From Alphaproteobacteria bacterium (GTDB lineage: Bacteria; Pseudomonadota; Alphaproteobacteria; SHVR01), in contig SHVR01000021.1 of NCBI GenBank assembly GCA_009694185.1, positions 1-40,674 on the forward strand: a DNA stretch of 40,674 bases, read 5' to 3'. The notes under the pieces were generated by a model. It was not told the DNA's origin, made no database searches, and saw only the letters and a program-made list of their open reading frames with translations. Numbering within the stretch: position 1 is the stretch's first letter; every line of letters starts with the position of its first letter. Positions 1-40,674 of the stretch are shown here, piece after piece. The position numbers and the translations under genes are program-made.

Positions 1-14
1 GCCGCCGCTTGCTT

Positions 15-899
15 CTACGCCGCCGCTTGGGCGGCGGTCGGGCCTTCACCCATCAGTGTGGTGCGGCGCATGTCGCGCGGCTCCTCGGCCGGGAACGGCC
101 GCGCCCGGTGCATGGTCTGGCGGTTGTCCCACATCACCAGGTCGCCGACCCGCCATTTGTGGGCAAAGGTAAATTCGCGCTGGGTCGCGTGCTCCACCAG
201 GTCGCGCAAGAGACACAGCGCCTCGGGCTCCGGCCAGCCGACGATGCTGCCCGCGTGCGACGAGAGATAGAGCGATTTCCGGCCGGTGATCGGATGGCGG
301 CGCACCAGGCTTTGGCGCACCGGCTTGAAGCGCGCCCGCTCTTCCTCGGTGAATTCGGTGAAGCCGATCAGGCGGCGGGAATAGATCTGGGAATGCTCGC
401 AGATCAGGTCCTCGATCTCGGCCTTGGTCTCGGCGTCTAGGGCGTCATAGGCGGCCGGCATATAGGCGAATTCGGTGTTGCCGCCCTTGGCGGGCACGCT
501 GCGCGCATGCAGCAGCGAATATTTTGCCGGCACCACCTTGAACGAGCTGTCGGAATGCCAGAGCCGGTTGCCGATGGCGAAGAGGCGCCTGCGGTCCTCG
601 CGGGCGAAGGGCTTGTTGTCCTGGTCGAGGTTGGAGACGTCGGCGAAGGTGTTGGGCAGGCGATATTCGTGCGCCGCCCGGAGGCTGGTGCCGATGGCAT
701 GCTCGATGTCGCCGAGGCTGGTTGTGAAGGCGAGCTGTTGATCGTCGTCGATTGCCTGGTCGTGAAACACCAGGACGGCATATTTGTCCATGCCGGCATG
801 GACCGCGGAAGCCTCCGCGGGCGATAAGGGTTTGGTCATGTCGATACCCGAGACTTGACCTGCAAAGCAGGGGCCGACTTGGCGAATGGTGACGGGCAT
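15..899 (-). CDS. TauD/TfdA-family 2-oxoglutarate- and Fe(II)-dependent dioxygenase
   Basis: The 294-residue product is a cytoplasmic non-heme iron dioxygenase of the TauD/TfdA family, which couples 2-oxoglutarate decarboxylation to substrate hydroxylation. The HxD metal motif is H115-S-D117 (in WHSDSSF). The distal His is H264 in the segment after GDLVMWDNR, and the Arg-rich stretch at 275-279 supplies the 2-oxoglutarate-binding Arg. Length is normal for the family. The ATG at 899 is preceded by AGGAG at good spacing. The closest look is to TfdA-like (2,4-D type) members rather than taurine-specific TauD, but the substrate cannot be read from sequence. A second family member lies at 3090-3956 on the other strand, and the two are clearly diverged. 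The gene ends near the window edge but is complete. Confidence 0.9.
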   Translation of the reverse strand: MPVTIRQVGPCFAGQVSGIDMTKPLSPAEASAVHAGMDKYAVLVFHDQAIDDDQQLAFTTSLGDIEHAIGTSLRAAHEYRLPNTFADVSNLDQDNKPFAREDRRRLFAIGNRLWHSDSSFKVVPAKYSLLHARSVPAKGGNTEFAYMPAAYDALDAETKAEIEDLICEHSQIYSRRLIGFTEFTEEERARFKPVRQSLVRRHPITGRKSLYLSSHAGSIVGWPEPEALCLLRDLVEHATQREFTFAHKWRVGDLVMWDNRQTMHRARPFPAEEPRDMRRTTLMGEGPTAAQAAA

Positions 900-1012
900 G
901 GCTGCATTCTCCTGATCGCTTAACGATCGCTTAAGGGAGGGAGTTTAGTGCCGTTCGCCATTGGACGGAAGTTGTGATAGAACACTCCCATCCTACAGTG
1001 GAGGTAGACCCC

Positions 1013-1942
1013 GTGTTGAACCGTATTCTCTGGACGACCCTGATGGCCGCCCTTGCGGTTGCCTTGTTCGCGCTCTCCCCCCAACCCGCCGACGCACGCG
1101 CCGGCAAGGGCAACAATGTCGGCAGCGGCAGCAAGTCCATGCAGTCGCAGCCCGCCCAGCGCAGCGCCACCTCGCCCGCGACCCAGCAGGCGCGGCCGGC
1201 GGCACCCGCCCAACAGCCGGGTTTTTTCCAGCGCAACCCGATGCTGGGCGGCATCATGGGCGGCCTGATCGGCGCCGGCATCGGCGCGATGCTGTTCGGC
1301 AATATGGGCAACCTCTTCGGCGATGGCGCGGCGGGCTTCATGGGCCTGCTGCTGCAGATGGCGCTGATCGGCGGCGTCGTCTATGTGGGGCTCTTGCTCT
1401 GGCGGCGCCGGCGCGGCGCCCAAGCGGAACCCGCCTATGCGGGTCCCGCCGGCTACCAGCAGCCCCAGGACATGGCATCCGAGCCGCTCTCCCAGCGTAG
1501 CGCGCTCGATACGGCACCGGGCGGCGGCGGTTTCGCCACGGTCGTCATCGGCCCCGCCGACTATGACGCCTTCACCGAAATCCTGACCGAAGTGCAGAAG
1601 GCCTGGAGCGGTGGCGACATGACGCCGGCCGCCTATCTCCTGAGCGACGAGGTGCGCGACCATCTGGCCGCCCAGCTCGCCGAGGACAAGGCGGCGGGCC
1701 GGCGCAATCACGTCTCCGACGTGGTGCTGGTGAAAGGCGACCTCGACCGGTCCTGGCGCGAAGACGGCCTCGAATGGGCAACCGTCAGCATGCGTTGGCG
1801 GGCGCTCGACTATACGGTCGACGTCGCGTCGGGCCGGGTCGTCGATGGTAATGACCGGATGCCGGTGGAAGCCAGCGAGCGTTGGACCCTCAGCCGGCGT
1901 TCGGGCGATAGCTGGCGGCTGGTCGCCATCGAACAGGTCTAG
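1013..1942 (+). CDS. Tim44-like domain protein, exported or membrane-anchored
   Basis: The protein is about 309 residues long. It begins with a signal-like segment (LNRILWTTLMAALAVALFAL, then a small-residue ADA site), followed by a Ser/Gln/Ala-rich linker. Next come a Gly-rich hydrophobic patch (MLGGIMGGLIGAGIGAML) and a clear membrane helix ending in WRRRRG. The C-terminal 145 or so residues resemble the Tim44-like domain (PF04280), as in bacterial Tim44-domain proteins of alphaproteobacteria, whose role is not well defined. I chose the GTG at 1013 because GAGG sits 8 bases upstream and the signal peptide then starts at residue 1. An in-frame GTG at 974 would add 13 residues before the signal. 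It is divergent from the dioxygenase at 15-899. A strong inverted repeat follows the stop. Confidence 0.8.
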   Translation: MLNRILWTTLMAALAVALFALSPQPADARAGKGNNVGSGSKSMQSQPAQRSATSPATQQARPAAPAQQPGFFQRNPMLGGIMGGLIGAGIGAMLFGNMGNLFGDGAAGFMGLLLQMALIGGVVYVGLLLWRRRRGAQAEPAYAGPAGYQQPQDMASEPLSQRSALDTAPGGGGFATVVIGPADYDAFTEILTEVQKAWSGGDMTPAAYLLSDEVRDHLAAQLAEDKAAGRRNHVSDVVLVKGDLDRSWREDGLEWATVSMRWRALDYTVDVASGRVVDGNDRMPVEASERWTLSRRSGDSWRLVAIEQV

Positions 1943-1962
1943 CCGGTTCGCTTATCCGACAT

Positions 1963-1999
1963 GCGGGGCGCCCCGTCCGCGAGCGGGGGGGCGCCCCGC
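1963..1999 (+). terminator. GC-rich 12-bp inverted repeat, possible terminator
   Basis: A perfect 12-bp inverted repeat pairs 1963-1974 with 1988-1999 (GCGGGGCGCCCC and its complement) around a 13-base loop, 20 bases after the Tim44 gene stop. No convincing T-run follows. Part of the right arm recurs directly downstream, with AGCGGGGGGGCGCC ending near 1995 and again near 2018. The structure could end transcription of the Tim44 gene or shape the leader of the next gene. The position supports termination; the missing T-tract argues against an efficient intrinsic one. Confidence 0.4.
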
Positions 2000-2021
2000 T
2001 TCCAAGCGGGGGGGCGCCGAC

Positions 2022-3086
2022 TTGGCAAAGCTCAACCCCTATGGCCTGACGGCAGCGCGGGTTCATGGCCAGCCCGGACGCGACACCCGCCCAACCGGTG
2101 TCACCATCGACATCCACTCGCATGCCTTCTCGGCGACGGCGGCCGCCTGGGTCCAGCCGCATCTCGCAGCCGCCCAGCAGAACGCACCCATCGTCGGCAC
2201 GGCTGCGACGCGCGAACTCAACCGCAAGCAAACGGCCGACCGCCACTCGCGCATGACCTTGATCGATGAGCGCCTGGCGGACATGGATGCCATGGGCCTC
2301 GACATGCAGATTGTCTCGCCGGCGCCGGGCCAGTGTTATCACATGCTCCCCCCGGCGATCGGGGTCGAGGCCGCGCGGCGCGTCAATGACGGCATCGCCG
2401 AGTATGTGGCCCGGCGCCCCGACCGGTTCGTTGGCATCGGCACGGTGCCGTTGCAGGCCGGCGAGGCGGCGGCCCGCGAGGCGGAGCGCTGCGTGAAATC
2501 GCTCGGCTTCAAGGGTGTGGAGATCTTGACCAACGTCGCCGGCAACGAATTATCGGAGCCGGCTTTTGCACCCTTCTGGGCGGCGGCCGAGGCGCTCGGC
2601 ACTTTGGTCATGATCCATCCGGCGGGCTTCACCGAGGCGCGGCGCCTCGCCCGCTTCTACTTCAACAATGTGATCGGCAACCCGTTCGATACGACGGTGG
2701 CGCTGCACCATCTCATTTTCGACGGCGTGCTTGAGCGCCACCCCCGGCTCAAGATTCTGGCGGTGCATGGCGGCGGCTATCTCGCCAGCTATTCCGGCCG
2801 CATCGACCATGCCTGGGGTGCCCGGCCCGACGCCCATGGCGCGCTCTCCAAGCCGCCGTCGCATTATCTCCGGCGGATCTTTTTCGACAGCATCGTCTTC
2901 ACGCCGCACCAGCTCGCCTATCTGATCGAGACGTTCGGCGTTGGCCAGATCGTCATGGGCACCGACTATCCCTACGACATGGGCGAGTATGACCCGATCG
3001 GCCATGTGCGGGCGGTGGCCGGTCTCGACGCGGCGACGGTCGCCGCCATTGTGGGCGGCAACGCCAAGCGCCTGCTGGGGCTCTGA
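2022..3086 (+). CDS. ACMSD-type amidohydrolase (metal-dependent hydrolase/decarboxylase)
   Basis: This is an amidohydrolase-superfamily TIM-barrel protein of the ACMSD (2-amino-3-carboxymuconate-6-semialdehyde decarboxylase) group, PF04909. Visible metal and catalytic motifs are the early HxH in IDIHSH (about residues 29-34), His in MIHPAG, His in AVHGGG, and Asp in GTDYPYD near the C-terminus. Such enzymes decarboxylate or hydrolyse aromatic-ring cleavage products; the substrate here is unknown. The start is uncertain. The open frame runs upstream into the Tim44 gene, but no ATG lies between the hairpin at 1963-1999 and IDIHSH. TTG at 2022 (354 residues) is the best in-frame candidate and CTG at 2046 an alternative. 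Only 3 bases separate its stop from the next ATG, so it forms an operon with the dioxygenase at 3090. Confidence 0.88.
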   Translation: MAKLNPYGLTAARVHGQPGRDTRPTGVTIDIHSHAFSATAAAWVQPHLAAAQQNAPIVGTAATRELNRKQTADRHSRMTLIDERLADMDAMGLDMQIVSPAPGQCYHMLPPAIGVEAARRVNDGIAEYVARRPDRFVGIGTVPLQAGEAAAREAERCVKSLGFKGVEILTNVAGNELSEPAFAPFWAAAEALGTLVMIHPAGFTEARRLARFYFNNVIGNPFDTTVALHHLIFDGVLERHPRLKILAVHGGGYLASYSGRIDHAWGARPDAHGALSKPPSHYLRRIFFDSIVFTPHQLAYLIETFGVGQIVMGTDYPYDMGEYDPIGHVRAVAGLDAATVAAIVGGNAKRLLGL

Positions 3087-3089
3087 TCG

Positions 3090-3956
3090 ATGACCCAACC
3101 GGCTGCGACCACGACGCTTCCCTTTCGCCTGGCGCCGCTCTCTGCCCATACCGGCGCCGAGATCACCGGCATCGACCTCCGCCAACCGGTCGAGGCGGCG
3201 GCGCGGGCCGCTCTCAACCAGGCTTTTGTCGACCATGCGGTGCTGGTGTTCCGCGACCAGACGCTAGCGCCCGGCGAACTCTTGGCCGCGGTGCGGATTT
3301 TTGGCGAGGTGTTCCCGCAGCAAAATTCCCGCTTCGCTTTACCCGAGTGCCCGCTGATCCATTATCTCTCGAACAGGGACAAGTTCCCGGACGGGCGGCG
3401 CTACATACCGGGCGAGGGCTATCACACCGACCATTCGAACGCGACCGCGCCGCCGAAGGCAACCGTGCTCCATGCCGTCAGCCTTCCCGACCGAGGCGGC
3501 GACACCCAGTTCGTCAACATGCAGCTCGCTTACGCGGAATTGCCGGCGGCGCTCAAGGCGCGGATCGACGGTCGCCAGGCGATCCACGTCTATCAGAGCC
3601 GCCACAGCGCAAGGCAACTGATGGCACTCTCCGAGGCCGCGCGCGCCCAGGTGCCGGCGGCGGTCATCCATCCGCTGGTGCGCACGCACCCGGAGAATGG
3701 CCGCCGCTCGATCTACATCAACCCGATCCGCATCGACGATATTGTCGACATGGCGGAGGCGGAGGCACTCGCTCTCTTGAACGAGCTCATCACCCATGCG
3801 CGCGAGCCGCGCTTCGAGTATCGCCATCGCTGGCGGCCGGGCGATCTCGTCATGTGGGACAATCGCTCGCTTCTGCACAAGGCGAACGGCGACTATGACA
3901 TGACCCAGCTACGCTATCTCTACCGGGTCATGCTCCAGGGCGACAAGCCGGTCTGA
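3090..3956 (+). CDS. TauD/TfdA-family 2-oxoglutarate-dependent dioxygenase
   Basis: A 288-residue non-heme Fe(II)/2-oxoglutarate dioxygenase. The facial triad is visible as H112-T-D114 (in GYHTDHSN) and the distal H263 (in LLHKANG, right after GDLVMWDNR). The 2-oxoglutarate-binding Arg is expected in LRYLYRVML near the C-terminus. The N-terminal segment GAEITGIDL is typical of the family. The gene starts 3 bases after the ACMSD-type amidohydrolase stop, so the two are likely co-transcribed. A hydroxylation step followed or preceded by hydrolysis or decarboxylation of an aromatic or sulfonate substrate is a reasonable inference. It converges on groEL, with a terminator hairpin in between. Confidence 0.9.
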   Translation: MTQPAATTTLPFRLAPLSAHTGAEITGIDLRQPVEAAARAALNQAFVDHAVLVFRDQTLAPGELLAAVRIFGEVFPQQNSRFALPECPLIHYLSNRDKFPDGRRYIPGEGYHTDHSNATAPPKATVLHAVSLPDRGGDTQFVNMQLAYAELPAALKARIDGRQAIHVYQSRHSARQLMALSEAARAQVPAAVIHPLVRTHPENGRRSIYINPIRIDDIVDMAEAEALALLNELITHAREPRFEYRHRWRPGDLVMWDNRSLLHKANGDYDMTQLRYLYRVMLQGDKPV

Positions 3957-3960
3957 GCGA

Positions 3961-3995
3961 AAAGAAAAGGGCGGCACCGCTGGGTGCCGCCCTTG
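3961..3995 (-). terminator. Rho-independent terminator of groESL
   Basis: A perfect 12-bp stem pairs 3968-3979 with 3984-3995 around a 4-base loop. Read on the minus strand, the stem (GGGCGGCACC core) is followed by TTCTTTTCGC, a U-rich tract. It lies about 30 bases past the groEL stop, the position expected for the operon terminator. On the plus strand no T-run follows, so it serves groESL mainly. Confidence 0.85.
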
Positions 3996-4022
3996 GCCGA
4001 TTCAGTCGGTGAGAGGCGTGGA

Positions 4023-5693
<1,671 letters not shown>

Positions 5694-5723
5694 CTAATCG
5701 CTGACTGATCCGGGGTCGGTGAC

Positions 5724-6038
5724 TTAGGCGGCCTTCTTCTTCGAGACGGCGCCGGTGATGATGCCGAGGATGTCGGATTCCTTCATGATGATCATGTCCT
5801 CGCCGTCGATCTTGACCTCGGTGCCCGACCATTTGCCGAACAGCACCCGGTCGCCGGCCTTGACGTCGAGTGGCGTCAGCACGCCCTTCTCGTTGCGCAC
5901 GCCCTGGCCGGCGGCAACGATTTCGCCTTCCATCGGCTTTTCCTTGGCGGTGTCGGGGATGATGATCCCGCCGGACGACTTGGTTTCTTCCTCGACACGG
6001 CGGACGAGTACACGGTCGTGCAATGGCCTGAAGCTCAT
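5724..6038 (-). CDS. groES: Co-chaperonin GroES (Hsp10)
   Basis: A 104-residue GroES. It begins [14 protein letters not shown], the diagnostic GroES N-terminus. The mobile-loop region ([18 protein letters not shown]) contacts GroEL, and [10 protein letters not shown] lies near the C-terminal beta region. The frame is open for 36 more codons upstream, but those do not resemble GroES. The ATG at 6038 has a perfect AGGAGG at 6045-6050, so I take the shorter form. It is the first gene of the operon with groEL. Heat-shock regulation is likely through HrcA at the CIRCE element upstream, and possibly sigma-32. Confidence 0.97.
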
Positions 6039-6102
6039 TCGGTCCCTCCTGGGGTCACTCGGTTTGCTGCTGTACTCCGGGGAAGCACCCGGGTTGACAC
6101 AG

Positions 6103-6131
6103 GATTTAGGCACTCGCCGCACCACCGTCAA
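6103..6131 (-). promoter_or_regulatory. Candidate groES promoter (-35 TTGACG, -10 TAAATC)
   Basis: Read on the minus strand, TTGACG (6131-6126) and TAAATC (6108-6103) are separated by exactly 17 bases. With the flanking bases the boxes read CTTGAC and CCTAAAT, which also suits an alphaproteobacterial sigma-32 promoter. Predicted transcription starts near 6096, giving a leader of roughly 58 bases before groES. The CIRCE operator lies just upstream of the -35, not over or downstream of the promoter as is usual, so a second promoter further upstream is possible. Confidence 0.5.
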
Positions 6132-6139
6132 GGGTTTTT

Positions 6140-6166
6140 TTGGCACTCAGGTAAACCGAGTGCTAG
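6140..6166. promoter_or_regulatory. CIRCE operator (HrcA binding site)
   Basis: TTGGCACTC, nine spacer bases and GAGTGCTAG match the CIRCE consensus (TTAGCACTC-N9-GAGTGCTAA) at all but one base in each arm. The spacer is exactly nine. It stands about 100 bases upstream of the groES ATG. HrcA binds this repeat and represses groESL until heat shock; the hrcA gene itself is not in the window. Confidence 0.95.
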
Positions 6167-6319
6167 CAAAATTGCCGCCAGCCCCGCACCGGGTTGGCAG
6201 CAGTCGCCCCGTCATGCTGTTAACATATTGATAAGAAAGTTCTTTTATAAATATTCCCGTTGCCCGACCGAGGTCGTTGACGCAATATCGGGTAGCGGAT
6301 AGTGCGGAGGGTTGCCGGC

Positions 6320-6583
6320 ATGGGCGATCTGGAATTAGAGCTTCGGGGCTATCGGCTGACGCTGGCCGAGATCACCTACTGGGTTCCGGACCACCCGCGT
6401 CTGCTCCAGACCTTCACCTGGCAGACCCTCGATTTGGCACCCCGGTTTCCCATCCTGCACCGCTTCCTCGACCATTGGCGGCGCGAGATCGAGGCCAAGG
6501 CCCAGTCGGTTAGGGTCGCGACCGCCCCCATGGTTGGCCGGGGCGAGCTCCGCCACGCCCGCCATCTCGCCCTGCTGCAATAG
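6320..6583 (+). CDS. usg: Usg family protein
   Basis: An 88-residue cytoplasmic protein of the Usg family (PF06233), small proteins found mainly in alphaproteobacteria and of unknown function. The recognisable core is LELRGYRLTLAEITYW, PDHP, LLQTFTWQ, DLAPRFP and the tail SVRVA. The ATG at 6320 has GGAGG at 6306-6310. A GTG at 6302 in the same frame would overlap that ribosome site and is less likely. The upstream divergent region (6167-6300) is unusually AT-rich around 6220-6256 and holds a TATAAA, but I could not pair it with a -35 at normal spacing. The gene converges on the LivG-like ATPase. Confidence 0.88.
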   Translation: MGDLELELRGYRLTLAEITYWVPDHPRLLQTFTWQTLDLAPRFPILHRFLDHWRREIEAKAQSVRVATAPMVGRGELRHARHLALLQ

Positions 6584-6607
6584 GCCCCGCTGCGATAGGG
6601 ACCACGC

Positions 6608-7348
6608 TCACTCACCACCCAGATAGACGGCGCGCACGGTCGGATTGGCGCGCACGGCCTCGGGCGGACCCTCGGCGATCAGCCGGCCCCGGTCCATGAC
6701 CAGGATGTTATCGGCCGCCCGGAACACCACGTCCATGTCATGCTCGGTAAAGAGCACCCCCAGGCCCCGCTCCCGGACGATGGCGGAAATGAGACGCATC
6801 AGGCCGGCCCGCTCGGCGGGGGCCATGCCGGCGGTGGGCTCGTCCATGAGGAGGAGCCGGGGCTCGCCCGCTAACGCCATGGCGAGTTCCAGGCGTTTCA
6901 CGTCGCCATAGGCAAGCACGCCGGCCGGGCGGTCCTTCTGGTCGGCGAGACCGACCTGTTCGAGCAGCCGGTCCGCGTCGCCCGCGTGGCTCCCTCTGGC
7001 CTGGCCCCAGAGGCGGGTGATCTGGCGCCGATGGGCGAGGAGCGCCACCTGCACGTTCTCGCGCACGTCCATGGAGGCGAAGGTCGCCGCGATCTGGAAG
7101 GTGCGGCCGACGCCGAGGCGGGCGATCGTGCGCGGCGCGCGGCCGACCAGCTCCTGGCCGTCGAGGCTGACACTCCCGGCATCGGGCCGAAGCTGGCCGT
7201 TCAACAGATTGAAGCAGGTGGTCTTGCCGGCGCCGTTCGGGCCGATGAGCGCGGTGAGCCGCCCCGCCGCCACGTCGAAGTCGACGCCGTCGACCGCCCG
7301 GACACCGCCAAAGGCGCGGGCGAGGGCGCGCACCGCCAAGAGCGTCAT
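6608..7348 (-). CDS. Branched-chain amino acid-type ABC transporter ATPase (LivG family)
   Basis: A 246-residue ABC ATPase that energises the importer encoded just upstream. Walker A is GPNGAGKT (36-43), followed by the Q-loop in RTFQIA. The signature loop is a variant, LAYGDVKR in place of LSYGxQR. Walker B is LLLMDEP and the switch His is in FTEHD. The tail VRAVYLG is typical of LivG. The frame stays open 46 codons upstream, but LivG homology begins at MTLLAVRALAR, where ATG overlaps the permease stop as ATGA and GGAG lies 7 bases upstream. No LivF-type second ATPase lies beside it, so it may act as a homodimer or share a LivF from another locus. The substrate is unknown. Confidence 0.92.
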   Translation of the reverse strand: MTLLAVRALARAFGGVRAVDGVDFDVAAGRLTALIGPNGAGKTTCFNLLNGQLRPDAGSVSLDGQELVGRAPRTIARLGVGRTFQIAATFASMDVRENVQVALLAHRRQITRLWGQARGSHAGDADRLLEQVGLADQKDRPAGVLAYGDVKRLELAMALAGEPRLLLMDEPTAGMAPAERAGLMRLISAIVRERGLGVLFTEHDMDVVFRAADNILVMDRGRLIAEGPPEAVRANPTVRAVYLGGE

Positions 7349-9234
7349 CGCGATCTCCAGGTGGGCCATCTCCAGGAAGGCCGCCGCCAGGTGGGCCGTC
7401 TCCAGGCACCGGCCAGATAGCCCACCACGCCATGGGGAAAGGCCGTCACCAGCGCCAGGATGATGCCACCCAGGATGAGGCGCCAATAATCAGTCTGGCT
7501 GACGATGAAGATGTGCAGTGCCTTGTAGAGGAGGGCGCCCACGAGCGGCCCGGACAAGGTCTCGATGCCGCCGAGCAGCATCATCACCAGGCCGTCGACC
7601 GAAAGCGCGATGCCGGCCGTATCGGGAAAGACGCTGCCCTTGAAGAAGGCGTGCAGACCGCCGGCCAGGCCAGCCGCCGCGCCCGCCAGCACGAAGGCGA
7701 GCCATTGCTGGCGGCGCAAGTCGATGCCGCTCGCCTCGGCGCGCTGGGGCGCGTCGCGGCCGGCCCTGAGCCCATATCCGAACGGCGCGTGCACGCTCTG
7801 GCGGAGCCCCCATATGCCAAGTCCGGCGAGGCCCAGCACCAGATAATAATAGCGCCCTGGCGACGCTGCCCAGGCACTGGGCCAGATGCCGAGCAGGCCA
7901 TTGTCGCCGCCGGTCACGCCGTACCATTGGAAGGCGATCGCAAAGCAGATCTGCGCGAATGCCAGCGTCAGCATGGCGAGATAGACGCCGGCAAGCCGCA
8001 CGCAAAACCAGCCGAACAGCATGGCGCCGAGGGTCGCGAGCAAGGGCCCCATCCAGAGTGCCGCCGCCATGGGAAGCGCCAGCAGCTTGACCGAGAGCGC
8101 CGCGCCATAGGCGCCGAGGCCAAAATAGGCGGCATGGCCGAACGAGACCATGCCGCCGATGCCGGTCAGCAATTGCAGGCTCGCCGCGAAGAGGGCGAAG
8201 ATCAGGATCTCCGTCAACATCGCCTGGTAATAGGCGCCCACAAGCGCCGGTGCCGCGAGCAGGACCGCGACGAGGCCGAGGGTGGCCAGGCGCGCGCGTT
8301 TCTCCAGCGGGCGAATGAGCGGACCGGCGGGTGCCGGCGCGCGGCGGCCACGGCTGGGCGGTTGGCCAAAGAGGCCCCAGGGCCTGACGATCAGGACGGC
8401 CGCCATGAAGAGGAACAACAGGACGATGGTGATGTTGGGGAACGCCAAGATGCCGAACGCGTGCAATTGGCCGATCAGGATGGCCGCCACGAAGGCGCCG
8501 GCGATGCTGCCCATGCCACCCACCACGGTGACGACGAACGCCTCGACGACGATCGCCATGTCCATGCCGAGATTAGCCGGCTGACGCGGCAGTTGCAGCG
8601 CGCCGCCGAGGCCGGCGAGTGTGGCACCCAGGAAGAAGACGCCAGTGAACAGCCAGGACTGATTGACGCCCAAGGCCGCCGTCATCTCCCGGTCCTCGGT
8701 CGCGGCGCGCACCAGGATACCCCAGCGCGTGCGCCGGAGGAGAAGCGTGAGGCCGATCAGCACCAGGGGTCCGAGTACCATGAGGAAGAGATCGTATTCG
8801 GGCACCGCGCGGCCCATGATGCGCACCGCGCCTGAGAAGCCCGGTGCTGGCGGGCCGAGCAGGTCTTCCGGGCCGAAGGCGGCCAAGGCCAGGTCCTGTA
8901 CCACGAGCGCGATTGCGAAGGTGGCGAGCAGTTGGAAGAGCTCGCTCGCCCTGTAGAGCCGCCTGAGGACGGCGCGTTCGAGGACGACGCCGATCAAACC
9001 CACGGCCAGCGCGCCCACCACGATGCCAAGCCAGAAGCCGATCTCGATGCCGATCCGTGGGCGCAGGAATGCGACCGCGAGATAGGCCAGATAAGCGCCC
9101 AGCATGTAGAGCGAGCCGTGGGCGAAGTTGACGATGCGGGTCACGCCGAAGATGAGGCTCAATCCCGACGCCACGAGAAACAGCGTGGCGGCGCCGGCGA
9201 GCCCGGTCAGGACCTGGCTGACGAAGAAGCTCAC
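7345..9234 (-). CDS. Fused LivH-LivM ABC transporter permease
   Basis: A 629-residue inner-membrane protein in which both permease halves of a branched-chain amino acid-type importer are one polypeptide. Residues 1 to about 290 are LivH-like (SGLSLIFGVTRIVNFAHGS near the start, GGMGSIAGAF later). Residues from about 310 on are LivM-like (GIGGMVSFGHAAYFGLGAYG). A proline- and arginine-rich linker (PPSRGRRAPAPAGP) joins them. Many hydrophobic helices are visible in each half. The C-terminal tail WRRPTWRRPSWRWPTW comes from a 30-base DNA repeat and looks acquired. Start is GTG at 9234, with no clear ribosome site; a hairpin lies directly upstream. The stop overlaps the ATPase start (ATGA). Confidence 0.92.
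   Translation of the reverse strand: MSFFVSQVLTGLAGAATLFLVASGLSLIFGVTRIVNFAHGSLYMLGAYLAYLAVAFLRPRIGIEIGFWLGIVVGALAVGLIGVVLERAVLRRLYRASELFQLLATFAIALVVQDLALAAFGPEDLLGPPAPGFSGAVRIMGRAVPEYDLFLMVLGPLVLIGLTLLLRRTRWGILVRAATEDREMTAALGVNQSWLFTGVFFLGATLAGLGGALQLPRQPANLGMDMAIVVEAFVVTVVGGMGSIAGAFVAAILIGQLHAFGILAFPNITIVLLFLFMAAVLIVRPWGLFGQPPSRGRRAPAPAGPLIRPLEKRARLATLGLVAVLLAAPALVGAYYQAMLTEILIFALFAASLQLLTGIGGMVSFGHAAYFGLGAYGAALSVKLLALPMAAALWMGPLLATLGAMLFGWFCVRLAGVYLAMLTLAFAQICFAIAFQWYGVTGGDNGLLGIWPSAWAASPGRYYYLVLGLAGLGIWGLRQSVHAPFGYGLRAGRDAPQRAEASGIDLRRQQWLAFVLAGAAAGLAGGLHAFFKGSVFPDTAGIALSVDGLVMMLLGGIETLSGPLVGALLYKALHIFIVSQTDYWRLILGGIILALVTAFPHGVVGYLAGAWRRPTWRRPSWRWPTWRSR
7357..7406. repeat. 30-bp in-frame tandem repeat at the 3' end of the permease gene
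   Basis: A 20-base segment (7357-7376) recurs with one mismatch at 7387-7406, exactly 30 bases apart. It adds W-R-R-P-T/S units to the permease tail and, on the minus strand, repeats GGAG motifs just before the ATPase start. Replication slippage is the simple explanation. Confidence 0.75.
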
Positions 9235-9239
9235 GGGCG

Positions 9240-9274
9240 CGGGCCGGCCAGCGAGCGGGCTGCCCGCCGGCCCG
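9240..9274 (-). promoter_or_regulatory. Intercistronic hairpin between binding protein and permease genes
   Basis: CGGGCCGGC (9240-9248) pairs perfectly with GCCGGCCCG (9266-9274) around a 17-base loop. It fills most of the gap between the binding-protein stop and the permease GTG on the minus strand. In ABC importer operons such hairpins often protect the upstream mRNA or attenuate readthrough, so the binding protein is made in excess. No T-tract follows, and that role here is inference. Confidence 0.5.
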
Positions 9275-9279
9275 TCGGG

Positions 9280-10476
9280 TCAGTCGGCCGGCCGCATGGC
9301 GCGGGCGTCGGCCTCGCTCGGCAGATAGGTTGTTCCGTCGCCGAAGCGCCAATCGATCATGCGCGGCATGCCATCCTTGACCGTCAGCCGGCCGACATAG
9401 GTGCCCATGGTGGTCTGGTGGTCGGCCGCGCGCATGGTGATGGGGCCGATGGGGGTCTCCATCTTGAGGCCGCGGAGGGCTGTGATCACTTTCTCGGTCT
9501 CGGTCGAATTGGCCGCCGCGATCGCCTGGGCGATCATCTTGAAGGTGACATAGCCGACCATGGAGCCGAGCCTCGGATAGTCGTTGAACTTGGCTTCATA
9601 GGCCTTACGGAAAGTGCCGTGAGCCGGCGTGTCGAGGGCGTACCAGGGATAGCCGGTGACGATCCAGCGCTCCGGCGCCTGGTCCTTCAGGGGGTCGATC
9701 CATTCCGGCTCGCCACCCAGGATGCTCACCACCTCGCGCCCCTTAAAGAGGTCGCGCAATTTGCCCTCGAGGACGAACTTGGTGAGGTCGGCGCCGAAGG
9801 TCACATTGAAGATCGCCTCGGGCGCCGCCAGTTCGAGCGCCTGGACCGTGGCGCCCGCGTCGATCTTGCCGAGCGCCGGCCACTGCTCCGCCACGAACGC
9901 CACGTCCGGGCGCCGCTTTTGCAGCAGCTCGCGGAAGGCCGCCACCGCCGACTTGCCATACTCATAGTTGGGCGCCACCGTCACCCAGCGCTTGGCCGGC
10001 AGCTTGGCCGCTTCCTCGGCCAGCATGGCGGCCTGGACATAGGTGCCGGGCCTGAGGCGAAACGTGTAGCGATTGCCCTGCGACCAGGCGATGGTGTCGG
10101 TCAAGGGCTCGGCCGCGATGAAGATGACCTTGTGCTGCTTGGCGAAGTCCGAGACGGCGAGACCCACATGCGACAGAAGCGTGCCGGCCAGAAGCACCAC
10201 CCGCTCCTTGGCGACCAATTCATTCGCAACCGTGATTGCGTCCGCGGGTTTGCCGCCATCGTCGCGCGAGATCACTTCCAATTGACGGCCGAGCACGCCA
10301 CCCGCCCGGTTGATCTCCTCGACCGCGAGCTGCCAACCGTTGCGGTAGGGAATGGTGAAGGCGGCGAAACTCGTATAGCTGTTGAACTCGCCGATGCGAA
10401 TCGGCTCCGCCGCCCGCGCCCCGCCGCCAGTGGCAAGCCAGGCCGCCAGAACCCCGATCCATGCCCATCCCGCCAT
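9280..10476 (-). CDS. Periplasmic ABC transporter substrate-binding protein (LivK/PBP type 1)
   Basis: A 398-residue periplasmic binding protein of the branched-chain amino acid/amide family. The signal peptide (AWIGVLAAWLA) ends at ARA before AEPIRIGEFN, the usual start of the mature fold. Family features include GWQLAVEEINRAGGVLG, ISRDDGGKP and GNRYTFRLRPG. The frame is open 23 codons upstream, but the signal peptide starts at the ATG at 10476, which has an AGAGGG-type ribosome site. It heads the three-gene importer operon. Members of this family bind amino acids, urea, amides or aromatic acids, and the ligand here cannot be told from sequence alone. Confidence 0.92.
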   Translation of the reverse strand: MAGWAWIGVLAAWLATGGGARAAEPIRIGEFNSYTSFAAFTIPYRNGWQLAVEEINRAGGVLGRQLEVISRDDGGKPADAITVANELVAKERVVLLAGTLLSHVGLAVSDFAKQHKVIFIAAEPLTDTIAWSQGNRYTFRLRPGTYVQAAMLAEEAAKLPAKRWVTVAPNYEYGKSAVAAFRELLQKRRPDVAFVAEQWPALGKIDAGATVQALELAAPEAIFNVTFGADLTKFVLEGKLRDLFKGREVVSILGGEPEWIDPLKDQAPERWIVTGYPWYALDTPAHGTFRKAYEAKFNDYPRLGSMVGYVTFKMIAQAIAAANSTETEKVITALRGLKMETPIGPITMRAADHQTTMGTYVGRLTVKDGMPRMIDWRFGDGTTYLPSEADARAMRPAD

Positions 10477-10570
10477 CGTCTCGCCCTCTCGTTGCGTGGC
10501 CCCGCTCGCGGCCCCGGCGACCGCCCTTATAGTCTTTATGAGCACAAGGGCGGGCGCAAGGCTATTCGGC

Positions 10571-13500
10571 CTACCGCGCGCCGATCTGTCGCAGGCAGCG
10601 GTCGATCCAGAGCGCCGTCAGCTTCTCTTGCGTGCCGTTCTGGGCGAGGCGTTGGGCGAGCACGGTGAAATCCACCCGGTCGAGCGCCTGGTCCTGATTG
10701 AAGCAGGAATAGACGATCCGCTCCTCGCCGGTCGCGGGATCGCGATGCAGTTGCAGGCACTGGGCGCAGACTTCCTTCATCATGCATTGCATCGGCGAAT
10801 TGATCGAGCCGATGGCGACATGGCCGGGCTTGAGATATGCGGCGAGCACGCCATGGCGCGCCTTGGCGACGGCCGCCATCATGCGGTCCGAGCCGATGGC
10901 TAAGAGATGGTCCACCTCGCCGAACGGGACGGGGGCGGGGCCAAGCGCGCCGGTGGCGTAGGCCGCCATGGCGTCGACGATGTTGCCGACAAACGCCAGG
11001 TCTTGAGGGCGACCCGGCGTGAAGCCCGGCCGCGTGTCCGAGCACCAGACGATGAGATCGGCCGCGGCCTCGATGTTCCGCACCTTGAAGCGGTCGGCCG
11101 CCTGCTTGTAGCCCGCGAAATAGATCACCCGGCAACCCGCCTCGCGCATGGCGCGGCCGATCGAGAACAGCACCGCGTTGCCGAGGCCGCCACCCGCCAG
11201 CAGCACGGTCTGGCCCGCCGGTATTTCGCTGGGACTCCCGGTCGGCCCCATCAGGACCACGGGCTCGCCCGGCTCGAGGAGCGCCGTCAGGTCGGATGAG
11301 CCGCCCATCTCAAGCACGATCAGCGAGACCAGGCCGCGCTCGGCATCGACCCAGGCGCCGGTCATGGCGAGGCCTTCCATGGCGAGGAGCGTGCCACCCA
11401 CCCGCCTGGCCCGCGCCTCGTAATTCTGTAGCCGGAAGAACTGGCCGGGCTTGAAGGCGCGGGCGGCTGCGGGTGCCCGCAGCACGACCTCGACGATGGT
11501 TGGGGTCAGCCTCTCGACCCGGTCGACGAAGGCGCGGAAATCGCCGTTCATGCGCGCCATGAGTTCGCGGGCGCTCGCCCGCGCGTGGTACCGGGCCAAG
11601 AGGCGGCTCACCACCGGATAGCCCTGTTTGGCGCCGGCCATGGCCTTGACCACATTGCCGGCATAGGTCGGATGCAGGTCGCCGAAGAAGCTGATCGCCC
11701 GGCCGTCCGCCTCGATCGACATGAGCACATGCGAGGTCTTGGGCTTGACGATGCGCTCGGGCGTCACCGGCAGGCCCGCCTCGTCAACCGCCTGGAAATA
11801 GCGCCCATCGAGCTTGAGACTTCCGTCCTCGCGGGCCAGCACGGTGTTGGGTTGGGTCCCGGCGGCGACCAGCACCGTGCGTGCCGGCAATGTCACCAGA
11901 TCGCCTTCCGCGCCCGCTTCATTCGAGAGTGTACGCCGGAGCGTCAGTCCCTGGGCACGACCAAAGGCATCCACCTCGACCGCGACCGGGGCCAGGCACT
12001 CGGCGAAGCGGATGCCTTCTTCGAGCGCCTTCGCCACCTCTTCGTGATTGAGGGTGTAGCTCGGCGAGTCGATCAGCCGGCGGCGATAGGCAAGCATCGC
12101 GCCGCCCCAGCTATCGAGGAGGGCGCGCAAGGCGGGCGGGCGGCCCGCGCTCGTGGCACGCGCGCGTTCGGCGCGGATGGCCTTGGCATGGGCGATGAAT
12201 TCGTCGGCCGCTTCGGCTTCGGCCGGCGACCAGCTCGCTCTCACTCGAGCCGCGCCGCGCTCGGCCGCGAGCTTCTCATAGCGCTCGAGGAATTTCTCGA
12301 CCTGCACCGGATAATAGGCGAGTGCCTCGGTCGCGGTGTCGATGCCGGTCAGGCCGCCGCCGATCACGACGACCGGCAGGCGCACCTGGAGATTGGCGAC
12401 GGACTCCCGCTTCGCCGCGCCCGTGAGCTGGAGCGCCATCAGGAAGTCCGATGCCATGCGTACGCCCGGTGCCAGGCGGTTCGCCATGGCGACTTCGGTC
12501 GGCCGGCCGGCGCCGTTGCAGAGCGCCACATGGTCGAAGCCCATGGCAAAGCTTTCGGCGATCGTGAGCGTGCCGCCGAAGCGCACGCCGCCCAGCATGA
12601 TGAAGTGCCGGCGGCGCTCGAGGAGCAGGCGGACGAGCTTCAGGAAGTTCTTGTTCCAGCGCGCGGTGATGCCGTATTCGGCGACACCACCGAAGCCCGC
12701 CATCACCCGGTCGTCCATGGATTCGTAGAGCGCTTCCACGTCGCGAACGGGCTCGAAGGCGACATGGCCGCCATCGGCCGCGACACCCGAGACCCGCTCA
12801 GGCAAGGGCTCGATCTTGAGGCCGTCGATGGCGACGACCGCATGCCCGTCATTCATCAGATGGTGCGCGAGCGTGAAGCCCGCCGGCCCGAGGCCCACCA
12901 CGAGCACGCTTCTGCCGGTGGGTGCGAGCGGCAGCGGTCGGCGAACGTTGAGCGGGTTCCAGCGCGTCAGCAGGCCGTAGATCTCGAAGCCCCAGGGGAG
13001 CTCGAGCACGTCCTTCAGGATGCGCGTCTCGGCTTGCGGGATGTCGACCGGGTCTTGGCGTTGATAGATGCAGGCCTTCATGCAGTCATTGCAGATGCGA
13101 TGGCCGGTCGCCGCCACCATGGGATTGTCGACGATGATGATGGCAAGTGCCCCGATGCTGTGGCCGTCGCCCTTGGCCACATGCACCTCCGAGATTTTCT
13201 GGTCGAGCGGACACCCGGCGAGGACGACGCCGAAGGGCGACTTCTGGAAGCCGCCGGCCTTGCGGTCGACGAGGCCGCGGGCGCAGGAATCCTTGCCCTG
13301 ATTGTGGCAGAAGATGCAGTAGGTCACCTGGTCGAGAGCGCCCACCAGATCGGTGCCCGGGTCGGTCAGGGCGAAACCTTCGCGGTGGCGGGCCTTGTCG
13401 GGGCCAAGGCCGAGGCAGGCGACGCCGGCCACGGTCTGGGCTTCGACCGGCACCAGCGCCAGCGGCTCGACTTTGTGCGGCTGCTTGAAGAGGACACCCG

Positions 13501-14056
13501 GCCGGTGCTTTCGCTTTCCGGCGGACGCGTGGAGCGCCCAGGCGGCATAGCGTTCCGCCAAGTCGAGGGCGGGGCCGTTGGCGGCCTCGTCGTCGAGCCA
13601 GGCCACGACGGATATGGCGAAACGCAGTTCTTCCAAGGGGCCGCCGAGCAGTGGCACGAGCGCGGCCTCGATCGCCTCGCCATCGAAGCCCGCCGCCGTC
13701 TCGGGCTTGTGGGCACGGGCGGCGCGGCGCTGCACGAAGAGGCGCTTGCAGCGATAGAGCGGGGCCAATGTTTGATGGCGTGCCGCCAGTGCCGCCGCTT
13801 CGGCCTCGATCCGGAACAGGCCAGCGATGAAGTCCTCGACATGGGGCGCGAGGGCAATCAGCAGGGCCGACTCGTCCTTGAGGGCGAGCACCTCCGGTGC
13901 GCGGCGGGCGGCCACCAGGGCGAGGCCCAGCGCCGGGTCGACGCCCGCGACATGGGCCAGGAATTCGCCGTCGAGGCGCGCCAACCCGGCCGGTTCATAA
14001 AGATCGCCGATGGTGACGCCCAGCCGCCAAATCGCTTGATCCATATAGACACTCAT
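10571..14056 (-). CDS. Large iron-sulfur flavoprotein: GltD-like core fused to PyrK/FNR-like reductase
   Basis: A 1161-residue cytoplasmic redox protein. Residues 1 to about 230 are an uncharacterised helical region. Two Cys clusters follow, CIFCHNQGKDSC near 245 and CNDCMKAC near 322, suggesting Fe-S clusters as in GltD-type subunits. A first dinucleotide fold (VVGLGPAGFTLA, about 390) and a second (VIGGGLTGIDTA, about 567) mark a pyridine nucleotide-disulfide oxidoreductase-like core. From about 840 on there is a ferredoxin-reductase/PyrK-like module (FKPGQFFRLQNY, then LLAGGGLGNAVL), ending in a PyrK-like Cys motif (C-x5-C-x2-C, later C). The substrate is unknown; electron transfer or bifurcation between NAD(P)H and a partner is plausible. 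The ATG at 14056 diverges from ctaA with 92 bases between. Confidence 0.8.
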   Translation of the reverse strand: MSVYMDQAIWRLGVTIGDLYEPAGLARLDGEFLAHVAGVDPALGLALVAARRAPEVLALKDESALLIALAPHVEDFIAGLFRIEAEAAALAARHQTLAPLYRCKRLFVQRRAARAHKPETAAGFDGEAIEAALVPLLGGPLEELRFAISVVAWLDDEAANGPALDLAERYAAWALHASAGKRKHRPGVLFKQPHKVEPLALVPVEAQTVAGVACLGLGPDKARHREGFALTDPGTDLVGALDQVTYCIFCHNQGKDSCARGLVDRKAGGFQKSPFGVVLAGCPLDQKISEVHVAKGDGHSIGALAIIIVDNPMVAATGHRICNDCMKACIYQRQDPVDIPQAETRILKDVLELPWGFEIYGLLTRWNPLNVRRPLPLAPTGRSVLVVGLGPAGFTLAHHLMNDGHAVVAIDGLKIEPLPERVSGVAADGGHVAFEPVRDVEALYESMDDRVMAGFGGVAEYGITARWNKNFLKLVRLLLERRRHFIMLGGVRFGGTLTIAESFAMGFDHVALCNGAGRPTEVAMANRLAPGVRMASDFLMALQLTGAAKRESVANLQVRLPVVVIGGGLTGIDTATEALAYYPVQVEKFLERYEKLAAERGAARVRASWSPAEAEAADEFIAHAKAIRAERARATSAGRPPALRALLDSWGGAMLAYRRRLIDSPSYTLNHEEVAKALEEGIRFAECLAPVAVEVDAFGRAQGLTLRRTLSNEAGAEGDLVTLPARTVLVAAGTQPNTVLAREDGSLKLDGRYFQAVDEAGLPVTPERIVKPKTSHVLMSIEADGRAISFFGDLHPTYAGNVVKAMAGAKQGYPVVSRLLARYHARASARELMARMNGDFRAFVDRVERLTPTIVEVVLRAPAAARAFKPGQFFRLQNYEARARRVGGTLLAMEGLAMTGAWVDAERGLVSLIVLEMGGSSDLTALLEPGEPVVLMGPTGSPSEIPAGQTVLLAGGGLGNAVLFSIGRAMREAGCRVIYFAGYKQAADRFKVRNIEAAADLIVWCSDTRPGFTPGRPQDLAFVGNIVDAMAAYATGALGPAPVPFGEVDHLLAIGSDRMMAAVAKARHGVLAAYLKPGHVAIGSINSPMQCMMKEVCAQCLQLHRDPATGEERIVYSCFNQDQALDRVDFTVLAQRLAQNGTQEKLTALWIDRCLRQIGAR

Positions 14057-14148
14057 TGCCCCGGGACGCTGGGCCCGGTGGAGTGAATAGGCTATGCACC
14101 CGCCAAATCAACCCTCTTGATGCAATCCCGCATCTTCCCTGCTATGCG

Positions 14149-15240
14149 ATGCGCATGATGGCCGCGGCCGTATTATTGCCCAAACATCGTCGCCGCTGGA
14201 TCGGGGTCTGGCTGTGGGCGAGCCTCGCCTTGATCTTCGCCATGGTGGCGATCGGCGGCATCACGCGACTTACGGAATCCGGGCTCTCGATTACCGAATG
14301 GCGACCGCTCATCGGCGCGTTCCCACCCCTCTCGGACGCGGACTGGCAGAGGCTGTTCGAACTGTATCGCCAGAGCCCCGAATTCCAGCAGAAGAACTTC
14401 ACCATGGACCTCACCCGGTTCAAGACGATCTTCTGGTGGGAATATGCCCACCGGCTCTGGGGCCGGGTCATCGGCATCGTCTATTTTGTGCCGTTCGTGG
14501 GCTTCTGGTGGCGCGGCTGGTTCGGGCCGGCCTTGGCGCGCCGCCTTCTGGTGGTCTTCTGCCTGGGTGGCCTGCAAGGGGCGGTCGGTTGGTGGATGGT
14601 GGCGAGCGGCCTGGTCGATCGCCCGGAGGTCAGCGCCTATCGCCTGGCCCTCCATCTTGCCCTCGCCTTCCTGATCGCGGCCCTCATCCTTTGGACCCTG
14701 CTCGATCTTGCCGAGGCGCCGCGTAACTCCCTCTCCCCCACGGGGGAGAGGGTCGGGGTGAGGGGTATTTCCAACCATGCTGAAACCGCGCCTGGCCGCC
14801 GCCTTGCCTGGCTGACGCTTGCCCTGGTCTCGGCGACCGTGGTCGCGGGCGCCCTGGTTGCGGGCAATGACGCGGGCCTCGTCTACAACAGCTTCCCGCT
14901 GATGGACGGGTATCTGCTGCCACCCGACTATCTCAGGCCCGACATCGAGCCGGCCTGGCGGAACTTGTTCGAGAGCCATGCCGCCGTGCAACTGCATCAC
15001 CGGGTGCTCGCCCTCGCCAGCCTCGCCGTGATCCTCTGGTTCTGGTGGGCGCACCGCCGGCACCCGGGCATGGCGCTACCGGCGGCGCTCCTCGCCACCA
15101 TGGCGCTGGCCCAGGTGGCGCTCGGGATCGCCACCCTCTTGGCCGCGGTGCCGATCGCGCTCGGCGTGTTGCACCAAGCCGGCGCGTTCGGGCTTTTCCT
15201 GGCGGTGGTGTGGACGGCGCACGCCACTCAGTGGGAATAA
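14149..15240 (+). CDS. ctaA: Heme A synthase, COX15/CtaA family
   Basis: This inner-membrane enzyme converts heme O to heme A for cytochrome aa3 oxidase. The 363-residue product has about eight membrane helices. The conserved His motifs are present: YAHRLWGRVIG, LALHLALAF, LHHRVLALA and LHQAGAF. GAL-VAGNDAG and YNSFPLMDG are family signatures. I start at the ATG at 14149 (MRMM), but Met codons at 14155 and 14158 are equally possible and no ribosome site is clear. The loop after the fourth helix holds an extra NSLSPTGERVGVRG segment encoded by a palindromic repeat (14729-14752 core). It stays in frame and sits outside the His-bearing helices, so the enzyme is probably functional. Its 3' end overlaps the SDR gene by 13 bases. 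Confidence 0.95.
   Translation: MRMMAAAVLLPKHRRRWIGVWLWASLALIFAMVAIGGITRLTESGLSITEWRPLIGAFPPLSDADWQRLFELYRQSPEFQQKNFTMDLTRFKTIFWWEYAHRLWGRVIGIVYFVPFVGFWWRGWFGPALARRLLVVFCLGGLQGAVGWWMVASGLVDRPEVSAYRLALHLALAFLIAALILWTLLDLAEAPRNSLSPTGERVGVRGISNHAETAPGRRLAWLTLALVSATVVAGALVAGNDAGLVYNSFPLMDGYLLPPDYLRPDIEPAWRNLFESHAAVQLHHRVLALASLAVILWFWWAHRRHPGMALPAALLATMALAQVALGIATLLAAVPIALGVLHQAGAFGLFLAVVWTAHATQWE
14729..14752. repeat. Dispersed palindromic repeat inserted in ctaA coding sequence
   Basis: CCCTCTCCCCC and its exact complement form an 11-bp perfect stem (14729-14739 with 14742-14752) with a 2-base loop, followed by TCGGGGTGAGGGG. This resembles a palindromic element common in proteobacterial intergenic DNA. 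Here it lies inside heme A synthase, adding roughly 15-20 residues in frame to an inter-helix loop. No second copy was noticed in the window. Confidence 0.8.
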
Positions 15241-15986
15241 TGCCGCACGCCGCCATCCACATGAATGACCTGGCCGGTGATGTAGCGCGCCTTGGGCGAG
15301 CAGAGGAACGCCACCAGCACGGCCAGGTCTTCGGGCTCGCCCACATAGCCGGCCGGGCAAAAATTCTCGGCCCAGGCGCGCTGTATTTCCTCGGTTGGCA
15401 TGATGCGCTGGTCGATCTGTTCGGAATGGATGCGGCCTGGCGGGATCGAGTTCACGGTGATGCCGTCCCGGGCCACGAGGCGCGAGAGCGCCTTGGCCCA
15501 GATATGCACGGCGCCGTTGGGCGGCATGGCGGCGTTCAGGATCAGCGGCTCGTCGGTGCCGGTCACGTTGACGATGCGCCCGAAACGCTGGGCCTGCATG
15601 CCCGGCACGAAGGCGTGCGCCATGCGCCGACCGGCCTCATAATTGAGCAGCATCGACTCGGCCCATTCCGCCTCGCTGCCGAGCCCGGTGAGCGGGCGCG
15701 ACGCGCCCGCATTGTTGATTAGAATGTCGAGGCGCCCGAATCGGTCCATGACCTTGGCGCGCGTGCGCTCGGCCGCGCCCGGCTGGGTGATGTCTTCCGC
15801 CACCACCAGCGGCCGCTCATGGCCGCCGCCGGCAATCTCGTCGGCGAGCGCCTCCAGGAGCGGGATGCGGCGCGCCAGAATCGCCAGACGGCAGCCCTCC
15901 TGGGCGAGCAGTTTGGCGATGCTGTGGCCGAGGCCGACGCTGGCCCCCGTGACGAGCGCCACCTTGCCGGTCAATTGCAGGTCCAT
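15228..15986 (-). CDS. SDR family protein with His at the catalytic Tyr position
   Basis: A 252-residue short-chain dehydrogenase/reductase-fold protein. The cofactor motif TGASVGLG (13-20), NNAG (91-94), the structural Asn in LLNYEA (115) and C-terminal IHVDGG are all standard. The active site is not. Where YxxxK is expected, the protein has H161-I-W-A-K165, and the usual catalytic Ser region reads NVTGT, with Thr in place of Ser. It could be a reductase using another acid, or a non-catalytic or binding SDR. The ATG at 15986 is preceded by AGGAGG 6 bases upstream, itself part of a triple 11-bp repeat. It overlaps ctaA tail to tail and diverges from the DUF169 gene. Confidence 0.88.
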   Translation of the reverse strand: MDLQLTGKVALVTGASVGLGHSIAKLLAQEGCRLAILARRIPLLEALADEIAGGGHERPLVVAEDITQPGAAERTRAKVMDRFGRLDILINNAGASRPLTGLGSEAEWAESMLLNYEAGRRMAHAFVPGMQAQRFGRIVNVTGTDEPLILNAAMPPNGAVHIWAKALSRLVARDGITVNSIPPGRIHSEQIDQRIMPTEEIQRAWAENFCPAGYVGEPEDLAVLVAFLCSPKARYITGQVIHVDGGVRHYSH

Positions 15987-15992
15987 GACATG

Positions 15993-16025
15993 CCTCCTGT
16001 TGGCCTCCTGTTGGCCTCCTGTTGG
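15993..16025. repeat. Three perfect 11-bp tandem repeats carrying Shine-Dalgarno sequences
   Basis: CCTCCTGTTGG occurs three times back to back at 15993-16003, 16004-16014 and 16015-16025. On the minus strand each copy reads CCAACAGGAGG, giving three consecutive AGGAGG sites upstream of the SDR start. Only the nearest has correct spacing (6 bases). Copy number may vary by slippage. Confidence 0.9.
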
Positions 16026-16097
16026 GTCGTCTTAGGGCGATCCATAAACTGCTAAACTTGTTTCCGAAACCGTAAAGCGAATCGGAGGATCACCGCC

Positions 16098-16871
16098 ATG
16101 ACCACGGACTGGACGAAACTCGTCGCCGATCTGGAACGCCTGTTGCGGCTGCGCACGGTGCCGTTCGGCATGAAGCTCTTCGAGCGGCGGGAGGACATGG
16201 AGGCGATTCCGCGCATTCGCCGGCCCGCGGCGATCCATGCCCTCGATCAGGTGGTGGGCCAGGCCGCCAGGCTCGGCTGGACCATCGGCATCACCGCCGA
16301 GAATCTGGTCGGCGCCCAATGCCGGGCGGTCGTTGGCCTCGGCGACGCCAAGGACGAGAAATGGCAATCGGGGCAGCATATGGTGGGGGTCTGGTTCAAG
16401 ACGCCGGAGGATGCCCGCGCCCATCAGGCGGCGATGCACTGCGTACCCGACGGCAAGTACCAGGCGCTCGCCCTCTCGCCGCTCGCCAGCGGGCGGCTCG
16501 ATCCGCCGGATATCGCCCTCTTCTACGCCACGCCCGGCGCCATGATGTATTTCATCAACGGCCTGCAATGGTCGGGCTACAAGAAGTTCGATTGGGGCGT
16601 GGTAGGCGAGTCGGCTTGCGCCGATTCATGGGGCCGCGCCCTCAAGACCGACCAGGCCAGCCTGTCGATCCCGTGCTTTGCCGAACGGCGCTATGGCGGC
16701 GTGCTCGACGACGAGATGCTGATGGCGCTGCCGCCCGGCCAGCTTTATGCGGCGATCGCGGGAATGGAAGCCCTATCCAAGAACGGCTTCCGCTATCCCT
16801 TCCCGCAATATGGCATCCAACAGGACGTCCGCGCCGGCATGGGCGTGAGCTATCCGGATCAGCGGCCGTAG
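16098..16871 (+). CDS. DUF169 family protein
   Basis: A 257-residue protein of the DUF169 family (PF02596, COG2043), whose biochemical role is not established. Recognisable features are the N-terminal helix LERLLRLRTVPFGMKLFE, the Cys-containing LVGAQCRAVVGLG, the pattern ATPGAMMYFINGLQW, and the later ESACADSW and SIPCFAERRYGG segments with conserved Cys. No signal peptide or membrane helix is seen, so it is probably cytoplasmic. GGAGG lies 9 bases before the ATG. It is divergent from the SDR gene across about 110 bases that include the 11-bp repeats. Nothing next to it clarifies its function. Confidence 0.85.
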   Translation: MTTDWTKLVADLERLLRLRTVPFGMKLFERREDMEAIPRIRRPAAIHALDQVVGQAARLGWTIGITAENLVGAQCRAVVGLGDAKDEKWQSGQHMVGVWFKTPEDARAHQAAMHCVPDGKYQALALSPLASGRLDPPDIALFYATPGAMMYFINGLQWSGYKKFDWGVVGESACADSWGRALKTDQASLSIPCFAERRYGGVLDDEMLMALPPGQLYAAIAGMEALSKNGFRYPFPQYGIQQDVRAGMGVSYPDQRP

Positions 16872-16949
16872 GGGCAGGGACGAGGTCTTGGTCGTTGTCG
16901 CGCGCCCCGTCGGCAAAGGCAATGACCGACAGGGCCGCGAATCACGACA

Positions 16950-17147
16950 TTAGGCCTGGGTCGACTTCTTCTTCTTTCCAGCGGTCTTCTTCTTCTTCTT
17001 CTTAGGCTGTTCGGCGGCCGCCGTTTGGGCGAGCGCCGAGACCTCGGTGCCGCTGGGCGCGAACACCCGGGCGGCCGCTTCCTGGGCGGGCGCGAGACTG
17101 ACGAGGCCGAACGCGAGGGCAATGACGAGGAGCGCGAGGCGACTCAT
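16950..17147 (-). CDS. Small exported Lys-rich protein
   Basis: A 65-residue product with a clean signal peptide (LALLVIALAFGLVSLAPAQ, ending near AAA) and a short mature part. The C-terminal third is almost all Lys and small residues (KKKKKK and KKKK blocks). AAGGAT precedes the ATG. The mature chain would be strongly basic and probably periplasmic. Alphaproteobacterial genomes often carry such tiny exported basic proteins without known function, and I do not recognise a family. The signal peptide and ribosome site make it a likely real gene despite its size. Confidence 0.65.
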   Translation of the reverse strand: MSRLALLVIALAFGLVSLAPAQEAAARVFAPSGTEVSALAQTAAAEQPKKKKKKTAGKKKKSTQA

Positions 17148-17320
17148 GGTGGCTGATCCTTAAACTGGACGTGTACGCAATTAATTGTGATTGAGCGCGC
17201 GCCGGCTCGCAAGGCGATACTTGAAAAGCCCCAATTTCGCGGCTGTTTTGGTGGCTCCGGCAATGCGATTGGCCGCGCCGATCGCGGCAAGTGCCGCGAC
17301 TCGGGCCGGCACCGGCTGGC

Positions 17321-18088
17321 TCAACGCGTTGCGAGGAACATCGTCAGGTCTTGCCAGGCGGCATCGCGGGTGGCTTCGTTATAGGCGTAATGGAGGTCTG
17401 GGCCGAACAGTTCGCCCGGCCGGCCGATGGCGGGGGCGAGTGCCCGCACATCGAAACCGTGATGGGCGTCCCGGTAGCGGGCGACGAGCACCGGCGATGC
17501 GCCGCGATCGATCAGAGCGAGACAATCGGCCGAGGGTGTCACCCGATCGGCCTCGCCCACCAGGACCAGGGTCGGAACGCTGCTCCGCCACTCCGAGAGA
17601 GCGCGGCAGGCCGGATAGTAGACGACCTGGGACCGGACTTGGGGCTTGGCGCCGTCGAGCGCGGTCGCCTTCAGCACACCGGCCCCGCCCCAGGCCCAGC
17701 CGATCAGGTGCAGGCGCGCCGGATCGCCGTCCTTGAGACGCGCGGCATCGGCGATGGCGATGCGGACATAGTGGCCGAGTGTCGCCAGTGGCATTTCACC
17801 GCCACACGCGGAGTCCAGGCCATGGGCGCCCACATAGTCCAGGATCAGCGCGAGATACCCCGCTTCGACCAGCCAGCCCGCCACTTCCTGGTAATGGCTG
17901 TTGGATCCGGCAAGCGCCAGGCCGCCACAACCCGGCACCAGGAGGGCGACGGGATAGGGTCCGGCGCCCGCCGGCTGCCGGACCGAAAGGAACCCCTCCA
18001 GCGATTCGTTGAGAGGTAGGGGTCCCGTCCCGCAACCGGCGAGCGCCAGTATCAGGAACAGCCAGGCGCGGCAGCGCCACTTGACCAT
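17321..18088 (-). CDS. Dienelactone hydrolase-like lipoprotein with Ala at the nucleophile position
   Basis: A 255-residue alpha/beta-hydrolase of the dienelactone hydrolase type with a lipoprotein signal peptide (LILALAGC, lipid Cys19), so it should be membrane-tethered outside the cytoplasm. The nucleophile elbow, normally GxSxG or GxCxG, reads G130-W-A132-W-G134; the codon is plainly GCC. The acid Asp181 (GEADRVT) and His in DAHHGFD (209-210) are still present. The protein is therefore either non-catalytic or works differently. The frame stays open nearly 190 codons upstream, but that part overlaps nth and has no homology. The ATG at 18088 starts the signal peptide, 36 bases from the divergent nth start. 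Just downstream a TCGCGGCA/TGCCGCGA hairpin (17282-17299) might end transcription. Confidence 0.85.
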   Translation of the reverse strand: MVKWRCRAWLFLILALAGCGTGPLPLNESLEGFLSVRQPAGAGPYPVALLVPGCGGLALAGSNSHYQEVAGWLVEAGYLALILDYVGAHGLDSACGGEMPLATLGHYVRIAIADAARLKDGDPARLHLIGWAWGGAGVLKATALDGAKPQVRSQVVYYPACRALSEWRSSVPTLVLVGEADRVTPSADCLALIDRGASPVLVARYRDAHHGFDVRALAPAIGRPGELFGPDLHYAYNEATRDAAWQDLTMFLATR

Positions 18089-18124
18089 GGCCCGGGCGGC
18101 CTGGCGCACATACACTCCGGTGCC

Positions 18125-18868
18125 ATGAAGCCCCGCGACATCGCCCTGTTTTTCGATCGCCTGGCGGCCGAGCGGCCGGCGCCCAAGGGCGAGCTCGCTT
18201 TTGTCGATCCCTACACCCTGCTGGTGGCGGTGGTCTTGTCTGCCCAGGCAACGGACGTGAGCGTCAACAAGGCAACGGACCGCCTGTTCAAGGTTGCTAG
18301 CACGCCCCAGGCCATGCTGCGTCTCGGTGTCGACGGGTTGATCCCCTACATCCAGACCATCGGCCTCTTCCGGGCCAAGGCCAAGAACGTCATTCGCTTG
18401 AGTGAAATCTTGCTCGCCGAGCATGGCGGCGTCGTGCCGCCGGACCGGGCCATGCTCGAGACCCTGCCGGGTGTTGGGCGCAAGACGGCCAATGTCGTCC
18501 TCAACATCGCTTTCGGCGAGCCGACCATCGCGGTCGACACCCATATCTTCCGGATTGGCAACCGCACCGGCTTGGCGCCCGGCAAGACGCCGCGCGCCGT
18601 CGAGGACAAGCTCGAAAAGGTTGTTCCGGCCGATCGCAAGCTGCACGCCCATCATTGGCTCATCCTACACGGTCGCTATGTCTGCAAGGCCCGGCGGCCC
18701 GACTGTCCGGCCTGTGCGGTCAAGGACTTGTGTGGCTACAGGGCCAAGACCCCGGCCGCGACGCCCGCCGTCAGCGCCGGCCCTCCGGGCGCGCCCGGAG
18801 CAGCGCCTCGTAGCAGCCCTGGGCCGCGATCTGCCCGCCCCGCCGGCCGCGCGCCTCGACGTGGGTGA
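18125..18868 (+). CDS. nth: Endonuclease III (DNA glycosylase/AP lyase)
   Basis: This base-excision repair enzyme removes oxidised pyrimidines. The helix-hairpin-helix LPGVGRKTA (114-122) carries catalytic Lys120, and Asp138 is in VDTHIFRI. The [4Fe-4S] ligands are C187, C194, C197 and C203 in the normal C-x6-C-x2-C-x5-C spacing. The family usually ends near residue 210. This protein has about 37 extra residues, rich in Ala, Pro, Gly and Arg. That extension is read entirely inside the opposite-strand EI24-fusion gene (98-base overlap) and looks like readthrough into a neighbour rather than a domain. Confidence 0.97.
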   Translation: MKPRDIALFFDRLAAERPAPKGELAFVDPYTLLVAVVLSAQATDVSVNKATDRLFKVASTPQAMLRLGVDGLIPYIQTIGLFRAKAKNVIRLSEILLAEHGGVVPPDRAMLETLPGVGRKTANVVLNIAFGEPTIAVDTHIFRIGNRTGLAPGKTPRAVEDKLEKVVPADRKLHAHHWLILHGRYVCKARRPDCPACAVKDLCGYRAKTPAATPAVSAGPPGAPGAAPRSSPGPRSARPAGRAPRRG

Positions 18869-19910
18869 CGCGGAAATCGGCCGCGTCACGATAGAGATAG
18901 ACATCGAACACACAGTCCGGTCCGGCATATTGCCAGATTCGGGCGGGCCCTTCGCGCCTGACGAAACCCGGTTGGCCGAGCTTGCCGCTGACCGCGTCGG
19001 GCTTGAGGCCGAGCAGGTCGCGCGGATTGGCCGGCGGCGCCGGAACGACGGTCGCGAGCTTCTCTTCGACGGGCGGCTGGGAGGTCTCCGCCGCCGCTGG
19101 CGGGCTTGCGATCCGGGCGGCGGGGGCGGGGGGCGCACCCACCTCCTGGTGGACCGGGGCGCAGGCGACGGCAAGGGCGGCGAGCGGCAAGGCGGCGAAC
19201 AAACCCAGGACCGGCGAGGCCCCGGAGGGCGGGCTCGCGAGCGCCCGCCGGAAGCGCTCGAAGCGGTGCACCATCATGGCGGTCGCCAGCACCGGCATGA
19301 CCAGGTTGACGATCGGCACCGCGAAGAGAAACGCCATGGCCATGCCGGTGAGCCAGATCCGGCCGCGCCGCGCCCGGCCAAGCGCCTTGACCGCCCTGGC
19401 ATCGAGACGGCGGAAGGCCACCAGCTCGAAATATTCCCGGCCGAGCAAATAGCCGTTGACCAAGCAGGACAGAAGCAGCGAGAGCGGCGGGATGAAGAGC
19501 GCCAATAAATACAAGGGCAGCATGAGGAGGTTGATCGCCACGACCAGGGCGAGAAAGCGAAGCGTCGCCCAGATCGTTTCGCCCCAAGGCTGGACGCGTG
19601 GCGGCGGCTGGCCCGGATAGTGGCGACCCTCGACCGCCGCCGCCACCTCTTCCAGAAAGAAACTCTGTAATACGGTCGCGACGGCCGGAAACAGCAGCCA
19701 GGCGAGCAGCAGCGAGCCGCCGCCGCCGAGCAGCTTGAGCAGCCAGTCGAGCCAGCGCCACTCCACATAGGAGAGGCTGAACAACAGCGCGTTCGCCGCC
19801 GCGACCAGCATGACCAGGATCGCCACGGAGCCCGCCAGGCCGATCCAGAGCGGCCGGCGCATGCGCCGGTCGCCCAATTGGCCGAAGCTCAAGAGAAAAT
19901 CGCCGAACAC
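18771..19910 (-). CDS. EI24/CysZ-like membrane protein fused to a lipoprotein-like C-terminal domain
   Basis: A 379-residue product. Residues 1 to about 220 are an EI24 domain (PF07264, the CysZ-type fold) with several membrane helices and family features such as FLEEVAAAVE and YLLGREYFELVA. After MMVHRFERFR a second hydrophobic stretch, LFAALPLAALAVAC (C250), looks exactly like a lipoprotein signal. A Pro/Ala-rich linker and a compact C-terminal domain (DLLGLKPDAVSGKLGQP, then CVFDVYLY) follow. Either two ancestral genes have fused, or an internal start (Met212, Met213 or TTG at residue 237) makes a separate lipoprotein. The 3' end overlaps nth. The gene runs in the same direction as pyrE and starts 31 bases after it. 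Confidence 0.78.
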   Translation of the reverse strand: MFGDFLLSFGQLGDRRMRRPLWIGLAGSVAILVMLVAAANALLFSLSYVEWRWLDWLLKLLGGGGSLLLAWLLFPAVATVLQSFFLEEVAAAVEGRHYPGQPPPRVQPWGETIWATLRFLALVVAINLLMLPLYLLALFIPPLSLLLSCLVNGYLLGREYFELVAFRRLDARAVKALGRARRGRIWLTGMAMAFLFAVPIVNLVMPVLATAMMVHRFERFRRALASPPSGASPVLGLFAALPLAALAVACAPVHQEVGAPPAPAARIASPPAAAETSQPPVEEKLATVVPAPPANPRDLLGLKPDAVSGKLGQPGFVRREGPARIWQYAGPDCVFDVYLYRDAADFRVTHVEARGRRGGQIAAQGCYEALLRARPEGRR

Positions 19911-19941
19911 CCGCCCCCCACCCCGCTTGCCGGGCGGCAGG

Positions 19942-20505
19942 CTAGCGAAATTCGTCCCGGTTGAACAAGGCTATGAGTTCGATGCCTTCCCGGTCGAGGT
20001 TTTCCCGCGCCCCTTCCAGCCGGTCCACGACAGTGACCACGCGCTCGACCTTGCAAGCCATCTGGCGGGCCTCCATGACGGCGCGCATGACCGATTGGCC
20101 GGTGGTGGTCACGTCTTCCACCAGCACCACGGCCATGCCCGGCCGGAGATTGCCGTCGATCAGCTTGTTGGTGCCGTGACCCTTGGGCTCCTTGCGCACG
20201 AAGAAGCCGGAAATGGGGCGCGGGGTGTGGAAACTACGGGCCGTGACCAGGGTTACGATCGGAATGCAACCGGCGGCTAGGCCGCCGACCGCGTCAACCT
20301 CGCCGGTGCCGATCGCTTCCAGCATCAGGTCGGCGATCAGGTTGGCCCCTTCCGGGTCGAGCATGGTCGGCTTCATGTCGAGGAAATAGCTGGCGCTCCG
20401 CCCCGATGACAAAGTGAAGTCGCCATAGAGGAAGGATTTTTCCTGAATGATGTCGCGGAGCCTCTCCCGGGCGGCGCGCCTTGTCTGGCTTGCGTTGCTC
20501 GCCAT
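19942..20505 (-). CDS. pyrE: Orotate phosphoribosyltransferase
   Basis: The enzyme makes orotidine 5'-phosphate from orotate and PRPP in pyrimidine synthesis. The 187-residue protein has the PRPP-binding motif VVLVEDVTTTGQS (126-138). It also has the flexible catalytic loop FVRKEPKGHG (102-111, with Lys105 and Lys108) and the N-terminal FTLSSGRSASYFLDMK segment. It belongs to the shorter PyrE group (about 190 residues) rather than the 213-residue enterobacterial type. The ATG at 20505 begins a short basic leader common in this group. It probably forms a transcription unit with the downstream EI24-fusion gene. Confidence 0.96.
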   Translation of the reverse strand: MASNASQTRRAARERLRDIIQEKSFLYGDFTLSSGRSASYFLDMKPTMLDPEGANLIADLMLEAIGTGEVDAVGGLAAGCIPIVTLVTARSFHTPRPISGFFVRKEPKGHGTNKLIDGNLRPGMAVVLVEDVTTTGQSVMRAVMEARQMACKVERVVTVVDRLEGARENLDREGIELIALFNRDEFR

Positions 20506-20658
20506 GCTCGCTCTCCCCCTCGCATCCGTGCCGGCCGGCGGTGGAGACTATGCAAGCCGTCCGGCACTGTCACCCGCGACCGGCACTCCACCGGCCGCGG
20601 CTTGACTCCAGTGCGCGCCGGGTGAGACTGGGACCAGTGACCAATGCGGAGATATAAA

Positions 20659-21570
20659 ATGGCTGACGTTGCGATCCTGGCGACCGGGCTCGGTTTTCCC
20701 GAAGGCCCCGTTGTCATGCCCGACGGCTCGATTGTGCTCACCGAGATTCGCAACAATCGCTGCGCGCGGGTGGCGAAAGACGGCAAGGTCACGGTGTTCT
20801 CCGAGGCCGGCGGCGGGCCGAATGGCTTGGCGCTTGGGCCGGATGGCGCGCTCTATCTCTGCAACAATGGCGGCAGCCTCTATCTCGAAGGCGTCTCCAT
20901 GAGCCAGGGGCCGCACCCCGACTATCAATACGGCTCGATCCAACGCCTCGACGCCAAGACCGGCGCCGCCACGCTGCTGTACAAGGAGTGCGACGGCCGT
21001 ACCCTCTCGGCGCCCAACGATCTGGTGTTCGACAAGGCGGGCGGCTTCTATTTCACCGATCTCGGCAAGCGCTATGCCCGCCACCGCGACCATGGCGGCC
21101 TCTATTATGCGCTGCCCGACGGCTCGAAGATCGTCGAGATCGCCTACCCGATCCTCAGCCCCAATGGCTGTGGTCTCTCGCCCGACGGCAAGACGCTCTA
21201 TGCCGCCGACACCGAAGGCGCCCGGCTATGGGCCTTCGACATCGAGGCGCCGGGCGTCCTTCGCAAGCCCAAGGGTCATGGCCCGCATGGCGGCCGGGTG
21301 ATCGCCGGCCTTTCCGGTGCCGCCCGCTTCGACAGCCTGGCCGTCATGGCAAACGGCAACCTCGCGATCGCGACGCTGACCACGGGCTACATCACCGAGA
21401 TCTCGCCGGCCGGCGACATCGTGCGCGCGGTCAAGATGCCGGACACCTACCCGACCAATATCTGCTTCGGCGGGCCGGACATGCGCACGGCCTATATCAC
21501 GCTCTCGGACACCGGCCGGCTCGGCGCCATGCCATGGCCGGAGCCCGGATTGAAGCTGAATTTCGGTTGA
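20659..21570 (+). CDS. SMP-30/gluconolactonase-family beta-propeller protein
   Basis: A 303-residue six-bladed propeller of the SMP-30/gluconolactonase/LRE-like family (PF08450), Ca-dependent lactonases or related hydrolases. The metal-binding Glu is in LGFPEGP (residue 15). Other repeats are GGPNGLALGPDG, SAPNDLVFDKAGGFYFTD and GCGLSPDGKTLYAAD, with the conserved Asn and Asp positions. No signal peptide is visible. The frame starts at 20644, but GGAG at 20649 serves the ATG at 20659 better. The lactone substrate is not identifiable. It converges on the HTH gene with only 6 bases between. Confidence 0.9.
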   Translation: MADVAILATGLGFPEGPVVMPDGSIVLTEIRNNRCARVAKDGKVTVFSEAGGGPNGLALGPDGALYLCNNGGSLYLEGVSMSQGPHPDYQYGSIQRLDAKTGAATLLYKECDGRTLSAPNDLVFDKAGGFYFTDLGKRYARHRDHGGLYYALPDGSKIVEIAYPILSPNGCGLSPDGKTLYAADTEGARLWAFDIEAPGVLRKPKGHGPHGGRVIAGLSGAARFDSLAVMANGNLAIATLTTGYITEISPAGDIVRAVKMPDTYPTNICFGGPDMRTAYITLSDTGRLGAMPWPEPGLKLNFG

Positions 21571-21576
21571 GGCGAT

Positions 21577-21894
21577 CTAGGAGGTACGCCCGCCACCATG
21601 CCGTCCCCCGGCCCGGCCGATTTTGATCTCGATGCGGTGCCCCAGCGCCGTCGGGAAACGCATGAGCCGCTCGAGCGACACTTCCGAGAACTTGCCCCGC
21701 AGAATCTTCGAGAGCTCGGGCGGGCTGGTGGCGAGCCGTCGTGCCGCCGCCCGCTGGGTCAAGCCGAGCGCCGTGATTGATCGGTCGAGCCTGAGAACCA
21801 GCTCGGCCTTCAGATAATGTTCCTCGGCATCGGGCAGCCCAAGCTGTAACCAGACGTTCCGGGTCGGGTCCTTGGCCGGGGGAATCCAGGTCAT
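21577..21894 (-). CDS. Orphan XRE-type HTH protein (HigA-like antitoxin family)
   Basis: A 105-residue DNA-binding protein. The helix-turn-helix is in GLTQRAAARRLATSPPELSKILRGK, with the following FSEVSLERLMRFPTALGH typical of the short XRE group annotated as HigA-like antitoxins or regulators. The C-terminal tail is a short Gly/Arg-rich extension. Such proteins usually stand beside a RelE/HigB-type toxin gene, but none is here: upstream is the end of the efflux outer membrane gene (46 bases away) and downstream is the convergent SMP-30 gene. It may regulate itself or the efflux operon (inference), or be what is left of a toxin-antitoxin pair. Confidence 0.8.
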   Translation of the reverse strand: MTWIPPAKDPTRNVWLQLGLPDAEEHYLKAELVLRLDRSITALGLTQRAAARRLATSPPELSKILRGKFSEVSLERLMRFPTALGHRIEIKIGRAGGRHGGGRTS

Positions 21895-21940
21895 TTCCGC
21901 TTCTCCATTTTCGCGAGTAAATCTTTGCGCCGTTGCCCAC

Positions 21941-23371
21941 TCACCGGGCCGGCAAATCGCCGCCGGTCCAGCCCCCGCCGAGCGCCTGGATCAAGGCCAC
22001 GCTCGCGATCAGTTGGCCGCGCAGGATGTTGAGGGCGGTCTGTTCGCTGGCGAGCGCCGTCGTTTGGGCCGTCAGCACGCTGGTATAGGGCACGGTGCCG
22101 GCCGCGTACTGGTTCAGCACTAGCCGCTCGGCCTCGCGCGCGGCCTGGACGGCGCCGGCTTGGACCTCCCACTGCTCCGCCAGGATGCGGAGCGTCGCGA
22201 GCTGGTCCTCGACTTGCTGGAAGGCCGTCAACACGGTCTGGCGATAGAGGGCCACGGTCTGATCGTAGAGGGCTCGGGCGGCGTCGACCCTGGCTCCCCG
22301 GGCGCCGCCGTCGAACAGCGTGCCGGCAAGCCTGGCGCCGAGCGCCCAGACCTGGCTCGAGGCGCGGAACAGATTGTCGAGCGCCGATCCCGTCCAACCG
22401 AGCGAGCCCGAGAGAGTGAGGTCCGGGTAATAGGCGGCTTCGGCGACGCCTATGGCGGCGTTGGCGGCAGCCATGTCGCGCTCGGCCGCGGCAATGTCGG
22501 GCCGGCGTTCCAGGAGGCTGGTCGGCACGCCGGGTGGGACGGCCGGTGCCCTGAGTTCGTCGGTCGTGGCCGCGATGGCGAGCTCGGCCGGCGGCCTGCC
22601 GATGAGCGCCGCGATGGCGTGCTCGAGCTGGGCACGGCCGACCCCGACCGCAACGGCCTGGGAGCGCGCCTGTTCGAGCTGGGCGAGCGCCTGGGCCACA
22701 TCGGCGTAGGATGCGACACCCGCCCCGACACGGTTGCGGGCGATGGCGAGCGACTGGTCGAACGCCTCGACCGTGGCGTCGAGCAGGCGCTGGAGGGCAT
22801 CGGTCACGCGGAGTTGCAAATAGGCGCCGGCGAGCGCGGCCTCGGCCGCGAGGCGCACGTCGGCCATGTCGGCCGCGCGCGCCTCGGCGCTCGCGACATT
22901 GCCCTCGACCGAGCGCCGGACCCGGCCCCAAAGGTCGGGGACCCAGCTTGCGTCGAGCGAGAGATCGTAACTGGTGGCCGTCCGGCCGCCGCCGCCGAGG
23001 CTCGCACCGCCGCTGCTGGCGCGCTGGGCGCGGTCAACCGCGCCACCCGCCGTCAGCACCGGAAAGAGGCCGGCGCGGGCTTGGCGTACCAGGGCGTTCG
23101 CCTGCCGGTAGGCCGCCTGGGCGGCCTTGAGCGTCTGGTTCGACGCCGCCACTTGACGCACCAGATCGTCGAGCAGCGGATCGCCATAGATCAGCCACCA
23201 GGCGCCACGCTCGGCCGTGTCCTGGGGGGTCGCGATCCGCCAACCTTCGAGCTCCTTGTAGAGGGCGGGCGCGGGTGCGGCCGGCCGGTCATAGTCGGGG
23301 CCGACCGTGCAACCCGCCAGGGCCAGAGCGAGCATGGCCAGGCGGGTGATGCGCGAACGATAGGGCGACAT
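21941..23371 (-). CDS. RND efflux outer membrane lipoprotein (NodT/OprM family)
   Basis: A 476-residue TolC-like outer membrane factor. The signal peptide ends in a lipobox (LALALAGC) followed by TVGPDYDRPAAP, the classic NodT/OprM mature N-terminus. Two OEP repeats with long helices follow, including GLFPVLTAGG, SWVPDLWGRVRRSVEGN, RRPDIAAAERDMAAANAAIGVAEAAYYPDLTLSG and YAAGTVPYTSVL as spaced family motifs. The ATG at 23371 has AAGG upstream and lies 2 bases past the MdtC-type stop; a TTG at 23377 overlapping that stop is the alternative. It is the last gene of the four-gene efflux operon and gives the pump its exit duct. Confidence 0.95.
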   Translation of the reverse strand: MSPYRSRITRLAMLALALAGCTVGPDYDRPAAPAPALYKELEGWRIATPQDTAERGAWWLIYGDPLLDDLVRQVAASNQTLKAAQAAYRQANALVRQARAGLFPVLTAGGAVDRAQRASSGGASLGGGGRTATSYDLSLDASWVPDLWGRVRRSVEGNVASAEARAADMADVRLAAEAALAGAYLQLRVTDALQRLLDATVEAFDQSLAIARNRVGAGVASYADVAQALAQLEQARSQAVAVGVGRAQLEHAIAALIGRPPAELAIAATTDELRAPAVPPGVPTSLLERRPDIAAAERDMAAANAAIGVAEAAYYPDLTLSGSLGWTGSALDNLFRASSQVWALGARLAGTLFDGGARGARVDAARALYDQTVALYRQTVLTAFQQVEDQLATLRILAEQWEVQAGAVQAAREAERLVLNQYAAGTVPYTSVLTAQTTALASEQTALNILRGQLIASVALIQALGGGWTGGDLPAR

Positions 23372-23373
23372 GG

Positions 23374-26300
23374 TCAAGCCGGCCTTGGTCCGCCGACTGG
23401 TGTCTCCGGCGCCTTTGGATGACCGCCCGCCCAGCGGCGGAAGCGATCGAGATAGAGGTAGACCACCGGCGTCGTATAGAGGGTCAGCACCTGGCTCACC
23501 AGCAACCCACCCACGATCGAGATGCCGAGAGGGCGCCGGAACTCCGATCCTTCGCCGACGCCGATGGCGAGCGGCAAGGCGCCGAGCATGGCCGCGAGCG
23601 TGGTCATCAGGATCGGGCGGAAACGCAGCAGGCAGGCCTGGTAGATCGCATCGCGGGGGCTTAGACCCTGGTTCCGCTCGGCCGCGAGGGCGAAGTCGAT
23701 CATCAGGATCGCGTTCTTCTTCACGATGCCGATCAAGAGGATCACCCCGATCAGCGCGATGATGGTGAACTCCAGCCCAGCGGCCATCAGCGCCAGGACG
23801 GCGCCGACACCGGCCGGCGGCAGGGTCGACAAGATCGTGAGGGGATGGACATAGCTCTCATAGAGTATGCCGAGCACGATATAGACCGCGACCAGGGCGG
23901 CCAGGATGAGCAGCGGCTGGGACGCGACCGATGCCTCGAACGCTCCCGCCGTGCCTTGCAAGCGGCCATGGACCGTGGCGGGCACGCCCAGATTGTTCAT
24001 CGCATCGCCGATCGCCTGGATGGCATCGCCGAGCGTCCTGCCCTCGGCCAGACCGAAAGAGATCGTGCTGGCGACGAACGATCCCTGGTGACTGATCGAA
24101 ACCGGTGTGGTGCCCGGGTTGAACTGGCTGAACGCGGCGAGCGGAACCATCGTTCCCGCCGCCGTGCTGATGGCCGCTCCCGTCGACGGGCCGGTCCGGC
24201 TGGTGGCCCCGGTGCGGTTGACGCGCTGGTTGCGCACATCCTGGTCCACGGGGTCGATCGTCCGTCGGTTGGCTGCCGGGCTGGCGGCCGATGCCAGTGC
24301 CCCCGTCGCCTGGGTGCCGCCCAGCGGCCGGGCCTGGGCACTGACATGAATGTCCTTCAGGATATCGGGATTCTGCCAATATTCCGGCGCCACCTCCATG
24401 ACGACGCTGTACTGGTTCAGGGGATTGTAGATGGTCGTGACTTGCCGTTGGCCGAAAGCATCGTAGAGGGTATCGCTGATCTGGCGCGCCGAGAGCCCGA
24501 GCCTGGCCGCGGTATCCCAATCGATGGCGACGGAAATTTCGAGCCCCTTCTGGTCCTGGTCGGAATTGACATCGGTGAGGATCGGTGAGGTTTGCAAAAG
24601 CTCGGTGATCTTCGGCGTCCAGACGTGGATGTCGGCGATACTGTCGGCTTGGATTGTGAATTGATACTCGGCGGCGCTCTGGCGGCCGCCGATACGGATA
24701 TCTTGATAGGATTGGATATAGAGCGTCGCGCCGGACACCTGGGCGAGCGCGCGGCGCAGGCGCCGGATGACCTCCTCGGCCGACACCCCGCGCTCGGCGA
24801 ACGGCTTCAGCGACATGAACACGAACCCCGAATTGGTCTGGTAGCCGCCGGTGAAGCCGACCACATTTTCCATTGCCGGGTCCTGGTTCAAGATGGTGAT
24901 GAACTGCTCCAGTTTCTGGCGCATGAGCTGGAAGGAGGTACTCTGATCGCCGCGAAGCGTGCCGAACATGCGGCCGGTGTCCTGTTGGGGGAAGAATCCC
25001 TTCGAAATAACGGCGAATAGATAGATGTTCAAGCCGATGGCGGTCATGAAGGCGAGCATGATGGTGCGCGGATTGTCGAGCGCCCAGAGGAGCGAGCGGT
25101 CATAGATCCAAGTCAGGCCCGAGAACCATCGCTCCGATGCCCGGTACAGCCGGCCGCGCTCGCCGGCCGGCCGGGGCCTGAGGAAGCGGGCGCAGATCAT
25201 CGGTGTCGTGGTGAGCGAGACGAGTAGCGACACGATGACCGCGACCGAGAGTGTGACGGCAAACTCGCGGAACAGCCGCCCGACGATGCCGCCCATCAGC
25301 AGGATCGGAATGAACACCGCGATCAACGACACGCTCATCGAAAGGACGGTGAAGCTCACCTCGCGAGCGCCGATGAGCGTGGCGCGAAGGCGCGACATGC
25401 CCGATTCGATGTGCCGCTGGATGTTTTCCAGGACGACGATGGCGTCGTCGACCACGAATCCCGTCGCGATGGTGAGCGCCATCAAGGACAAATTGTTCAA
25501 GCTGTAACCGAGCAGATACATGACGCCAAAGGTACCGATCAGCGACACCGGCACGGCGATGGTCGGCACCAGGGCGGCGCGCGGGTCGCGCAGGAAGACG
25601 AAAACCACCACCACCACCAGCCCGGTTGCCAGCAAAAGCGCATGCTCCGCTTCCCGGAGCGAGGTGCGAATCGTCACCGACCGGTCGGACGCCACGACGA
25701 TGTCGATATCTTCCGGGATTGAGGCCTTGAGGACCGGCATCAGCGCGCGGACCCGGTCGACGGTCTCGATGATGTTGGCGCCGGGCTGGCGATGCAGAAT
25801 GACCAGGATCGCGCGCTTGCCATTGTGGATGCCGGCGTTGCGCAGGTTTTCGATCGAATCGACCACCTCGGCCACGTCCGAAAGGCGCACCGCCGCGCCG
25901 TTCCGGTAGGCGATCACCAGGTTTTGATAGTCCAGGGCGTTGCGCATCTGGTCGTTGGTGTAGAGCTGGAATCGCCGTGCCCCCTCGTCGATGGCGCCCT
26001 TGGGGCTGCGCGCATTGGCGGCGACGAGCCCGGCCCGCACATCGGCCAAGGCGATGCCCTGCTTGAAGAGGGCTCGGGGATTGAGCTCGACCCTGACCGC
26101 CGGCAGAGAGCTACCGCCCAGCGTCACCTGGCCGATGCCGTCCACTTGCGAGAGTTTCTGCTCCAGGATGGTCGTCGCCACATCATAGACCTGTCCCGCG
26201 CTGCGGGTTTCCGAGGTCAAGGTCAACAGCATGACGGGCGATTCGGCGGGATTGATCTTGCGATAGGTGGGGTTGCGCCGGAGGTTGGTCGGCAGATCGG

Positions 26301-26649
26301 CGCGCGCCGCGTTGATTGCGGCCTGCACGTCGCGGGCGGCCCCGTCGATGCGGCGGTTGAGCCCGAACTGGAGCGTGATCGAGGTCAATCCGATGCGGCT
26401 CGACGAGGTCATCTCGGTGACGTCCGCGATCTGTCCAAGATGGCGTTCGAGCGGCGTGGCCACGCTGGTCGCCATCACTTCAGGGCTTGCGCCGGGTATC
26501 TGGGCCGTCACTTGGATGGTCGGATAGTCGACCTGGGGCAGTGGCGCCACCGGCAGTTGGAAGAAGGCGATGATGCCGGCGAGAACGACGGCGACGGTCA
26601 AAAGCGTCGTGGCGACCGGCCGGTTTACGAAGGCGGCGGCGAAGTTCAT
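23374..26649 (-). CDS. mdtC: RND multidrug efflux permease, MdtC-type
   Basis: A 1091-residue inner-membrane proton-driven pump of the AcrB/MdtC group. It begins [17 protein letters not shown], has the TM4 proton-relay Asp pair in [15 protein letters not shown], and the second-half motif [14 protein letters not shown]. The family is near 1025 residues. The excess comes from an insertion at about 771-833 (DNA 24150-24335), a Ser/Thr/Ala/Arg-rich stretch placed in the second periplasmic half just before VPLAAFSQF. It is probably a flexible loop. The ATG overlaps the stop of the MdtB-type gene (ATGA), so the two subunits are translationally coupled, as expected for a heteromeric MdtBC pump. Confidence 0.96.
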
Positions 26650-29600
26650 GGCCCGCTGCCCCGCTCGGTGGCGGGCGCGAGGGCACCCCCCCCAAGGCGC
26701 CGCGCCAGCCGGTCGAACGCTAGATAGATGACCGGCGTGGTAAAGAGGGTCAGCAATTGGCTGACGATCAGGCCACCGACGATCGCAACGCCGAGCGGGT
26801 GGCGCAATTCCGACCCGGTCCCGGTGCCGAGCATCAGCGGTAACGCGCCGAGGAGCGCCGACATCGTCGTCATGAGGATCGGACGAAATCGCAAGAGACA
26901 GGCCTGGTGGATGGCGCGCCCGGGCGTCTCGCCCTCGTTGCGTTCGGCGTCGAGGGCGAAGTCGATCATCATGATCGCGTTCTTCTTCACGATGCCGATC
27001 AACAGGATGATGCCGATGATGGCGACGATGTCGAGATCGTGGCCGGCCAGCATCAAGGCGAGCAGCGCCCCGATGCCCGCCGATGGCAGCGTCGAAAGAA
27101 TCGTGACCGGGTGAACGAAGCTCTCATAGAGGATGCCAAGGACAATGTAGACGGCCACGATGGCCGCCAGAATCAACAATAGCTGGCTCCTCAGCGTGCC
27201 CTGAAAGGCCAGTGAGGCGCCCTGAAAGTTCGCGATGATGCCGGCCGGCAGGTCGATCGATTCCTGTACCCGGCGAATCGCGGCAACGCCCTCGCCGAGC
27301 GAGATACCCGGCGCCAGGTTGAACGACACCGTGGTGGCGGGAAATTGACCCAGATGGTTGATCTGGAGTGGCGCCGACCGTTCGCTGATCCGGGCGATGG
27401 CGGCGAGCGGCACTTGCCGGCCGCCGCCGAGCGCCGATGGTAGATACACCGCATCAAGTGCATCGAGCGCCGTTTGCAGGGAAGGCTCCGCTTCCAGAAT
27501 GACCCGGTATTGATTGGTCTGGGTGAAAATGGTCGAGATGATGCGCTGGCCGAAAGCGTCGTAGAGCGCATTGTTGACGGTGGCAAGCGTGATGCCGAAG
27601 CGGGCGGCGGCATCGCGGTCGATGGCAATATAGACTGCGGCACCTTGGTCCTGGAGATCGCTCGCCACCTCGGCGAGCTCGGGTAGCAGGCGGAGCCGCT
27701 CGACGAGCCGGGGAACCCAGGCCGACAGCAGGTCGGGATCGGCGGTCTGGAGGGCAAAACGATATTGGGTGCGGCCCGTGGTGGCGTCGATGGTCAGATC
27801 CTGCACCGGTTGCGTGTAGAGCTGGATGCCGGGTACGTCCAAAGCCGCCGTCTGAAGTCGCCTGGCGATCGTGGCGGCATCGGCGCTCCGTTGCTCTTTG
27901 GGTGTCAGATTGATCAACAGGCGGCCATTGTTGAGCGTGGCGTTGGTGCCGTCGACACCGATGAAGGACGACAGGCTGGCAACATCCGGATCGGCCAGAA
28001 TTTTCGCGGCCATCGCCTGTTGGCGCTCGGCCATCGCCGCGAACGAGATCGACTGCGGCGCCTCGGTCACGGCCTGGATCAGGCCGGTGTCCTGCACCGG
28101 AAAGAAACCCTTGGGAATGGCAAGATAGAGATAACCGGTCATGGCGACCGTGCCGAGCGCCACCCAGAGCGTCGCCGATTGATGGTCGAGAACCCACACC
28201 AGCGCCGCGTCATAGCGGGCGAGCAGGGCATCGAACCAACGCCTGGCGACGCGGGCAAATGGCGACTCGTCGGCCGCATCGGCGTGGCGAATGAGACGCG
28301 CGCACATCATCGGCACCAGCGTCAAGGACACCACCGCCGAGATCAAAATGGAGATCGCCAGCGTGATGGCGAACTCGCGGAACAAGCGGCCGACCACATC
28401 GCCCATGAAGAGCAGCGGGATCAGCACCGCCACCAGCGACACGGTCAGCGAGAGGACGGTAAATCCGATCTGCTTGGCACCCTTGAGGGCCGCCTCCAAC
28501 GGTCGCATGCCGCGTTCCATATGGCGCATGATGTTCTCGATCATGACGATGGCGTCGTCGACGACGAAGCCTGTCGAGATGGTCAGCGCCATGAGCGAGA
28601 GATTGTTCAGGCTGAAACCCAGCCAATACATCATGCCGAACGTACCGACGAGCGAGAGCGGCACGCACACCCCGGAAATCAGCGTGGCACGGACATTGCG
28701 GAGGAATAGGAAAATCACCAGCACCACGAGCACCACGGCGAGGCACAATTCGAACTGCACGTCCCGGACCGAGGCGCGGATCGTGGTGGTGCGGTCGGTC
28801 AACAGCGTCACCTCGACGGCCGGCGGCAGCGAGGCGCCGAGGCGCGGCAGCAGCGCCTTGATCCCGTCGGCCACCTCGATGACGTTGGCCCCGGGCTGGC
28901 GCTGGACGTTGAGGATGACGGCCGGGGTCAGGTTGATCCAGGCGCCGAGCTTGGTGTTTTCGGCGCCATCGACGGCCTCGGCCACATCGGCAAGGCGAAC
29001 CGGGGCACCGCCGCGATAGGCGATCACCAGGTCGCGATAGGCCTCGGCACTCTGGAGCTGGTCGGTGGCGTTGATGGCGTAGGCGCGCATCGGCCCGTCC
29101 AGGCTGCCCTTGGGCGCGTTGACGTTGGCATTGGCGATGGTCGTGCGCAGGTCGTCGATGTTGAGACCGTAGGCGGCAAGCGCGCGCAGATTGACCTGAA
29201 TGCGGATGGCCGGCCGTTGGCCACCCGCGATGCTGACCAGGCCGACGCCGGGAAGCTGCGAAATCTTCTGCGCCACGCGGGTATCCGCCAGGTCTTGAAT
29301 CTGCGGCAGCGTGAGCGTCTTCGATGTGAGCGCCAGCGTGAGAATGGGCGCGTCGGCCGGGTTGATCTTGGCGTAGATCGGTGGCGCGGGCAGGTCGCTC
29401 GGCAACAGACTGCCGGCGGCATTGATCGCCGCCTGTACCTCCTGCTCGGCGGCGTCGAGGGCGATCGACAGGCTGAACTGGAGCGTGATGACCGAGGCGC
29501 CACCGGAACTGACCGACGACATTTGCACCAGGCTCGGCATCTGGCCGAGTTGGCGTTCGAGCGGCGCCGTGACCAGGGAGGTCATCACGTCCGGGCTGGC

Positions 29601-29759
29601 ACCGGGATAAAATGTGCGCACCTGGATGGTCGGATAGTCGACCTGGGGCAATGCCGACACCGCCAGAAACCGGTAGGCGATGGCGCCGACCAGCATGATG
29701 GCGGCCATCAAGAGGGTGGTGGCGACAGGGCGGTGAATGAACGGGCTTGAGAGGTTCAT
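26646..29759 (-). CDS. mdtB: RND multidrug efflux permease, MdtB-type
   Basis: A 1037-residue RND pump subunit of normal length. It opens with [19 protein letters not shown], carries the TM4 relay in [15 protein letters not shown], and has [22 protein letters not shown], a hallmark of the MdtB/MdtC branch, in the second half. In the E. coli family the two permeases form a mixed trimer (two MdtB, one MdtC) that exports bile salts, novobiocin and similar compounds. The gene order adaptor-MdtB-MdtC here matches that system. Both ends overlap the neighbours by 4 bases. It is clearly a paralogue of the gene at 23374 and is diverged enough to exclude a recent duplication. Confidence 0.96.
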
Positions 29760-30991
29760 CGCTCTCGCGTCGGCCGTCCGTCGCCGCCGCGTTGGCCCGG
29801 CAGCATGATCTTGGCGCCATCGCGCAACCGGTCGACCCCGTCGACGACGACACGATCGCCGGGGGCAAGGCCCGAGAGGATGGCGACCCGCTGGCCATCC
29901 TGGACGCCGAGTTCAACCTTCTGGACGCCCACGATGTTGTCGGCCTTGACCAGATAGACATAGGTCCCGGGCGCGCCGCGCTGCACGGCGGCGACCGGGA
30001 TAACCGTTTGTGCGCTCAGCATGTCCACGACGATCTCAAGATTGACGAACTGGTTGGGAAACAGCGCCTCGTCCGCATTATCGAATTGTGCCTTCAGCTT
30101 GACCGTGCCGGTCGCCACATCCATCTGGTTGTCGACCGTGGTCAACCAGCCGGCCGCGAGCTTGGCCTTGCGACCGCGGTCGAAGGCCGTCACCGGGAGA
30201 ACCGAACCCGACTGGAGACGTTTGATGATGAGTGGCAGATTGTCCTCCGGCACCGAGAACAGTACCGTGATCGGCCGTACCTGGGTGATGACGACGATGC
30301 CGCCAGGGTCATTGGTCTGCACATAGTTGCCGGCATCCACGAGGCGGAGGCCCACGCGGCCGCCCATCGGCGCCAGGATGCGGCAATAAGTCAGGTTGAG
30401 CGCCGCGTTGTTGACCAGTGCCTGATCGGTCTTGACGATCCCCTGGTATTGCTGGACCAGCGCCAATTGGGTATCGAGCTGTTGGCGGGCGATCGAGTTC
30501 TGCTCGGCGAGCGTGCGATAGCGCGCCAGGTCAACCTCGGCGTTACGCAAGAGGGCCATGTCGCGGGCCAGTTGGCCTTGGGCCTGTTCGAGAGCGTGTT
30601 GAAACGGGCGCGGATCGATCTCGGCCAAGAGATCGCCCTTGGCCACCACCTGGCCCTCCTCGAAGGCAATCCGCATGAGGGGGCCCGCGACCTGGGTCTT
30701 GACGGTGACGATGGCAAACGGCGTCACCGTTCCCAAGGCGTTGAGGGTGCGCGGTACGTCTTCCCTCAGCGCCGGTGCGACGACGACCGGCACCGGCTGG
30801 CCGGCGCCGAAACGGCCGCGCGGCGCTTCCGTTTGCGGGCGGGTCTGCGCCCACCAAACAACCGCGCCGGCCGTGCCCAGGATGACGGCGAGGACCAGCA
30901 ACTGGATCCAGGCGCGCCGACGGGGCCGCCGGGTCTCGCGCGACAGGGTGGGCGGCGCTCGCTCGTCGGTTCTCGGGTTCTGGTCGTTCAT
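29756..30991 (-). CDS. mdtA: RND efflux periplasmic adaptor (MdtA/HlyD family)
   Basis: A 411-residue membrane fusion protein linking the RND pump to the outer membrane duct. One N-terminal anchor helix ([20 protein letters not shown]) is followed by a lipoyl half ([21 protein letters not shown]), the alpha-hairpin and the second lipoyl half ([10 protein letters not shown]). Beta-barrel and membrane-proximal domains ending in [17 protein letters not shown] come last. The frame is open 38 codons upstream, but the ATG at 30991 is the best family-length start; its only GGAG touches the ATG, so initiation may be weak. It is the first gene of the efflux operon and divergent from the VOC gene, with no local regulator gene. 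Confidence 0.94.
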
Positions 30992-31091
30992 CTCCGGCTG
31001 GACTGACCGGCTCCTTTGTGGCCAATCGGGCGGCAATCGGCGCGGAGTGCGAACACCAAGGTACCCATTCGAGCGCCAAACAGCAATCTTG

Positions 31092-31111
31092 AACAGGATC
31101 AACACCCTGTT
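31092..31111. promoter_or_regulatory. Small inverted repeat between the divergent mdtA and VOC genes
   Basis: AACAGG (31092-31097) and CCTGTT (31106-31111) are exact complements around 8 bases. The site lies centrally in the 162-base divergent region, near AT-rich -10-like sequences (TAAACT at 31119, TATAT just after). An operator is possible, but a 6-bp arm can arise by chance, and no regulator gene is next door. Confidence 0.25.
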
Positions 31112-31153
31112 TGCCTGCTAAACTATATCTCACACCCGCCGGGAGGGAGCCCC

Positions 31154-31561
31154 ATGAAGCTGACATTGCACCACGTCAATTTCTGTTCGACCAATGTGGA
31201 CGCGATGGACAAGTTCTATCGCGACGTCCTTGACTTGGATTCCGAGCCGTCGATGAACGCCAACCGCGTCATGGGTCAGGGATATCCGGGAAAAGTGTCC
31301 TTTGTCACCGACGGCACGACCCAGCTTCACTTGGCCGAAAAGGACCTCAAGGTCGGATTCCGCACCGGCCAGGTGATCAACCCGGTCGAGCGTGGCCATA
31401 TCGCGTTTCGCACCGACGATATTGCCCAATTCAAGAAGCGCCTTGAAGAAAACGGCATCACTTATTGCGATTATGGCGCCTGGGCGATGAAAGGCTGGGA
31501 ACAGATCTTCTTCTATGATCCCGACGGCAATATCGTCGAGGTCCATCAGGTCCACGCCTGA
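31154..31561 (+). CDS. VOC (glyoxalase/bleomycin resistance/dioxygenase) superfamily protein
   Basis: A 135-residue metal-site vicinal-oxygen-chelate protein with two beta-alpha-beta-beta-beta modules. Candidate metal ligands are His7 (LHHVNF), His59 (QLHL), His82 (GHIAF) and Glu129 (GNIVEVHQ). The ending FFYDPDGNIVEVHQV is standard for the family. Members include glyoxalases, fosfomycin- or bleomycin-resistance proteins and ring-cleaving dioxygenases; none can be chosen from sequence alone. The frame is open 46 codons upstream, but the ATG at 31154 has a strong GGAGGGAG site. It is divergent from the efflux operon and converges on the Nudix gene with 9 bases between. Confidence 0.9.
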   Translation: MKLTLHHVNFCSTNVDAMDKFYRDVLDLDSEPSMNANRVMGQGYPGKVSFVTDGTTQLHLAEKDLKVGFRTGQVINPVERGHIAFRTDDIAQFKKRLEENGITYCDYGAWAMKGWEQIFFYDPDGNIVEVHQVHA

Positions 31562-31570
31562 GGCAAGGTC

Positions 31571-32203
31571 TCACCGCCAAGCCCAGACCGGTTGTTCCAG
31601 ATGGTCGACGCGGATGGCGTTGCCTTTCAGCGCCACCTCGCGGAACTGGTAGACGATGGCGGCGGTGGGCGCGTGCACCTTCTGGCCGTAGACCAGCAGG
31701 CGAACGAGCGGCCGGTCGCTCTCCGGGATCGAGGCGAATTCGGGCGAGCCCGGCCGGTCGAGTTCCTGGAACGAGACACGGTGGATCGAGCGCACCTCCG
31801 CCGGATTGGCGGTGAGTGCGGCCGCCCGCCCGCCCCAGACGACGATCGGCGTGATGACATAGCCCGACCGGGTCGGGTAATCGTCGAGCCGGCCGAGGAT
31901 GGCGGCCGGCGGCAGGGTCAGGCCCACTTCCTCGGAAAGTTCGCGTAAGGCGGCATCCTCGACCGTCTCGCCCGCGTCGATCCGCCCGCCGGGCAGCGCC
32001 CATTGGCCGGCGTGGCTGCGCAACCGGGACGCGCGCCGGGTCAAGACCAGGGCTGGTGCCCCCGCCTCGTCATCGACGATGGTGAGCGCCACGGCGGCCG
32101 GCGTCAGTTCGTGGCGGCCGAGCGGGCGATGGCTGAAGGCGTCGAGATTGGCGGCAATCCGCGGGCGCCATGATTCGTCCAGGAAGGTAAGCCTCTCAGA
32201 CAT
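31571..32203 (-). CDS. Nudix hydrolase, probable CoA pyrophosphatase (NudL-like)
   Basis: A 210-residue hydrolase. The Nudix box spans G73-L95 with Glu79 and R87-E88-x2-E91-E92, a full match to GX5EX7REUXEEXGU. The preceding segment [22 protein letters not shown] resembles the CoA-pyrophosphatase motif, so the likely reaction is cleavage of CoA or acyl-CoA to phosphopantetheine and 3',5'-ADP. The ATG at 32203 overlaps the last bases of the SDR relic (ATGTCTGA). It may therefore have been translationally coupled to the original SDR gene and still be the distal gene of the UGSC operon. Confidence 0.9.
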
Positions 32204-32337
32204 AGATCATCTTTCGGGTCATGCCGCCATCGACCACGAGTTCGGCTCTCCTGACGAAACCGGCGCCATCCGAGAGCAGATAGGCGACCGGCGCCGGTCA
32301 CGATGACGACCGGATTGCCCGCGGACGTTGCCACCAA
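32196..32337 (-). pseudogene. SDR gene relic: N- and C-termini joined by an internal deletion
   Basis: Read on the minus strand from a TTG at 32337 (or GTG at 32334), the DNA encodes [16 protein letters not shown], an SDR N-terminus with the cofactor-loop start. After a one-base frame change it reads [20 protein letters not shown], then MTRKMIYV and a stop, an SDR C-terminus. About 190-210 codons between are missing. The junction is in or next to ACCGGCGCCGGT, a 12-base palindrome. The N-terminal fragment begins immediately after the selenoprotein TAA and the C-terminal fragment overlaps the Nudix ATG, so the intact gene once sat between them in the operon. Confidence 0.85.
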
Positions 32338-32338
32338 C

Positions 32339-32869
32339 TTACGCGGACCGGGTGCAGGCCTCGATGATGCGCTCGATCGCATTGTCGGCAATGGCGGCCA
32401 ATTCGCCCGCCGTGCGGTTCTGAATCGGGTGCGGCACATAGACGATGGCTGGATCGAAGCCGAGCGACTTGGCCTGGGCCCTGGCCGCCGGCTCGAATTC
32501 GACTGTCGCCACCGCAAGGCCCGGGATACCGCGTTTATCGAGGGTCGCAATGTCATGCAAACTGCACGACGTGCAGGAGCCTCAATCGGCCAGGCCTTCA
32601 ACGACAATGTCGCAGCGCTCGATCAGCCTTTGCAGCACGTCCTCGGGCGCGGGCTTGGTGTGGGTGGGCTTCTGGAAGCGGAGCACGTTCAAGCCCCGCT
32701 CGTTCAGCCGCCGCTCCACCTGATCGAGAAATTCGTGGCTACGTTCCTTGGATATCGACAACAGGCCGATGGTGGCGCCTTCCAGCCGTTCGGGCGGTGC
32801 CAGGCGCGGCCGCATGCCGGGGGCGAGTTCCGCCGTCGGGTCGCGCATCAAATAGGGCTCGTTCCGCAT
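32339..32869 (-). CDS. UGSC-motif selenoprotein, Sec96 encoded by in-frame TGA
   Basis: The gene is 177 codons if the TGA at 32584-32582 is read as selenocysteine. Residues 1-95 (ending CDIVVEGLAD) are followed by U96-G-S-C99-T-S-C102, then LHDIATLDKRGIPGLAVA in the same frame, PHPIQNRT, and a TAA at 32339. The downstream 80 codons cannot be an independent gene: no ATG, no ribosome site and no domain boundary is seen. The motif and flanking sequence match the UGSC family, named for Sec/Cys-Gly-Ser-Cys, whose biochemical role is not established; a thiol/selenol redox function is inferred. The ATG at 32869 has AGGAGGAG. It lies 10 bases after the thioredoxin-like fusion gene. A standard gene caller would report two fragments (32582-32869 and about 32339-32560). 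Confidence 0.93.
32552..32570 (-). promoter_or_regulatory. Candidate bacterial SECIS hairpin
   Basis: Counting the U of UGA as 1, bases 15-21 (GUCGUGC) pair with 27-33 (GCAUGAC), seven pairs with one G-U. The apical loop is AGUUU, with G at 23 and U at 24. In E. coli fdhF the SelB-contacting loop bases are G23 and U24, so spacing and identity agree. The loop starts 18 bases after the UGA, inside the usual bacterial range. A competing 6-bp hairpin (32562-32576) would place a GU loop too close to the UGA. Confidence 0.7.
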
Positions 32870-32879
32870 GGACTCCTCC

Positions 32880-34304
32880 TCATAGTGCGATCTCCTTGGT
32901 CACGGGGCGGACGGCGGCCGGGTTTCGCTGGCCGGTCCATCCTCCGATGATGGCGGACATGAGGCCGCCGCGCCCGCCCGCGCGAACCAGCAAGAACGTC
33001 TCGGCGTGGAACTTGTCGATCGTGTCCTCGGCGCGCTCGGGCGCAACACCCACGGCGACACCGCCCAGACCCGTCACCATGTCGCGGCCGGGGCGGCGAA
33101 GTGCCGCCTTGAGCGCCAGCTCGATATCGGTCCGGCCCCAACCGGCCGCTCGAAATATCTCGTAATGATCGGGTGAGAGCACCAGGACGGCGCCGCCCCA
33201 GCCAGCGACCTTGGGATGGGTCACACCCCATAGCCCCATGGCGAGCGAGCGTGCCAAATCATCGGGCGTGCGCGCCGCCTGGTCGGCGAAGCCGGTCACG
33301 CCATCGGCGTGGAAGAGGGTGACGGTGTTGCTCCCGGGCGGAAAGCCGCGCGCCACCGCCAAGGGCGTCCAACCGGGGTCGGTTTCGTCCTCGGCAAAGC
33401 AGAAGCTGTATTTGCCGGGATTGCCCAGAACGGCGCGGTCGATCTCGCCCGGTATGCCGCCGCCCACATTGCGCACGATGAGTTGGAGTGCCCGGCCGAT
33501 GCTGGCATTGGCGCGGTTGCCTTGGCCGAGCGCGTTGCCGCCCCAGTTCATGCCGATGCGCTTGGCGATCGGGCCGTTGACGATGATGAGCGGTCCCGAG
33601 AAATAGAGCGTGCAGAGGAGGCCGTGCATGGCGAATTCCGGCATCAGCGCCGCCTCGACAGCGGCGATGACCACCGGCAGATAATCCGGCCGGCAGCCCG
33701 CCATGACCGCGTTGATCGCCGCCTTCTCGACGGTGAGCGGTTGCAGGTTGGGCGGAATGAGACCGATCACCTCATCCGGCTTCCGCCTGGTACCACCCAG
33801 CATGCGGGCAATCCTGAGGTCGGTCGGTGGGACGATCGGCAGGCCATCGGTCCAGCCCCGGTCATAGGCGACCTCGATCGGGTCGTCGTCATCCGCCACC
33901 TCGATCGGTCTGGCCGCCAAGTGCAGGTCACCGAAGCGGAGGGCCAGGCGTTCCGGCATACCGGGCTCCACAGTCTTGGAGCCGCAGCCCGGCTGGAACG
34001 AAGTGAGGCCCGGCCCGAGACCGGCCGCGCCCGAGACTCGTTCCCATTCGGCCCGGTCCCAGCCGACCGTGCGCGCAACTTCCTCTCCGTCTTCGAGGCG
34101 AATGAGCGTCGGCACGATTTCGACCCCGAGCCGCCAGGAGCGCTCGAGCATCCGGTCGTCGAGGGCGCCACCCAGGCTCTCGGGGAAGGCCGGGTCGTCC
34201 TGGCAATAGAGGGCGAGAGGCGCCCGGGCCTTGAGCTGGCCGAGGACCGGTTCCACCAGCAAGCAGGTGGGGCAGTCGCGTTTGACGACGGCGATCAGTT
34301 CCAT
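32880..34304 (-). CDS. Thioredoxin-like domain fused to an uncharacterised UGSC-associated domain
   Basis: A 474-residue cytoplasmic protein. Residues 1 to about 95 are thioredoxin-like: an early strand, the C11-P-T-C14 redox motif, and a cis-Pro at 65 in VEIVPTLIRL. The remaining 370 or so residues have no fold I recognise. Marked segments are DRGWTDGLPIVPPT, NAVMAGCRPDYLPVV, NWGGNALGQGNRANASIGRA and LVLSPDHYEIF. An isolated Cys (GCGS, about 107) joins the parts. Start is ATG 34304 (a GTG at 34307 is one codon earlier), only 10 bases after the aminotransferase stop, and its own stop is 10 bases before the selenoprotein. It could reduce or be reduced by the Sec/Cys centre of that protein, but this is inference. 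Confidence 0.82.
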   Translation of the reverse strand: MELIAVVKRDCPTCLLVEPVLGQLKARAPLALYCQDDPAFPESLGGALDDRMLERSWRLGVEIVPTLIRLEDGEEVARTVGWDRAEWERVSGAAGLGPGLTSFQPGCGSKTVEPGMPERLALRFGDLHLAARPIEVADDDDPIEVAYDRGWTDGLPIVPPTDLRIARMLGGTRRKPDEVIGLIPPNLQPLTVEKAAINAVMAGCRPDYLPVVIAAVEAALMPEFAMHGLLCTLYFSGPLIIVNGPIAKRIGMNWGGNALGQGNRANASIGRALQLIVRNVGGGIPGEIDRAVLGNPGKYSFCFAEDETDPGWTPLAVARGFPPGSNTVTLFHADGVTGFADQAARTPDDLARSLAMGLWGVTHPKVAGWGGAVLVLSPDHYEIFRAAGWGRTDIELALKAALRRPGRDMVTGLGGVAVGVAPERAEDTIDKFHAETFLLVRAGGRGGLMSAIIGGWTGQRNPAAVRPVTKEIAL

Positions 34305-34314
34305 CACATGGCGT

Positions 34315-35694
34315 CTATATCTCGCCGTCGGCCCTCAGCATGCGCACCGCCTCGCGGAAGGCATGGATGGTGTGGGCGAGGTCCGCCTCGCTGTGGGTTG
34401 CCGAGACGATGCCGCCCGGCCGGCTCGGTATGTCGACGCCATTGACGATCAAGGCGAGGTGCAATTTGTGGACCAGCGCCTGGGGGGCGTTTTTCAGCGT
34501 GTCATAGGGGATCGTGAGCGGATCGAAGGTCTCGGGCTTGACGTCGGCGCGCCGGTCCTGGTTGAGATAGATGTGAAATCCCGAGAAGGTGCCATAGGCG
34601 GCCCAATGCATTTTCTCCTCGGCCAGCATCCGGTTGAGGCCAGCGCGGAGCCGCTCGCCATAATCATTGGCGCGCGCGCAAGCGTCGCTCGTGCCGATGA
34701 TTTCCAGGGTCTTGGCGCCCGCCGCCGCCGAAACCGGATTGGCGTTGAAGGTGCCCTGATGCTGGACCTTCTCCCGGTTGGCTGTCCGGCTCACCTCGAA
34801 GTCGAGGGCATCGAGAATGGCCTTACGTCCGACAAGGGCGCCGCCCGGCAGGCCGCCCGCCAGAATCTTGGCGTGGCAAGAGAGGTCCGGAACGATCCCG
34901 TAATGGGCTTGGGCACCGCCGGGTGAGACGCGGAATCCGGTCACCACCTCGTCGAAGATCAACACCACGCCATGCTTGGCGGTCAATTCGCGCAATCCCG
35001 CCACATAGTCGGCGGTGATCGGCACCAAGCCGAAGGAAGCGCCGGTCGGCTCCAGGATCAGGCCGGCGATGTCCTTGTCGCTTGCGAGCAGCACCCGGGC
35101 GGCCTCCAGATCGCCCGGCGGCAACAGCAGCACGCCGTCCGCCACACCCGCCAACACGCCGGGCGCCGGCGTGCCGTCGAAATGATTGGTGACCCCCGAC
35201 GCCATATGGTCGTGCCAGCCATGGAAGTGGGTCTTGAGACGCACCACCTTGGTGCGGCCGGTGAAGGCGCGCGCGAGCCGCAGCGCCATCAGCGTCGCCT
35301 CGGTACCGGAGGAGGTGAAGCGCAGCCGCTCGGCCGCGGGCACCAGCTTCTTCACCCATTGTGCCCAGGCCACCTCGCGCGAGTGGTTGGCGCCGAAATG
35401 CGTGCCTTGGGCCAGCGCCGCCTGGATTTCGGCCAGCACTTCGGGCCGGTTATGGCCGAGCAGCAGGGCGCCGTGGCCGCCGTAATAATCCACATAGTCG
35501 TTGCCATCCACGTCCCGCTTGTGGGCGCCCTTGGCCTCGCTGACATAGATGCCATAGGGCAGCAGATAGCGGCTGTCATGGGTGATGCCGCTCGGGAAGC
35601 ACTCGGCGGCCTCGCGGGCGAGCTTGGCGGAGCCGGGCGTCTTTTCCCGATAAGCGGCCGTAATACGGGAATTGGTCGGGCCGGTGTCGGGCAT
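34315..35694 (-). CDS. Class III PLP aminotransferase, HemL-like (glutamate-1-semialdehyde mutase group)
   Basis: A 459-residue PLP enzyme of the class III aminotransferase fold. SSGTEATLMALRLAR (near 128-142) binds cofactor phosphate, Asp248 in LIFDEVVTGFR contacts the PLP nitrogen, and Lys276 in SCHAKILAGGLPGG is the Schiff-base Lys. It resembles GSAM, but many such homologues are catabolic transaminases, and here it lies beside redox and catabolic genes rather than tetrapyrrole genes. A biosynthetic hemL role is therefore doubtful. GGAGG precedes the ATG. It is the first gene of the operon with the thioredoxin fusion and the selenoprotein, and divergent from the gamma-glutamyltransferase gene. 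Confidence 0.9.
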   Translation of the reverse strand: MPDTGPTNSRITAAYREKTPGSAKLAREAAECFPSGITHDSRYLLPYGIYVSEAKGAHKRDVDGNDYVDYYGGHGALLLGHNRPEVLAEIQAALAQGTHFGANHSREVAWAQWVKKLVPAAERLRFTSSGTEATLMALRLARAFTGRTKVVRLKTHFHGWHDHMASGVTNHFDGTPAPGVLAGVADGVLLLPPGDLEAARVLLASDKDIAGLILEPTGASFGLVPITADYVAGLRELTAKHGVVLIFDEVVTGFRVSPGGAQAHYGIVPDLSCHAKILAGGLPGGALVGRKAILDALDFEVSRTANREKVQHQGTFNANPVSAAAGAKTLEIIGTSDACARANDYGERLRAGLNRMLAEEKMHWAAYGTFSGFHIYLNQDRRADVKPETFDPLTIPYDTLKNAPQALVHKLHLALIVNGVDIPSRPGGIVSATHSEADLAHTIHAFREAVRMLRADGEI

Positions 35695-35789
35695 GGTGCT
35701 GTCCTCCGCATCCTTCGATGGCGCGAGAGTAGCGCATTCTTGCCGCCCCGGTCATGATCTCCGTTGCCGGAATCCGTGAGAGAGTACCC

Positions 35790-37409
35790 ATGCCCAACGC
35801 CATGCCCAACGCCATGATCGTCGCCCCCCAGCCCGAGGCCGTCGAGGCGGGCGCCCTGGTCCTGATGAAGGGCGGCAACGCGGTCGATGCCGCCATGGCG
35901 TGCGCCCTCGTCCAGGGGGTGGTCGATCCCATGATGTGCGGCATCGCCGGCTTCGGCAGCATGCAGATCTACATGCCCAAGCGCGGCGTGCATCGCTGTA
36001 TCGACTTCCATGGCCGCTCGCCGGCCGCCACCCGTCCCGACATGTGGCAGGACCTGATCGCCGGCGAAACCCGGGACGGCTTCGGCTTCATCCTGGCCGG
36101 CAATGTCAATGATGTGGGCTACCAGTCGATCACCGTGCCGGGCAGCCTCAAGGCCTATTGGGAAGCCCAGACCGAGTTCGGCGCCTGGGATTGGCGGGAC
36201 GTGGTGGCGCCCGCGATCAAGGAGGCGGACGCCGGCTTCGTCGTGAAGCCGCATGTGCATTTCTTTTGGAGCCAGACCGACCAGTTGGGCCGCGTGGCCA
36301 ACCCGGACCGCCTGCGCCATACGCCGGCGGGCCGGCGCATCTTCTGCGACGCGGGCGGCAACTCCCACGGCCTCGGCGTCCGTGTGCCCATGCCCGACAT
36401 GGCGCGGACACTGCGCCGCATCCAGGCGGACGGCGCCGATGTGTTCTACACGGGCGCCATCGCCCAGGAGATCGCGGCCGACATGGCCCGCCATGGCGGG
36501 CTTGTCACGCTCGACGACCTCGCCAATTACCGGACGACGCGCGTCGACCCGCTCTGGGGCTCATATCGCGGCCTCAAGCTCGCGACCAACAATCCGCCCG
36601 GCGGCGGCATCACGCTCATCCAGATGCTGAACATCTTGGAGAATTTCGATCTGGCCGCGCTCGGCCACAACACGCCCGAATATATCCGCATCGTCGCCGA
36701 GGCGATGAAGTGCGCCACATCCGACAAGGACGCCCATGTGGGCGATCCCGCCTTCGTCGACGTGCCGGTGGCCCGCCTCACCGACAAGGCCTACGCCAAG
36801 CAATTGGCCGACGGTATCCGGGCCGGCCGCAAGGCGCATGTGGCGCGCGTCCAACACGCCAAGGAGCCGGCCGACACCACCCATATCGCGGTCGTCGACC
36901 GGGACGGCAACGCCGTCACCATGACCCATTCCTTGGGCATGCCTTCGGGCGTCGTGACCGAGGGGTTGGGCTTCATGTATAACGGTTGCATGGGCGTCTT
37001 CGATCCCCGGCCCGGCCGCGCCGGCTCGATGGCGCCGGGCAAGAGCCGTTACAGTTCCTTATGCCCGACCATCGTCTTCAAGGAGGGCCGGCCGCACCTC
37101 GTCATCGGCGCACCCGGCGGCGCGCTCATTGCGGTCGGCGTCCTGCAGGCGATCCTGAACGTCATCGATTTCGACATGGACATGCAGAACGCGGTCAGCG
37201 CGCCGCGCTTTGCCGCGACGAGCAACGCCATCGACGTGATGAACCGCATCCCGGCCTATGTGACCGACGAATTGGCCAAAGCCGGATACCCGATCGTGCG
37301 CAGCCCGCTCTCCTACGGCATCGCGGCGGTGCATGGCATCCGCGTCGACGGCCGGCGCCTGCAAGGCGGCGCCGATCCCGGCCATGACGGCATGGCGCTG
37401 ATGGTTTGA
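35790..37409 (+). CDS. Gamma-glutamyltransferase-family enzyme, cytoplasmic
   Basis: A 539-residue Ntn-hydrolase of the GGT family (PF01019), normally matured by self-cleavage before a catalytic Thr. That Thr is in DTTHIAVVDRDGNAV, about residue 364. Substrate-site segments NAVDAAMACAL and GAPGG are present. There is no signal peptide, unlike periplasmic GGT, so a cytoplasmic amidohydrolase (oxamate amidohydrolase-like or similar) is likely. The N-terminus MPNAMPNAM is a 12-base direct repeat giving three candidate starts (35790, 35802, 35814); the first follows GAGAGAG. It is divergent from the aminotransferase and may belong to the same pathway (inference). Confidence 0.88.
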   Translation: MPNAMPNAMIVAPQPEAVEAGALVLMKGGNAVDAAMACALVQGVVDPMMCGIAGFGSMQIYMPKRGVHRCIDFHGRSPAATRPDMWQDLIAGETRDGFGFILAGNVNDVGYQSITVPGSLKAYWEAQTEFGAWDWRDVVAPAIKEADAGFVVKPHVHFFWSQTDQLGRVANPDRLRHTPAGRRIFCDAGGNSHGLGVRVPMPDMARTLRRIQADGADVFYTGAIAQEIAADMARHGGLVTLDDLANYRTTRVDPLWGSYRGLKLATNNPPGGGITLIQMLNILENFDLAALGHNTPEYIRIVAEAMKCATSDKDAHVGDPAFVDVPVARLTDKAYAKQLADGIRAGRKAHVARVQHAKEPADTTHIAVVDRDGNAVTMTHSLGMPSGVVTEGLGFMYNGCMGVFDPRPGRAGSMAPGKSRYSSLCPTIVFKEGRPHLVIGAPGGALIAVGVLQAILNVIDFDMDMQNAVSAPRFAATSNAIDVMNRIPAYVTDELAKAGYPIVRSPLSYGIAAVHGIRVDGRRLQGGADPGHDGMALMV

Positions 37410-37425
37410 GCGGGGAGGCGGGCGG

Positions 37426-37545
37426 CCGTTCGAGGTCCGGGTACCCAACGCCGTGACACGGACGGCGATGGCCGAGGCGCGCACGACCAGGAAACTCAAG
37501 ACCGGCAAAAGCGCTGCCGCGCTGACGCGCCTGGCTGGTGCGTGA
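37426..37545 (+). pseudogene. DinJ/RelB antitoxin relic (C-terminal part)
   Basis: Beginning 16 bases after the GGT-family stop, the frame reads PFEVRVPNAVTRTAMAEA and continues to TGA at 37543-37545. PFxVxVPNAxTRxAMxEA is the C-terminal signature of RelB/DinJ antitoxins. The N-terminal DNA-binding half is absent; the GGT gene occupies its place. The TGA overlaps the next start as GTGA, the usual coupling of such operons. Confidence 0.7.
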
Positions 37546-37650
37546 AAGAGGTCAGGACCACCAATCAGCTTCCGCGGGAGCTAAAGCTCGCCCGTAAGCG
37601 CGGCAAAGATCTGGGCAAAATCGAGACCGTCATCGATACCCTGGCGCGGG
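37542..37650 (+). pseudogene. YafQ toxin relic (N-terminal part)
   Basis: From GTG at 37542 the frame encodes VKEVRTTNQ, then LKLARKRGKDLGKIETVI and DTLARG. This matches the start of YafQ-type mRNA interferases (xxFKxDxKxARKRGKDLxKLxxVI). The similarity stops near 37650; the open frame continues without the YafQ core (no RDHxLxGxWxGYRxCHI). The toxin is therefore truncated and inactive. With the antitoxin fragment it marks a dead toxin-antitoxin locus. Confidence 0.7.
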
Positions 37651-37918
37651 GTGCCGAACGGACCGGCGCGGCCACTTTCTCGCGCGTGGCGGACCCTTCC
37701 TTCGGCGCCGCGCCACCCCGCTCAGCCGCCCGCTGGCTCTCTTGGCGCGTGACAAGACGGCATCAAGCGGGTATAGTGTTTATAGAAATTAATATCGATA
37801 AAGGACATAGTTTGGACAGTATTTTTCGTGTTTATTGTATTTTCAAAGACTTATTGGGTTTGATTTGGCTTTCCATGGGGCTGGAAATTGCGATAAGGGA
37901 AAACTGGAGGGCCGCCTC
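37651..37918. other. Gene-free scar with an AT-rich core (37771-37905)
   Basis: After the YafQ fragment the DNA loses coding similarity. From about 37771 to 37905 composition shifts sharply to AT-rich (for example TTTATAGAAATTAATATCG near 37779-37797), unlike the GC-rich surroundings. No gene, terminal repeat or hairpin is evident. It looks like residue of imported DNA left with the toxin-antitoxin relics. It ends at the 3' end of the PcaB-like gene. Confidence 0.6.
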
Positions 37919-39274
37919 TCAGCGCCCCGCGCCCGCCGCCTTCAGCATGCGGTCGACCATGTCGCCGGCATGGCCGACATAATTGGCGGGGTCGGTGAGG
38001 CGCACCAGCTCGGTGTCGGCGAGCTTGTCGCGAATGGCCGGTGTGGCGCGCAGCGCCGCCAAGAGACTGATCCGCTCGCTGCCGGCCTTGCGGCAGGCGT
38101 CATAGACGATGTCGTGGGCGACACCCCGGCCGAGGGTAGGGGCGAGGCCCATCATCACCGCCTCGGCGACGATCAGGCCCGAGGTGATGTCGAGGTTGCG
38201 GCGCATGCGCTCGGTATCGACCTCGAGGCCGGCCAGCATGAAGCGCGCCTGGCCGAGGGCGCCCGAGGCGAGCACGAAGGCTTCTGGCACGACGATCCAC
38301 TCCACATGCCAGGGGCCGGTCGCGCGCTCGAAGTCGGCCACCATGGCGTCCATGGCCAAGCCGGCATGCTGGCGCACCAGCTTGCCGCAGGCGAGGATCA
38401 GCTCGCAGGAGATGGGATTGCGCTTCTGCGGCATGGTGCTGCTGCCGCCCCGGCCCTTGACGAACGGCTCGAAGGCTTCGCCCGCCTCGCTTGCCATCAT
38501 CAGCATGATGTCGGTCGCGATCTTGGAAAGCGTGCCCGTGACCAGGCCGAGCAGGTTGAGTGCTTCCGCGATGCCGTCGCGCGCCACATGCCAGGGCATG
38601 GCGGGCACGCCCAGGCCGAGCTCGGCCATCAGCGCGTCGCTCACCTTGAGGCCGTTGGGATGCAAGGAGGCGAGGGTGCCGGCGGCACCCGCGAACTGAC
38701 CCAGCATGACGCGCGGCCGCATCTGGCCGAGACGCTCGATATGCCGGTCGATGGAAAACAGCCAGACCGCCGCCTTGTAGCCGAAGGTGATGGGGAGCGC
38801 GTGCTGCAAATGGGTGCGCCCGGGCATCACCGCGTCCCGGTAACGCGTGGCGAGATCGGCGAGGATACCGGCAAGCGCCACCAGGTCGGCCTCGACCAGT
38901 TGGAAGGCCTCGCGCATCTGGAGGACGGTTGCCGTATCCCAGATGTCCTGGGTGGTCGCCCCCCAATGGGCATATTGGCCGGCATTGCCCTCGCAGACCC
39001 GGGCGAGCTGGTGGACGAGCGGCAGCACGGCATAGCCCACAATCTCGGTCTCGGCCTTCATGGCCGGGATATCGAGGCGCTCGAATTGGGCTTGCCGCGT
39101 GATCTCGGCGGCTGCCGCCTCCGGGATGAGGCCGAGGCGCGCTTGGACGCGGGCGAGTGCCGCCTCCACGTCGAGCATCTTCTGAAGGTAATTCTCGTCC
39201 GAGAAGACGCCGCGCATGGCGGCCGTGCCGAACAGGTCCCGAAAGAGGGCCGAGTCGATGATCGAGGACGGCAT
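37919..39274 (-). CDS. Fumarase/aspartase-superfamily lyase, PcaB-like (3-carboxy-muconate cycloisomerase type)
   Basis: A 451-residue member of the argininosuccinate lyase/fumarase superfamily. The signature GSSTMPQKRNP (about residue 277-287) is the mobile catalytic loop with the acid/base Ser. TTQDIWDTATVLQ and GRTHLQHALPITFGYK are the other two conserved regions. Overall it resembles 3-carboxy-cis,cis-muconate cycloisomerase (protocatechuate pathway) more than adenylosuccinate lyase, but no pca genes are adjacent. The gene is followed upstream by a crotonase-fold gene on the same strand (24 bases apart), so the two are probably co-transcribed and may act on the same compound. Confidence 0.88.
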   Translation of the reverse strand: MPSSIIDSALFRDLFGTAAMRGVFSDENYLQKMLDVEAALARVQARLGLIPEAAAAEITRQAQFERLDIPAMKAETEIVGYAVLPLVHQLARVCEGNAGQYAHWGATTQDIWDTATVLQMREAFQLVEADLVALAGILADLATRYRDAVMPGRTHLQHALPITFGYKAAVWLFSIDRHIERLGQMRPRVMLGQFAGAAGTLASLHPNGLKVSDALMAELGLGVPAMPWHVARDGIAEALNLLGLVTGTLSKIATDIMLMMASEAGEAFEPFVKGRGGSSTMPQKRNPISCELILACGKLVRQHAGLAMDAMVADFERATGPWHVEWIVVPEAFVLASGALGQARFMLAGLEVDTERMRRNLDITSGLIVAEAVMMGLAPTLGRGVAHDIVYDACRKAGSERISLLAALRATPAIRDKLADTELVRLTDPANYVGHAGDMVDRMLKAAGAGR

Positions 39275-39298
39275 GGCGAGTCTCCGGGCGGCCTCGCC

Positions 39299-40114
39299 TT
39301 AGCGCCCGCGGAAGACGGGTTTCCGCTTCTCGGCCCAGGCGCGAATACCCTCGCCATGATCCTCGGAGCGCCGGCAAAGCGCACTGTTTGCCTCGATTTC
39401 CGCCACGTCCATGGTGCCCGCCGCGATCTTGTTGAGGGCGCGTTTCATGCCGCGAACGGCGAGCGGCGCGTTCTCGGCAATGATGCGGGCGAGTTCGTCG
39501 ACGCGGGCTCCCAGTTGATCCGCCGGCACCACTTCGTCGAGATAGCCGATGCGATGCATCTCCAGGGTGTCGATGGGCTCGGCCGTCATGAACAGCTTCT
39601 TCGCGGCACCCAGGCCCATGCGCGTCACATAGCGCCTGAGCCCGCCCGGGTAATAGTGGATGCCGAGGCGGGCCGCCGGCATGAACATGCGGCAGCCCTC
39701 GATCCCAATCCGAAAGTCGCAGGCCAGCGCCAGGTCGGTCGAGCCGCCATAGACGCTGCCATTGAGCGCGCAGATGGTGGCGATCGGCAGTTCCTCGAGC
39801 TGGTCCGCCATGAGCTCGAAACCGCTGCCCTGCTCGGCCCTGCCGCCCGCCTTTTTCTCGGCCAGGTCGCCGATATGGTAGCCGGAGCTGAACGACTTGT
39901 TACCGGTGCCGGTCAGCACCAGCACATGCAGATCGGGGTTGGCCGCGATATCGGCGAGCATGGCGCGGATCGCGACGATATCGGCGGGCTCGACCCGGTT
40001 ATGGTGGCGCGGCCGGTTGAGGCGGATGGTGGCGCGGGCGCCAGCGATGGTCAGGATCGGTGTCGAGGTGGCGTCGACGTCGCCTGGTGGCGCGGCGGCG
40101 GCGGCGAGCGGCAT
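39299..40114 (-). CDS. Enoyl-CoA hydratase/isomerase-family protein with altered catalytic Glu positions
   Basis: A 271-residue crotonase-fold protein that normally works on acyl-CoA. The oxyanion-hole segments are visible as FSSGYHI (about 75-81) and NGSVYGG (118-124). The two hydratase glutamates are not: the first position reads STD127 instead of GCE, and the second, usually PE, reads PA148-A-R. Hydration of enoyl-CoA is therefore unlikely; isomerase, hydrolase, decarboxylase or ring-cleavage chemistry as in other crotonases is possible. The frame is open 56 codons upstream across the tRNA promoter, but the ATG at 40114 has GGGAG. It is probably co-transcribed with the PcaB-like gene. Confidence 0.88.
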   Translation of the reverse strand: MPLAAAAAPPGDVDATSTPILTIAGARATIRLNRPRHHNRVEPADIVAIRAMLADIAANPDLHVLVLTGTGNKSFSSGYHIGDLAEKKAGGRAEQGSGFELMADQLEELPIATICALNGSVYGGSTDLALACDFRIGIEGCRMFMPAARLGIHYYPGGLRRYVTRMGLGAAKKLFMTAEPIDTLEMHRIGYLDEVVPADQLGARVDELARIIAENAPLAVRGMKRALNKIAAGTMDVAEIEANSALCRRSEDHGEGIRAWAEKRKPVFRGR

Positions 40115-40182
40115 GGGTGGTCTCCCGATATTCCGTTCGGGCGACCCTAGCAGCGGTGCCTTGCCGGGGAAAGGGGGCAGCC

Positions 40183-40211
40183 TTGCCAGGGACGCGGAAT
40201 TGCTGTTAAAC
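40183..40211 (+). promoter_or_regulatory. Candidate tRNA-Val promoter (-35 TTGCCA, -10 TTAAAC)
   Basis: TTGCCA (40183-40188) and TTAAAC (40206-40211) stand 17 bases apart. Transcription would start near 40218, just before the tRNA. The boxes are imperfect, but spacing and location fit. Confidence 0.45.
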
Positions 40212-40225
40212 GCCCCATCCCTGGC

Positions 40226-40300
40226 GGGCGCGTAGCTCAGTGGTAGAGCACTGTGTTGACATCGCAGGGGTCGCAAGTTCAATCCTTGCCGCGCCCACCA
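40226..40300 (+). tRNA. tRNA-Val (anticodon GAC)
   Basis: A full cloverleaf is visible: acceptor GGGCGCG/CGCGCCC, D arm GCTC-AGTGGTA-GAGC, anticodon stem CTGTG/CGCAG (one G-T pair), loop TTGACAT giving anticodon GAC, and a 5-base variable loop. The T arm is GCAAG-TTCAATC-CTTGC, with an encoded CCA end. GAC reads GUC/GUU valine codons. Confidence 0.97.
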
Positions 40301-40674
40301 TCTACACTATTGGACCGTAACGGTATTTTGTATGAGTGGCCGCGACTATCGCGGACGGCTTGGCGCATAAGCTACAGCCAAGCTACAGCGCGGACCAAAT
40401 TCGGCCAAGGAAACAGGCCGACCGCCGCACATGGCCCAGCTGTCGGTCTCCTCGCAGATATTGAGCGTATCGAGGGGACCGCTGAGGGCACCGGATGGTC
40501 GCTATAGGAGAGTCCGTGGTCAATACTGTGAAATCGCGTCCAACCGTGACCCCACCCTCAGGTGGCCTCAAGCCATTGGAAGAACGATAAGATTGACTGC
40601 ATTTGAGGGGTCACGGTTGGACGCGAAACGCGACCCCTCCGGAATCGACTATTCTCCAATGAACACAATGTGTT
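40301..40674. other. Gene-free window end downstream of tRNA-Val
   Basis: No convincing gene is seen in these 374 bases. A weak hairpin ACCG-TAA-CGGT followed by ATTTTG (40314-40328) may end the tRNA transcript. A direct repeat GCTACAGC occurs twice near 40371-40389. The DNA next to a tRNA 3' end is a common integration site, and the loss of coding sequence plus the inverted repeat below suggest mobile-element debris, though no integrase is present. Confidence 0.5.
40534..40626. repeat. 20-bp perfect inverted repeat, possible mobile element ends
   Basis: TCGCGTCCAACCGTGACCCC (40534-40553) and its exact complement at 40607-40626 enclose 53 bases. A second nested pair, GAGGGGTC (40605-40612) with GACCCCTC (40632-40639), overlaps the right arm. 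The arms are too long for chance. A miniature transposon, an IS fragment or a strong hairpin are all possible; I do not recognise a known IS end. Confidence 0.75.

Follow-up and report, generated by a model that had tools for sequence, protein, structure and literature searches.

A UGSC-family gene with a predicted selenocysteine codon and its thioredoxin-linked partner gene in an alphaproteobacterial genome

In the genome of an alphaproteobacterium of the GTDB lineage SHVR01 (assembly GCA_009694185.1), two minus-strand open frames in the same phase are separated by a single TGA. This arrangement raises the question of whether the TGA ends a gene or is translated and, if it is translated, what the resulting protein may do. 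The locus is located in contig SHVR01000021.1, whose 40,674 nucleotides constitute the stretch of DNA analyzed here (the window). The initial annotation of this DNA proposed that the TGA encodes selenocysteine (Sec) in a protein of the UGSC family. This family is already known (PMC2398784, PMC13188914, PMC9312934); in the selenoproteome of the GOS aquatic metagenomes, where it is listed among the most abundant selenoprotein families, the "UGSC-containing protein" is represented by 255 Sec and 21 Cys forms (PMC2398784), and a 2026 review still places UGSC among the selenoproteins of largely uncharacterized function. In the open-licence papers that were searched, the titles and the openings of the abstracts mention neither a function nor a partner for UGSC. 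The family itself being known, what is new here is a near-constant partner protein, its predicted thioredoxin supply, and a possible likeness to GrdB.

A reading frame that continues through TGA

The features of the gene, all of them on the minus strand, are the following:
32339..32869, minus strand: UGSC-family gene, predicted to encode a selenoprotein; 176 codons with the TGA at codon 96, TAA stop included in the coordinates
32582..32584, minus strand: predicted Sec96 codon, an in-frame TGA; residue 1 of U-G-S-C, with Cys at this position in 6 proteins and 48 loci
32875..32880, minus strand: ribosome-binding site AGGAGG, 5 nt 5' of the ATG at 32869
32552..32570, minus strand: SECIS-like hairpin with an 8 bp stem and the 3-nt loop GUU, which starts 19 nt past the TGA

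Translation of the minus strand from 32869 to 32339 yields 95 codons, the TGA, 80 further codons and a TAA in a single phase, as initially described, and residues 96-102 read U-G-S-C-T-S-C, which places the UGSC motif (residues 96-99) exactly at the TGA. The first A of AGGAGG is also the final base of the TGA that terminates the partner gene located upstream. None of the in-frame starts found 3' of the TGA (TTG 104, GTG 120, GTG 145 and TTG 157) is preceded by an AGGAGG-like site, in agreement with the claim that only the first part has a ribosome site.

The gene belongs to the known UGSC (seleno)protein family: the joined protein scored above the curated cut-offs of both family profiles, with 132.8 bits against NF041046 (cut-off 125) and 138.5 bits against PF24696 (cut-off 25). 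The part that precedes the TGA reached only 46 and 54 bits, respectively; therefore, the family sequence runs on through the TGA, and the 80 codons up to the TAA are indeed family-like. Among 96 genomes of the same class, PF24696 detected 26 matches in 12 genomes. Each of them has exactly one internal stop, a TGA, and the 26 TGA codons fall on one alignment column, where six full-length database proteins have Cys; given this conservation, the in-frame TGA is not a chance event. Four of these genes, on four contigs, belong to the genome of the window (G000), all with the TGA at the same codon. In the 32 sequences taken together (26 TGA and 6 Cys forms), Sec/Cys96, G97, C99 and F125 are invariant, and the third Cys of the motif (102) is variable. 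As for the 60 database matches, 51 stop one residue short of the Sec site, 6 extend over the full length and contain CGSC, and the remaining 3 end elsewhere. In addition, 84,980 species genomes were scanned with a pattern restricted to Cys forms, and 48 loci were found, including representatives of Burkholderiales, Methylobacterium, Bradyrhizobium, Bacteroidota, Gammaproteobacteria, Actinomycetota and haloarchaea; the Cys homologues that the initial annotation had anticipated are thus present. Alignments A2 and A3 took in 38 and 37 of the 48 Cys loci, and the distance comparison covered the 38 pairs common to both alignments.

The transcript downstream of the TGA can form the hairpin GUCGUGCA-GUU-UGCAUGAC (-17.8 kcal/mol), which lies within the bSECIS limits given in the legend of Fig. 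2 of PMC13188914, i.e. a loop of 3-9 nt with G in position 1 or 2, an upper stem of 4-16 bp, a spacing of 16-37 nt, and an energy of at most -7.5 kcal/mol. These rules hold for 25 of the 26 Sec genes (the exception is L022) and also for 13 of the 48 Cys genes, and hence they are not specific. When compared with synonymous-codon shuffles, for which the codon table was built from the Sec genes only, the mean z-score was -1.78 for the 26 Sec genes versus -0.07 for 16 of the 48 Cys loci, with values above zero in three Sec genes (L021, L022 and L042). In a test that leans toward the hairpin, because the helix was taken from single folds of the same sequences, 89.4% of the cells were paired versus 80.7% in the shuffles, and the covariation score was 0.214 versus 0.104; in both cases none of 500 shuffles was as high, and a slid-partner control reached at most 47.6% pairing. 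Two other covariation measures, the pair changes on both sides (3) and the further pair types (7), were no better than the shuffles (86/500 each), and the consensus obtained with RNAalifold, which was shallow and had 3 other pairs, lacked a hairpin of the window type. The loop nucleotides G23 and U24 are each retained in 23 of the 26 Sec genes; G23 is present in 2 of 16 Cys genes.

The distribution of the Sec-decoding genes is consistent with this reading. The same 14 of the 96 genomes gave above-threshold matches for both selA and selB, and these include 11 of the 12 UGSC genomes, whereas UGSC was present in none of the other 81 genomes without selA/selB (Fisher p = 5e-12). The twelfth is G000, a metagenome-assembled genome (MAG) of 78 contigs that is 77.2% complete. 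The initial annotation had suggested that the genome be searched for the sel genes; in this MAG selD was found (300.4 bits), selA gave no match, the best selB match (93 bits) was under the cut-off, and no tRNA-Sec exceeded the gathering score of 47 among the 150 of 498 candidates that were scored. The best of them (45.4 bits) is a tRNA-Ser according to ARAGORN, and the eight of the nine sub-gathering candidates that had a locus were run through this program and are ordinary tRNAs. A search of G000 for selU also gave no match, and Rfam detected one tRNA and nothing else in the window. A first tRNA-Sec pattern recognized 9 of the 14 selA/selB genomes (all nine hits being tRNA-Sec by ARAGORN) and none of the other 82; it had no match in G000, a silence that is weak evidence given that the pattern reached only 9 of the 14. 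A looser second pattern, with a gap minimum that was too long, matched 11 of the 96 genomes, 3 of them selA/selB genomes, and was left unused. In 13 of the 14 relatives selA and selB are less than 1 kb apart, and the tRNA-Sec gene is at most 0.3 kb from selB in six of nine genomes (G013, G026, G052, G055, G064 and G065) and on another contig in the remaining three. Since these genes are clustered in the relatives, one assembly gap could remove all of them together, and their absence from G000 is probably due to incompleteness. The selD gene of G000 (C75:12795-13706, L014) sits inside a 763-aa open frame and may be part of a fusion protein; fusions of the Ndh-SelD type have been reported (PMC2398784).

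If the organism had lost Sec decoding, the TGA could be a nonsense mutation and the locus a pseudogene, and the failure to find tRNA-Sec or above-threshold selA and selB in the assembly is what such a loss would predict. Nonetheless, we consider this very improbable: in all four UGSC copies of G000 the TGA occupies the same codon and the frames before and after it match, selD is present, the hairpin is retained, and with 77.2% completeness and clustered sel genes in the relatives a single gap could suffice. Scarcely any weight can be given to the idea that the TGA is read as Trp or Cys through reassignment, or by ordinary stop-codon readthrough. Either of these would account for an open frame on both sides of the codon, but TGA ends 16 of the 26 window genes judged likely, the partner gene among them, and is accordingly an ordinary stop here and not a reassigned codon; furthermore, Cys occupies the site in the six full-length proteins, and UGSC is restricted to selA/selB genomes (G000 left out). 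Just as slight is the chance of two separate functional proteins with the second one starting past the TGA. The initial annotation expected standard annotation to split the gene, and the TGA form of Paracoccus ferrooxidans is in fact deposited as two hypothetical proteins; nevertheless, there is no ribosome site past the TGA, the conserved motif spans this codon, and the Cys forms are single proteins. A sequencing error at 32582-32584 is possible for one copy of this gene, and is opposed by the other three UGSC genes of G000 with TGA at the same codon.

On the basis of the family profiles, the Cys homologues, the SECIS-like hairpin, the TGA conserved in 26 of 26 genes, and the finding that, in the 95 genomes other than G000, UGSC occurs together with selA/selB only, the gene is most likely translated through the TGA with selenocysteine as residue 96. 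The initial proposal of Sec96 is thereby supported.

The UPD partner and the gene neighbourhood

Upstream of the UGSC gene, on the same strand, are the following features; UPD is our own label:
32880..34307, minus strand: partner gene, a thioredoxin domain fused to the UPD domain
34026..34307, minus strand: thioredoxin domain of the partner, residues 1-94, with CPTC at 12-15
32883..33917, minus strand: UPD domain of the partner, residues 131-475
34315..35694, minus strand: class-III aminotransferase gene, which ends 7 nt before the partner gene

The CxxC motif and the thioredoxin fold of the first domain were confirmed. The UPD domain had no match in Pfam or NCBIfam, and its invariant residues in 52 sequences include C205, E306 and H381. 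At least 7993 relatives of the partner are present in the database (7993 of 8000 scored candidates), so that, in the lack of a Pfam or NCBIfam model, UPD represents a sizeable annotation blind spot. A UPD gene was found near UGSC in 72 of 74 cases, i.e. for 24 of the 26 Sec genes and all 48 Cys genes (at a distance of 1.5 kb in two of these); for the Sec genes L051 and L056 there was no UPD within the stretch examined. The genomes with UPD, identified by scoring up to 18 first-look candidates per genome, are exactly the same 12 of 96 that have UGSC, and 3 of the 34 UPD matches (G064:C161, G079:C136 and G079:C76) are on contigs without a UGSC match. Given the proximity in 72 of 74 cases, UGSC and UPD are predicted to act together. 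A fusion of UGSC to a domain named "Unknown_1" is reported in PMC2398784, and this domain may be UPD.

UPD is the sole constant neighbour of UGSC; among the first 25 families listed, the other commonest ones have 5 or 6 members. This comparison included 94 neighbour proteins of the Sec loci (93 of 115 listed plus one added) and 104 of 209 of the Cys loci, from open frames called by a custom script that may miss genes; the neighbourhoods are not independent, with several loci from Methylobacterium and Gammaproteobacteria, and L094 and L141 denote a single locus. The aminotransferase gene is probably in the same operon as UGSC and its partner, and it is not constant in the relatives. The neighbours include class-III aminotransferases (window and L077), a dicarboxylate symporter (L073, L085 and L092), a beta-keto acid cleavage enzyme (BKACE; L071), CoA-transferases, acyl-CoA dehydrogenases and amidohydrolases; in the plasmid records there are neighbours annotated as phosphosulfolactate synthase or as members of the isocitrate lyase/PEP mutase family. 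Genes trxA/trxB were found in a UGSC cluster, and only a minority of the loci have reductase genes nearby. As a whole, the neighbours suggest the catabolism of small acids without a fixed substrate.

Other genes of these regions deserve mention. In the window, the minus-strand gene at 37922-39274 encodes a lyase of the PcaB/adenylosuccinate lyase family that scored 438 bits, under the cut-off, against the XcbD protein of CoM synthesis; a 38% relative of it adjoins UGSC in Natrinema, and phosphosulfolactate synthase-like genes are near UGSC in L144, L141, L110 and L114. Together, these genes may hint at sulfonated substrates. An AhpD-related (seleno)protein (NF041238; L050:10582-11376, minus strand) is encoded near UGSC in a genome in which about 5 kb separate UGSC from selA. 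Three large genes on the minus strand of the window (23374-31105) probably form an RND efflux operon, as the first one (29756-31105) encodes an adaptor of the MdtA/MuxA type. TGA forms also occur on plasmids. In pFER4 of P. ferrooxidans (L143, 5959-7616), the UGSC gene, present as two hypothetical proteins, is directly followed by UPD, with selB about 3.3 kb further. In p2-T1 of Acidovorax sp. T1 (L142, 5998-6534), an IncP plasmid typed as conjugative, UGSC is likewise followed by UPD and there are transposase genes nearby; among the entries listed in its gene table, only the part of UGSC before the TGA is annotated.

Predicted fold, possible likeness to GrdB and a proposed function

The structure model of the UGSC protein is a flavodoxin-like alpha/beta layer in which strand 3 is followed by a helix that has U at its beginning, in contrast with the thioredoxin fold proposed for the UGSC domain in PMC2398784. 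The matches listed in a structure search were to common flavodoxin, receiver and TIR-like folds and others; for the partner, nearly all the PDB matches listed were to the thioredoxin domain. Sequence searches of the PDB with UGSC and UPD, either with single sequences or profiles, brought no gain.

Comparison of UGSC with GrdB-like profiles gave values of 80.5% and 84.9%, with Sec96 and Cys99 aligned on UxxC. A repeat with hhalign was weaker, 61.2% and 31.7% unmasked, with controls of at most 0.4%; the value of 31.7% fell to 19.8% with Cys replaced by Ser and to 4.5% with Cys masked. The joined UGSC protein had no match to Pfam GRDB (PF07355), PF24696 being the sole match at E ≤ 0.001, and UPD did not resemble the GRDB-like set (0.1%). 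In the same-class genomes, relatives of GrdB/PrdB are present in Sec-decoding genomes only (8 of 96). Among the GRDB-like genes L125-L140, 14 of 16 have TGA at a U-P-x-C/D motif, and L135 and L137 have Cys; these genes probably correspond to what the GOS papers call "PrdB". Judged from these alignments, the UGSC domain may be distantly similar to that part of GrdB/PrdB-like reductases which bears the Sec residue.

Taking these observations together, we propose that two genes probably encode a selenol reductase driven by thioredoxin, in which the UGSC product with Sec96 would be the catalytic subunit and the thioredoxin-UPD protein the predicted second subunit. In this model SelB would read the hairpin and Sec would be inserted at codon 96. 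By analogy with GrdB and PrdB, whose selenols attack the substrate, Sec96 would attack a small organic-acid or amino-acid substrate at the UGSC/UPD interface; Cys99 would resolve the intermediate as a selenosulfide, which would be reduced by the CxxC thioredoxin domain, or by a separate thioredoxin where it is unfused, and thioredoxin reductase would supply the thioredoxin domain. The paralogues would serve different substrates, and the Cys forms would be thiol reductases.

It could also be that Sec96 is real and that the UGSC/UPD pair serves as a thiol-selenol enzyme in antioxidant defence or repair (acting on peroxide, disulfide or sulfoxide), or as a metal or sulfur handler, instead of a catabolic reductase. 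Such a role is compatible with the fused thioredoxin domain of the partner, with trxA/trxB within one cluster and with the AhpD-related (seleno)protein nearby in L050, as well as with the statement in PMC2398784 that most of the selenoprotein families analyzed there have a Trx-like fold or are homologous to thiol oxidoreductases. We regard it as rather unlikely in view of the many catabolic neighbours (CoA-transferases, amidohydrolases, acyl-CoA dehydrogenases, dicarboxylate symporters and BKACE), the predicted flavodoxin-like fold with U at the helix start after strand 3, and the match to the GrdB-like profiles.

Extending the proposal of a catabolic selenol reductase, we tentatively suggest that UGSC and UPD might form an undescribed two-subunit selenoenzyme, a thioredoxin-powered counterpart of the anaerobic glycine and proline reductases, distributed over bacteria and archaea as Sec and Cys forms, with up to five paralogues per genome for different small organic acids. 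As the partner shares the genome distribution of UGSC and often has a built-in thioredoxin domain, the function of UGSC becomes testable in terms of which two proteins and which electron donor are involved, and the occurrence of Cys forms in named microbes from soil and salt lakes also helps in this regard.

With respect to known systems, the product of this gene shares with the UGSC family (NF041046/PF24696, PMC2398784) the predicted Sec residue at the UGSC motif, the UxxC arrangement and the scarcity of Cys forms. Compared with thioredoxin, the thioredoxin domain of the partner is distinguished by its fusion to a 345-residue domain unmatched in Pfam and NCBIfam. With GrdB/PrdB (PF07355), UGSC has in common a predicted Sec in U-x-x-C that is followed by a G-I-P strand. 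The Grd and Prd reductases have pyruvoyl-containing partner subunits; UGSC differs from GrdB/PrdB in that it is paired with a Trx-UPD protein.
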